Made by a program: the position numbers and the translations under genes. The notes beneath the pieces are model-generated. The model had not been told where the DNA came from. It made no database searches and saw only the letters and a program-made list of their open reading frames with translations. Shown piece by piece: positions 1 to 44,177 of a stretch of DNA of 44,177 nt (its first letter is position 1; every line of letters begins with the position of its first letter). Source of the DNA: a virus; the IMG/VR virus record IMGVR_UViG_3300025000_002876, positions 1 through 44,177 of that record; one strand, written 5' to 3'.

Positions 1-2636
1 CTCCGGAAGGCACACATAATGGCCATCAGTACCGTCCAGCATCCATTGTCGTTGTATTTATATACTTCGCGCACCAGGGCAGCCCAGTCCTTGAAATTGA
101 CGTTTTTGTTTTCGCGGTAAATAAAAAAACGGTCCAGTGCAAACTGATCTTCATCCTTGCGAACGTCCTTATATATGACCGATATGGATGGCGAATAAAA
201 TGTGGTATCCCCGTGCTCGATCAGCCCCAGATCGTCCATGTATTTGATCTTGTTTTCGGCAAATACTGCATTACTGAAGGCGTAGAAGTCTTCGTTTTGC
301 TGGCCGAAAATGGTTAGTTCGTAGGCGACAGGGAATTGCAGCGCGATGGAATCGAGAATAGTGTCCAAATGAAACACTTTGGCATTCCGGAGAAGATACG
401 GACCCTGACGAAACAGAAACTTTTTGAAGGCCCCAAACTCAATCATTTCGTTACTGGGGATCTCCACATATTTCGACGATCGTAAATCGGCATGATTGAG
501 TTTACAGATACGTTTGTTCTTCAGCGGATCGTCGGAGAATACCTGAAACTGAGGTTCCATGTAGAAGTTCCCAACCTTGGTCAGGGTGCCATGTTCGGTA
601 GCAAATACATAAAAGATCTTCTTACCGTCTTTATTCTGTGCTGCAAAATGATTGTATTTATTGAAGAACTTCTGATCGACGTACTCGGGCAGTTTTTCAA
701 TCGAAAAAACGTAATGCTCATCATCGATCATGATTTCTTCGTTGCGCTGCTGCACCTTGTTTTTTACCTTACTCAGGAAGGGTTTCAGCACCTGCGCAAA
801 ATCGGCTTTCGACAGGCCAAAACGTTTGGCAATTTCGGCAGTCTTAATCGATATGGTTGTGTTATCGAGTTTACTCAGAAATTCGGCAGCCAACTCAACA
901 GCTTCTTTCTTCGAATCCGGATCATAAGGTTTGATGCTTTCGGCCAGATAATCAAAATAAAATGTTGAGAACGAAACGTATTCCTGATCTAATGCATAAT
1001 GAGTTCCACAATTCAGCACTACGGTAAATCCATTCTCGGATAAAAACTTCATTTGCTTGATTTGCCGTTGAATTTTAATACCATCTTCCGGCGAAACTCC
1101 CTTACCTGCTTTAATTGACGCTAACTGTTCAAAGTCAAACTCTTCGGCAAAAACTAAGTTTTTAGTTATACCGCTTAGCTTTCCAATCTGTACGGCAGTT
1201 AATAATCCGGAGATAACAATCGAATTCGTTTCAAGATCAGATCCGGTATTGGCAAAAGCGGTTTCTTTTGAGGTGTAGATAAATACCTGGTCTTTTTCGC
1301 GGATGGCCGTTTCGTTCACGATCATTCCGAAAATTTCATCAGCCTTTTCTTCCTTGAAAATTCCGGCTTCTACCTTTTTGCGGTCGATACCGAATTTGTT
1401 GGCAACTTCAGAAAAGTAGGTTTCGCGGGTAACCAGATCAGGAACTTTCTTAACAGTATCAAGCAGCTCGTTAATCAGTTTTCCTTTTTCGGCAGGTTTT
1501 TGCTCAATGTCTTTCGCTGCAAGGTCGCACATCAGCAAAATAAAATCTTTCTCATTGTCCTCAATCCAGCGATACAGTTCGTCGCGGCTTTTTCCTTTGG
1601 CAAACGTGTCAGGATCTTCGCCTGTTGGCAACAGAGCCACATACACATTTAATCCCTCGGCAATACAAATATCGATGCCTTTTACTGCTGCTTTCAAGCC
1701 TGCTCCGTCGCCATCGAACAGAATGGTCAGGTTATTGGTAAAGCGGTGGATCAGCCGGGCATGTTCAACCGTTAAGGCGGTTCCCGACGTACAAATGGTA
1801 TTGGTCAATCCTTGTTTATGGAAACGGATCACATCGGTATTGCCTTCAACCAGGTAAGCTTTGCCCTCTTTTATAATGGCCGCTTTGGCCTGAAATAAAC
1901 CATACAATAACCGGCCCTTATGAAACAATTCAGTTTCAGGAGAATTTAGGTATTTGGAGTCGTTTTTACCCGGATTCGGGTCGAGTATGCGCCCGGTAAA
2001 TCCAACCACATGCCCCATCAGGTCGAAATACGGAAACATCACCCGGTCGCGGAAGCGGTCGAAGTACTTACCGGCATCACTTTTGCTTAATAAACCGGCT
2101 TTATGCAATTGTTGCGGATTGTAACCAAGCGAAGTCATGTGCTCCAGTAATCCGCCCCAGGCAGTGGCAATACTTCCCAATTCAAATTTCGACAGATCCA
2201 CCAAATCAAAATCGCGGTCTTTCAGATAATTAATAGCCTGTCCGTGGTTCTTCAGATTGTCGGCGTAAAAGGTAGCTGCAACACGGTTCATAGCGAACAT
2301 CGTATCGCGCTCACTCCGCTTCTGAAGTTCATCGGCAGTCATTTCAACCTTTGGAATCTCGACATGATATTTTTTAGCCACGTATTCAATTGCTTCCGGA
2401 TAAGTCATAGCTTCGTGCTCCATTACAAAACTGATGGCATTACCTGCCTTTCCGCAGCCAAAACATTTAAATATACCCTTGGCCGGACTGACGATCATCG
2501 ACGGGGTTTTCTCGTTATGAAAAGGGCAAACGCCCAGATAATTCACGCCTTTCTTCTTCAGGTTTACAAATTCGGAAACCACTTCTGTAATATTGGCGGC
2601 TGACAGTACTTTCTGGATAGTATCTTGTGGGATCAT
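1..2636 (-). CDS. Phage DNA primase, CHC2 zinc finger plus Toprim, with long C-terminal extension (partial at window edge)
   Basis: Makes RNA primers for phage DNA replication. The frame opens with ATG at 2636 and stays open to the left edge, giving at least 878 residues. Residues 37-61 carry the primase zinc finger (C37, H40, C58, C61), which matches DnaG. The Toprim core follows, with the acidic VEGNTDVI segment near residue 263 and the DGD motif near 308-310. A bacterial DnaG is usually about 600-680 aa, so the extra 200+ residues suggest a phage primase fused to a helicase-type domain whose P-loop would lie outside the window; that part is inference. It is the last visible gene of the leftward early arm. 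It is less likely to be the host dnaG, because it lies downstream of collinear phage genes. Confidence 0.85.
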   Translation of the reverse strand, partial: MIPQDTIQKVLSAANITEVVSEFVNLKKKGVNYLGVCPFHNEKTPSMIVSPAKGIFKCFGCGKAGNAISFVMEHEAMTYPEAIEYVAKKYHVEIPKVEMTADELQKRSERDTMFAMNRVAATFYADNLKNHGQAINYLKDRDFDLVDLSKFELGSIATAWGGLLEHMTSLGYNPQQLHKAGLLSKSDAGKYFDRFRDRVMFPYFDLMGHVVGFTGRILDPNPGKNDSKYLNSPETELFHKGRLLYGLFQAKAAIIKEGKAYLVEGNTDVIRFHKQGLTNTICTSGTALTVEHARLIHRFTNNLTILFDGDGAGLKAAVKGIDICIAEGLNVYVALLPTGEDPDTFAKGKSRDELYRWIEDNEKDFILLMCDLAAKDIEQKPAEKGKLINELLDTVKKVPDLVTRETYFSEVANKFGIDRKKVEAGIFKEEKADEIFGMIVNETAIREKDQVFIYTSKETAFANTGSDLETNSIVISGLLTAVQIGKLSGITKNLVFAEEFDFEQLASIKAGKGVSPEDGIKIQRQIKQMKFLSENGFTVVLNCGTHYALDQEYVSFSTFYFDYLAESIKPYDPDSKKEAVELAAEFLSKLDNTTISIKTAEIAKRFGLSKADFAQVLKPFLSKVKNKVQQRNEEIMIDDEHYVFSIEKLPEYVDQKFFNKYNHFAAQNKDGKKIFYVFATEHGTLTKVGNFYMEPQFQVFSDDPLKNKRICKLNHADLRSSKYVEIPSNEMIEFGAFKKFLFRQGPYLLRNAKVFHLDTILDSIALQFPVAYELTIFGQQNEDFYAFSNAVFAENKIKYMDDLGLIEHGDTTFYSPSISVIYKDVRKDEDQFALDRFFIYRENKNVNFKDWAALVREVYKYNDNGCWTVLMAIMCAFR

Positions 2637-2728
2637 TAGTGTTTGGAATTGAATATTGGTGATTCAGCGTTTGGTGTTCTTTGGTTGAATTGTTTCGGGT
2701 TACTAATTCTGTACTGTCTAAAGTTTAG
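2637..2728. other. Spacer between primase and upstream small gene
   Basis: No gene is seen. A perfect 12-bp palindrome (GTTTAGCTAAAC) overlaps the stop of the upstream gene near 2722-2733 and could act as a weak stem-loop. Confidence 0.3.
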
Positions 2729-3091
2729 CTAAACGATAGGCTCGAAATTTCCGCAGGCTCGATCCTTTTCATATCTGGTAACCGGATCAGGGTTAAACAT
2801 GCATTTCCCGTGCATATTATCCTGAATCACATCACCAGGACGATGATAACCACGCTGCCAGTATGAACAGTTTTCGCACTTCCGTTCAAGTGGTTTCGAG
2901 TTACAAAGTTGGAGTGGCCATCCAATAGCTCCTTTTAACTGATTGCCATATTGAGCGGCTTCTTTGGCCTGTACTACGGTTTTACCATGAGTTGCTACTA
3001 CATTATCATTCGCTTCTGTCACACCAAAAATTACTACGTGGGTTAATCCCAATAACTCACGAACTTGTTTTGCTTGTTTTATAGAAATCAT
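2729..3091 (-). CDS. Small cysteine-rich phage protein of unknown function
   Basis: 120 aa. The N-terminal half is an ordinary alpha/beta sequence (VVIFGVTEAND, then an Ala-rich helix). The C-terminal half holds four or more cysteines (CENCSYW near residue 73, then C near 97 and 112) plus several His/Arg, which suggests a bound metal. I know similar uncharacterised proteins from Bacteroidota prophages, but no function. It belongs to the leftward early operon, about 50 bp after its upstream neighbour. Confidence 0.7.
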   Translation of the reverse strand: MISIKQAKQVRELLGLTHVVIFGVTEANDNVVATHGKTVVQAKEAAQYGNQLKGAIGWPLQLCNSKPLERKCENCSYWQRGYHRPGDVIQDNMHGKCMFNPDPVTRYEKDRACGNFEPIV

Positions 3092-3139
3092 TCTGATTTG
3101 TTTTTTTGAGGTTAAATAAATAAATGCTATAAGTATGTA

Positions 3140-3472
3140 TTAATCATTTTTCTCTGTGGTTTTTACTTTTTTAAACAGGAAGAAAGCAATCATGCTATCA
3201 TCCCTAAGGTAAGGGTATTTTTGTTTCAGGTGGCGGCTGGTCCATGCGGCATCGTGCCCGTAGGTAACTTCACAAATCAGGTTACTCATTGCATCCAGCG
3301 GGTATCGGAAGAAGTCGCCACGTACCACCCTTGTTTCTTTTACTCCATCAATTAAAATCATTTCAACCGGTGTTTCGGCAATGTCAATCAAGTCCTTTTG
3401 TGGCGCCGGAAATGCCAGAAAAAACGTTCCGGTATCAGGAATGTGTGCTTCAATGCGTTTGGGTTCGGTCAT
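3140..3472 (-). CDS. Hypothetical phage protein, 110 aa
   Basis: 110 aa, soluble, no signal peptide, no recognised motif. It contains a beta-rich N-terminal half (IPDTGTFFLAF) and a charged helical C-terminus. It starts 5 bp after the stop of the 3478-3906 gene, so the two are probably translated from one message. Function unknown. Confidence 0.65.
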   Translation of the reverse strand: MTEPKRIEAHIPDTGTFFLAFPAPQKDLIDIAETPVEMILIDGVKETRVVRGDFFRYPLDAMSNLICEVTYGHDAAWTSRHLKQKYPYLRDDSMIAFFLFKKVKTTEKND

Positions 3473-3477
3473 CTTTC

Positions 3478-3906
3478 TTATTCTTTTTGATGAAGCAGTT
3501 GAAACTGCAGTTTTGCAATGTTGACAATTGCATTAACATTATTGCAAACCTGTTTGGCACGTGGTATATATCCGGGATCGTTGCGAACTTTGTCAGTATC
3601 GTCAATCAGTCCCTGGGCAAGCGCCGGAAACATGGTTTTGGTTTCTAAAAACAGTAGCGGTACTTCCGTTTTTGGCTTATTAGTGGCCGGTACCCGAGTA
3701 TTCATTTCTTCAGCTTCAGTTACCACCGGTATCTCTTCAAAACAAGCCAGGAAAAGACCGATCTTTTCCTCATTTTCCTTGATAAATTTCTGAGGTTGCC
3801 CGTTTATTTCGACAATTATCTCTATCTCCCCGGGATGAGAGGCGTCGAACGATTTAATAACTGCTGGTTGGTTGCGATAGTAGTAAGTTTTACCACCATT
3901 AGCCAT
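3478..3906 (-). CDS. Hypothetical phage protein
   Basis: 142 aa from the ATG at 3906; a start at 3930 (150 aa) is also open. I prefer 3906 because it overlaps the stop of the HNH gene by only 8 nt (ATGGCTAA), a normal coupling geometry. The N-terminal 50 residues look like a small beta-barrel (KTYYYRNQPAV, IEIIVEINGQPQKF); the C-terminal part is helical with a Pro/Thr-rich linker between. Not recognised. Confidence 0.65.
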   Translation of the reverse strand: MANGGKTYYYRNQPAVIKSFDASHPGEIEIIVEINGQPQKFIKENEEKIGLFLACFEEIPVVTEAEEMNTRVPATNKPKTEVPLLFLETKTMFPALAQGLIDDTDKVRNDPGYIPRAKQVCNNVNAIVNIAKLQFQLLHQKE

Positions 3907-4753
3907 TTGTTGTAGTTTCAGTAAGCTCATTGATTTGTCTTTTAAGTTTTATTTGATTTCGTTTTAATTCAATCAGTTCGGGCATTTCCCGGAATATCGG
4001 TTTTAGATTAGGAGACATGTGTGTAAGTTTGGATAGAATGTAATTGTCGCTTAACTCTTCGCGGCCAATATTTGCGGCTATGGCTTTATCTCTCGAAACG
4101 AGTTCCCAGTTTTCCGGATCACAGTTAAGCCGATCATCAGTTTTGCAAGCAAGAATATTATCTGAAGGAATGGGACCGTATTTTTGCTCCCAGTTGTATC
4201 GGTTTAAATGAATAAACTTTCCATTGATTTTAATATACTTGTAATGTCTTTCATAATGGCCCCATACCCTAATTTGATTTTCAGGAAATGCTGTTCGATA
4301 TCCCAGGCTCCAATCATTATTTTCGTAGGTGTATCCTAAATTAAATATCTGGTTGTTTCTGACCCGTATTTTATAAGTTTCTTCATCAGTATGCTTCAAC
4401 CCCAGCAATTCCTGTTTTTTCTCAACATGTTTCTTATTGAAAGTGCGATATACTTTTTCTCCGTCAATGATTCTGAATGTGCTTTTCCGGTCATTCAGCA
4501 TTATTGCTAATTCAGTGTAACCATGTGTTTTATAGTTTTGATTTAGAAACTCAATATCTTCTTTACTCCATCGAATTTGAATACCCCTTCGCAGTCCTAA
4601 TCTGCGACATTGGTGCAGAACACTTGATGGTTTTAAAGTATCTGATCTCATTGAATTGATCGCTTCGCATAACTGAGCATTAGTCATACTGAAGAAATTA
4701 TCCTTCAGAAAATCGAGTTCGGATTGAGAGTAATAAATAGGATCAGTTTTCAT
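3899..4753 (-). CDS. HNH homing-type endonuclease
   Basis: 284 aa. Residues about 5-40 and 60-95 are two SANT/Myb-like helical repeats beginning with similar text (SQSELDFLKDNFFSMTNAQL; WSKEDIEFLNQNY), likely DNA-binding. The middle and C-terminal part carries an HNH_3-type core: KYIKINGKFIHLNRYNWE, then GPIPSDNILACKTDDRLNC, then NWELVSRDKA, the pattern H...W...G.IP...NCD.NW. A Lys/Arg-rich helix closes the protein. Such free-standing HNH nucleases are common in phage genomes and help their own spread. It sits just downstream of the DGR genes in the same direction, so it may have moved with them (inference). Confidence 0.75.
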   Translation of the reverse strand: MKTDPIYYSQSELDFLKDNFFSMTNAQLCEAINSMRSDTLKPSSVLHQCRRLGLRRGIQIRWSKEDIEFLNQNYKTHGYTELAIMLNDRKSTFRIIDGEKVYRTFNKKHVEKKQELLGLKHTDEETYKIRVRNNQIFNLGYTYENNDWSLGYRTAFPENQIRVWGHYERHYKYIKINGKFIHLNRYNWEQKYGPIPSDNILACKTDDRLNCDPENWELVSRDKAIAANIGREELSDNYILSKLTHMSPNLKPIFREMPELIELKRNQIKLKRQINELTETTTNG

Positions 4754-4759
4754 TAATTT

Positions 4760-5065
4760 TTAAGTAAATAAGTATCGGTCATTTTCTTCAACTATTGTTG
4801 TGGTGAATGGGAATCCGCTTTCCGGCACTTGTTTGATCACTTCAATCAAACCACCTGCTCCTGTAAAAACTACATGCTTCCGCTGATCAAATGATATTTG
4901 CAGACACAAACACTTTCCGGATCCTTTCTCTTTGAATACTTTGGAGTCCTCAATTTTGAAATGATGAACAACGATCTCCCTGTTCAGAATCTTCGACATT
5001 TTGATTTTCTCACCTTCAAAAGCCTGGCTTTCTACCTTGATGTTGAATTGGCTAAACGTGTTCAT
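4760..5065 (-). CDS. Small protein overlapping the DGR reverse transcriptase; unknown
   Basis: 101 aa. Its ATG lies inside the end of the reverse transcriptase gene (14-nt overlap, ATGAACACGTTTAG), so the two are probably translationally coupled. The sequence is basic in the first half and beta-rich (HFKIEDSKVFKEKGSGKCLC, HVVFTGAGGLIEVI). It does not look like Avd, the helical-bundle accessory protein of many DGRs. It could be a DGR accessory factor or an unrelated early protein of the OB-like kind. A shorter form from Met23 is possible. Confidence 0.6.
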   Translation of the reverse strand: MNTFSQFNIKVESQAFEGEKIKMSKILNREIVVHHFKIEDSKVFKEKGSGKCLCLQISFDQRKHVVFTGAGGLIEVIKQVPESGFPFTTTIVEENDRYLFT

Positions 5066-6011
5066 GGAGTAATTTCTTTAGGAGGTTTTTACTGTCGCAA
5101 TGCGAGGCCCATCCGTTGTAGGAGGCGATTGATTTGGCATTTCTGTTCTTTACCATCATCCGTGCAAAGTTCTGTTTGATGCTCTTCCGTAGCAGCGTGT
5201 GCGTGTGGCGAAACACATAACCGACAAAGTCAATCCCCCGCGCATCAACCGGGAATACCTGGTAGTTTCCTTTGATGGTTAGTTTAAGCCGGTCGTTCAG
5301 ATAATTCCTGATTTCGGAAAGCAATTGGTGCAAATAAGGCTTGCTGCTTGAGAGGATTACCAGATCATCAGCATAGCGGAAATAGTATTTTACCCGCTTG
5401 TTTTCTTTCATCCAGTGGTCGAAATAGCTCAGGTAAAAGTTGGCGAAATACTGGCTCAGGTAATTGCCGATTGGAAGGCCGTCAGTTGAATCAATAATCT
5501 CATCGAGTAGCCACAGCAGGTCGTTATCCTTAATTTTTCTGCGGAGGAGCTGCTTGAGTATTTCATGATCAACATTGGGATAAAACTTCTTTATATCCAG
5601 CTTCAGACAATATTGCGTATTCTCAACATCCTTTAAAGCTCGTTTCACCGCATTGGCCGCAGGATGAATGCCTTTGCCCTTGATGCAGCTGTAAGTATCA
5701 GCGGTGAAGGTTGACACGTATATTGGCTCCAAAACGTTCATCACCGCGTGATGGGTGATCCGGTCAGGAAAATAAGGCAACCGGAAGATCAGGCGCTCTT
5801 TGGGTTCAAAAATGGTGAATGTTGTATATTCTGATGTTTGATAGGTTTTATCCTTCAGCATTTCATGCAGCTTTTGAATATTTCCTTCCCGATTCCGGTC
5901 GTGCCCGATTACTCCAGGCTGTTTCGATTTACCCTTCCGCGCAATTTCATCGGCCAACTGGAGGTTATCGATGCTGTAAATCTTCTCGTATAAATTGTTG
6001 ATCCGTTTCAT
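5052..6011 (-). CDS. Diversity-generating retroelement reverse transcriptase
   Basis: 319 aa, the usual size for a DGR RT. It copies the TR RNA with adenine-specific errors to produce cDNA that replaces the variable repeats. Visible RT motifs: KLDIKKFYP (137-145, first catalytic Asp D139), GLPIGNYLSQYFAN (178-191), YADD (213-216, the catalytic Asp pair), LTIKGNYQ and FVGYVFR (262-268). The IG-N-SQ form of motif 4, instead of the QG-SP form of group II intron RTs, is the known DGR signature. There is no maturase or endonuclease domain, and no group II intron RNA around it. The TR lies 106 bp upstream on the same strand, with both target genes beyond. Confidence 0.95.
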   Translation of the reverse strand: MKRINNLYEKIYSIDNLQLADEIARKGKSKQPGVIGHDRNREGNIQKLHEMLKDKTYQTSEYTTFTIFEPKERLIFRLPYFPDRITHHAVMNVLEPIYVSTFTADTYSCIKGKGIHPAANAVKRALKDVENTQYCLKLDIKKFYPNVDHEILKQLLRRKIKDNDLLWLLDEIIDSTDGLPIGNYLSQYFANFYLSYFDHWMKENKRVKYYFRYADDLVILSSSKPYLHQLLSEIRNYLNDRLKLTIKGNYQVFPVDARGIDFVGYVFRHTHTLLRKSIKQNFARMMVKNRNAKSIASYNGWASHCDSKNLLKKLLHEHV

Positions 6012-6116
6012 ATTTGGCCTTTGCTTTTAATGGATCGTTTTCGCTTTCGTTACCAACGCTCCGTTAAAGAATTCGTTATTTTTTGCACTGTTGGCAAGGT
6101 CTACACTGCCAGTATC

Positions 6117-6197
6117 GCATAGGTGAGAGCTGACATTCGTATTCGTGTTATCGTAGTTGTAATTCGAGTTCGAAAAACTGAAACTGGAAGACAGAAC
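6117..6197 (-). repeat. DGR template repeat (TR)
   Basis: 81 bp. Read on the minus strand it is rich in AAC, AAT and TAC codons (encoding NSNYNYDNTNTN). Aligned without gaps to 6313-6393 it has 13 mismatches, and to 6749-6826 it has 14. Every mismatch is at a TR adenine (T on the plus strand). That is the hallmark of adenine-directed mutagenic retrohoming. The TR has 22 adenines; 17 differ in at least one VR. The short open frame across it (6027-6218) is best explained as the fossil frame of the template, not a gene. Confidence 0.95.
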
Positions 6198-6231
6198 TAG
6201 CAGCAACGCAGCGTACAACCTTTCTTATATT

Positions 6232-6663
6232 TTACTCCGGATAGAGAAAGTATTCCTGGTATTCAGTCTTGAACTGTTCGGCTATATACAAGGCTTTCTC
6301 TGAGGAGTCAGTGCAAAGGCGAGAGCCGACAATCGTATCCGCGTTACCGTAGAAGTAATCCGAGTACGAAAAACCGAAACCGGAAGACAGAACCCTGTAC
6401 CAAGGGAAGTATTTGTATTGATTAGAGTCGCTCCAATCGGGTCTCCAACCGTTATTAATTGCAAGAAAGATGATCATCAGCTTATAGGCTGCAATGATCG
6501 GTTTGCGAAGATCCTCTGGGATCATTGAAACATCAGGAAGAGCGGTCGGATCAACGTTTTGCTTTGCGCAAGCATCTTCAAACGATTTGATTGTTCTGAA
6601 ATCGAATACGCCTTCGACTGCTTCGCGCTCAGGCACCATTGTTTTTTGTGATTTTTTGGCCAT
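6232..6663 (-). CDS. DGR target protein 1 (C-type-lectin-like variable protein)
   Basis: 143 aa; the variable repeat covers residues 91-117, close to the C-terminus. The N-terminal part is helical (TIKSFEDACAKQ..., AAYKLMIIFLAINNGWRPDW), followed by aromatic-rich text (QYKYFPWYRV) and the variable segment SSGFGFSYSDYFYGNADTI ending VGSRLC. This fits the small CLec-fold DGR targets common in gut Bacteroidota. Template-adenine positions encode Y, D, Y, F, G, N, A, D and I here. No signal peptide or membrane segment. It is paralogous to the next gene upstream, which ends 4 bp before this start. What it binds is unknown. Confidence 0.9.
   Translation of the reverse strand: MAKKSQKTMVPEREAVEGVFDFRTIKSFEDACAKQNVDPTALPDVSMIPEDLRKPIIAAYKLMIIFLAINNGWRPDWSDSNQYKYFPWYRVLSSGFGFSYSDYFYGNADTIVGSRLCTDSSEKALYIAEQFKTEYQEYFLYPE
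6313..6393 (-). repeat. DGR variable repeat 1 (VR1)
   Basis: 81-bp counterpart of the TR inside target protein 1. 68 of 81 positions are identical; all 13 differences fall on TR adenines. Homology ends abruptly on both sides (after the conserved TGC at the 3' end and before GTTCTGTC at the 5' end). Confidence 0.95.
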
Positions 6664-6667
6664 GGTT

Positions 6668-7144
6668 TTATTTTTTGATGGTTAGAAATTGTTCATACAG
6701 GTCAATAAATTGCTTGGCAGCATAGTTTGATTTTGCCTCAGATTCGAAGCAAAGGCGAGAGCCGACAGACGTATTCGTGTGACCGTAGGTGCAACCCGAG
6801 TCCGAAAAACCGAAACCGGAAGACAGCTTGAAGTAAGGCCACCATTTTTGCTGATTGGTATTGTCCCAATCTAGAGTCCAGCCCTGGTTAATTGCCTTCA
6901 CTACAATTTTTAGTTTTTCATAGTTGATAGTATCCAGATCCAGTCCAAGTGCGGCAAACTTGTAGTTAAATTCTTCTTCCGTAATTCCAACCTCTTCGCA
7001 GGCATCTGCAAAGGTTTTGATGTCGGTGAATTCTCTTTTTTTGAAACAATCTTCTCCAAATGTTTCGGTCAGTACATTCTGAAACCACTTAGGAGCTTCA
7101 GGATAAAGCTTTTTTGCTGTTGTTTTTTTGAGTGTTAATTCCAT
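6668..7144 (-). CDS. DGR target protein 2 (C-type-lectin-like variable protein)
   Basis: 158 aa; the variable repeat covers residues 107-132. Same design as target 1: a helical N-terminal part (IKTFADACEEVGITEEEFN), then KAINQGWTLDWDNTNQQKWW, then the variable segment SSGFGFSDSGCTYGHTNTS ending VGSRLC. Both proteins share the NGW/QGW-DW and SSGFGFS/VGSRLC frame while the template-adenine positions differ (Y/D, D/G, Y/C, F/T, N/H, A/T, D/N, I/S). No export signal. The tandem pair probably arose by gene duplication and is diversified by one RT and one TR. Confidence 0.9.
   Translation of the reverse strand: MELTLKKTTAKKLYPEAPKWFQNVLTETFGEDCFKKREFTDIKTFADACEEVGITEEEFNYKFAALGLDLDTINYEKLKIVVKAINQGWTLDWDNTNQQKWWPYFKLSSGFGFSDSGCTYGHTNTSVGSRLCFESEAKSNYAAKQFIDLYEQFLTIKK
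6749..6826 (-). repeat. DGR variable repeat 2 (VR2)
   Basis: 78-bp counterpart of the TR inside target protein 2. 64 of 78 positions match the TR; all 14 differences are at TR adenines. At seven template adenines VR1 and VR2 carry the same replacement base (six A to G, one A to T); at the other variable positions they differ from each other. Confidence 0.95.
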
Positions 7145-7177
7145 GTTTTAAGATTTTATTTGATATTAGAAAGCATT

Positions 7178-7717
7178 CTACTGATATTCAACCATCACTT
7201 TTTGAGCGTTCAGTAAATCATCTTTTGTGAAAGTAAATGGATAGATACGCCTTTCGATATCGCCATTAACGGCAAAATATTCTTGGTTATATCCAACAAT
7301 AGGATTAGAACTGAAATACTTAACTACTTCCCTATATCTATCTTCCGCACTTTCAGACTTAAAATCATAAAAAACTGTTTTCTTAGGAATTGCAGGATAA
7401 TCGCCAATAATGGAGAGTACTTTATTCAGTTCTATTAGAAATTGAAAAACAGTAATTCCGGCAGACAAATTGTAGCCTTCATTATATTCTTTGTTTACCT
7501 CAATTTCCTTCGACATTCGATCTCTGAGATTTTCATATTCCTTATCAAAATAATAAGTTGTATTCCTGTAATCAATGTCCTCGATTCCTGTTAATTGGAT
7601 ATTTGCGTAAATGGAAGATAACCCTTCAGCTATCTTGTAGGCTTTTATTAATTGCCTTTTCACTTTTTCAACGCAGTTATGTTTGTGACAATGTTTTGCG
7701 TATTTTATTTTCAGCAT
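7178..7717 (-). CDS. Hypothetical protein upstream of the DGR targets
   Basis: 179 aa. The start has a His/Cys cluster (KHCHKHNC), followed by long helices (VEKVKRQLIKAYKIAEGL; EYENLRDRMSKEIEVNKEYN) and a mixed C-terminal half. It is not recognisably Avd, the usual DGR accessory factor, which is shorter and wholly helical. It is followed after 33 bp by the DGR target genes, so it may be part of the DGR transcript, but nothing links it functionally. Confidence 0.65.
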   Translation of the reverse strand: MLKIKYAKHCHKHNCVEKVKRQLIKAYKIAEGLSSIYANIQLTGIEDIDYRNTTYYFDKEYENLRDRMSKEIEVNKEYNEGYNLSAGITVFQFLIELNKVLSIIGDYPAIPKKTVFYDFKSESAEDRYREVVKYFSSNPIVGYNQEYFAVNGDIERRIYPFTFTKDDLLNAQKVMVEYQ

Positions 7718-7756
7718 TTTTTTAAATTTTTGTTGATTTGAAAATGAAGCCCGAAC

Positions 7757-8176
7757 CTATATCAATGTGTATTGCACTCCGTAATTGTAATCCCTGCTCA
7801 ATTCTTTCAATGCGTTATTGGCTTCAGCATGTTCGGTCATTTCGGGAGTTACCATAATGGTTTTGGATGTCAAATCCAGATCGAGTTTAAACCCTGCTGC
7901 CTTAATTTTCCGGTTTAGGTAATATTTGCGGTCGTAGGTATTTCGGATGGTTAATCGTTGACCTTTCGCTAAATATTCGGCCGATTTGCATTTTACGGTC
8001 GCCAGTTTCTCCAGCCTTTTATTCAGATTGGAAAAATACAAATGCAATACCTCGCCTTTAACTATTGACCGTTTGCGTTTGCTGATATCAAGTGTAACCG
8101 GCTGCATCGTTGGAACATTATTAAGTTCAAATAGAATGCGTTCAATCTGCGCTTTAGGGATAATGATAGTGGCCAT
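7757..8176 (-). CDS. Hypothetical phage protein, 139 aa
   Basis: 139 aa, basic, soluble. Contains KRKRSIVKGEVLHLYFSNLN and TIRNTYDRKYYLNRKIKAAG, both Lys/Arg-rich, so nucleic-acid binding is possible. No recognised family. The operon continues on both sides with 30-40 bp gaps. Confidence 0.65.
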   Translation of the reverse strand: MATIIIPKAQIERILFELNNVPTMQPVTLDISKRKRSIVKGEVLHLYFSNLNKRLEKLATVKCKSAEYLAKGQRLTIRNTYDRKYYLNRKIKAAGFKLDLDLTSKTIMVTPEMTEHAEANNALKELSRDYNYGVQYTLI

Positions 8177-8205
8177 GTACCGAATTATAAATGATGAGTT
8201 ATAAA

Positions 8206-9198
8206 TTATGGATTTGGCCAGTTGTGGTGCTGTTTGCCATCAAGCAGATCTCCTGAAACCTTTTTGCCATATTTAGCTACAGAAATAACATTGTGCGTAT
8301 TTTCTCCAACAAATGATATAATTCCTTTAGCATCATTTTCAGTTACCCATTCTGCTGGGTTTTGATCAAATGGTAACCATTCGCCCCACTGTTTAAAGAA
8401 GAAAGGCACGTTTGCTGAAGCGCATTGGTCGCGAACGGATCTTACCCAATCGGGGTGCATTGACCGGGCTTTGGGTCCCGATTCACCACCACAGATTACC
8501 CAATGTAATTCCTGAACTTTTCCGTAAGCAAAGTTTTTAGCTATAACCGATGTTTTGCAGGCTTCAGCAATATTCACACGTCCCAACATGGGTTCAATGC
8601 TTACGAATCGTTTGGCGGCTGGTATCTGTAGTAATAAAGGGATGCGTTTATTGGCTTGTTCCTGATTTTCGGCAGTAACTCCGAGCCAAACGTTTGGAGG
8701 GAAAGGTAATCCCCAGCCAACACGTTTCATTAATGGCATTACATTTTCAGGCCGTTTGGTCAATAAAATAAAAATGTGTTGACGGTATCTTGAAATCCGA
8801 TCCAATACCATTTGAAACATTCCGGAAGAAACTGATTCGTGAAATAAATCACTCATCGAGCAAACAAAAACTACACGTGGCGTTTTCCATGTCAATGGTT
8901 TATCAAGGGCTTCTTTAACTAACCTTGTTACTCCAGTCCAGCCAATACTTGTCAGTTTTGAAACTTCAGAATAGTGATATCCGTTTTTGCCATGGTTTTT
9001 CAACTGCATTTGTGCGATCCGAAAAGCCATACGTTCGGCATAGCAATTATCACATCCGGGAGATACTTTTGAGCAGCCCACAATCGGGTTCCATGTTTCG
9101 GGTTTATAGCCTGGCATGTTGAGCCAGCTTATTTTATGTTGTTTGCCGCGTTGTCCGGCTTCAATCTGATCGTGAAGGTGTTCTTTTGTTGCTGACAT
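8206..9198 (-). CDS. Phage Gp37/Gp68 family protein (DUF5131), radical-SAM-like cysteine cluster
   Basis: 330 aa. The N-terminal text ETWNPIVGCSKVSPGCDNC followed by YAER is the diagnostic start of the phage Gp37/Gp68 family, with a C-x6-C-x2-C cluster that resembles an iron-sulphur ligand set. Further family blocks: VFVCSMSDLFHESV, LLTKRPENV, VWLGVTAENQ, FVSIEPMLG, WVICGGESGPKARSMHPDWV and FFFKQWGEW. The family is widespread in phages and mobile elements; its reaction is not established, though a radical-SAM-type fold is often proposed. The gene is 3 bp downstream of the ASCH-like gene, and the two often travel together. Confidence 0.88.
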   Translation of the reverse strand: MSATKEHLHDQIEAGQRGKQHKISWLNMPGYKPETWNPIVGCSKVSPGCDNCYAERMAFRIAQMQLKNHGKNGYHYSEVSKLTSIGWTGVTRLVKEALDKPLTWKTPRVVFVCSMSDLFHESVSSGMFQMVLDRISRYRQHIFILLTKRPENVMPLMKRVGWGLPFPPNVWLGVTAENQEQANKRIPLLLQIPAAKRFVSIEPMLGRVNIAEACKTSVIAKNFAYGKVQELHWVICGGESGPKARSMHPDWVRSVRDQCASANVPFFFKQWGEWLPFDQNPAEWVTENDAKGIISFVGENTHNVISVAKYGKKVSGDLLDGKQHHNWPNP

Positions 9199-9201
9199 GG
9201 G

Positions 9202-9939
9202 TTAAATTTTAATTGATTCGGGTTGCGTGTTACAAGTTGCGAGTTCTGGTTTTCCGGTTGTGGAGAGTATTTTGAATTCAATAACCCAAACCCATGGGTT
9301 TAAGTCCCAGCTTTTGTTGCCATTAATTTTACGCCACAATGAGCGAAAGGAGTGGTAGGCAGTGGTCATTGCATTATAGCCGCCATTGATATAGTCAAGG
9401 TAACATGGACCAATGGTACTGGATGCAAACTTTACACCTTCACGCCTGGCGTTATCTTCCGAAATATCATGCAGTCGTTCGACCCTTATTTCTACAACTT
9501 GTAACCAGATACGTGCAGCTGCTTTAGGCATATGTATGGAAGGTTTAATTTGCCAATCCCATTCTTTGTATTGTTCAATTTCATATTCATCACAACTTGC
9601 CTTATAATCAAACTTTGGCCAGGTATCAGCACCTTCTCTCAGAAGTTTTTGAGTTATAAAAGGTGGTTTTAGATATGTTTCACGCACCCAAAGCAGATCA
9701 CCTGGTTGACCGTATGGGCATTTAACCTCAATGATATCAGCATCGGTAATTGCATGCATTGGATCTCGCGGCGCAAATGTGAAACGTCCGGTAGCATGTA
9801 AAAAAAGTGTTTGCAAATAGTATGCTGATGGGTCAATATTGATTTTTTCTAATCCACGGGTACGTCTAGTCATTCCCTTCAGAAAGGAAATAATGGCCTG
9901 CACCATGGGAGCGCTGAATAAAATCGGTATTTCTTTCAT
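9202..9939 (-). CDS. ASCH-like phage protein
   Basis: 245 aa from the ATG at 9939, chosen because it overlaps the upstream stop as ATGA; an ATG at 9945 is also open. Family blocks are clear: KEIPILFSAPMVQAI, MTRRTRGL, CPYGQPGDLLWVRETY, IHMPKAAARIWLQV, RVERLHDISEDNARREGV and NPWVWVIEFK. ASCH domains are predicted RNA-binding folds, and this version is common beside the Gp37/Gp68 gene in phages. The usual GRKT before MTRR reads FLKG here. The extreme C-terminus (LSTTGKPELATCNTQPES) comes from a host-like GGGTTGCG repeat and is probably not part of the fold. Confidence 0.82.
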   Translation of the reverse strand: MKEIPILFSAPMVQAIISFLKGMTRRTRGLEKINIDPSAYYLQTLFLHATGRFTFAPRDPMHAITDADIIEVKCPYGQPGDLLWVRETYLKPPFITQKLLREGADTWPKFDYKASCDEYEIEQYKEWDWQIKPSIHMPKAAARIWLQVVEIRVERLHDISEDNARREGVKFASSTIGPCYLDYINGGYNAMTTAYHSFRSLWRKINGNKSWDLNPWVWVIEFKILSTTGKPELATCNTQPESIKI

Positions 9940-10583
9940 TGCCATACTCCTTCCGTATTAATCGCTTTTTTTGTTTCCGGAGTCCAGGTATCAACGCGGC
10001 CATCTTTATGCTCTTCAACCCATCGTTCAACGTATGATACAACTGCAGTTCTCCAGTCTTTTTGTGATTTAGTAGAAAGCTTTTCTTTCTCAAATTCGGT
10101 TTTTTGCTCACCGGCCAGATTCCGGCTTTCGGCCAGTTTCATGTACTCTTCAATTTCGCCACTCCAATTTACGCGGGGTAAATACAACCAATCGGGTTCC
10201 ATGCACATCGATAGTTTATCGGCGAAGCATAGTCTGGACGGTTGTACTCCTTCTTTTTTTGCCAGAAATCGGGAGTGATATTTGGTAAAATAAGCCCAAT
10301 GGAAAAGCCGTTCGTTAGGTATTTGATCAATATTACTGAAAACTACCCTTGGCATATCGAATAACCAGAACATGATATCGGCACCAAGTTTAGGGTGAGT
10401 TTCACCTTCTGGCCCGTCCATGTTTGGTTTTCCCCAATAGCCAAGGTCGTGTATAAAAAAGGCAATCCATATACGCGGATCCCACGGGAAGCCATAGAGT
10501 TTAATCCAGGCCGCAGCTACAAAAAATGGGTGTATCAGGAAGCAATGTGCTCCAAACAATACGCTTTTGGTTCCAACTTTCAT
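9936..10583 (-). CDS. HD-domain hydrolase-like protein
   Basis: 215 aa. The HD pattern is visible: H13 and H18 in the N-terminal helix, FIHDLGYWGK (central His-Asp pair near 44-45), HPKLGAD, YHSRFLAKK and FADKLS. That fits the metal-dependent phosphohydrolase superfamily, though the exact substrate is unknown; a nucleotide is plausible for a phage early gene. The start ATG shares one base with the upstream stop (TAATG) and the stop overlaps the next gene as ATGA, so it is tightly coupled on both sides. Confidence 0.75.
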   Translation of the reverse strand: MKVGTKSVLFGAHCFLIHPFFVAAAWIKLYGFPWDPRIWIAFFIHDLGYWGKPNMDGPEGETHPKLGADIMFWLFDMPRVVFSNIDQIPNERLFHWAYFTKYHSRFLAKKEGVQPSRLCFADKLSMCMEPDWLYLPRVNWSGEIEEYMKLAESRNLAGEQKTEFEKEKLSTKSQKDWRTAVVSYVERWVEEHKDGRVDTWTPETKKAINTEGVWQ

Positions 10584-10810
10584 TATTCTATTTTTGATTG
10601 TGATTTATTTGAGATTTCATTAAGCCCGGTCATAAACTCATCCAGCTTACCGTAAAATGTTTCGAGTACATCTGAAGCTTTATTGACATCATCGGTAATT
10701 ACTTTTTCGGCTTCTTTAATCAATTTTCGCTCTTTCCGGATCGCAAAAACCGAAATTATGATGATGCCTGTGAGTATGCCATAAATTGATAGCATGATTA
10801 TTTCTTTCAT
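10583..10810 (-). CDS. Small single-span membrane protein with coiled coil
   Basis: 75 aa. Residues about 4-24 form a hydrophobic transmembrane segment (IIMLSIYGILTGIIIISVFA) followed by a charged helix with coiled-coil character. This resembles phage Rz-like or small membrane accessory proteins, but it is far from the lysis genes. TAATG junctions on both sides show tight coupling. Confidence 0.65.
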   Translation of the reverse strand: MKEIIMLSIYGILTGIIIISVFAIRKERKLIKEAEKVITDDVNKASDVLETFYGKLDEFMTGLNEISNKSQSKIE

Positions 10811-11070
10811 TAGTTCTGACTTTCTGGTTTTAAGTTTTTTTTCTGATAATTATTGAATTCTACTTGCAAGCCGTGGATAAATTCTGACTGGTGCCCTTTG
10901 TAATCTTCCGGATAAATGCCCATCGTGAAGTTTTGCACTATTAAGTCTGCGCCTTTCAACTCATTTTGGTTAATAAATTCAATGGCTTCGGTAATCATTT
11001 CGTGCAGCGAGAAGTTGCAGCGTGGAACAAGCTCGACATACTGGTCGCTTTTCAATTTCAGAAAATTCAT
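10810..11070 (-). CDS. Hypothetical phage protein, 86 aa
   Basis: 86 aa, soluble, helical. Contains SLHEMITEAIEFINQNELKG, then a short hydrophobic strand (ADLIVQNFTMGI). No recognised family. Coupled to the downstream membrane protein by a one-base stop/start overlap. Confidence 0.65.
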   Translation of the reverse strand: MNFLKLKSDQYVELVPRCNFSLHEMITEAIEFINQNELKGADLIVQNFTMGIYPEDYKGHQSEFIHGLQVEFNNYQKKNLKPESQN

Positions 11071-11091
11071 AAAAGTTAACTTATAGGTTAA

Positions 11092-11478
11092 TTATTGAAG
11101 GAAATTAAAAGGCCAGTGGTTGTGTGGCCGCCGGTCCCAATTGCGGTATGGGCGTGTCCAGTCTTCGCGTGCATTTAACGAATTCTGGTGCTGTTGTACT
11201 TCCTGTATAAGGTGGTTATTGTGCTGGCGTACCTGGTATTTGGTTGTCGAACAACCTGATAGTAAAATCATGCCTAACATGGCACAAATAATTAAGAGGA
11301 ATGAAAAACTGACGGCGAAGTAAAACGCCTTTTTGTTGAATACTTTTCCGCAATCGGGGCATTGGTTTCCATGTTTGCGCTGGTCGAACCGGCTGCCACA
11401 GTGTTCGCATTCGTGCCATACTTCGTGGTTGCATGCAACCGAATTCTGGTGGCGGCGGATTGGTTTTAAGTGTTTCAT
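11092..11478 (-). CDS. Zinc-ribbon protein with central membrane segment
   Basis: 128 aa. Residues about 23-44 form a zinc ribbon (CEHCGSRF...CPDCGKVF). This is followed by a hydrophobic segment (AVSFSFLLIICAMLGMILL) that ends in LSGCST, a lipobox-like sequence. The tail is rich in His, Asn, Trp and Arg. A cytosolic zinc ribbon joined to an internal lipobox is an odd arrangement: either the protein is a membrane-anchored zinc protein and the Cys is chance, or two parts were fused. Function unknown. Confidence 0.65.
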   Translation of the reverse strand: MKHLKPIRRHQNSVACNHEVWHECEHCGSRFDQRKHGNQCPDCGKVFNKKAFYFAVSFSFLLIICAMLGMILLSGCSTTKYQVRQHNNHLIQEVQQHQNSLNAREDWTRPYRNWDRRPHNHWPFNFLQ

Positions 11479-11486
11479 TTTATGCT

Positions 11487-11813
11487 TTAACTAACGATTA
11501 ATTGAGGTTCGTATTGATAAATTTTGCTGTCCCGATCAAGACATTCGAAGTGATACAGGAGTGCTTTAAACCCTTTATAGTTTGAGGTTGGAACCATGTA
11601 CCTTATTTCTTCGCGATGCTTAATCCAAAAATTGGCCATCTTCTGATTACTGGAGTATTTCCAGCGATTAATTAATGGTTGAATTATTGAAATACATTCG
11701 TTAACCACGCGCTGATCGCTGCGCTCGTAACCCATTCCGCGTATTTTACCCTGAATGGAAATAAGGCTTTTGATATAGTTGCGGGCTTCAGTTGCAAACA
11801 TGGTTGTGATCAA
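11487..11813 (-). CDS. Hypothetical phage protein, 108 aa
   Basis: 108 aa, helical and basic (ARNYIKSLISIQGKIRGMGY; SNQKMANFWIKHREEIRYM). No motif recognised. It abuts the upstream gene with no gap. Confidence 0.65.
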   Translation of the reverse strand: MITTMFATEARNYIKSLISIQGKIRGMGYERSDQRVVNECISIIQPLINRWKYSSNQKMANFWIKHREEIRYMVPTSNYKGFKALLYHFECLDRDSKIYQYEPQLIVS

Positions 11814-12446
11814 TTATGAGTTGGAAAAACGTCCGCCCTTTTTAAGAGGCTCAGAGTTTGGATGTGCAGCCATATGCTCGATGTATCGGTTTTTTCGTTC
11901 GAGCGAAGTGAAAAAGACAGTGGTTTTCATGCGCGGGTCGTGCAAACGAAAAGGCATTTTGCTTACATCCGGGCTTTTTACATGTTTTACTTTCAGGAGG
12001 TGAGCATCGTTTTGTGGTTTATTGGCCAAAAACTTCATGTGCTCAACGGCAACCGCTTCGGGCTTTGTCGTTCGCTTATTCAGAATCGTTACGGGTTGCG
12101 GGTTACGGGTTACGACATTCTGCAGGCCTCCCTTCGACACGCCTGTCGGCTGCTCAGGGAGCGTCGGTTTCTGAACTTTAACCTTTGGGTGGGTTTCCCT
12201 GAATTTTCGGTTGTATTCGCGGTTTTGCAGCCTCCTGAAAGTAATCCTGCATTGGGTATCGGCACAAGTTTTTTCGTTTGTTTTGCGCATAAATGGCTTA
12301 TTGCAGATGGCGCAGGTACAAGGCTCTTTTTTCATGTGTTTTTCATGGTTTATTTTATTGTATCTGCATCGCGTACTGCAATATAAATCACGCTGCCCTT
12401 TTCGGGTGAAAGGCGTTCCACACCAGTCGCAATCGTGGATTTTCAT
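11814..12446 (-). CDS. Double zinc-finger protein
   Basis: 210 aa. Two similar zinc fingers fill residues 1-70: CDWCGTPF...YCSTRCRYNK and CAICNKPF...CADTQCRITF, the C-x2-C...C-x4-C pattern seen in small DNA-binding treble-clef proteins. A basic linker follows, containing a host-repeat-derived segment (VVTRNPQPVT, from GGGTTGCG/GGGTTACG DNA at about 12,089-12,115), and then a C-terminal basic domain. It is a candidate DNA-binding regulator of the early arm. Start overlaps the upstream stop as ATGA. Confidence 0.7.
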   Translation of the reverse strand: MKIHDCDWCGTPFTRKGQRDLYCSTRCRYNKINHEKHMKKEPCTCAICNKPFMRKTNEKTCADTQCRITFRRLQNREYNRKFRETHPKVKVQKPTLPEQPTGVSKGGLQNVVTRNPQPVTILNKRTTKPEAVAVEHMKFLANKPQNDAHLLKVKHVKSPDVSKMPFRLHDPRMKTTVFFTSLERKNRYIEHMAAHPNSEPLKKGGRFSNS

Positions 12447-12820
12447 TCTTCAGGAACTAAGCAGGTTAATACCCCATCGTTAATGTCGCGCTGAACATCA
12501 CGGATTCCGCCATCTTCTTCATAATAAATCAGAATTGCACGTGTTGGAAGTTGATTGAGTTGGCATACATGGTTGAATTCTTCGCGTGCGCCTTTCGAAT
12601 TGGTCCACCCGCGCAATAAATAAATAGCTGTGGCATCCTTGGTAATAACCCGTTTGCATTCAGCAATCTGATCGTCGTAACTCCACGAATATGGAATTCC
12701 AAGTTTCAGTGGATTAATCACTTTTAATTCGAGTTCTCTTAATGCGCTTTCGGCTTTCTGAAATTTGGCCTCAGCTTCGGCGGTTGGTATGCCTGTCGTT
12801 TGTCCTGCAATGTAGATCAT
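12443..12820 (-). CDS. DUF4406 protein (nucleoside deoxyribosyltransferase-like)
   Basis: 125 aa, the usual size of this family. MIYIAGQTTGIP at the start, VINPLKLG in the middle and TAIYLLRGWTNSKGAREEFN near residue 65-84 match DUF4406, a Rossmann-like family related to nucleoside 2-deoxyribosyltransferases and frequent in phages. The GWxxSKGAxxE block supplies the probable active-site Glu. The role in the phage is probably in nucleotide handling, which is inference. Confidence 0.85.
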   Translation of the reverse strand: MIYIAGQTTGIPTAEAEAKFQKAESALRELELKVINPLKLGIPYSWSYDDQIAECKRVITKDATAIYLLRGWTNSKGAREEFNHVCQLNQLPTRAILIYYEEDGGIRDVQRDINDGVLTCLVPEE

Positions 12821-12829
12821 GGTATAGAA

Positions 12830-13135
12830 TTAATTGAGTGAAAAACCATTGATTTCGTTAATTAACTGCTGTTGCATCCATACGGCGCGGTCAGCGTCGA
12901 GCACGTAGGTTTCGAAAAGAGGAACACGCATACCTGCAATCAATTCCGATTTGCGCACCAGGTATCTTCCTCTTTCTATGTGGATGCCTATGATGTATGT
13001 TTTGGTCATTTGTTCAACTCTTTTTTCGGTCACTGTTGTAAGTTTAAGCATGTTTGGTTTGTTTAAAAGCGGCACCGATAAGGACTCTACCGCTTTAGTT
13101 ATCTGTTCGGGAAAAAAGTTTGGCGGGAGTATCAT
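12830..13135 (-). CDS. Hypothetical phage protein; start uncertain
   Basis: Up to 101 aa. Later starts at Met29 (MLKLTTVTEKRVEQ) or Met43 (MTKTYIIGIHIERGRYLVRK) are also plausible; the latter begins the better-structured part. No recognised family. Followed after 9 bp by the DUF4406 gene. Confidence 0.55.
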   Translation of the reverse strand: MILPPNFFPEQITKAVESLSVPLLNKPNMLKLTTVTEKRVEQMTKTYIIGIHIERGRYLVRKSELIAGMRVPLFETYVLDADRAVWMQQQLINEINGFSLN

Positions 13136-13192
13136 TCTCAGGATTGCTAATCCCGCCGAGGCATAGTCCGATTCCTAGCTTCTGAATATGCC

Positions 13193-13732
13193 CTAAGTAT
13201 CGAAAAGTGTTTTTTCTTCTTCCATTACTTCATTGTCGAGGGCACGGAGCGAAGCGTTTATTTTATTGATCTGGCTGTTGGCACGGTCGAGCCTTAAAGC
13301 AACTTCAGGGTCGAGGGTATTGAAGCAACGGTCGATTTCGAGTTGAACACGGGCTTTTTCTGAGAGCAGCTCTTTGCGGCCAGTAATTGATCCATGGAAG
13401 AATTCGTAAAGTATGCGGTAACATTCCCATTTGTAGGCAGCCAATTCTTCGGAGTCAGATTGAATCTGGAAAATCCATCCGTAAATGTAAAATTCGGGTA
13501 GTGAAGTCATTTCTCGAAGCTTTCCATCGGCAGCTACCATTTGCTGCTCAGCAAATCGTTGACATAATATTTTATCCTCTTTTAGGTTCTGAAATTGGCG
13601 GTTCCAATTCACATTTAAGGCTTCGCAAATTGGTTTTAAAGCAATCCAGAATTGACCATCGACGGCAAGGAAATAAATCGACTTGCCATTGAACTCGAGA
13701 AATTTTTTGATTTGATTTTTCATCGAGTACAA
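13193..13732 (-). CDS. Phage antirepressor (P22_AR_N type)
   Basis: 179 aa. The N-terminal domain (GKSIYFLAVDGQFWIALKPI, then CEALNVNWNRQFQNL, then LPEFYIYGWIFQIQSDS) is the P22 Ant N-terminal domain. The C-terminal half is helical with coiled-coil character (SEKARVQLEIDRCFNTL; ANSQINKINASLRALDNEV). Antirepressors inactivate a phage repressor and favour the lytic state. Its position right after the Cro-like gene, facing away from the plus-strand repressor, fits that role. The target is presumably the 14,094 repressor (inference). Confidence 0.85.
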   Translation of the reverse strand: MYSMKNQIKKFLEFNGKSIYFLAVDGQFWIALKPICEALNVNWNRQFQNLKEDKILCQRFAEQQMVAADGKLREMTSLPEFYIYGWIFQIQSDSEELAAYKWECYRILYEFFHGSITGRKELLSEKARVQLEIDRCFNTLDPEVALRLDRANSQINKINASLRALDNEVMEEEKTLFDT

Positions 13733-13735
13733 TGG

Positions 13736-13948
13736 TTAGAGTGATTTAATTTTGGCCTTCAACGATTCGAGGTACTCTTTATGCTCTGCGGCCATCTCAA
13801 TGGCTTCGGCAATAATGTCGGTTCGGTCTTGTGCTCCCCGTAAAACACGGTCGATAGTTACGGTTGTAACATTAAACTTAACAGCCAGCTGATCTCTGTA
13901 CCCCTTGGGCATAGACGTCTTTAATTTTGTTAAATCTTTATTTGTCAT
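13736..13948 (-). CDS. Cro-like HTH regulator
   Basis: 70 aa. Residues about 15-45 read as a helix-turn-helix (YRDQLAVKFNVTTVTIDRVL), followed by a helical tail. It is the first gene of the leftward early arm and diverges from the CI-like repressor across 145 bp of palindrome-rich DNA, which is the classical Cro/CI layout. The antirepressor starts 3 bp after its stop. Confidence 0.8.
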   Translation of the reverse strand: MTNKDLTKLKTSMPKGYRDQLAVKFNVTTVTIDRVLRGAQDRTDIIAEAIEMAAEHKEYLESLKAKIKSL

Positions 13949-13959
13949 ATGATTTAAAC

Positions 13960-14018
13960 TTTTTTAGTTTACTTTCGTATAGTGTTTGTATAATGATTGT
14001 ATAAAGTAAACTAAAAAA
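13960..14018. promoter_or_regulatory. Inverted-repeat operator candidate 1 (Cro/CI control region)
   Basis: A perfect 16-bp inverted repeat: TTTTTTAGTTTACTTT at 13960-13975 and its complement at 14003-14018, with a 27-bp spacer holding two TTGTATAA-like direct repeats. It sits just upstream of the Cro-like gene. Confidence 0.7.
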
Positions 14019-14022
14019 TTTG

Positions 14023-14050
14023 AATAGTACACAATAAAACATGTACTATT
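14023..14050. promoter_or_regulatory. Inverted-repeat operator candidate 2
   Basis: A perfect 8-bp inverted repeat, AATAGTAC (14023-14030) and GTACTATT (14043-14050), with a 12-bp spacer. Centre-to-centre spacing of 20 bp, two helical turns, is typical for dimeric repressors. Confidence 0.6.
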
Positions 14051-14063
14051 TTAGATTAAATAT

Positions 14064-14088
14064 ATTATTTAAAATCATTTTAAATAAT
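14064..14088. promoter_or_regulatory. Near-perfect 25-bp palindrome at the repressor start
   Basis: Two 12-bp arms (ATTATTTAAAAT and its complement) around a single C at 14076, ending 5 bp before the repressor ATG. Possible autoregulatory operator. AT-richness makes a chance component possible, but 12 paired bases are hard to dismiss. Confidence 0.55.
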
Positions 14089-14093
14089 TAAAA

Positions 14094-14489
14094 GTGAAAA
14101 ATATTGTAAATCAGAGACTTAAAATGTTTATCGAATATTTAGGGATAAATAATGTTCAGTTTGGAAATTCTATAGGAGAAACAAAACAATCAGTTGGCAA
14201 TTGGTTAAATGATATAAAAATACCAGTGACATGTTTGTCTGAAATTGTAAGAGTTTATCCTACTCTAAATGCCCGCTGGCTCCTAACTGGCGAAGGACAG
14301 ATGATTGAAGGTGAAAAAATGAATGGTTATGCCGAGAATGGGAGTTTACGTTTAGTTGAAGAAGCTTTTGCCTTACCCTATAAACAACAACTTGAAATGA
14401 TGCAGAAAATGTTGGATATGCAGGAGAAATATGTAAAAGCGGTAGAGCGCGAAAACGAAGAGTTGCGAATAAAGCAAAATCAGGACTAA
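14094..14489 (+). CDS. CI-like phage repressor (HTH, no peptidase domain)
   Basis: 131 aa. Residues about 3-60 form a Bacteroidota phage-type HTH (NQRLKMFIEYLGINNVQFGN, SIGETKQSVGNWLND, YPTLNARWLLTGEGQMI). This text is typical of XRE regulators of Bacteroidota prophages. The C-terminal half is a coiled coil (QQLEMMQKMLDMQEKYVKAV) for dimerisation. The S24 peptidase domain of lambda CI is absent, so induction would need another route; the antirepressor at 13,193 is the obvious candidate. It is the only gene reading rightward together with integrase 1, as expected for lysogeny functions. Confidence 0.85.
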   Translation: MKNIVNQRLKMFIEYLGINNVQFGNSIGETKQSVGNWLNDIKIPVTCLSEIVRVYPTLNARWLLTGEGQMIEGEKMNGYAENGSLRLVEEAFALPYKQQLEMMQKMLDMQEKYVKAVERENEELRIKQNQD

Positions 14490-14537
14490 CAACCCATGTA
14501 AAATAGCCAAAAGTGAACCCACCAGACCTTTATATAC

Positions 14538-14679
14538 AAAATAGACAACTTATAAACTCAGTAAAATCAATACGTTGGAGGCAGGGATAGACTCCTACTA
14601 CCCCGACATAGTACACTAAAACGCTTAAAATCATCTGTTTACGTTAAAAATAGACAAATTTCAAAACGTAAATAGACAA
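14538..14679 (+). other. Candidate attP region with integrase arm-type direct repeats
   Basis: Within the 252-bp spacer before integrase 1, AAATAGACAA occurs three times in direct orientation (14538-14547, 14648-14657, 14670-14679). Repeated 10-bp sites flanking a non-repeated centre next to an integrase gene suggest arm-binding sites of an attP. The centre (about 14,573-14,610) has an unusual GC-rich stretch (GGAGGCAGGGATAGACTCCT) that could be the core, perhaps derived from a tRNA or tmRNA end. That last point is a guess. Confidence 0.45.
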
Positions 14680-14741
14680 AAGTGTACAAATTGATTTCTG
14701 CTTAGTTTGTTTGTTCGGGAAAACTGATAAACGAAAGCAAA

Positions 14742-15950
14742 ATGAAAAGAGAGAAACTTGTGAGGCTGCCAATCGTTTGCGATGCGGGTGGCGATCTTAC
14801 CAAAAACTGGTTTGTCGAGTTTTATTGCCGAAATCCTAAGAACGGCAAGTTCGAACGCCAGAAAATCTATAAAGGCATTAATAAACTGCATACCGTTTCG
14901 GAACGGCGCAAGGCTTCCCAGGCATTGTGCAACGAATACACCGATAAGATCCGTAATGGATGGAGCCCATATATTGATGACCTGGTTATTTACGACGACA
15001 ATCTCCAGTTTCAATCGGCCATTAAAAACTACCGACGGGCAAAGTCTCACAACGGGACTTTCAATTTTTACTCTTCCAAATTTCTAGACCATATTAAACA
15101 GAGTGTCGATCCGGAGGGAACACTGCCCACCTACCGCAGTAAATTACGTTGCTTTAATGCCTGGTTAGAAGATAAACGAATGAACGATGTGGATATCTCG
15201 TGCATCGATCAACCTGTGTTGTACGACTTTTTCAGCTTTATTATTAATGATCTGAAGCGTTCTGCTATTACCATTAAAAAATACAGGCAGATATTATCAG
15301 CGGTTTTCGATTTTGTCCGTAAAGACCGAAAACTTTTTCAGAATCCTTGTTTCGACTTGCCAACCACTAAGCGCATTAATGACCAGACCCCGCAGCCTAT
15401 TCAGGAATTCGATATTGAAACTTTCCGTGATGCCATCAAAGAGCATGATCAGCAATTGTGGCTGGCTATCTCATTTGAGTATTACTGTTTTTTGCGCCCT
15501 GGTAAAGAGATAAGACTTCTGCGTATCGGTGATATCGACTTTGGACGTGGAATGATTCGCGTTTCGCCGGTTAATTCGAAAACTACGGAGCGGCACATAC
15601 CCATTCCAACCCAATTTTTAAAGGCAATCAGGGAAGAATATAAGTTGCATACTTATAATAGATCACTGTATGTGTTCGGAAATACCGGTGTGCCTGGACC
15701 TAATCACCTTTCAAAAAACATACTCCGGTATCGTTTCGCTAAATTCCGTACCGCCCTGAATATGCCCGATATGTATAAGCTCTACAGCTGGAAGCATACA
15801 GGGAATATCCGAGCCGATGAAGCGGGGATTCCCAGGCGCGAAATTCAGCACCAGAACGGTCACACTTCGATACAAACGACCGAAACATATATGAAAAATA
15901 AAAGGGGAATTATTTCTGAGAATATAGTACAACGATTTCCAAGCTTATAG
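14742..15950 (+). CDS. int: Tyrosine-family integrase 1 (SWKHTG subfamily)
   Basis: 402 aa. Order: N-terminal arm-binding region, SAM-like core-binding domain (about 115-215), catalytic domain (about 225-400). Catalytic features: FLRPGKEIRLLRIGDID holds the box I Arg; NSKTTERHIPIP holds the beta-hairpin Lys; box II reads YSWKHTGNIRA; GHTSIQTTETY holds the last His and the Tyr nucleophile. In box II the canonical H-x-x-R is Y-x-x-K. I know this SWKHTG form from Bacteroidota prophages, so it is probably active. It follows the repressor and the putative attP, so it is likely the phage's own integrase. Confidence 0.9.
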   Translation: MKREKLVRLPIVCDAGGDLTKNWFVEFYCRNPKNGKFERQKIYKGINKLHTVSERRKASQALCNEYTDKIRNGWSPYIDDLVIYDDNLQFQSAIKNYRRAKSHNGTFNFYSSKFLDHIKQSVDPEGTLPTYRSKLRCFNAWLEDKRMNDVDISCIDQPVLYDFFSFIINDLKRSAITIKKYRQILSAVFDFVRKDRKLFQNPCFDLPTTKRINDQTPQPIQEFDIETFRDAIKEHDQQLWLAISFEYYCFLRPGKEIRLLRIGDIDFGRGMIRVSPVNSKTTERHIPIPTQFLKAIREEYKLHTYNRSLYVFGNTGVPGPNHLSKNILRYRFAKFRTALNMPDMYKLYSWKHTGNIRADEAGIPRREIQHQNGHTSIQTTETYMKNKRGIISENIVQRFPSL

Positions 15951-15953
15951 GCA

Positions 15954-16205
15954 TTAGGAGGCTAATGCTGAAATAAGCAAAAATACAATCTCAACATCGA
16001 AGGGGTTATTGAATACCCGTCTGGGCTTCTTTTGATACGCAACAGGAAAACAATTATTGCTTTTTTTTGAACGTAGGATTTCGGCGCACTTTTTCAGATC
16101 GTTTAAATCGGCAGATTGACTGGCGTTTAGTTCAGACTCGTGAGGTTCATAAAAGCTGATAAATAGCTGAATTTGATTAAAAATGAATTGTTTAAAATGA
16201 TACAT
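15954..16205 (-). CDS. Possible small protein convergent with integrase 1
   Basis: 83 aa on the strand opposite to integrase 1, 3 bp beyond its stop. Sequence is plausible (FKQFIFNQIQLFISFYEPHE, then ADLNDLKKCAEILRSKKS) but unrecognised. It could equally be a fortuitous open frame. Confidence 0.4.
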   Translation of the reverse strand: MYHFKQFIFNQIQLFISFYEPHESELNASQSADLNDLKKCAEILRSKKSNNCFPVAYQKKPRRVFNNPFDVEIVFLLISALAS

Positions 16206-16499
16206 GGTTTATTTGTTTAGGTGAAAAATAAGAACCAATGGAGGTGACTGACACTTACCAAACCGAAGCATAGCAAATCGCCGCGCATTGCTGCAACGGC
16301 CCTCCATTGGTCATATTTTGCCAATTGGGAAGTCAAATGCTATGTTTTAATTTTAATAAGTATCAGTCGCAGGCTAATATCTGACAATATTATGACAACA
16401 CCAAATAAATTTTCAGTTCACGCAAACAAAAAAAACCTCCGGATCCGACAATTGCGGATCCGGAGGAAAACTAACCTAAATTAACTAACCTAAATCAAA
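16206..16499. other. Spacer with a long-range hairpin and a terminator
   Basis: No gene is seen. It holds an 11-bp inverted repeat (ACCAATGGAGG 16234-16244, complement 16301-16311) that encloses an inner stem (AGCAA 16272-16276 with TTGCT 16288-16292). The whole could be a small structured RNA or a recombination site. A strong terminator for the lysis operon ends the spacer. Confidence 0.4.
16427..16465 (-). terminator. Rho-independent terminator of the lysis operon
   Basis: Minus-strand hairpin with a perfect 12-bp stem (CCTCCGGATCCG, 16435-16446 with 16454-16465), 7-nt loop and eight T's (16427-16434). It lies 35 bp after the stop of the second holin-like gene. Confidence 0.9.
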
Positions 16500-16982
16500 C
16501 TACTTATTCATTTCCTTAATGGTATTGTCCTTTGCCTGGCTTCCAGCCGATGACCCAAAGTAGTAGCTGTAAATCTGAGTCAGCACGGCGCTGAGAACTC
16601 CCAAAATATACATGACAATATCTTTGCTGTCACCTTTTACCGTGCTGGGCGAAAAAACCAAAACATAGAACAGCGCCAATACAATGACAACCGTACCAAG
16701 AGCCAAGAGAGGAGAAATGTTCTTAGCCAGCTTAGTAGCCTGTTCACTGGTCTGAATCTGCATTTCGCGTTGACGGGCACTGTTGATGTCGCCTAATATC
16801 ATTTGCCGCTCTTCGTTGGATAGTTTTTTCATATCCAACTGATACTGCATATCAGCCTTCAAAATCTCGTTGTCTAGCTGCAGTTTTTCCTCCTTGCTGG
16901 TAATCACATTATCGAGCACTTTGCCAACCGAATTGACTAGCGTACTGGCTCCTGATGAAAATAATTCTGTTAAAAATGACAT
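16500..16982 (-). CDS. Holin-like membrane protein (3TM gene-transfer-type)
   Basis: 160 aa. The first half is an amphipathic helical region (SKEEKLQLDNEILKADMQYQ, ILGDINSARQREMQIQ) followed by two strong membrane segments (about 92-112 and 122-142) and the tail YYFGSSAGSQAKDNTIKEM. This pattern (DxNSARxRE, then two spans and FGSSxGSxxK) fits the 'Holin of 3TMs' family. It would disturb the inner membrane so that lysozyme reaches the wall. It is the last gene of the lysis cassette. Confidence 0.8.
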   Translation of the reverse strand: MSFLTELFSSGASTLVNSVGKVLDNVITSKEEKLQLDNEILKADMQYQLDMKKLSNEERQMILGDINSARQREMQIQTSEQATKLAKNISPLLALGTVVIVLALFYVLVFSPSTVKGDSKDIVMYILGVLSAVLTQIYSYYFGSSAGSQAKDNTIKEMNK

Positions 16983-17000
16983 GATTTGTATTTTGTGTAA

Positions 17001-17024
17001 AGACGTAACATGTTACGTCTCTAC
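17001..17024. repeat. REP-like palindrome upstream of the holin-like gene
   Basis: AGACGTAACATGTTACGTCT followed by CTAC, a 20-bp perfect palindrome in the 48-bp gap between lysozyme and holin genes. Same style as the GACGCAC palindromes at 36.1, 37.0 and 38.1 kb; looks like a host interspersed repeat. Confidence 0.7.
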
Positions 17025-17030
17025 GATTAA

Positions 17031-17564
17031 TCAATTTTCTCCTAATGCCCTCAAAACCCATCCGTAGAAATACTTCCGGCTGGTAGGTCGTTTTTTTACG
17101 ATGCTGATATAACGCGCTATTTTGGCCACGGTAAATGCAGCAAGGAAGTGATCAGCGTCGAATGCATTGATTTGGGCAACTGAATCGGGACCTATAACAC
17201 CGTCCGGATTAATTTCGACAACCAATTGTGCCAATGATGCGCTGGATCCAACACCGGCATTGACGGCAAAGTCAAAAATAGAACTGGACACTTCCTGATT
17301 TTCAATGTTGTCAGCATTGATTTTATCCCAGAAGTTAACCCGGTAGAAATCGGAAACAGCTTCCTGAAGGTCAGTATCTTTATCGAGGTTTGCAGGGAAG
17401 CCTGCCTGACGTTTCAGCATATCGATAGTTTGCCAGCCCTCCCATTTGCTGAAAATTTTGCGGGCCACGCCTTTATAGGTTTCGCCTCCCGGATCGTCCG
17501 GATCGTTGACGTAACCGCCTTCGTGGGCGATCATCAGGTCAAATGCTGTTTTGAAGTTTGCCAT
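17031..17564 (-). CDS. Endolysin, glycoside hydrolase family 108 lysozyme
   Basis: 177 aa, a typical length. The N-terminal block FKTAFDLMIAHEGGYVNDP followed by DPGGETYKGVARK is diagnostic for GH108, with E15 in HEGGY as catalytic acid. A peptidoglycan-binding-like C-terminal half follows (DFAVNAGVGSSASLAQL, GVIGPDSVAQINA, YISIVKKRPTSRKYFYGWV). It cleaves the glycan chain of peptidoglycan at the end of infection. No signal peptide, so it depends on a holin; one holin gene lies immediately upstream and one downstream. Confidence 0.93.
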   Translation of the reverse strand: MANFKTAFDLMIAHEGGYVNDPDDPGGETYKGVARKIFSKWEGWQTIDMLKRQAGFPANLDKDTDLQEAVSDFYRVNFWDKINADNIENQEVSSSIFDFAVNAGVGSSASLAQLVVEINPDGVIGPDSVAQINAFDADHFLAAFTVAKIARYISIVKKRPTSRKYFYGWVLRALGEN

Positions 17565-17581
17565 GTCTAAAAAGTTTTAAG

Positions 17582-18025
17582 TTATAATTCAGTTCCTGTT
17601 TCTTCTTCAATTTTCTTTCTGAATAGATTTTCCAGGCCTAAAAAACCCTTCCATGAGGTGATTTTATAGCCATTTTTTCCGATTGAGAAAATTAGAATTC
17701 CGGCGATAAACCAACCAACCAGGTTGTAGGTTTGCAAATATGTTTGCTGAAAAATATCGTCCCACATGTATGCGATAATGATTAGTAGAACAGAGATTAA
17801 CATACGTGGCATTGTGGTGCGCCAGACAATACGGGTACTGAACTTTTCGCCTCGCAACTTACGGGCTGCCAAATAGCCAAGGCATACGTCGATAACAAAA
17901 AGCAAAACAATAAAATTAACCATGTCTTTAATTGGCAAAAAGTAGCCGATAATGGTTCCAAGCATTCCACAGAGGATTTCCCATATACCTTTTACAAGAT
18001 TTGGAAATGATAAGTATTCGTCCAT
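17582..18025 (-). CDS. Phage holin family protein
   Basis: 147 aa, three to four membrane segments (about 14-30, 34-53, 73-90, 101-119). The block NFIVLLFVIDVCLGYLAARK, then GEKFSTRIVWRTTMPRMLIS, is the conserved core of the toxin-secretion/phage-lysis holin family common in Bacteroidota prophages. It is first in the lysis operon, 17 bp before the lysozyme gene, and has its own late promoter directly upstream. Confidence 0.9.
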   Translation of the reverse strand: MDEYLSFPNLVKGIWEILCGMLGTIIGYFLPIKDMVNFIVLLFVIDVCLGYLAARKLRGEKFSTRIVWRTTMPRMLISVLLIIIAYMWDDIFQQTYLQTYNLVGWFIAGILIFSIGKNGYKITSWKGFLGLENLFRKKIEEETGTEL

Positions 18026-18038
18026 AGTGTTTTGATTT

Positions 18039-18074
18039 CAAACATAAGCCTGAACGACAAGGATTGAAAGGACA
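18039..18074 (-). promoter_or_regulatory. Putative phage late promoter P1 (lysis operon)
   Basis: On the minus strand: TGTCCTTTC (18074-18066), 19 nt, TATGTTTG (18046-18039). One of five copies with the same spacing. The -7 box fits the Bacteroidota consensus TAnnTTTG. The holin ATG follows after 13 nt, so the leader is very short. Confidence 0.8.
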
Positions 18075-18098
18075 AAAAAAAAGCGACCGAAGCCGCTT
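18074..18098 (-). terminator. Terminator of integrase 2
   Basis: Minus-strand stem AAGCGGC/GTCGCTT (one G-T pair) with TTCG tetraloop, followed by nine T's. It sits between the integrase 2 stop and the lysis promoter P1, so it insulates the two units. Confidence 0.85.
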
Positions 18099-18106
18099 TT
18101 ACCTTT

Positions 18107-19090
18107 TTATTTTCTGAAGAAATTGTCTCCGGCAATCTGCCTGGCTTTGTCTTCGGTTGACGTTCTGATATACCGGAAGAAGCTTTTCTCGGTGGTATGT
18201 CCGGTTAGGCTCATAATTTCGAATGTTTTCATTCGCGCTGTTTGGTACATGTTTGTAGCTGCACTTCTCCTGGCTGTGTGACTGCTAATCATTTCCCATT
18301 TTTGTTTTGTTTCGGTGACCAACTTGCCGCCTTTTGTATAGTGAAAAACGATTTCTTCAGTAAACCCAACTCGTTGACAAATCTTTTTTATGTAACGGTT
18401 AAAGTGCTGGATTGACAGTCCAGGTGATACTTCTCCATTATACTTCTGATAAATCTCACGCACATAATCGTGTAGTGGGATGGTGACCTTAACTCCTGTT
18501 TTCTTAGTGATCTTGATAATATAATCCTTCGTAAAGTTATCCCTGGTCAACGTAGAGTAATCAGAATAACGAAGGGCTGTGAGACATCCAACCACAAACA
18601 GATCCCTGATTCGTTCCTGTTTTTTAGTCAGGCCTTTAAAGTAATAGATCCGGGTGATTTCGTTCATCGAAAGGTAAACGGTGAAAATCTCTTCCGGATC
18701 AACTGAAACATCATCGTAACTACAATCAACGGCATAACCGTATTTCGCGGCTTTGGCAGCCATTGCCTTAACAAGCGAAAGTAAGGTGATGATGTACGTT
18801 TGCCTCAGATCCTTTGCCTGAAGATAGAGTATGAAGTCATCCATAAAGTCTTCGCCAACGCTGTTGGTAAATATATCGGCTTCATACTCTTCTGAGAATC
18901 CATTCAGGTGATGGATCAGCGTATGATACGCTTTTCGGTAACTTTCGCCCATGCGCTTTGCTTTTCGCTTTACGGTTTGAATGATAAACTCTGAAAATAA
19001 AACTCCGGTTTTCGGTTCGGCCTGGATGAGCCGGTTGATGTAGTCCCGTTTGCCATTGGCGTTGTGAACTAATTTTAAAGCAGTGTTCAT
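18107..19090 (-). CDS. Tyrosine-family integrase 2
   Basis: 327 aa from the ATG at 19090 (MNTALKLVHNANGKRD). The open frame runs on to 19168, but that part (RSPLKAIPF...) looks like untranslated leader. SAM-like N-terminal core-binding domain (about 30-140). Catalytic domain with Arg in CLTALRYSDYSTL, Lys in ITKKTGVKVTIPLH, box II HTARRSAATNMYQ (normal H-x-x-R), box III GHTTEKSFFRYI with the Tyr nucleophile. Bacteroidota-type site-specific recombinase. A second recombinase in the late half may drive inversion or resolution, or be a relic of another element. Confidence 0.9.
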   Translation of the reverse strand: MNTALKLVHNANGKRDYINRLIQAEPKTGVLFSEFIIQTVKRKAKRMGESYRKAYHTLIHHLNGFSEEYEADIFTNSVGEDFMDDFILYLQAKDLRQTYIITLLSLVKAMAAKAAKYGYAVDCSYDDVSVDPEEIFTVYLSMNEITRIYYFKGLTKKQERIRDLFVVGCLTALRYSDYSTLTRDNFTKDYIIKITKKTGVKVTIPLHDYVREIYQKYNGEVSPGLSIQHFNRYIKKICQRVGFTEEIVFHYTKGGKLVTETKQKWEMISSHTARRSAATNMYQTARMKTFEIMSLTGHTTEKSFFRYIRTSTEDKARQIAGDNFFRK

Positions 19091-19242
19091 TTCGTATGTT
19101 CTCCCAAAAGGAATAGCCTTAAGTGGGGAGCGGTTTACGAAGACCGCCAGACACGAATGTCTGAACACTTAAGGCTACGCCTCAAATATAGTTAATATTT
19201 TAATTGGAAGTTTCGTAATTTTTCCCACTTCTAAAATACGAA

Positions 19243-19277
19243 AAATCGGTCAAATTTCCGTTGAAATTGACCGATTT
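19243..19277 (-). terminator. Terminator of the tail-tip operon
   Basis: Minus-strand hairpin with arms 19243-19257 and 19263-19277 (core AATCGGTCAA/TTGACCGATT), followed by five T's, 50 bp after the stop of the beta-helix/phosphoesterase gene. Confidence 0.75.
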
Positions 19278-19326
19278 ATTTAGTTAAAAATGAATCAAAA
19301 AAGGTTCAAATAGTGCCCAACTCGTG

Positions 19327-21561
19327 TTAAAAATTAACTGTTGTTATAGGGGTAGTTACACTAAATGTAGTTGAACCATTATAAGGTGTAAAAACAATCC
19401 TATCTGAATAAATTGTACAAACGGCATATTTAAACCCGCCAGCCATCGCATAAGAGTTTATATTGTGAATTGTACCGCCTATAACGTAATCTTGATTATC
19501 TCCGTGCTCATGGCCAGATAAGAATACTTTAACATTGTAATTAGCGCATAAAGCTCTAAGTTCTACTGCTCCGTTATCATCATCTATATGACCCCAAATT
19601 TCAGGCGATAATGAATAATGACAAACCAACACACATCTTTTAGTTCCGGCTGTTTCTAGTTGAGTTTCTATCCACGTAAGTTCTGCTGCTGATACATTTC
19701 CAGTATTATTGTAAATATCACCCTCAATAGGTTTTGCCACATAGCTTGCATAAAAGCAAATAAAACGAACATCTGCAACATCAATAATAAAATGCTGTGT
19801 AAATTGGCTTCCGTCATGATTACCTCTCATGTTATAAATCGGCGTTGTCAAATTTGCCATTACTGCATTATATGTATTTGTTTCAGATTGACTGCCTGTT
19901 GTTGTTATTTGATCTCCTGAACTAAGCGAAAATTCAATACTACGTGTATTTATATTTGCAACAAACGCATCCATTTCGCCTATTGACCAACCTATATTCC
20001 CAACATGAAAATCAGACCACCATGCAAATGTGCGTGGAAAATAATAAGGGAAAATATAAGGAGGATTACCTGAACTTGAATTATTAACCTTTATTTTTTT
20101 GCCGGCATGTGTTATAAACCTACCATCGTATTTTTTAAATAATGATTCTCCAATGTTAAACGCATATTCTAAGGCACCCATAGAAGGTGGATTATTGTAA
20201 TTATTCAGCGCAAAATCTTTTATTAGTCCAATATTCAATCCCTTTCCTCTAACAGGAGAGTCTGCTCCTATCGAATAGGTTGTTTCATCGTTAGTAAATA
20301 AAGGGTTTGTTGATACAGAATTAGTTTCCTGTCCGCTAACTGCCATCCATGATGTCAATGTGGTGTAAGTAGTAATTGGTAAATCTTCTTTATACGCAAA
20401 GCTGCCAGTAGTGGAATAATAGTTATTGTAATCTAATACCATCTCAGCCAATTGTGTAGCATTGTGGTAATATATCATATGTCCGGTGGCGTTATAAAAT
20501 ATATTATTGCGTATATAAATATTGGTGCACGTTGACAATAAATTCCCAATCCTGATATGGTATCCCTTTACTCCATCGGGTCTTTGATTATGAGACCAAA
20601 CAGTGCCAGCATTAACGCATGTGTTGTTTTCAAAATAAATATTACTCGCGGTAGCAGACGCATCGTGCCAGAATATTTCATAGCTGTATTCACAATTTTT
20701 TATCAGATTATTTCTAAAATATATATTACTCGCGGTATATGTACCAACATCTCCCTGCGGTGAAATTGCTGCGTCATAAACTTGATAAAACGTACACCTC
20801 TCAACAGTTATATTGTTTACGTCCTCCCAAAATTGAAGTCCATTACCATATCGTATTGCATAATCACCATCTTGATCTCCACCACCAATATAATTTATAT
20901 CTAAATCATAAAAATTCTGATAATTGCCAGTAACTTCAGTAACGCATCTACCCCAATTACAAAATTCAAGATTTTGAAACGTCACATAATCAACAGAATT
21001 TGAAACAATGGCATTTAGCGTCCATACGCATTCAATGTCAGAATATACAGATGCAGGATTACCAACTGAATACATTCTTATTCGATCATTTACATAGTCA
21101 TACCAAAATTCGCCCTGTGAATCAAGTGTGGGAGTAGCTGACATAATTTTAACACCAAAACTTTCATTGTTGTTAAAAATAATATTTGCGACATCAACGG
21201 TAAAAGAAGCATCGCTATTCTGCCAAATATTTCCACCCTGATCAACCCAATCATTAGTGCTGTTTTCTTCTTTTGACCCTAAAAATAAAGGTTTTGCTCC
21301 TGTGCCATACGCTCCATAATACACATTTGAAGTGCTATTGCCGCCGTGAATAGTTAATGATTCACGCCACACATTCCCGCAACTAAATAAAATAGAATCG
21401 CCGGGTACAAACGAAGTGCCTGATACTTTAGCAACGGTAAGCCACGATTGATCCTCTGACAATCCAGTATTTCCATCATTTCCAGCAGAACTCACATAAT
21501 ATACCCCTGCATTTAATAAGGTTGAAATACACAATAGAAGTATTGTTATTACGTTTTTCAT
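19327..21561 (-). CDS. Secreted beta-helix protein with C-terminal metallophosphoesterase
   Basis: 744 aa from the ATG at 21561 (MKNVITILLLCIST...), which starts a clear signal peptide (cleavage near LLNAG). The N-terminal 450 residues are a right-handed parallel beta-helix: NDGNTGLSEDQSWLTVAK, then repeated short turns such as ITVERCTFYQV, IYFRNNLIKN, IYFENNTCVN and IYIRNNIFYNA. From about residue 500 a calcineurin-like phosphoesterase follows: WWSDFHVGN, SSGDQI, MRGNHDGS, CHYSL and SGHEHGDN, all five metal-binding blocks present. In a tail locus this suggests a surface-polymer depolymerase or receptor-binding protein. A Sec signal on a virion protein is odd; export from the lysogen is the alternative. 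Confidence 0.85.
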   Translation of the reverse strand: MKNVITILLLCISTLLNAGVYYVSSAGNDGNTGLSEDQSWLTVAKVSGTSFVPGDSILFSCGNVWRESLTIHGGNSTSNVYYGAYGTGAKPLFLGSKEENSTNDWVDQGGNIWQNSDASFTVDVANIIFNNNESFGVKIMSATPTLDSQGEFWYDYVNDRIRMYSVGNPASVYSDIECVWTLNAIVSNSVDYVTFQNLEFCNWGRCVTEVTGNYQNFYDLDINYIGGGDQDGDYAIRYGNGLQFWEDVNNITVERCTFYQVYDAAISPQGDVGTYTASNIYFRNNLIKNCEYSYEIFWHDASATASNIYFENNTCVNAGTVWSHNQRPDGVKGYHIRIGNLLSTCTNIYIRNNIFYNATGHMIYYHNATQLAEMVLDYNNYYSTTGSFAYKEDLPITTYTTLTSWMAVSGQETNSVSTNPLFTNDETTYSIGADSPVRGKGLNIGLIKDFALNNYNNPPSMGALEYAFNIGESLFKKYDGRFITHAGKKIKVNNSSSGNPPYIFPYYFPRTFAWWSDFHVGNIGWSIGEMDAFVANINTRSIEFSLSSGDQITTTGSQSETNTYNAVMANLTTPIYNMRGNHDGSQFTQHFIIDVADVRFICFYASYVAKPIEGDIYNNTGNVSAAELTWIETQLETAGTKRCVLVCHYSLSPEIWGHIDDDNGAVELRALCANYNVKVFLSGHEHGDNQDYVIGGTIHNINSYAMAGGFKYAVCTIYSDRIVFTPYNGSTTFSVTTPITTVNF

Positions 21562-21563
21562 GA

Positions 21564-22532
21564 TTATTGATTCCACGGATAAGTATTTCCTGCACTTTCT
21601 TTAGTAAATAATTCTTCTATGTTTTCGACAAGAAGCGATGTATTCCAAAAATGAATAGCATCAATAGATCCAATAAGATAATTCCCGTCAGCTCTGCCAA
21701 CATAAGAATAACTATTTACATTGTATTCTATATCAGCAGCAAAAGCAATTGCCGAACCTTCCTGAACACCGTTAATATACATTCGTATATACGCACCATC
21801 AACAGTAACCGCACAATGCACCCATTGACCCGTATTTACAGATGTTGTGCTTGTTTTTGTGATTTTGCCTATTGATACTCCCGTTGCTTGAAATCTTAAC
21901 TTATTAGATGTCATATCAAGCCACCAGCCTTTACCTGTACCTCCGTCCATATTTCCAATAATACCAGAATTGGCAGTTGCAGTAGTTTTAATCCATGCCG
22001 AAACTGCAAGTTTAACTGGAGAAAGTGATGTGTTGTTAGTGCCAAGTGCGATATATGTTCCAGAACCGGCAAAGGTATAGGCAGTACCAATCTTTCCGGC
22101 TTGTTCCCGAACAACAGCACCATTAACAGTTCCGTCATCAGTTCCTATACTATCATTCATAACACCTGACCCTTCGTCCATATTCCAACTGGCTACTAAA
22201 TTATTAACTAAAACACTTGTTCCTGTGAGAATACTATCACGAACCCCAACACCCGTGGCAGCATACCAATAGCTGCCTACTTTAAAATATAACAACTTGT
22301 CAGATGAATTAATGTATATATTGCCAGTTGTCGGCATATAAGGCAATACTCGAATTGTATCAGAAGAAATAGATGAATCTGGAATTGTATCTCCCAATGA
22401 TTGTTCAATTAAATAAATACCAAGTGCCGTTTTAAACGCGGCTTTAGTTGCTTCCGACATTTCACTAGGCTTCTTCTGTCCAATAGCCGTAAATGTTAAA
22501 AGTACGGCTACAATCAATAATATACTTTTCAT
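21564..22532 (-). CDS. Secreted LamG/concanavalin-like domain protein
   Basis: 322 aa. A signal peptide (MKSILLIVAVLLTFTAIGQ) is followed by a helical linker typical of phage fibre collars (MSEATKAAFKTALGIYL) and a short strand region (GNIYINSSDKLLYFKVGSYW). A LamG-type lectin-like domain then covers about 110-310 (LVASWNMDEGSG, AVSAWIKTT, GQWVHCAVTVDG, RMYINGVQEG, SYVGRADG, DAIHFWN). Likely a carbohydrate-binding fibre component. The stop is 2 bp before the next gene's ATG, so both are co-expressed. Confidence 0.82.
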   Translation of the reverse strand: MKSILLIVAVLLTFTAIGQKKPSEMSEATKAAFKTALGIYLIEQSLGDTIPDSSISSDTIRVLPYMPTTGNIYINSSDKLLYFKVGSYWYAATGVGVRDSILTGTSVLVNNLVASWNMDEGSGVMNDSIGTDDGTVNGAVVREQAGKIGTAYTFAGSGTYIALGTNNTSLSPVKLAVSAWIKTTATANSGIIGNMDGGTGKGWWLDMTSNKLRFQATGVSIGKITKTSTTSVNTGQWVHCAVTVDGAYIRMYINGVQEGSAIAFAADIEYNVNSYSYVGRADGNYLIGSIDAIHFWNTSLLVENIEELFTKESAGNTYPWNQ

Positions 22533-22550
22533 TTTTATTGTTTTAAATGG

Positions 22551-22694
22551 TTAATCTTCTTCAATTAATATTTCATTACTATCTTCTTCAGTCAGATACA
22601 TGGTTGTATCTTCCTCAGTGAGCCGGTTAGGTGGCAAATTTGCCGCTTGTTGAACCCTCGATTGTATTGCAAGACTTAATGATCTTGTTAGCAT
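22551..22694 (-). CDS. Small acidic hypothetical protein
   Basis: 47 aa, starting MLTRSLSLAIQSRVQQAANL and ending in an acidic tail (LTEEDTTMYL, LTEEDSNEILIEED). The LTEED unit occurs twice. It fills the gap between two tail genes with 9-18 bp spacers, which supports it being real. Function unknown. Confidence 0.55.
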   Translation of the reverse strand: MLTRSLSLAIQSRVQQAANLPPNRLTEEDTTMYLTEEDSNEILIEED

Positions 22695-22703
22695 AGCCGT
22701 AGA

Positions 22704-23273
22704 TTAATAGATTACTACTATACCCATATCAGCAGTAGTTCCGGTTAACCAAACACGTTTAACCCTGAACGCTGATATTTCCTTCAGATCAAATGCTAGT
22801 GTGCTATCGTTACCATTTACATCTGTAACTTTAACGTTACCTGCTAAAAGTCGTGGTTGAATATATCCCGGATGCGCTAAATCAACCGTGTCAGACAATG
22901 CGGCTGCCACACATCCATCACAAACACCTACGTTGGCAGGAACAGGACTGACTGTCACTGGATTTTCACGCAATTGTGTATCCGTTAATCCGCCGGTGAC
23001 GTTGATGGCAACTCCTCCCGAAAAAAAACCTGTCATTGCTCCGTCTAATTCTGTATAATTAGCGTATGGCTGGCCGTTTTCTTTCAAATAATCGGTTATC
23101 GGCCAGTTTAGATCAATCACCTTATCCTGATTGAGCCGGTCGATAATTGTAATTGTTTTTCTGTCAACCGATGGATCAATCCCATAAGTGCCCGTTGACC
23201 GTATGCTGCCAGATGATGGTCCATAGATTGGAGCACTGTCAGAAGCCCGAAAAAACAGATATTTCTTTGCCAT
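22704..23273 (-). CDS. Putative tail/baseplate protein
   Basis: 189 aa from the ATG at 23273 (MAKKYLFFRASDSAPIYG). The open frame extends to 23468, but the extra part translates the host-repeat-rich spacer and contains promoter P2, so I reject it. Beta-rich with NVTGGLTDTQLRENPVTVSP, a sequence style common in Bacteroidota phage tail proteins that tile along a fibre. Four cysteines occur, two as CDGC. First gene after P2. Confidence 0.65.
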   Translation of the reverse strand: MAKKYLFFRASDSAPIYGPSSGSIRSTGTYGIDPSVDRKTITIIDRLNQDKVIDLNWPITDYLKENGQPYANYTELDGAMTGFFSGGVAINVTGGLTDTQLRENPVTVSPVPANVGVCDGCVAAALSDTVDLAHPGYIQPRLLAGNVKVTDVNGNDSTLAFDLKEISAFRVKRVWLTGTTADMGIVVIY

Positions 23274-23307
23274 GAGATTTTGTGTTAATTGTTCGTAAAA
23301 TGATGAT

Positions 23308-23343
23308 CGAAGATAGAGTGAGGGTTGAACGATTGAAAGGACA
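23308..23343 (-). promoter_or_regulatory. Putative phage late promoter P2 (tail fibre genes)
   Basis: On the minus strand: TGTCCTTTC (23343-23335), 19 nt, TATCTTCG (23315-23308). Start codon of the downstream gene follows at 23273. Confidence 0.8.
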
Positions 23344-23440
23344 AAAAAACAACAGCCCCACCCCAGCCATCCCCAAAGTGGGGAGGGAGTAAAAACGCTC
23401 CGAACAATCAATCCGGGTTCAGCGATTTTTAATCGGTGAT

Positions 23441-23465
23441 GTAAAAGCGCGGTTAAAAACCGCGC
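23441..23465 (-). terminator. Terminator after the baseplate gene
   Basis: Minus-strand stem GCGCGGTT/AACCGCGC (23447-23454 with 23458-23465) with 3-nt loop and a short T run. The ~55-bp element around it (CAGCGATTTTTAATC ... CGCGCCACCCT) recurs at 29,150-29,207, again just after a stop codon and before a late promoter. Confidence 0.75.
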
Positions 23466-23469
23466 CACC

Positions 23470-25263
23470 CTACAGCTTATACCCCTTCACCTTTACCGTC
23501 CCAATCTGGTCGCCTTTAAAGTCGCATTCAAGTTCTTCAATCAGGAATTTGCCGTGGCGGGTGGAGTAAGGTTGTGTAATGTTCCGGATGATATAATTGA
23601 GTTCGTTCAGCGGAAGCAGGAATTCACCTTCAACGGGCAGGCGGGTTGCCCAGAACCTTGACCAGTTGGCCCAGCGGCGGGCAAACAGTCCACTGGATCC
23701 ATCCATCAACAACATAGGATTATTATCGATGCCTTGATAAATGCAGCGCAGTTTGAAATCGGCCCACAGGCTTTTCATACTCTTAATGTTTCCTTTCTGG
23801 CGGACAATAGGGTTATTGTTGATCATGAAAATAGGGGCTACCGAAGTTTTAATTTCTTCAATCTCTTTATCGCCGGTTCGGTAAAAATAGGCTTGCGGGC
23901 CTATGCTTGCCTGTTTCCACTCCAATACGTCGCTCTGAATATCAATAATCGATTCGGCAATCTTTTTTTCGAGAACGCTCCAGGTATATTCGTATATTTT
24001 ATTTTCAGATAAAACCATTCGTAGTTCGCCCATAAACGGACTTGGGATATCGGCCAAGTCGGCAAAATCCTGAACGGGCGTTCCAAAATCGGCGCGGCGA
24101 TCGGACAAATCGTGCCAGTCGTCGGAAAATGATGAATCGTTATCATCCATTTCCTGCATAAACTTCAGGATGAAATCTTTTTGATCGCCAAGTATCCAGT
24201 CGCCCATAAAATATTGATCCAGATCGTAGGCTTCAGCATCGGGGATGGCATTGCGGTCGATGACGCGAACGGTGCGGTCGGTTAAAAACTGAAAAATAAT
24301 GTTCTGCCAGTTTTGCAATCCGAGGATAAAATCTTTGAGCGATACTTTCGGCAACAGTGATGCGTAATCAAAAGTTCCAACCGACCAGGTTGTATTGGTG
24401 ATAAAGTTGGCAGCCACATTCTCCATAATGTTTAAATAAGAATTCCAATGCGGCGCATTTTCCCTCGATACCGTGAAAGTCTGGTACATCAGGTTATAAT
24501 TGTTGTATATCAATAGCTTCAACAGGTCGGTACTTTTCAGGAAATTGGCCGTATCGTCAATAAAAAAACCACATGATCGCAGCAATTCTTTAGTAGCAGA
24601 ATGAAGGTATAGTTGTGGTGAAACAACCACTCCTTCGCCAGCAACATCAATCGCGCCACCCGATTCGCGGTTTACCTTACCATACTTGTTTGTTTTGAAT
24701 AGCGTTGAAAGCCGGTATTCCATTACCTGCCTGATCTGAGGATCGCTATTTTCATCGTAATACGGGTAATCCACATTCTCCTGACGGCCTTTTCCTTCCC
24801 AAAAATCATAATTTTCAATCAGTTCGGCGGCATACGTGTCGGTTTCAGGGTCGTAAGCCGATGCCATTTTGTTGACGAATGTCTGATCTTCGGGCATGGC
24901 GATGTCGGTAATAAACCGATCGCGCTCTTTGCTACCCAATACACCAAGTTCGCTTTGTAGCCAGCAGCTATATGTTTCGGTGGTGGCATTTGTAATTACC
25001 AATGTTCCGCTCATAAGTAAAAATCCGTTGAACCGGATGGCAACTCCTGAATACCTGCGGCTGGAAGGAAGCAGATCAAAACGCTCAAAACGTTCAGGGT
25101 TGCCAAATTCGGCGCGGGTGTATTCGTTTACCGAAATTTCCAAACCTAAACCCACATCGCCGGGTATGGCATCCATAAAACAGGCCGGGTTAACCCATTT
25201 GAGTTTGACCGAGAAATCGGCGTCGGTAACGATGGTATTCGCGTTGTGGTGAAGAGTGAGCAT
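23470..25263 (-). CDS. Baseplate/tail-tip protein
   Basis: 597 aa, no signal peptide, mixed alpha/beta, aromatic-rich. Not matched to a named family, but its size, its place between tape measure and fibre genes, and blocks such as FILGLQNWQNIIFQFLTDRT and YEYTWSVLEKKIAESIIDI resemble tail-hub/baseplate proteins of Bacteroidota siphoviruses. The C-terminus has a strand-rich region (EELECDFKGDQIGTVKVKGY) as in hub proteins. It would link the tail tube end to the fibres (inference). Confidence 0.65.
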   Translation of the reverse strand: MLTLHHNANTIVTDADFSVKLKWVNPACFMDAIPGDVGLGLEISVNEYTRAEFGNPERFERFDLLPSSRRYSGVAIRFNGFLLMSGTLVITNATTETYSCWLQSELGVLGSKERDRFITDIAMPEDQTFVNKMASAYDPETDTYAAELIENYDFWEGKGRQENVDYPYYDENSDPQIRQVMEYRLSTLFKTNKYGKVNRESGGAIDVAGEGVVVSPQLYLHSATKELLRSCGFFIDDTANFLKSTDLLKLLIYNNYNLMYQTFTVSRENAPHWNSYLNIMENVAANFITNTTWSVGTFDYASLLPKVSLKDFILGLQNWQNIIFQFLTDRTVRVIDRNAIPDAEAYDLDQYFMGDWILGDQKDFILKFMQEMDDNDSSFSDDWHDLSDRRADFGTPVQDFADLADIPSPFMGELRMVLSENKIYEYTWSVLEKKIAESIIDIQSDVLEWKQASIGPQAYFYRTGDKEIEEIKTSVAPIFMINNNPIVRQKGNIKSMKSLWADFKLRCIYQGIDNNPMLLMDGSSGLFARRWANWSRFWATRLPVEGEFLLPLNELNYIIRNITQPYSTRHGKFLIEELECDFKGDQIGTVKVKGYKL

Positions 25264-25344
25264 GGTTTTATTTACTATTTAATTATTTACGATTTACTAT
25301 TTTATGTGCTTAGCGGTTTTGAACCGCTTAGCACATGCCAAGGT
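25264..25344. repeat. Interspersed repeats: AT-rich TTTACTATTTA block plus 15-bp hairpin
   Basis: 25269-25301 carries the TTTACTATTTA/ATTTACGATTTACTATT block that recurs at 27.8, 29.07, 35.46 and 39.5 kb, each time directly upstream of a minus-strand start codon. 25304-25336 is a perfect 15-bp hairpin (ATGTGCTTAGCGGTT and complement, 3-nt loop). Both look like host intergenic repeats. Confidence 0.7.
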
Positions 25345-25797
25345 TTAATCAAATGTAAATACGACTACTTCGGCGGCAAATTTGGGTTGATCACCAGCAT
25401 CGACAGCCAGTGGAGTAATTTCGCGCCAGGCAATACGGTCGGCTAAACCCGCGCCTGTGTTGTTGCGCCAAACTTCCACGTATTTTACCGTTTCGGGAGT
25501 TGCTGTGCACGCTCCAAAAAGCAACTCAGCAACATTCTTAATCACATTGGCCGTTACCGACCATGCTCCGGAAGTACGTGCCACGGCTATTCCTTTTGCC
25601 ACATAACCGGTGTAGGCGCACTCGGTTCCAACGGTGGCATCGTTAGCCACAGTGGCATCGGTACACAGGCGTAAATATAAACTACCGGCTACGGCTGAAG
25701 GCTGTAACCCGGCTGCATCGCCTATACCGGCAATGGCAACATTTTGAAACAAAAGTTTCATAAATTCATTTTCGAAGGTGTCTGATGCGTTACTCAT
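25345..25797 (-). CDS. Tail fibre/baseplate-associated protein
   Basis: 150 aa. The opening NASDTFENEFMKLLFQN, then SLYLRLCTDATV, then ECAYTGYVAKGIAVART, follows the common small phage tail-protein plan in which a helix is followed by YLxLxTxD and xGYxR strands. It would form a small beta-barrel unit near the fibres. Probably co-transcribed with the baseplate gene that follows. Confidence 0.65.
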   Translation of the reverse strand: MSNASDTFENEFMKLLFQNVAIAGIGDAAGLQPSAVAGSLYLRLCTDATVANDATVGTECAYTGYVAKGIAVARTSGAWSVTANVIKNVAELLFGACTATPETVKYVEVWRNNTGAGLADRIAWREITPLAVDAGDQPKFAAEVVVFTFD

Positions 25798-25818
25798 GAT
25801 ATTAATTTTTAAACGTTA

Positions 25819-27798
25819 TTATTTCCAATCAGCAGGTATGTCTGCATAATTACTAAGTGACGTTCCGCTATTTCCTGCGCCTGAATAAACCGACGTTTTT
25901 ACCGGTGTTCCAGTTCCAAAAGAACAATTCCATAAATCAGGAGCTTCGCCTTGCGTTCCTGAAAAAGAAGCTCTGGTAAAGCATCCCTGAAAATCGATTG
26001 ATTGATTTAGAAACCTGGTACTCTGTTCGCCATCGGCATAAAATATATTGCGGTTTACCTGAAGTTTTACACAACCGTAAAAGCAGAATCTAAATGTTGT
26101 GCAACTCGTGTTGTACTTAAATAAATTGTTTGGAACTGTGGCTAAATTTGAACAGCCGTAGAAAGTATTTGCAAAACCATACCCGCTAACGGCAGTATTA
26201 TATCTAAATAAATCGTCAGGCACTGTAACCAAACTCGTGCAACTATGAAATAAGGAATCAAAACATCTATATCCGGCCAATGTATTGTAGCGGAACAAAT
26301 CAACTGGCACCGTGGTCAAGTTTGTACATCCCTGGAAACATTGTGAAAATGCTTGTGTGCTTACTAGTGTGTTGTAACGGAAAAGATCAGTTGGAATTAC
26401 AGTAACTCCAATACAATTCGTAAACGTTGACATAAACCCATAGGAAGTAACTGCAGTATTATATCTGAATAAATCAGTTGGAATTGCAGTAAGTGCATAA
26501 CATGATCCGAAAGTTCCAAAAAATGCATAAGAAGTAACCGCAGTGTTGTATCTAAATAATTCTGTTGGAATTGTAGCCAAGGATTGACACCCGAAAAATG
26601 TATTGTAAAATGCTTCGGATGTAATACCAGTATGATTAACAAAAAGTGTTTCTGGTATTGAAGCTAATGAAGTACATCCGTTAAAAGTACCTTTAAATTT
26701 AGTGATACCTGCTGCTCCTGTAATTGGGCCATCAGGGAGTTCATTCAGGTTTTCAGCCTGCCAAAAAGCATTCTCCAAGCCCAACCCGGTAAATCCAACA
26801 TTGCCCCACTGTATGACTTTTGTAATTTTTCCACGAATAGCTGCATTTGCGTTAATATACCAAGCCTCACATGTTCCCAAAATTTGTATCTGGTAAGTTC
26901 CTGCAGCATAAGTGTGGGTAGCATCAGCATCATCATATGAAGTTACTGTTGATTGAGATCCGTCGCCCCAGTCAACCGTCATGTCGTAATTAAAACCAGA
27001 CCGCAATGGCAAGGTAAATGAACCTGCAGTCATATTCCATTCTGTAATAAACGCATCAGGATCAATAAAAGGAGTTAAGGCTGCGCTCATTCCCAACGAC
27101 AAACCAAAATCTGCAGATAAATTTTTGTACGCTGAAAGTTCAGCTTCCATGCCCAAACTAAAATCTGACTGAGCAGCGCCCAACAACTTGTATTTTGATA
27201 ATTCGGCTGCCATGTTCAATGCAAATTCAGCAGCTGCTTCCATTAAAACTTCACGTTCGCTCATTACGCAGCGCTCGAAACACAGGTGGATCCGCTTGTT
27301 GTCTGTTGGCATCCCCGAAACCGTTGCATATAGTTTGTTTGAACCGTTCACGCCTAATGTCAGAGTTAAAGCTGCATCGGTTATAAGGTCGGTTTGCAAA
27401 ACCACATCAACAGCATCGGAATAATCGAAGCTCAGGAGGCTCATCAGGGTAATAATTGTATCGGTAGCTTTATTACGGACCATCACCACGGCTTTGAATT
27501 CGCCGCACTGTTGGTTATAGGGCAGTACTGACCAACTTGATTCAACTGTTTCGGAGGCGTTGGCTGTATTTTCGATTAATATGCTTTGATGATTAAAATC
27601 GGTATTGGTGCGAATGACCTGGGAGATGGATTGGTATATGTTGGTGGTATTGTTGACAATCTCGTTGTTGATGGCCGATACAATATCCACCGGATCGCGC
27701 CACAAACTATCGATAAGCGTAGCGAACATGCCATCGGTTAATGGCTTCCGGAGCCGGTCGGTAAAGAGACGTTTGAGTGCGAGAAGGCCTAGTTTCAT
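25819..27798 (-). CDS. Tail fibre with BspA/DUF285-type leucine-rich repeats
   Basis: 659 aa. Residues 1-160: N-terminal attachment part (LLALKRLFTDRLRKPLTDGM). About 175-240: a short helical repeat with L-AAELSKYK and MEAELSAYK units. About 250-310: DUF285/PKD-like start with VDWGDGS and HTYAAGTYQI. About 360-570: seven tandem ~29-residue repeats of the form C-x-x-L-x-x-(I/V)P-x-x-LFRYNT, visible in DNA as an 87-bp tandem repeat (about 26,120-26,690). The C-terminus is unique. Surface-exposed BspA-type repeats bind host ligands, so this is the best candidate for an adsorption protein. It carries no TR-like variable repeat. Confidence 0.85.
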   Translation of the reverse strand: MKLGLLALKRLFTDRLRKPLTDGMFATLIDSLWRDPVDIVSAINNEIVNNTTNIYQSISQVIRTNTDFNHQSILIENTANASETVESSWSVLPYNQQCGEFKAVVMVRNKATDTIITLMSLLSFDYSDAVDVVLQTDLITDAALTLTLGVNGSNKLYATVSGMPTDNKRIHLCFERCVMSEREVLMEAAAEFALNMAAELSKYKLLGAAQSDFSLGMEAELSAYKNLSADFGLSLGMSAALTPFIDPDAFITEWNMTAGSFTLPLRSGFNYDMTVDWGDGSQSTVTSYDDADATHTYAAGTYQIQILGTCEAWYINANAAIRGKITKVIQWGNVGFTGLGLENAFWQAENLNELPDGPITGAAGITKFKGTFNGCTSLASIPETLFVNHTGITSEAFYNTFFGCQSLATIPTELFRYNTAVTSYAFFGTFGSCYALTAIPTDLFRYNTAVTSYGFMSTFTNCIGVTVIPTDLFRYNTLVSTQAFSQCFQGCTNLTTVPVDLFRYNTLAGYRCFDSLFHSCTSLVTVPDDLFRYNTAVSGYGFANTFYGCSNLATVPNNLFKYNTSCTTFRFCFYGCVKLQVNRNIFYADGEQSTRFLNQSIDFQGCFTRASFSGTQGEAPDLWNCSFGTGTPVKTSVYSGAGNSGTSLSNYADIPADWK

Positions 27799-27897
27799 CT
27801 ACTTATTTACTATTTATTTATTTACTATTTACGATTTAAACCCCATTGCGCTGTTCGAAGCAGCCAATTGTAAATCGTAAATGGTCTAATTGTACAT
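27799..27897. repeat. Interspersed palindromic repeat
   Basis: TTTACTATTTACGATTTA on the left and its near complement TAAATCGTAAATGGTC on the right enclose ACCCCATTGCGCTG. A second copy with the same parts lies at 39,481-39,596. Likely a host MITE-like repeat. Confidence 0.7.
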
Positions 27898-29061
27898 TTA
27901 CGCATATCGTGTATTATGTGCCTCCAGCAGTTCTAACTCTGTGCTGTGCAGATCTTCCATGCTGTCGCTTAATAGTTTTTCGCCATTGGTGAGCATTACA
28001 GGCCTTAATTTTCCGCCGATTAACAACCACAGGTTATAAGCCAGATACACATCAACGAGCGCGACCATTTCTTCAGAGCTTTTCCATCCGGTGTTTATCT
28101 TCCATTTTTTGCGGGCTGTGCGGCTGGTAGCCAATAGTGTACCCACACGCGACGACTGTGCTGATGACATGGGCTTAAATCCTTCCGTGCCGTTGGTTTC
28201 AATGCTGTTTTCGACCGCACCGGAGAGCCAGAGCACATCAACCCCACTTTTCCCGTTTGCTACAAAAAGGTAATTGTTGTTTTCTTTATATTCGTTATCG
28301 ACGTAGAAAGTCCGGCGTTCGGATACTTCGCCCACCGAGTCTTCAATCCAAACTTCGAAACTTTCTATCTGATAGTATTCTCGGCCCACAAACGCGGGAT
28401 TGATGTTGATTTCCAGTAATCCTGTATTGGGATAAATGGTAAAATTTTGAGTATATGGGATGTGCCCGACCTTATCGGGCGTAGTGATGTCCATATACAG
28501 GGTGCATTCGTGGTTGGCGGTCCACTGGCCCAGATACCACAGTTTTACTATCTGGGTGGGCGACACCTTGGTATTGTTGGGCTGATTGGTCAGAAATTTA
28601 CCGGCTTCTATCCACGAACTGTAGAAGTCGGTCATGGCATCGTTCATTTCGCCAATCTCGAAATCAGACAATCCACCCTTCAGGATTCGAAGGTCTGAGT
28701 CCACACCGTCAATAGCGGTAACCCGGTCGCCATTGGCATCGATGTAAGTTTGTCCACATTGAACATTGATGTTCAGGATAGATGGCGGATGTGGAACGAT
28801 ACATCCAACGGCTGGCCACTCGAATTCCTGAACGACGGGCACGTTTACCAATCCGGAAATGTCAAATAGGGCTGTACCAACCGAATCGGGTGTAATGGCA
28901 TCGGGTTGCGGGGTTGGTAAAACTGCGTCGTTGTCGGTAATTTGCAGCAATAACTGATAATTGGTAGCTCCTACTGGAATTTCGGCGCCGGTAACCACAA
29001 TCCAAATCGGGTTTCCGGAGAGCTGGACTGCGCCTGATGGGATGTAGAGGATGAGTGCCAT
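27898..29061 (-). CDS. Tail protein downstream of the tape measure (distal tail-like)
   Basis: 387 aa, beta-rich, no signal peptide. Starts MALILYIPSGAVQLSGNPIW, with VGATNYQLLLQITDND and FDISGLVNVPVVQEFEWP. This is a family I associate with Bacteroidota phage tails, always right after the tape measure gene. Position suggests the distal tail/baseplate connector role. Promoter P3 lies upstream. Confidence 0.7.
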   Translation of the reverse strand: MALILYIPSGAVQLSGNPIWIVVTGAEIPVGATNYQLLLQITDNDAVLPTPQPDAITPDSVGTALFDISGLVNVPVVQEFEWPAVGCIVPHPPSILNINVQCGQTYIDANGDRVTAIDGVDSDLRILKGGLSDFEIGEMNDAMTDFYSSWIEAGKFLTNQPNNTKVSPTQIVKLWYLGQWTANHECTLYMDITTPDKVGHIPYTQNFTIYPNTGLLEININPAFVGREYYQIESFEVWIEDSVGEVSERRTFYVDNEYKENNNYLFVANGKSGVDVLWLSGAVENSIETNGTEGFKPMSSAQSSRVGTLLATSRTARKKWKINTGWKSSEEMVALVDVYLAYNLWLLIGGKLRPVMLTNGEKLLSDSMEDLHSTELELLEAHNTRYA

Positions 29062-29099
29062 TGTAATATTTACTATTTAATTATTTACCATTTACTATT
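29062..29099. repeat. AT-rich TTTACTATTTA repeat copy
   Basis: Third copy of the AT-rich block, between the start codon at 29061 and promoter P3, and therefore part of the transcribed leader. Confidence 0.65.
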
Positions 29100-29101
29100 G
29101 A

Positions 29102-29137
29102 CGAATGTATGGTGTGGGCTGGGGCGGAGAAAGGACA
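29102..29137 (-). promoter_or_regulatory. Putative phage late promoter P3
   Basis: On the minus strand: TGTCCTTTC (29137-29129), 19 nt, TACATTCG (29109-29102). Confidence 0.8.
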
Positions 29138-29173
29138 GTAATAAGGGTGCAGCGATTTTTAATTGCTGATTGG

Positions 29174-29193
29174 AAACGCGGTTAAAAACCGCG
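29174..29193 (-). terminator. Terminator of the tape measure gene
   Basis: Stem CGCGGTT/AACCGCG (29177-29183 with 29187-29193), part of the same repeated element as the 23,441 terminator; it lies just after the tape measure stop. Confidence 0.65.
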
Positions 29194-29198
29194 CCACC

Positions 29199-32100
29199 CT
29201 ATAAGCCCCGGTTTTTGTTGATATCTTCCCAATCGTCGAGGTCTTTTTTGACCTGTTCGGTATAGACAATCAGCTTCTTTTTAGTGAATTCTTTTATTGC
29301 AGCGATTAGCTCTTTGGCTGTAATATTATCCATTTGGTTGGGATCCTGAAACGAGTTCGGGATGACGGGAGCAGCGGAGGAGTTAGAAGCATAACCGCTG
29401 GATGAATAACTTCGATTTGACTGGCTGGCTTGTATGGCTCCGCCGGTTGGGGTGTAGCGTGTTTGGCGCAAGTTTTCGAGTCCGGCAATAATGGATCCGG
29501 TAAACGGATCGTTAACCATGGAGGCGGTGGCTACCCATTCGCCTTTATGTACCACTCCTGCAGGTTCGTATTTTCCACCCGGACCGGTATAACCTCCGGT
29601 GGCAAATCCCTTAATGGTTTGGGCAACTACGGCGGCAATACTTACACCGGCACTTACTGTATTAAGGGTTACCCATGGCTGCCCGAATGTTAGCGGCGAA
29701 GCTGCTACGGCCTTGGCATTGGCAATGGCTGTATTGAATATGATTTGAGCAATTGCAGCAGCTTGCTGAGCAAGAAACAAAGCCTTGCCAATGGCAGATT
29801 CTTTCCCGGCCAATTCGACCAATGAGCCAAATAAGGTATTGGCAGCGCCAAAAATAGCATCTCCAATTTCTTGACGGCGATTGAGTTCGTCAATCTTAAT
29901 CTGTATTAGTGTATCGGATAACCGGCGTTCGGCCTGTGCTATCAATACGGCGTTTCCCTTGGCATCAATCAGGTCCTGGTTGTATTGTGCCTGGGCAAGT
30001 TCGCGCTCGGCTGCCCATCGTTCCTGATCGCCTTGTGCCTTTGCTTCGTGAATAAGGGCTGCATCCATCTGTTTCTGAAGCGCAGCGGCATTATCAAAAT
30101 CGGACATGGCTTTGAGATGTGCCTTTTCCTTTTCCTCAATCGTTTTATTGATGGTATCGTTCAGCGCAATTTCCTGAACGGATAAATCTTGTTTGTCGAG
30201 CAGTTGTTTTTTGAGGGCTTCAATTTCTTCTTTGAAACGTTGTTCCTGAATGGCTTTTTCTTTGTCAATACCATCTTTTAGATTATCAATTTTAGCATCG
30301 GCCAATTCTTTTTGTGCTTTTTCGAGAAGGTCTTTAACTGTTTTTTCGGCTGCAACTTGTTTTTCGAGGAGTTGCATCTGAGTTTCCTCGTATTCTTTGC
30401 TGCCAGCTTTATAAATCGTTAATTTTTTAGCAAGGAAATTAAGTTCAGCTTGCAGTAAATCTGCGTTATATTGATCTTCTGAGCCTTTCGTTTCGAGATG
30501 TGTTTTTTTAATCCATGCCATTTTTGCATTGTATTCAGCTTCTGCCGCTTCAATGCGTTTTTTGATTGCTTTATCGTCTGCTTTTTCTCCGGATTCGCCT
30601 TGTTTGGTGGTACCCAATTCGTTCAGCGCATTGATTTCTTTCTGAATGGCCTCTACTTTGGCATTTCGTGCGGCGACTTCGGCTGGAGTAGTGGCAATAA
30701 TGGCTTGTGCGTCTGACAATTCTTTTTCTTTTAGTTTTATCAGATCCTGAGCGGCTTTATCGCCACCACCATCGCCACCGTTAAGTAAATCGGCAATAGC
30801 CTGTTCTTTGGTGATACCCAATAACTTTTCGCGCTGGAGTACCAAGTCTTCCTCGGCTTTCGATAGATTGTTGTAGGCTGTTTTTGCAGTGTTTGATGCT
30901 AATATTGCTGCATTGCCTCCTGACTTTACAGCATTCCAGGCATTTTGCCAAAACGTGATATCGGCACCTTTGCCTGACTGAAGGTCGAGTAACTGTTTTT
31001 CAACTTCTATCAGTTTTTCTTTGGCTGCCTGGGCTTTGGCATTTTGCAGAAGCGAATCGGTATAATCTTTTATGGCTGTATCAGCGGCTTTGGTATTAAT
31101 GGTTTCGAGCGAAAGAAAGCCCAGGTATTTTGGAGAAATAGCATTTAATTGCTGGATGGCTTTAAACCGGTCGAGCTTTGACAGTTTTTCATTGCGGGCC
31201 ATATCGAGCAAGCTGCCCAGTTTAATTTTTTCTTCAACGATGTTTTTTTGCGCTTCCAGGTTAATGTCGTTGAGCATTAGCTGTGCTTTTTGTGCGGAAG
31301 TAAGCCTTCCGGTAAGCATAACCAATGCAACACCCAAAGCAACTACTGCAGCAATAACAATACCGATCGGATTGAGGCCTGTAGTAATATTAAACATGCG
31401 CATAGCGGCTGTTGCGCGTCCGATGTTTCCGGTTAAAACAGCCTGGGCAGCGGCCCATAAATAGGTAGCTCCCATTTGAGCTTTATGCCAAAATACCTGA
31501 AGTTTATCGAGGGCAATGCTAATCAGCTTTTCCTTATTCAACCGTGCTTCCCACATTGCATGTAATTTGGTGGCAATGGTATAGGCTAATAAAGCGCTGG
31601 TTATGGTTACAATCATTGTTTTGTGGCGAACAAAGAAATCGATGGATATGGTTAATCCTTTAATGAGGTATGATAAACCATTGGTGCTGACCTGAAGTGC
31701 AGGTGCAAGCTTTTCTCCCAGGGCAATGCTCATGACATTCAACCTATTTTTTGCCTGTGCGAGTTTAGCATTGTTATTGTCGGTATTGATGGCTGCCTGT
31801 TCGAGGGCTACATTGGTGCCGGTCATAGCTGCTTCGTAATTTTTCAATTCACCCACATTGGCAATCAGTATTTGAGCGGTATTGATGTTTTCAGTACCGA
31901 ATTTTTTAGTTAGCTCGGTAACAGAATAGTTCTTTTTACCCAGATTTTCGATAGCTGTGGACATGCCAACAATGGCAGGATTGGTATCGTCTGCCCCGGT
32001 CTGCAAATCGAGAAGAACTCCTTTTAATGAACGTCCGGCAATTTCGGGTTGGGTAATACGCGGAGCGAGAGTTTCGATGGTGGCAGCCAGCGCCTCAATA

Positions 32101-32879
32101 CTGATATTAGCCAATGCTCCAACGGTACCGGCTTTTTCGAATGCTGCAGTCAGGTAGGGTATTTCTCCGGCACCAGCTTTTGATCCGGCTGCCAGTACAT
32201 TTATTATCCTTCGAGCCTGATCGGCTCCAACGTTGTACTGGTTCATAACCATCGTTAATCCTTCGATGGCTGGTTGCAATTCTATTTTTGCAGCGTTGGC
32301 CAATATAATGGCTTCAGTAGTTACGGCAACGAGTGCTTCTTTATTTTTAAGCAGTTCGGGGCGTGCTGATCCGGTTTTAGTGAAGGCGTCGATAATTTCC
32401 TGAGCTGATTGTGTTACCCTGATTCCTCCCTCCAGGGTTGCAGTGGAAAGTTCTTTTGCTTTATTACTTAACCATTCGAGATTGTCGCCTGCCAAACCAG
32501 TTAAAGCTGATAGATTGTCGACACGTTCTTCGTAGTCGTTAAAGGTTTTAATAAGTTGCTTAAATCCAAAAATCAATCCGGTAATGGAGGCTATCCCTGC
32601 GGTAACCATAGTAAAATAACGGTTAAAGCCATCAGCCATGCCTTTCATACTCCACGATTTCTGTATGTTCTGTACCTGGGCATTGTGCTGTGCCAATATT
32701 CCCTGCAGCTGTCTCATTTTGCGGGTTGCAGCCTCGTATTCCTTCGAGCCGATAGTCATCAGCTTTTGTGAGTTGACAATTTTTGTCAATTCGGCACGGA
32801 TCGATTTAACATTATTGGATACCTCTTTGCCATCGACATTAATGTACAGGTTTATTCGGCGGTCGTATGATTGTGCCAT
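29199..32879 (-). CDS. Tail tape measure protein
   Basis: 1226 aa, the largest complete gene here. N-terminal DRRINLYINVDGKEVSNNVK is typical of the TP901-type tape measure start. Next: a tape-measure core at about 100-400 (ATLEGGIRVTQSAQEIIDAF, KAGTVGALANISIEALAATI), hydrophobic segments near 95-110, 420-440 and 500-525, long coiled coils at about 760-1000, and small-residue-rich text near the C-terminus. Its length would set a tail of roughly 180 nm if the usual 1.5 A per residue holds. A host-type repeat (29,341-29,367) is read in frame as VIPNSFQDP near residue 1170. Confidence 0.93.
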   Translation of the reverse strand: MAQSYDRRINLYINVDGKEVSNNVKSIRAELTKIVNSQKLMTIGSKEYEAATRKMRQLQGILAQHNAQVQNIQKSWSMKGMADGFNRYFTMVTAGIASITGLIFGFKQLIKTFNDYEERVDNLSALTGLAGDNLEWLSNKAKELSTATLEGGIRVTQSAQEIIDAFTKTGSARPELLKNKEALVAVTTEAIILANAAKIELQPAIEGLTMVMNQYNVGADQARRIINVLAAGSKAGAGEIPYLTAAFEKAGTVGALANISIEALAATIETLAPRITQPEIAGRSLKGVLLDLQTGADDTNPAIVGMSTAIENLGKKNYSVTELTKKFGTENINTAQILIANVGELKNYEAAMTGTNVALEQAAINTDNNNAKLAQAKNRLNVMSIALGEKLAPALQVSTNGLSYLIKGLTISIDFFVRHKTMIVTITSALLAYTIATKLHAMWEARLNKEKLISIALDKLQVFWHKAQMGATYLWAAAQAVLTGNIGRATAAMRMFNITTGLNPIGIVIAAVVALGVALVMLTGRLTSAQKAQLMLNDINLEAQKNIVEEKIKLGSLLDMARNEKLSKLDRFKAIQQLNAISPKYLGFLSLETINTKAADTAIKDYTDSLLQNAKAQAAKEKLIEVEKQLLDLQSGKGADITFWQNAWNAVKSGGNAAILASNTAKTAYNNLSKAEEDLVLQREKLLGITKEQAIADLLNGGDGGGDKAAQDLIKLKEKELSDAQAIIATTPAEVAARNAKVEAIQKEINALNELGTTKQGESGEKADDKAIKKRIEAAEAEYNAKMAWIKKTHLETKGSEDQYNADLLQAELNFLAKKLTIYKAGSKEYEETQMQLLEKQVAAEKTVKDLLEKAQKELADAKIDNLKDGIDKEKAIQEQRFKEEIEALKKQLLDKQDLSVQEIALNDTINKTIEEKEKAHLKAMSDFDNAAALQKQMDAALIHEAKAQGDQERWAAERELAQAQYNQDLIDAKGNAVLIAQAERRLSDTLIQIKIDELNRRQEIGDAIFGAANTLFGSLVELAGKESAIGKALFLAQQAAAIAQIIFNTAIANAKAVAASPLTFGQPWVTLNTVSAGVSIAAVVAQTIKGFATGGYTGPGGKYEPAGVVHKGEWVATASMVNDPFTGSIIAGLENLRQTRYTPTGGAIQASQSNRSYSSSGYASNSSAAPVIPNSFQDPNQMDNITAKELIAAIKEFTKKKLIVYTEQVKKDLDDWEDINKNRGL
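29341..29367. repeat. Host-type repeat inside the tape measure gene
   Basis: GATCCTGAAACGAGTTCGGG followed by ATGACG; 24 of 26 bases match a copy at 40,108-40,133 in the methylase-like gene. Both are read in frame without breaking the gene. Confidence 0.75.
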
Positions 32880-32916
32880 CTTCGGAATTTTGAATGATGA
32901 ATTTTGAATGCTGAAT

Positions 32917-32952
32917 CAAAACTAGAGCACAATGACGCGCATGGAAAGGACA
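32917..32952 (-). promoter_or_regulatory. Putative phage late promoter P4 (tape measure)
   Basis: On the minus strand: TGTCCTTTC (32952-32944), 19 nt, TAGTTTTG (32924-32917). The tape measure ATG follows at 32879. Confidence 0.8.
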
Positions 32953-32964
32953 GGAAAAAAGTGG

Positions 32965-33103
32965 TATCCTTTGCCGTCCCATTTACGGGACGGATAGATG
33001 TATAAAAACAAAAATGGCTTTAGCCACAGATAGGATGGGGCTAAAGCCAATTGATAAGATGAATATTTGCATGTCCGTTGGCTGAAGCCAACGGCAAAGG
33101 ATA
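32965..33103. repeat. Nested REP/MITE-like inverted repeat cluster
   Basis: Outer 13-bp arms TATCCTTTGCCGT (32965-32977) and complement (33091-33103) enclose three smaller hairpins: GTCCC..GGGAC, GGCTTTAGCC..GGCTAAAGCC and CCGTTGGCT..AGCCAACGG. It fills the gap between tape measure and the upstream gene. Looks like a host palindromic repeat cassette. Confidence 0.75.
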
Positions 33104-33406
33104 TTACCGCTCTTTCAGAAGCCAGACATATTCATTCCCGGTGTAATGTAGTTTGAAGCCAAAGTCTTCCATGGCCATTTTGACTTTTGATTTAGAGACG
33201 TCGGTGGTTGATTCCATTTCGTCGATCAGATCGAGGGTGGTTTTATGGTCGGTGCTTTCGGGAAATGTTTCGGCTGGGGCGTAGCGGTCGAAAATAAGGG
33301 CTACAAGCGATTCTTCTATGGATGGTTTGTTGTCAACCGTTTTTTCGTCCACTTCATCGTCGATGTAAGCTGTACGAAATCCTCTGATTACTGGTTTTTT
33401 ATTCAT
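33104..33406 (-). CDS. Small tail-region protein, possible tail assembly chaperone
   Basis: 100 aa from the ATG at 33406 (MNKKPVIRGFRTAYID). The frame is open to 33445, but that would run through a terminator-like hairpin. The protein is acidic in the middle and ends AMEDFGFKLHYTGNEYVWLL, which resembles a winged-helix or chaperone fold. Position directly upstream of the tape measure is where tail chaperones sit, but no frameshift signal was seen, so this is only a guess. Confidence 0.55.
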   Translation of the reverse strand: MNKKPVIRGFRTAYIDDEVDEKTVDNKPSIEESLVALIFDRYAPAETFPESTDHKTTLDLIDEMESTTDVSKSKVKMAMEDFGFKLHYTGNEYVWLLKER

Positions 33407-33420
33407 GGCAGAGATTTTTA

Positions 33421-33541
33421 AAAAACCCCGATAGCGGATCGCCAAATCACATTTCAGTGGCCATAACGCATTACTGAAAACGCTATCGGGGGAAAACCTT
33501 GCCTTCAGCGCGTCATGACTTTTTATTAAATGTGATTTGGC
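33421..33541 (-). promoter_or_regulatory. Interlocked inverted repeats, possible attenuator/riboregulator
   Basis: Read on the minus strand: arm B GCCAAATCACATTT (33541-33528), arm A CCCCGATAGCG (33491-33481), an inner TTTCAGT/ACTGAAA stem, arm B' (33454-33441), arm A' CGCTATCGGGG (33436-33426), then T's. A/A' plus the T run is an intrinsic terminator 20 nt before the 33,406 start codon. B pairs perfectly (14 bp) with B' inside the terminator loop, giving a pseudoknot or competing fold. Confidence 0.6.
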
Positions 33542-33600
33542 TTTGTAAAGATAGGTATTAAAGTGGAAAGAAAACCCGGTGGATAGCGCGGTTTTTTAAT

Positions 33601-33714
33601 CTATAAAACGACAAATATATATCCTAATGCAATGGCTATAATAATGATCAGGGATGGAATAAGGAAAGGTTTTATTCGTTTTTGCCAGATTTTATCTAAT
33701 AGGTCGTCATTCAT
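33601..33714 (-). CDS. 37-residue single-span membrane peptide
   Basis: 37 aa: a short charged start (MNDDLLDKIWQKRIKPF) and then one hydrophobic span (LIPSLIIIIAIALGYIFVVL). Its ATG overlaps the stop of the upstream gene by 8 nt, which argues that it is translated. With its two upstream neighbours it forms a three-gene membrane-protein set. Confidence 0.6.
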   Translation of the reverse strand: MNDDLLDKIWQKRIKPFLIPSLIIIIAIALGYIFVVL

Positions 33715-34066
33715 TGTGGAGTAATTTTAAACTATCGGGATTAAAATTCTTAACTGGCAATACCAGGTTGTGATAAAGCGTTCCGTATTGCTCTCCGGTT
33801 CCGCGGAGGTTGTCTAAATGAAAATAGATCATTTTGGTTTTTGGGAAATGAAATGAATCGGCAACTGCCTGATACTGGTCGGGGTGCAACTGACGAGATG
33901 TTCCTATAAAATACATTTCGTACCTGACTTCAAACCATTCGCAAACTGTACCATCGGCAAGTGTTACTTTATATTCTTTTTTGGCTTTGGGTTTATCGTC
34001 GGTGCAAAGGTTAATTAATGCAAGTGAAATGATAATGATAACGATAATCAGGATGACTTTTTTCAT
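33707..34066 (-). CDS. Membrane-anchored hypothetical protein
   Basis: 119 aa. N-terminal hydrophobic anchor (MKKVILIIVIIIISLALINL), then an outward soluble domain (YKVTLADGTVCEWFEVRYEM, LRGTGEQYGTLYHNLVLPVK). ATGA coupling with the upstream gene. Not a structural protein by appearance; a lysogenic-conversion or superinfection-exclusion role is possible but unproven. Confidence 0.6.
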   Translation of the reverse strand: MKKVILIIVIIIISLALINLCTDDKPKAKKEYKVTLADGTVCEWFEVRYEMYFIGTSRQLHPDQYQAVADSFHFPKTKMIYFHLDNLRGTGEQYGTLYHNLVLPVKNFNPDSLKLLHNE

Positions 34067-34809
34067 TGGGTAAGTTTAGATTGTTCAAGTTTTATAAGTT
34101 TTTGTTCCAGTTCTTCGGTTTTAAGCCAGTCTCCTTCTTTTTTGGCTTTTGAAATATTGCTTTGTATGTTTTTTCGTTGGCGCTTATAGGCTTCATCAGG
34201 TGATTCTTGTTGCTGAATTTCTCTAGCAATATCTTTTAGTTTATCAGCAATGTATTCACCTTCATTTTCACGGGCATTTAACCATTTTACAGCAGTTGAA
34301 GGAGTTTTGGTAATTAGTTCAGAATTAAACTTTTGGAAAGAGGATTTTTCTAAAGCTTCAATTAGCAGATTTGTTTTAAATTCTTGATAAATATGAGGGT
34401 TATAGATTATCATTCGATAATACTCAAGTAATTTTGCATAACTATATTGGAAAATCTGATCAGATTCAATCAATTCTTTAAGTTCAGCATTTCGGATGGA
34501 TTCAAGTTCACGCGACAGATCCATCAATACTTTATACTCTAAACGGCTATTTTCCCAGTAATACCAACTTTCTTCACGCTTGTCTTTAATATATTTTTCG
34601 ATTTGTTGAAGTGATTTTCCCTGATGATGATTTTTGTATGCCAAGTACATTTCATCATGCTCACCTCTAGTTATTCTTTCCTTTTTTTCATTGTCGCTTT
34701 TAACAATGCTGTCAGGGTATTGGATATATTTTTCAGGAGGTTTTTTGGTTGATTTGGAAGATAACGCAATAATTAATACGATAGCGAGGAATAGTCCGAA
34801 CCATATCAT
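34063..34809 (-). CDS. Membrane-anchored coiled-coil protein
   Basis: 248 aa. N-terminal anchor (MIWFGLFLAIVLIIALSSKS) followed by an almost wholly helical, charged region with coiled coils (QQIEKYIKDKREESWYYWEN; RQRKNIQSNISKAKKEGDWL). No family recognised. Base composition is more AT-rich than in the flanking neck genes. The gene starts about 70 bp after a terminator-like hairpin, so this three-gene set may be its own unit within the late region. Confidence 0.6.
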   Translation of the reverse strand: MIWFGLFLAIVLIIALSSKSTKKPPEKYIQYPDSIVKSDNEKKERITRGEHDEMYLAYKNHHQGKSLQQIEKYIKDKREESWYYWENSRLEYKVLMDLSRELESIRNAELKELIESDQIFQYSYAKLLEYYRMIIYNPHIYQEFKTNLLIEALEKSSFQKFNSELITKTPSTAVKWLNARENEGEYIADKLKDIAREIQQQESPDEAYKRQRKNIQSNISKAKKEGDWLKTEELEQKLIKLEQSKLTQ

Positions 34810-34857
34810 AGGTGTTTACTTTTGGTTTATCCAACTAAGTTATGACAATTGGATGGA

Positions 34858-34880
34858 ATAAAAAAACCTGCATTTGTAGG
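34858..34880 (-). terminator. Possible terminator after the tail-completion gene
   Basis: Minus-strand AACCTAC..GCAGGTT hairpin (one mismatch) followed by seven T's, just after the stop at 34882. Confidence 0.55.
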
Positions 34881-34881
34881 T

Positions 34882-35457
34882 TTACAAAATCTTCATTGCA
34901 GTTGAGTTTACCACGGCATCGGCATTGATTCGTGCAAGGCGGTCGGCCAATTCGGGCAAATGTTGATCGAGAACCGGGTTAAACCATTCGACGGCAATAC
35001 GTGGATGAACCTGCGGGCCTTTGGCGGTTCGGTTGACAAAGCCATTACCGGCAGCATGGTAACCGCGGCCAACTCCTTTATGTACAAATACGCCGTGCCG
35101 CTCGAATTTAAAGGCTATTTTGAAAATGCGATCAACATCTTTCTGTGTATAACTGCCAATTGATTCAGCCAGTTTCTTCTCGGTTTGGCGGCCATGGTCG
35201 CGCAAAACGAAGGATTCTGTTTTGCCATCGGAAAACCACCGGGCACTGGAGCGCAATGCACGGCGAACTTTGGGAACCCACATTTCAATTAGTTCGTTTG
35301 AACGAACGGTATCAAGCATATCCTGAAGGGTTTCCTGCTCGGTGCGGTTAACCAGGATAACTGGTTTGTGATTGCCTGCTATGGATCGGCCTGTGCCTAT
35401 GCGATTGCCTGTTTGCCGGTTGATTCCGTCGTTCTCTCTGTTTGGATCGTAGCCCAT
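34882..35457 (-). CDS. Neck/tail-completion protein (HK97 gp10-like)
   Basis: 191 aa. Helical core ELIEMWVPKVRRALRSSARW, then a beta part with FKFERHGVFVHKGVGRGYHA and the C-terminal helix NPVLDQHLPELADRLARINA. The order helix, strands with Arg/Gly, then an amphipathic C-terminal helix fits the gp10-like head-tail joining family. Position after connector genes supports it. First 30 residues are Gly/Asn-rich. Confidence 0.6.
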   Translation of the reverse strand: MGYDPNRENDGINRQTGNRIGTGRSIAGNHKPVILVNRTEQETLQDMLDTVRSNELIEMWVPKVRRALRSSARWFSDGKTESFVLRDHGRQTEKKLAESIGSYTQKDVDRIFKIAFKFERHGVFVHKGVGRGYHAAGNGFVNRTAKGPQVHPRIAVEWFNPVLDQHLPELADRLARINADAVVNSTAMKIL

Positions 35458-35591
35458 TTTTTTTATTTACTATTTTTTGATTTACGATTTACTATTTAAC
35501 CCCATTTACGTTCGGTTTTTCTTGTTCCTTGTTTTTCTGTTTCTTATTTATAAATGTAAAATATCGAATAAGAAATAAGGAATAAGAAAGT
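35458..35591. repeat. AT-rich repeat copy in leader
   Basis: Fourth copy of the TTTACTATTTT...GATTTACGATTTACTATT block, followed by a TTCTTATTT.../AAATAAGAA inverted sequence. No gene is seen. Confidence 0.6.
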
Positions 35592-36098
35592 TTATTCTTC
35601 TAACCACTTTGCAGGATCCACATCGTTACTCCGGGGTGATGTAAGTACATAGGTAAAGCGGATTCCATAACTGCCATCAATTTCGTTGGCAATGAGGGTG
35701 GCCTGTGAGGTGCTGAACTGGAAGTCGCGGATTACCGGCGTTAACGGGTTGCGTTTATCGGTTTTCATGCGCACGAGTATTTCGTCACCAATTTCTTCCA
35801 TGTGGTCCCAAACTGCATGGATGGCTTCAAAATCGGAGGAGTCGGAAACATGATCGAGTAACATAAACGCTCCGCTTCGGTTTTTTAGCAGATTGTCTGA
35901 TTTGCTGTCGGTAAAGTCGTAACCATAACCTTCCAGAATCAGGAACGGGTATTTAACGTCAGTACGATTGATACCGGCCAGTACTTCATCCACTTCCATC
36001 CGAAAGAAATGTTTTTCCTGATCGGTGTGCCCAATGTCAACGTGTGTACGGGCAAGGTTTTCGAAGTAGGTAACGAGTTGTGAGAATTTTGCAGCCAT
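35592..36098 (-). CDS. Neck/tail-terminator-like protein
   Basis: 168 aa from the ATG at 36098 (MAAKFSQLVTYFENLARTHV); the frame to 36224 translates a palindromic repeat and is rejected. Mixed alpha/beta with GAFMLLDHVSDSSDFEAIHA and SYGIRFTYVLTSP at the end. By size and place it suits a tail terminator or neck protein. Not matched to a named family. Confidence 0.6.
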   Translation of the reverse strand: MAAKFSQLVTYFENLARTHVDIGHTDQEKHFFRMEVDEVLAGINRTDVKYPFLILEGYGYDFTDSKSDNLLKNRSGAFMLLDHVSDSSDFEAIHAVWDHMEEIGDEILVRMKTDKRNPLTPVIRDFQFSTSQATLIANEIDGSYGIRFTYVLTSPRSNDVDPAKWLEE

Positions 36099-36114
36099 AA
36101 TATTTATTTTTAGG

Positions 36115-36140
36115 AGAGACGCACAGCCGTGCGTCTGTAC
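36115..36140. repeat. REP-like palindrome GACGCACAGCCGTGCGTC
   Basis: AGAGACGCACAGCCGTGCGT followed by CTGTAC, in the gap between two neck genes. Other copies: 36,974-36,991 (partial), 36,999-37,024 and 38,076-38,101. Confidence 0.8.
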
Positions 36141-36145
36141 ATAAA

Positions 36146-36958
36146 TTAATTTTTTCGTCGTGCATTTTCCTTGTATTTGCGGGTCATGTAGGTGAATATG
36201 GTGTTGATGGGCTGATTGGCCCAATCGTCGTTGTGCAGGATATCGTCGCCTACAAAGTTTTGGAAGATCTTAATCCAGACGGAAGAGTCACGGGTTACGG
36301 GTTCCGGGTTGCGTGTTTCGGGTTCCGGGTTCCCGGTTAATTCTTCTCTTTTTTGGAAGATCAGCGGGTAGGCGAGGCTTAGCCATTCGTGTATGAGTTG
36401 CCAGTTAATGGCAATGGCTTCGCGGGTTGTTCGGTCGATCTTGCCAACTGCTGCATGGCGTTTCTGTATGCATTGTTCATCAAACTTTTCATCTTTCAGG
36501 AGATATAGAGCAGCGATGAATTTATTGAGATCTTCTTCTTTTTGCGAATCCTGGTAGTTGCTGAAATAGGTATCGGCAAAGATGAACTGGCCAAAGGTGA
36601 TGCCTTTTAATTTGGGGCTTGGGGCGTGGAGCGTGGAGCATGGAGCTTGGGGCATGGAGTGTGGGGCATGGAGCTCGCTGATTATAAACTCGTGATACGC
36701 TTTGTGGTCGCCAACAAATTCGAGGTATTCCATAAGTTTAAAGCGCTCGTAATCGTCGCAGCGGTTGAAAATGTGTTTGCCGATGCCTGACATTGCTGAT
36801 AAAAATTCGACATCGGTGGTGTGATTTTTATAAAGTCGGGCTATGGCAATGAGCTGTTTGGCGCTGATTTCGCCCCAGTTTTCAGGGAATGCCCCGGTTA
36901 CCGTGCGGTAAAGCGGGAGAAAAGTGATGGGGCGATATTTTACGGTGATGGATTTCAT
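36146..36958 (-). CDS. Hypothetical neck-region protein with repeat-derived insertions
   Basis: 270 aa. The core (FPENWGEISAKQLIAIARLY, DDYERFKLMEYLEFVGDH) is helical and not assigned. Two stretches are clearly low-complexity and encoded by simple host-style repeats: about residues 93-112 (HAPHSMPQAPCSTLHAPSPK, from GGGGC-TGGAG DNA at about 36,618-36,673) and about 215-230 (NPEPETRNPEPVTRD, from GGGTT-CGG DNA at about 36,295-36,345). Both keep the frame. Lies between connector and terminator-like genes. Confidence 0.6.
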   Translation of the reverse strand: MKSITVKYRPITFLPLYRTVTGAFPENWGEISAKQLIAIARLYKNHTTDVEFLSAMSGIGKHIFNRCDDYERFKLMEYLEFVGDHKAYHEFIISELHAPHSMPQAPCSTLHAPSPKLKGITFGQFIFADTYFSNYQDSQKEEDLNKFIAALYLLKDEKFDEQCIQKRHAAVGKIDRTTREAIAINWQLIHEWLSLAYPLIFQKREELTGNPEPETRNPEPVTRDSSVWIKIFQNFVGDDILHNDDWANQPINTIFTYMTRKYKENARRKN

Positions 36959-36973
36959 TTTGTTGGTTTATGA

Positions 36974-37024
36974 AGAGACGCACAGCTGTGCTTTATGAAG
37001 AGACGCACGGCCGTGCGTCAGTAC
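36974..37024. repeat. Tandem REP-like palindromes
   Basis: A truncated and a full copy of the GACGCAC(A/G)GC(C/T)GTGC palindrome in direct tandem, between two neck genes. Confidence 0.8.
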
Positions 37025-37035
37025 GATTTAAATTT

Positions 37036-38025
37036 TTATGCCCAGAATGTTTTTTTATCGGTATTGTCGCGTCGAAATACGCTGCCGGTTTGGCCTGAAT
37101 AGGTGGGCCAGTCGGTAGTGTTTGCAGCGAGGTAGCTTTTAAGCTGATCGAGGTAAGCGTTTCCCAATGAACGGTTGCGGGCAGCAAGCAAGGCAATACG
37201 ATCGGCATTAGCAGGCTGTTTATTTTTACCGCTGATGGTTGTTGCCGACGTACTTTCAAAATACAAGCCTTTTTCGGTGAGATCGGCGCCAGATTCTTCC
37301 ATCAACATGGCGGTTGACAGGTAGGCAATGGGTTTCCGGATGTACGGAAGAATGGCCAAAACCTTGGCTGCAGGTTCGTCTTTAACCATTTCGGCTTTGA
37401 TGTAGTCGAAAATAACAGATCCAAGTATTGGATGTATCTCCATATCTTCGACTAATCCGGCATACGATTTCAGGCGCAGAAAAGTAAGGCGGCTGCTGTT
37501 GATGTCGATAATTGAATTGAATGTTTTAGTGTTTGGGATAAAGGCCGATTTGATTACGGTCCAGGTTGGCGTTGTGTCGAAATCGTCGAAATACACAATG
37601 TTTGTTTCGAGATACTCCAGAGCTTCGTCCATGGCATTGAATCCGGCTGTTTTGAAGTATTCTTTTAGCTCGTCTTCCTGGTAATGATATAAGCCTTTGG
37701 TGGTAGTGGTTTCAGTACGCTTAAAACCACTATCTGAAATGGTTGCATTTAGCACCTGAAAACCCATCCAGTAAGCTAAGTGAATAAGCGACTTTTGAAT
37801 TTTCAGCAAAAGCGCTTCCATTTGCTCTACGTTAAAATCGGACGATCCGGATCCAAGCGGTTTAGCATCGTAATAATCCTGAAGCTGTGTAAACAAACCT
37901 GAGCCTAACAATGGCTGAATGTAGGCGGTTTCGGCGTTTGAAATATGTGGTTTTACGCGGTTAAATTCGGTACCGTTGCCAACTACCAAGTGGTTCTGAA
38001 TTTCGAGGATGGTGGTGAATAGCAT
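37036..38025 (-). CDS. Head-tail connector protein (DUF6712-type)
   Basis: 329 aa. The N-terminus (FNRVKPHISNAETAYIQPLL, then GSGLFTQLQDYYDA) and HLAYWMGFQVLNATISDSGF match the connector family found next to the portal in Bacteroidota phages. It carries a helical core like gp6-type connectors. It would form the ring below the portal. The gene is 87 bp after the portal stop; the gap holds a REP-like palindrome. Confidence 0.75.
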   Translation of the reverse strand: MLFTTILEIQNHLVVGNGTEFNRVKPHISNAETAYIQPLLGSGLFTQLQDYYDAKPLGSGSSDFNVEQMEALLLKIQKSLIHLAYWMGFQVLNATISDSGFKRTETTTTKGLYHYQEDELKEYFKTAGFNAMDEALEYLETNIVYFDDFDTTPTWTVIKSAFIPNTKTFNSIIDINSSRLTFLRLKSYAGLVEDMEIHPILGSVIFDYIKAEMVKDEPAAKVLAILPYIRKPIAYLSTAMLMEESGADLTEKGLYFESTSATTISGKNKQPANADRIALLAARNRSLGNAYLDQLKSYLAANTTDWPTYSGQTGSVFRRDNTDKKTFWA

Positions 38026-38075
38026 GGGAAAAAAGTTTATCAGTTATGAATTATGAGCTATAAGAATATTTTAGA

Positions 38076-38101
38076 AGAGACGCACAGCCGTGCGTCTGTA
38101 C
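38076..38101. repeat. REP-like palindrome between portal and connector genes
   Basis: Same sequence as at 36,115-36,140 over all 26 bases. Confidence 0.8.
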
Positions 38102-38112
38102 AAAAAACGATA

Positions 38113-39477
38113 TCATGATAACGTTTTGGTGGTTCCGGCGCCGGTGTCGAGTGTGGTGAGCACGGTGTTACGGAAACGCCATTCAACGGTTTCAGCGCCT
38201 CCATTGTAGCGGTGGTATAGTTCAATGGGATCGAGTATTCCCTGACGGTCGAGCCATGCGTTGGCTACGTTCACCAGGTAAGCCTCGCGGATGTTTGAAC
38301 CTCCCTGATTTCCGGCGTATGTACCTCCGGGCATTCCGGCGCCCATTACGTTGGGGTTAACCATGATGGCAAACATGATTTCGGAATTGGCAGCGGCTGA
38401 AGTAATCAGGTTTTGTTCGTTGCTCAATTTGTTCTCAAGCGGTTTAATGATCCACTGTTCTTCGGCTTTTCCGTTGGTTGGGTTGATTTCGAAAAAAGTG
38501 AAGATGGGTTTATCGGCATTGTCGGTTCCACACAGGTTATCTTCAATGCTATCCATATAATCGTTGATGGCTGCTTTTCGTAAATCGGTGGATGCAAATT
38601 CGGTTTTCGGAAACTGACGGTCCCAGAACGAATAAGGGATTTGGATGTGCCATTTCCAGGTGATTTGGTTGGCATATGCTTTTTTCAGGAAGTTGGGGAT
38701 CATACCGGCGATATCGACCCATCCGGCCAGATAAGAAGCGTACCATAGCGGCGAGGAATAATATTCGTTGTTGCTCCAGCTGTCGCGGATGCACATGATG
38801 AACGATTTACCTTTGGTTTGATTGGCATACTTCCGGCGCTGAAGGTCGGCAAACGGATCGTATTCGTCGAGCACATCAATGACGGAATATTCTCCTTTAC
38901 CAGGAGTATCGGGCCATTTTCCGGAAACAATACATTTTTCGACAACTCCCTCTTTATTTGCTTCGCTCAGTCGGCAGTATTTGGCATTGATGGTGTTTAT
39001 TCCAACAATTTTATCGCCTTCGGCATTCATGAGAAGTTGTACAAACGGAATACCGAGTTTAAGATAATCGCGCAAGGCTTTTTCCATGTAACGGCGCACC
39101 ATGCGGCTGTTAGCAAATACTGCAAGTGTTTTATCTTCCGGAGCTTTTAACAGTTCGTTGCCTTTTTCGTCGTAGCCTTCTACAGTGCAGGGATATATTC
39201 CTTGTCCCAGTGTGAAATTACGGGTAAAACGGAGGCCTGTATTGAGTACGCCTACTTTGCCAATAATTTCATCGGCTTTGGTTGGCCAATCGTTATTTGG
39301 TCCCCAACTGGCAATGGTTATATCGTCGACTTTTGTTTTATCGAGGTTGGTGCCGGAAGGTTTTGGCGATTCGGTTTTTTTAGGACGTTCGGTAGGGCCA
39401 CCTTTTGTAACACCCATGTAGCTTCGTCCTGAAACCATTAACGGGTCGCCTGCATTGTTCCAAAGTATTTCTGCCAT
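38113..39477 (-). CDS. Phage portal protein
   Basis: 454 aa, portal size. Portal-like flow: TKADEIIGKVGVLNTGLRFT, FTLGQGIYPCTVEG, YMEKALRDYLKLGIPFVQLL, INAKYCRLSE, WYASYLAGWVDIAGMIPNFL, WIIKPLENKLSNEQNLITSA, MVNPNVMGAGMPGGTYAGNQ, GSNIREAYLVN. The order stem-wing-crown and the NxxREA end block are usual for Bacteroidota portals. It would form the dodecameric DNA channel at one capsid vertex. A capsid gene and a terminase gene would be expected nearby but are not in the window. Confidence 0.85.
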   Translation of the reverse strand: MAEILWNNAGDPLMVSGRSYMGVTKGGPTERPKKTESPKPSGTNLDKTKVDDITIASWGPNNDWPTKADEIIGKVGVLNTGLRFTRNFTLGQGIYPCTVEGYDEKGNELLKAPEDKTLAVFANSRMVRRYMEKALRDYLKLGIPFVQLLMNAEGDKIVGINTINAKYCRLSEANKEGVVEKCIVSGKWPDTPGKGEYSVIDVLDEYDPFADLQRRKYANQTKGKSFIMCIRDSWSNNEYYSSPLWYASYLAGWVDIAGMIPNFLKKAYANQITWKWHIQIPYSFWDRQFPKTEFASTDLRKAAINDYMDSIEDNLCGTDNADKPIFTFFEINPTNGKAEEQWIIKPLENKLSNEQNLITSAAANSEIMFAIMVNPNVMGAGMPGGTYAGNQGGSNIREAYLVNVANAWLDRQGILDPIELYHRYNGGAETVEWRFRNTVLTTLDTGAGTTKTLS

Positions 39478-39480
39478 CTT

Positions 39481-39596
39481 GATGTATTTACGATCCTAAT
39501 TATTTACTATTTATTCATTTACTATTTACTATTGAACCCCATTGCGCTGATTAATGCGCAAATGGTAAATCGTAAATAGTCCAATTATAAATTTCT
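39481..39596. repeat. Interspersed palindromic repeat (copy 2)
   Basis: Same composite as 27,799-27,897: TTTACTATTTATTCATTTAC, then ACCCCATTGCGCTG, then GGTAAATCGTAAATAGTC. Located in the leader of the portal gene. Confidence 0.7.
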
Positions 39597-39884
39597 TCAC
39601 ATTCTTACTTTCATTCCGTTCCATTCAATAAGGCCGTCGATGTGGAACGGGGTAACATGGCCACAGCCTTCGCCCTGTGCATCGACCGGCAATACTCCAC
39701 GCATCCGGTTTTCTTTCATGTTCATTTTAAGCCCGGCAGCAACGGCCCGGGGCATAAATACGAGTTCGCCGTCTTTCTTCACAAATTTTACGGAGAAGGT
39801 AACCTGCTTGCCGTTTGGCGTTTCCTTGACTTCGTATTCGCGGAGGGCAAGGTTACGGCGGATGGTGATGGGCTTCGATACCAT
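39597..39884 (-). CDS. Small protein at the start of the late structural operon
   Basis: 95 aa, beta-rich and basic (ITIRRNLALREYEVKETPNG, VTFSVKFVKKDGELVFMP), ending in DGLIEWNGMKVRM. Unrecognised. It is the first gene after promoter P5 and precedes the portal by 119 bp, so it is probably a virion or packaging-related protein. Confidence 0.6.
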   Translation of the reverse strand: MVSKPITIRRNLALREYEVKETPNGKQVTFSVKFVKKDGELVFMPRAVAAGLKMNMKENRMRGVLPVDAQGEGCGHVTPFHIDGLIEWNGMKVRM

Positions 39885-39943
39885 AATAGTTCCAAGTTTC
39901 AGGTTTCAAGTTCCAAGTTGCCTTCGGAACTGTATTGTGAAAG

Positions 39944-39979
39944 CGAATATAAATGGATGGTAAACGAGGAGAAAGGACA
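39944..39979 (-). promoter_or_regulatory. Putative phage late promoter P5 (portal operon)
   Basis: On the minus strand: TGTCCTTTC (39979-39971), 19 nt, TATATTCG (39951-39944). First gene start at 39884. Confidence 0.8.
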
Positions 39980-40019
39980 GAAAAAAGAAGACCAGAGACG
40001 GAAGTCAGAAGACGGGAAC

Positions 40020-40040
40020 AAAAAAAGCCCCGAAGGGCTT
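40020..40040 (-). terminator. Terminator overlapping the end of the methylase-like gene
   Basis: Minus-strand AAGCCC-TTCG-GGGCTT followed by T's; the 5' arm overlaps the stop codon. Separates the right-end genes from late promoter P5. Confidence 0.88.
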
Positions 40041-40797
40041 AGAATAGGGTGAGCTGTTGTGTTTTTACCGGAGTCAGTAAATCGTCAAAAAGATCAGATT
40101 CAGAAGAGATCCCGAAACAAGTTCGGGATGACGTTACGAGTTGCGGGTTACATTTTACGTTTTCGGGTAATTTTAGTACGATTTGGCTTTGTGATTCGGT
40201 GATTGGTATGATGTATGGATTGCCATGTCCGGGATATGGACGGACTTGCCAGGCGCCGTAAAACTGGTTCGAGAGTGAGTTCATCCAGGCAACTTCTCCA
40301 AACATACCGTTCAGGCACATGTTGATCACGCACATCATTGCACAGTTACGGTCGACATCGGCACCGTAAAACAATGCATTGCGGTTGATCTTTGCGGCTG
40401 CCATCAGAATGCGACCGGATCCGCAAGCGCAATCCAAAACCCGTTGTCCAAAGCCGATAGGTTCATTCATACGTGCCATCAGTTCGCAGATATGTTCCGG
40501 AGTGAAGAACTGGCCGTTGTGACCGTGCGAGATATGTTCCATGAAGAAGTCACCGAAAACGTCGCGTAATCCTTCGCCGTGATCGTCCATCTCCATCACC
40601 AGTGCGCCAAACGCTTCGGCCATGAGGTAGGCTTCTGGTTTATCGTAACGGCGCACGATTTCGAGGTAACGGGCTTCCATGGCTCCCAACGACAGGGCGC
40701 AAACGGTCATTTCTAAAAAGTCGCTGAATACATTACTGATGCTGTTCCGACGCGCCAATTGCTGCATGTACTGGGCAAATGATTTTTGTTTTTCCAT
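40039..40797 (-). CDS. N-6 DNA methylase-like protein, catalytic motif not visible
   Basis: 252 aa. HGHNGQFFTPEHICELMA (about 91-108) and RVLDCACGSGRILMAAAKIN (119-138) are the FTP block and the SAM-binding motif I of HsdM-type methylases; FYGADVDRNCAMMCVINM is motif II/III. The expected catalytic (N/D)PP(Y/F) is missing; the nearest text is GHGNPYIIPI at about 191-199. Bacteroidota phages and ICEs often carry such short methylase-like proteins beside RadC. It might bind SAM or DNA without methylating, or use a divergent motif. The C-terminal part includes repeat-derived text (NPQLVTSSRTCFGISSESD). Confidence 0.75.
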   Translation of the reverse strand: MEKQKSFAQYMQQLARRNSISNVFSDFLEMTVCALSLGAMEARYLEIVRRYDKPEAYLMAEAFGALVMEMDDHGEGLRDVFGDFFMEHISHGHNGQFFTPEHICELMARMNEPIGFGQRVLDCACGSGRILMAAAKINRNALFYGADVDRNCAMMCVINMCLNGMFGEVAWMNSLSNQFYGAWQVRPYPGHGNPYIIPITESQSQIVLKLPENVKCNPQLVTSSRTCFGISSESDLFDDLLTPVKTQQLTLF

Positions 40798-40805
40798 GAT
40801 TTTTT

Positions 40806-41279
40806 TTACATCAATCCTTCGTCGGCAAATGAGAAGTAAGATTCGGAGGTAACAATGAGGTGATCCAGTACCGGAATATCGAGAACCTTACCGGCTTCGC
40901 GGATCTTCTTCGTCAGTTCCTTGTCGGCTTCGCTGGGCACCAGGTTACCTGACGGATGGTTATGAGAAAGTATGATGCTGCAGGCGTTTGATTTCAGCGC
41001 GGTTTGCATGATGATTTTCACATCGGCCATGGTTCCGGAAACACCACCAACTGAAATCTGACAGTAACCCAGCACTTTGTTGTTCCGGTTCAGGCAAAGG
41101 ATGTAGAAGAATTCGCGGTAATCCAGGCTTGGAAAAACATCTTGTAAATAGTAGTAAGCATCGGACGATGTAACCACCTTTGGCAATTCGGATGCTTTGT
41201 ACTTCGGTTTGTACGTGATTTCGATTTCTGCTAAAGTTGAATTGTACATTGGCACCTGGGTAAATAAATTCGTTTGCAT
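40806..41279 (-). CDS. radC: RadC-like JAB/MPN domain protein
   Basis: 157 aa from the ATG at 41279 (MQTNLFTQV); a GTG at 41288 is in frame but overlaps the leader hairpin. The JAMM metal motif reads SHNHPSGNLVPSEAD, followed by LTKKIREAGKVLDIPVLDHL and IVTSESYFSFADEGL. This is the mobile-element form of RadC lacking the N-terminal HhH part. Its job is unknown despite the historic DNA-repair name; an anti-defence or replication role in phages and ICEs is often proposed. Confidence 0.9.
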   Translation of the reverse strand: MQTNLFTQVPMYNSTLAEIEITYKPKYKASELPKVVTSSDAYYYLQDVFPSLDYREFFYILCLNRNNKVLGYCQISVGGVSGTMADVKIIMQTALKSNACSIILSHNHPSGNLVPSEADKELTKKIREAGKVLDIPVLDHLIVTSESYFSFADEGLM

Positions 41280-41443
41280 TTTTTGCACCGCTGCCCTGCG
41301 GATTTATGTAGGCTGGCTCTCCTGTTAATTTTGAGCCATTACACATTGAGCAGCGCGGAATCTTGTCAAGGGTAGTTCAGTAAAGTCAGGTAAAAACCCC
41401 TTGACTTTTCCGGGATGCGATCAATAACTTCGGAGCAAAATTG
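41280..41443 (-). promoter_or_regulatory. Structured leader repeat, copy A (RadC-like gene)
   Basis: Minus strand, 5' to 3': GTCAAGGGG ... CCCTTGAC long-range pairing, GGCTC ... GAGCC stem, then CCGC-AGGGCA-GCGG hairpin (41301-41288) ending 8 nt before the start codon. About 160 nt; copy D (43,896-44,059) is nearly identical, copy B (42,970-43,144) is diverged but keeps the stems. Confidence 0.75.
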
Positions 41444-41501
41444 AGTGAGAGAGAGACCCACTCTGATTTATTGAGGGATTGAATTACTGATTTTTGGGCA
41501 T

Positions 41502-41524
41502 AAAAAAAGGAGGTTTTCGCCTCC
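41502..41524 (-). terminator. Terminator of the 57-residue gene
   Basis: Minus-strand GGAGG..CCTCC stem with a CGAAAA loop and seven T's, 22 bp after the stop at 41546. Confidence 0.88.
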
Positions 41525-41545
41525 TGAAATTCGAAGTTGATCCGG

Positions 41546-41719
41546 TTAATTTCCGTAGCAACTGATGTAAGCGTTGTACTCGAAGCTTACGAGTTCCTGA
41601 TCGAGTAATTCGAGTACAACTTCGAAGTAGATTGAATCGAGGTACTGGGTGAAGGCATCCCAAAGGTTCTGACGTTTTTCCTGATCATCGGTATTTGATT
41701 TTATTCGATAAGTTTTCAT
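41546..41719 (-). CDS. Small acidic protein, 57 aa
   Basis: 57 aa, starting MKTYRIKSNTDDQEKRQNLW and continuing with a helix rich in aromatic and acidic residues (YLDSIYFEVVLELLDQELVS). A terminator follows directly and another precedes it, so it may be its own unit or a read-through gene. No family known; small acidic phage proteins sometimes mimic DNA, which is only a thought here. Confidence 0.6.
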   Translation of the reverse strand: MKTYRIKSNTDDQEKRQNLWDAFTQYLDSIYFEVVLELLDQELVSFEYNAYISCYGN

Positions 41720-41740
41720 ACGAAAGTTTTTAAAGGGTTA

Positions 41741-41766
41741 AAAAAAGCCCCCGATTTCTCAGGGGC
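41741..41766 (-). terminator. Terminator of the SSB-tipped gene
   Basis: Minus-strand GCCCC (41766-41762), 10-nt loop, GGGGC (41751-41747), then T's; 9 bp after the stop at 41775. Confidence 0.75.
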
Positions 41767-41774
41767 AATCTGTT

Positions 41775-42077
41775 TTAGAAAGGAAGATCATCTTCGGCAG
41801 GCTGTTTCTTCGATTTCTTTTTGCCTGTTGTGTTTTGTTTTTCTGACTTTTGGTCTTTAGCGGGTTCGCTTTGTTCTTTGGTCTGGTAATAACAGGTGTG
41901 AGTACGGTTGAATTTGTCGGGGCTTTTCATTTTAGCCACTTCAAACGAGAGGTAGGTGATTCCGTTCTTTTCGAACGTTGCCTTTAGGGCGTCTTCCATT
42001 GGTATTACTACTTTCACGATGTCGAGGTCATTGACCTGAGTTCCTTTACCGATGTAATGTTTTTCAAAAGTTGTCAT
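41775..42077 (-). CDS. Small protein with SSB-like acidic C-terminal tip
   Basis: 100 aa. A compact N-terminal part (FEKHYIGKGTQVNDLDIVKV, FEKNGITYLSFEVAKMKSPD) is followed by a Lys/Gln/Glu-rich linker and the end AEDDLPF. The last residues match the acidic-Pro-Phe tip by which SSB recruits replication partners. The N-terminal part is too short for a classical OB fold of SSB, so it may be a reduced ssDNA-binding protein or a partner mimic. No leader repeat of the A/B/D type precedes it. Confidence 0.65.
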   Translation of the reverse strand: MTTFEKHYIGKGTQVNDLDIVKVVIPMEDALKATFEKNGITYLSFEVAKMKSPDKFNRTHTCYYQTKEQSEPAKDQKSEKQNTTGKKKSKKQPAEDDLPF

Positions 42078-42109
42078 AACTGAAAAGTTTAAGTTAAAAA
42101 ATGATATGC

Positions 42110-42560
42110 AGGTAATCGGCTACTTGAACCTGAGCCGACAAGGAGGAACTGGAATACCGGAACGTAGCGAGGATATGCCGGGAAAATCCTTGACGGGTTC
42201 CACTTCTCAGAGATCAAGGAAGCCACCTTAGCAGATTATTTAGCGAACTAAACCAGGCATGACCTACTTTGAACATTGCCATTGGTAAGGGTTATGAAGG
42301 TGATTGAGGATGTCGGAAGTAGGAAGATGGGAGACTGGAGACGGAAAACATTCGGAATGGAATTCACATCTAAGTGAAATGTGGGTGAAAAAACCTGACC
42401 AACGGACTTATACCATTACCCAGGCCAATAAGCGAAACTGCGCCGGAAGGCGAAATAAACGAAGGGCAAATGGAAAAATGCCTGAAGGTGGTTGTCCTAA
42501 TAGATTGCCCGGGGAATTAGGGGAGTATAAACCTTAAAACTGAAGTATGAATCTTTGGTT
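42110..42560 (+). ncRNA. Candidate structured noncoding RNA region
   Basis: A 520-bp gap without a convincing gene. Read on the plus strand it holds many hairpins with purine loops: TCGGCT/AGCCGA (42116, 42133), TCCTTGA/TCAAGGA (42187, 42214), TTCAC/GTGAA (42363, 42374), CGCC-GGAA-GGCG with a GNRA-type loop (42441-42452) and GGCA/TGCC (42465, 42479). Loops and joins are rich in GAAA and GGA. This looks like a large structured RNA, but no known class (group I/II intron, tmRNA, RNase P) was recognised, and the strand is inferred. Confidence 0.4.
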
Positions 42561-42567
42561 GACGAAC

Positions 42568-42591
42568 AAAAAAGGGGAGCGCTAGCTCCCC
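42568..42591 (-). terminator. Terminator of the coiled-coil gene
   Basis: Minus-strand GGGGAGC-TAGC-GCTCCCC (42591-42574) with six T's, just after the stop at 42598. Confidence 0.88.
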
Positions 42592-42597
42592 CTTTGG

Positions 42598-42969
42598 TTA
42601 AAGATTGATCAGTTCTTCAACGTCATGCACCTTGGTGTCGAGCGTCCGTTTCATTTCGTCGATCACGGAGCTGATCACTGCCGAATTTGAGGTTTTGAAC
42701 TCGTTTCCGTTAGCATCCCGCAGACTGATGACAGAGCTCAGCGAATCGGCCCCGATCTGGAAGGTCTGCAACTTCCGGCGCGAATCATTCAGAGTTTTCC
42801 AGCGGTCGATCAACATCGACAGATCTTCAACCCGCTGGATCCGTTCCTCCAGTGTCAGCTTGCGAGGTTCTTCAACTACGTCTTTCACAACGGTCATCAC
42901 TGGAGCAACTTCTACCACTTCAACAACTTCAGCAACTGGTGCTTTTTCAGCATTGTTTGTTTTTCCCAT
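42598..42969 (-). CDS. Hypothetical coiled-coil protein
   Basis: 123 aa. Val/Glu/Pro-rich flexible N-terminus (KAPVAEVVEVVEVAPVMTVV) followed by a helical region with heptads (LEERIQRVEDLSMLIDRWKT, VIDEMKRTLDTKVHDVEELI). Unrecognised. Preceded by leader copy B and followed by its own terminator, so it is a single-gene unit with the same control as RadC and the J-domain gene. Confidence 0.65.
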   Translation of the reverse strand: MGKTNNAEKAPVAEVVEVVEVAPVMTVVKDVVEEPRKLTLEERIQRVEDLSMLIDRWKTLNDSRRKLQTFQIGADSLSSVISLRDANGNEFKTSNSAVISSVIDEMKRTLDTKVHDVEELINL

Positions 42970-43144
42970 AACAGTTTGCCGCTGCCCTGCGGACTTATCT
43001 TGGCATCTGGCTCAGCCGGTTAAAAATAAATTACGGGTAATCACCATTGAGCCAGGCGGATTCTAGTCAAGGGTAGTTCGGATAAGCCAGGTTAAAACCC
43101 CTTGACTTTTCCGGGCGGCGATCAATACCTTTGCCCGCAATTTG
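42970..43144 (-). promoter_or_regulatory. Structured leader repeat, copy B
   Basis: Hairpin CCGCAGGGCAGCGG at 42992-42979, 9 nt before the ATG at 42969. Keeps GTCAAGGGG/CCCTTGAC and a GGCTCA/TGAGCC stem, although the loop differs in length and sequence from copies A and D, which suggests that the fold is conserved. Confidence 0.75.
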
Positions 43145-43194
43145 AGTGTAACTACTTTCTCCGCACAATACCGGTGAGCCTGATAAGAGCGACT

Positions 43195-43214
43195 AAAAAG
43201 GGGCGAAGCCCCTT
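43195..43214 (-). terminator. Terminator of the 46-residue gene
   Basis: Minus-strand AAGGGGC-TTC-GCCCCTT followed by T's, directly after the stop at 43218. Confidence 0.85.
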
Positions 43215-43217
43215 GAA

Positions 43218-43358
43218 TTATAAACCCGGATCGGCATCTGAATACGATTCATCGCCATGGCCGGTACCACCCATATCTTCATCCTGGTTACAGATTTCCA
43301 AATGTTCGATGTAAGAGTCACATACTGAACAATCACCGTCTTGTCTTATACAATACAT
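43218..43358 (-). CDS. Cysteine-rich acidic micro-protein, 46 aa
   Basis: 46 aa: MYCIRQDGDCSVCDSYIEHL, then EICNQDEDMGGTGHGDES and a short acidic tail. Four Cys (C3, C10, C13, C23) could bind a metal. It has the repeated hairpin 9 nt before its ATG and a terminator after its stop, so it is clearly set up to be expressed. Function unknown. Confidence 0.65.
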   Translation of the reverse strand: MYCIRQDGDCSVCDSYIEHLEICNQDEDMGGTGHGDESYSDADPGL

Positions 43359-43412
43359 AGTTAAATGCCGCTGCCCTGCGGACTTATGTAGGCATCTGGC
43401 ACGCCTGGTTAG
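43359..43412 (-). promoter_or_regulatory. Partial leader repeat, copy C
   Basis: Only the start-proximal part is present: a GGC-rich stem, then hairpin CCGCAGGGCAGCGG (43381-43368), 9 nt before the ATG at 43358. The upstream GTCAAGGGG part is missing; transcription probably comes from the J-domain gene. Confidence 0.7.
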
Positions 43413-43895
43413 TTATTGTAAATGGTTTGATTTTTCGAACTCTGATTCAATCTTTTGTGATCCCCAGAAGTCACGCATTTCATCCATCGATTGAATCTTA
43501 CCGTTTTTCTTTCGGTACTCACCTTTGTGCCAGTACCAGGCAGCTTTGGGATGTGAGAACCAGAAGCCTTCTCCTTTCAGCGTTTCACGGACCGCAAAAG
43601 TGTTTCCGGTAATCCATATCCACGAACCGATCATCTCAATTTCAATTCCTTGAATGAAGATTATGCGGTCAAGCTTCTGCCTGATTTCTTCGGAAACCTG
43701 TTGCTCATATTCCTTCCTCGATTCAGAAAAGTCAGGATTGCTGTTGATCAGCTTTTTTGAAAGGCGCTCATACTGATCATTGAGTATTTGCATCAGCACC
43801 GTGTCGCCACCTTTGTCCGGATGATAGATAAAAGCAAGGCGACGATATTCCTTGCGCAATTCATCCAGCGTCTTAATTCCCTCGAAAAATTTCAT
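43413..43895 (-). CDS. J-domain protein
   Basis: 160 aa from the ATG at 43895 (MKFFEGIKTLDELRKEYRRL); an in-frame GTG at 43904 overlaps the leader hairpin. J-domain with HPDKGG (the HPD that triggers DnaK ATPase) at about residues 25-30 and the following helix ILNDQYERLSKKL. A distinct C-terminal part (SWIWITGNTFAVRETLKGEG, FWFSHPKAAWYWHKGEYRKK) is shared by Bacteroidota mobile-element J-proteins. It probably recruits host DnaK to a phage replication or assembly complex. Confidence 0.88.
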   Translation of the reverse strand: MKFFEGIKTLDELRKEYRRLAFIYHPDKGGDTVLMQILNDQYERLSKKLINSNPDFSESRKEYEQQVSEEIRQKLDRIIFIQGIEIEMIGSWIWITGNTFAVRETLKGEGFWFSHPKAAWYWHKGEYRKKNGKIQSMDEMRDFWGSQKIESEFEKSNHLQ

Positions 43896-44059
43896 TGTCA
43901 TCACCGCTGCCCTGCGGATTTATTTTGGCTGGCTCTCCTGTTAATTTTGAGCCATACACACATTGAGCAGCACGGATTTTGTCAAGGGTAGCTCAGTAAA
44001 ACCAGATAAAAACCCCTTGACTTTTCCGGGATGCGATCAATAACTTCGGAGCAAAATTG
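43896..44059 (-). promoter_or_regulatory. Structured leader repeat, copy D (J-domain gene)
   Basis: Nearly identical to copy A over ~160 bp. Hairpin CCGCAGGGCAGCGG at 43917-43904, 8 nt before the ATG at 43895. Confidence 0.75.
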
Positions 44060-44113
44060 GAGGAGAGACAACACCTCTCTGCCCTGTGGGCGTATAGTCG
44101 GCAGTCTCTTTTG

Positions 44114-44168
44114 GTTCTTTTCTCTGTGCCTTGCGGAAAATCTAAGTAGCAAAATCAGAGAAAAGAAC
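44114..44168. repeat. 13-bp inverted repeat at the right edge
   Basis: GTTCTTTTCTCTG (44114-44126) and its exact complement (44156-44168) with a 29-bp loop. No gene is seen from 44,060 to the end. Confidence 0.6.
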
Positions 44169-44177
44169 TGCGCGAAA

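Follow-up and report, generated by a model that had tools for sequence, protein, structure and literature searches.

The 44,177-base IMG/VR virus record analysed here (the window) carries a diversity-generating retroelement (DGR) of a known kind, consisting of a reverse transcriptase (RT) gene, one template repeat (TR) and two tandem target genes, each with a variable repeat (VR). We estimate a probability of about 0.9 that it belongs to an active clade whose members rewrite their targets singly. Comparison of sequences among relatives reveals adenine-only transfer from TR to VR, activity within the clade, events confined to a single VR, a covarying spacer between TR and RT that is also complementary to the VRs, and linkage of the RT to a 101-aa protein. 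The type of element was already recognised; the analysis adds a candidate accessory protein, an address-like pairing between spacer and target, and the updating of one target at a time.

Results

Organization of the cassette

All parts of the cassette lie on the minus strand (Table 1), and in the direction of transcription both VRs are upstream of the TR and the RT. Examination of the DNA letters alone had already placed an 81-bp TR and two VRs here, and our coordinates for the VRs are the same. Homology to several relatives (L008, L010, L011 and L012) begins at 4752-4764 and stops at 7144-7167, with flanks that are unrelated or placed differently, so the cassette moves as a unit. The original prediction had overlooked the class of fixed adenines described below, the gene behind the RT and the complementarity between spacer and VRs.

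Table 1. Features of the DGR cassette and of two distant phage modules in the window
Feature	Position	Strand	Basis or remark
Whole DGR cassette	4752..7151	-	alignments to L008, L010, L011, L012
101-aa protein gene	4760..5065	-	14-nt overlap with RT end; OB fold predicted; accessory-factor candidate
DGR reverse transcriptase, 319 aa	5052..6011	-	RVT_1, phrog_1423, BPP-1 bRT best PDB match
TR-RT spacer, structured RNA	6012..6116	-	covariation
Spacer tail GCAAAGGC	6017..6024	-	directly 5' of RT start codon
Spacer hairpin B	6032..6062	-	strong covariation
Spacer hairpin A	6083..6097	-	spacer alignment, covariation
Template repeat (TR), 81 bp	6117..6197	-	22 adenines; unchanged inside each near-isogenic group
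IMH*-like TR end, ACCTATGC	6117..6124	-	two adenines disrupt pairing with spacer tail
Target gene 1, 143 aa	6232..6663	-	phrog_11581
VR1	6313..6393	-	13 mismatches to TR, each at a TR adenine
IMH core of VR1, GCCTTTGC	6313..6320	-	reverse complement of spacer tail
Target gene 2, 158 aa, VR near 3' end	6668..7144	-	phrog_11581; paralogue of target gene 1
VR2, 78 bp compared	6749..6826	-	14 mismatches to TR, each at a TR adenine
IMH core of VR2, GCCTTTGC	6749..6756	-	reverse complement of spacer tail
Endolysin	17031-17564		
Tape measure	29199-32879		

The RT contains, as predicted, both YADD and the DGR-type sequence IGNYLSQ; the DGR RT motifs have been defined as (I/V/L)GxxxSQ and YxDD (PMC3521204). 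The open reading frame matches Pfam RVT_1 at 1.4e-18 and phrog_1423 at 3e-131, and a family profile built from 23 relatives has its best PDB match in 8ub7, the RT of the DGR of Bordetella phage BPP-1, at 6e-57, against 2e-23 or weaker for group II intron and retron-type entries. Motifs and profile match together indicate an enzyme of the DGR clade, not one outside it. PADLOC matched it merely as a generic reverse transcriptase.

Related cassettes and probable host

Relatives were collected from IMG/VR (the best 80 of 244 contigs with a related RT) and from a search of one genome for each of 84,980 species (the best 80 of 304 with a related RT). Those 80 bacterial relatives are almost all from Bacteroidota, including Prolixibacteraceae, Flavobacterium, Pedobacter, Muricauda, Elizabethkingia and Chitinophagaceae, together with some Ignavibacteria. 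One contig of a Prolixibacteraceae metagenome-assembled genome (L277) encodes an RT that is 93% identical, which suggests a host in this family for the virus of the window.

Roughly 180 distinct relatives, which are Bacteroidota phages and prophages, have a common layout, in which the number of targets is usually two or three. Of 180 distinct loci whose upstream sequence was long enough to judge, two VRs occur in 130, three in 25 and one in 25; upstream of the TR, the nearest VR is found at about 190 nt and the next at about 560-620 nt.

Two classes of template adenine

Thirteen mismatches between TR and VR1, and 14 between TR and VR2, all at template adenines, had been reported and read as mutagenesis. 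These counts hold, with a hypergeometric chance of every mismatch falling on adenine of 1.3e-9 for VR1 and 3.1e-10 for VR2, but they cannot be taken as pure mutagenesis, because five mismatches in each VR (at the TR adenines with plus-strand coordinates 6185, 6179, 6131, 6124 and 6120) recur as fixed TR/VR differences in almost all relatives. Random mutagenesis therefore explains eight changes in VR1 and nine in VR2, for which the corresponding chances, with the five positions left out, are 1.3e-6 and 2.5e-7.

An alignment of 59 distinct TRs separates the two classes. Interior TR adenines are randomised in the VRs, being altered in 2820 of 4562 cells across 150 distinct TR/VR sets, as against 27 of 6498 cells for the other bases. 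At alignment columns 36/37, 43, 97, 104 and 108, many or most TRs have adenine and the VRs have one fixed base, which is T at column 108 and G at the others. The fixed G also serves conserved glycine or arginine codons, so that selection on the protein is an alternative explanation at those columns. Column 108 falls on the third position of a CTN leucine codon, and every base there gives the same protein; nevertheless T stands in all 97 VR copies whose TR has adenine at this column, and in a larger set the third base of CTN is T in 298 of 299 VR copies, while nearby synonymous positions (columns 99 and 102) are variable. This contrast indicates that at least column 108 either is under constraint at the nucleic-acid level or falls outside the tract that is transferred. 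The 3' group of fixed adenines, comprising the differences at columns 97, 104 and 108 between the IMH at the VR 3' end and the IMH* of the TR, is the counterpart of the IMH/IMH* difference known from BPP-1.

Activity in relatives and updating of single targets

Activity was assessed from assemblies of near-isogenic pairs, defined by identical or nearly identical RT and TR. As anticipated for a working DGR, their VRs vary at adenine positions and RT and TR remain unchanged; apparent TR differences in L009 and L268 were discarded, their cause being an indel in the spacer. The pair L351/L352, with a single VR, differs by 15 changes, all at adenines, and by nothing else across 10.7 kb. Five further events occurred in loci with several VRs. 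In L006/L007 there are nine changes in VR2 and none in VR1; in L072/L074, 11 changes in VR2 with VR1 the same and the remaining differences confined to a block far upstream. Three more events involve L044: compared with L045 it shows 12 changes in VR1 plus one other base, with VR2 the same; compared with L043 the sole change in about 6 kb aligned is in VR3; and compared with L042 there are nine adenine changes in VR2 and one changed base immediately before VR2 on its upstream side, VR1 and VR3 being the same. In this last pair, two former non-adenine differences in VR2 now match the TR, which establishes the direction of transfer.

The original prediction had asked whether both targets are updated together. 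In favour of a joint update from one cDNA, VR1 and VR2 depend on a common TR and have an identical 3' end, and their agreement at adenine columns within the same genome is slightly above that of shuffled pairs. This agreement is 0.338, a value reached in 31 of 1000 shuffles, versus 0.319 for shuffled pairs, and in all five multi-VR events, which are few and come from three lineages, every comparable neighbouring VR is identical. Since one VR alone changed each time and the within-genome agreement is barely above the shuffled value, we conclude that targets are rewritten singly and consider joint updating highly improbable.

Activity of the copy in the window is inferred from these relatives. 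Its nearest contig (L004) is identical over 12 kb, both VRs included, and so says nothing about activity in either direction; it could reflect an inactive fossil retained in the phage, or a second sampling from the same site, with possibly no time elapsed. A fossil is improbable, given that the RT, both targets and the 101-aa gene are all open, that neither VR has a single non-adenine mismatch to the TR, and that close relatives (93% RT identity) are active. Identical VRs with no adenine-biased differences are not what relatives display in general.

A structured spacer complementary to the variable repeats

An alignment of 47 spacers folds into two hairpins and a stem that joins the 3' end of the TR to the tail before the RT start codon. 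This structure has 73 double-change cells compared with 15.7 in shuffles, and each slid register collapses; hairpin B contributes up to 22 double changes in one pair, and the stem between TR and tail is nearly invariant, with one double change only. The BPP-1 spacer has been reported to fold, to recruit the RT-Avd complex and to prime cDNA from an internal adenine (PMC12875486).

When reverse-complemented, the spacer tail matches the 3' end of each of the two VRs exactly (Table 1). With TR and tail in register across 161 loci, six positions pair in 71-96%, and the two conserved adenines in 7% and 6%. When VRs are compared with the tail, the second conserved-adenine position has 295 T-A pairs and one C-G pair among 297, and the first pairs in 63%. 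VR and tail also covary across divergent loci (TTT/AAA in 118, TTG/CAA in 13 and TC/GA in about six), some of which are related to each other, so that the independent changes are fewer than these counts.

A comparable relation is found in BPP-1, where nucleotides 48-56 of the spacer, AGGTGGTCA, are reverse-complementary to the VR sequence TGACCACCT (9 nt, p 0.007), and the TR matches over 5 nt. Handa et al. reportedly identified in 2018 spacer A56 of BPP-1 as the priming adenine, with cDNA starting opposite TR G117; using these numbers, primer and cDNA together read exactly as the bottom strand of the VR. By a simple longest-complement test of 18 phage DGRs including BPP-1, the VR outdid the TR in eight, and VR/spacer pairing reached p<=0.05 in four: BPP-1, Versailles (10 nt, p 0.01), vir215 (8 nt, p 0.05) and vir525 (8 nt, p 0.047). 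The same test found no such pairing in the other 14, and we dropped the idea that it is universal. The relation thus appears strong in the clade of the window, suggestive in BPP-1 and unproven in general. A BPP-1-like hairpin downstream of the VR was also looked for: the longest post-VR stems average 4.4 and 4.6 bp, compared with 4.2 and 4.3 in shuffles, with no clear hairpin.

What the complementarity does is less certain than its presence. That it serves as a targeting device we put at slightly under an even chance. It may instead be an mRNA element, for instance one in which target mRNA pairs at the RT start and translation is regulated in this way, or simply a consequence of common descent: the motif is directly before the RT start codon with every part on one strand, and both sides are nearly invariant in most loci, making many of the counts non-independent. 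This explanation is possible but somewhat doubtful, in that the TR mismatches fall exactly at the two conserved adenines, the synonymous T of the leucine codon is retained next to variable synonymous positions, both sides change together in divergent loci, and the complementary segment of BPP-1 is located about 100 nt before the RT.

A 101-aa protein encoded behind the reverse transcriptase

Directly after the RT, usually with an overlap of 3-22 nt, a gene for a 101-aa protein is found in nearly all RT loci with enough flanking sequence. Combining a profile search with the loci fetched through the RT, 151 of 153 copies adjoin an RT, a count biased by the fact that most copies were fetched in this way; the two exceptions are a contig edge and a locus where the RT has been deleted but the TR, both targets and the 101-aa reading frame are kept. 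In bacterial genomes, 71 of 78 RTs are accompanied by the gene, which in distant Bacteroidales is about 370-430 nt downstream of the RT and has weaker scores. Among 50,697 phage records, the only relatives detected are in ANMV-1 and vir525, both archaeal viruses, in each case right after the RT. No relative was detected in plasmids. Small reading frames and C-terminal segments following the RT in crAss-like phages yielded no match to the protein, and homology to them was rejected.

Sequence searches of Pfam, NCBIfam and PDB with the 101-aa protein returned nothing significant. Its AlphaFold model (pLDDT 88) has the strand order of a five-strand barrel in which a helix separates strands 3 and 4, and most of its neighbours in the PDB have OB folds (the RuvBL OB domain, SSB, PriB, HIN, RPA and P12) at Z 4-6, values that are not above the search background. 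We describe the protein as a predicted OB fold.

The accessory protein Avd, a four-helix bundle, has no counterpart here by Pfam: none of the eight reading frames of the cassette and its flanks matches the Avd-like family PF05635. About a quarter of DGRs are without Avd (PMC7290462), so Avd is not a defining feature of DGRs as a whole. A figure in the ANMV-1 paper (PMC4372165) marks an Avd reading frame, which may be the relative of the 101-aa protein. We favour the interpretation that this protein is a candidate accessory factor where Avd is missing, and think it probable. It might otherwise be a passenger phage gene, such as a general single-stranded DNA-binding protein, that merely sits behind the RT; the predicted fold is common, and L080 and a few divergent loci lack the gene. 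We consider a passenger unlikely in view of the adjacency of nearly all copies to an RT, with exceptions only at a contig edge and an RT-deleted locus, the presence of the gene at most RT loci of bacterial genomes, and the fact that its sole relatives detected in phage records are themselves the post-RT genes of two archaeal-virus DGRs.

The target proteins

The two target proteins are paralogues with about 40% identity and no known domain. They match only uncharacterised viral proteins, and sequence searches of Pfam, NCBIfam and PDB found nothing significant, as did a PDB fold search with the AlphaFold model of a target (pLDDT 85.5); the fold expected of a DGR target would be C-type lectin or Ig-like. 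In this model a beta-hairpin is predicted for the VR, with low confidence, ahead of the final helices. Targets of phage DGRs are commonly supposed to have a binding function on the virion. The target genes of the window are near a primase gene and genes of DUF type, and at least 11 kb separates them from the modules for lysis and tail (Table 1).

Discussion

Comparison with known elements

The cassette resembles the BPP-1 DGR (mtd-avd-TR-brt) in its adenine-only TR/VR differences, its IMH/IMH* difference, its structured TR-RT spacer, its related RT, and a spacer complementary to the IMH of the VR and not to the TR. BPP-1 differs in having one target, Avd between target and TR, a (GC)14 element and a post-VR hairpin, whereas the window has two targets, no detected Avd, a predicted OB-fold protein after the RT and no clear hairpin.

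With the DGR of crAss-like phages it has in common the order target-TR-RT, the lack of avd and an RT that is about 50% identical; unlike the window, the crAss-like element has one target, a longer RT C-terminus and no 101-aa relative that we could find. The crAssphage LMMB DGR belongs to RT lineage 3, is without avd, and has a target described as a tail-collar fibre protein, and DGRs of this lineage are reported as lacking avd (PMC7290462). With lineage 3 of the tree of Wu et al., the window agrees only in the order target-TR-RT and the lack of avd. One known phage DGR also feeds two target genes from a single TR, but there the targets differ in topology, both have C-type lectin domains and Avd is present, in contrast to the small tandem paralogues of the window. 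The DGRs of the archaeal viruses ANMV-1 and vir525 resemble the window in that the gene immediately behind the RT encodes a relative of the 101-aa protein; they differ in having a single, tail-type target and an RT about 40% identical.

Proposed mechanism and implications

In the mechanism we propose, a transcript across TR and spacer would fold into a structured RNA, whose spacer tail could anneal imperfectly to the 3' end of the TR and prime reverse transcription. The RT would misincorporate opposite template adenines, and the cDNA would replace one VR with a 3' end (the IMH) fully complementary to the spacer tail. The conserved adenines at the 3' end of the template would break this pairing and so spare the template. 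The 101-aa predicted OB-fold protein may join the complex, perhaps in place of Avd. One template would in this way diversify two tandem targets, or up to three in relatives, with one target per event.

We suggest tentatively, and with somewhat less than even confidence, a broader generalisation: that RNA/DNA complementarity determines the choice of target in DGRs, or in a large share of them with BPP-1 among these, the cDNA-priming segment of the spacer being the reverse complement of the VR IMH and mismatched to the TR IMH*, and that an OB-fold protein encoded behind the RT is an accessory factor in DGRs without Avd. A 21-bp element with five TR mismatches is reported to set direction (PMC3240598), and the integration step was still called incompletely understood in 2026 (PMC12875486). 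The complementarity between spacer and VR, present here and in BPP-1, makes it possible to test by compensatory mutation what reads the difference between IMH and IMH* and so gives DGRs their direction. For DGRs that lack Avd, the RT-linked predicted OB-fold protein is a specific candidate for the accessory factor that is missing there. If the generalisation is true, the RNA of the retrohoming complex would itself hold the address of the target, and the complex would spare its own template. The near-isogenic strains show in addition that targets sharing a template are rewritten independently of each other, so that a phage can vary one surface and keep another.

Cassettes possibly lacking a reverse transcriptase

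Among the 116 loci carrying the end motif of the template repeat (TR), 22, including L189, L192 and L249, which all come from the TR pattern search, show neither a reverse transcriptase (RT) nor the 101-aa gene in the available stretch of sequence. Contig edges may not explain every one of these, and some could be templates with no RT of their own. In one relative of the window's cassette, L160, the RT is missing from the DGR locus, whereas the TR and the two targets are still present together with a 101-aa ORF that has lost its first residues; either the cassette is non-autonomous or the RT was deleted in assembly.

Gene spacing and sequences around the RT

In the distant Bacteroidales cassettes (L338-L356), about 400 nt separate the RT from a match to the 101-aa family, which lies ~370-430 nt after the RT. 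In several relatives (L006, L009, L020), the spacer tail is set off from the start codon of the RT by an insert that looks like a repeat, CCTTCGAC.GGCTCAGGAACC; the loop of spacer hairpin B contains similar pieces. The octamer of the spacer tail, GCAAAGGC, recurs once within the window's RT gene, in the same orientation, which is probably a chance match. The RT of the crAss-like phage cr52_1 contains in-frame stop codons under table 11, a pattern that recoding of a stop codon in that phage would produce.

Recombinase-like ORFs and distant target genes

In the window, an integrase and a second ORF resembling a tyrosine recombinase, on opposite strands, flank the lysis genes on either side.

Coordinates of features in the window and in related loci (L-numbers)
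Feature	Sequence	Position	Strand
Integrase, phrog_1	window	14742-15950	+
Second ORF, tyrosine recombinase-like	window	18107-19168	-
Second octamer copy	window	5670-5677	
RT-less DGR locus	L160	3290-3776	
cr52_1 RT	L084	4001-5026	
Third VR	L048	371-451	
Third VR	L050	606-694	

In two relatives (L048 and L050), a third variable repeat (VR) lies 4-5.4 kb from the TR, inside another gene related to the targets, which shows that targets do not have to be adjacent.
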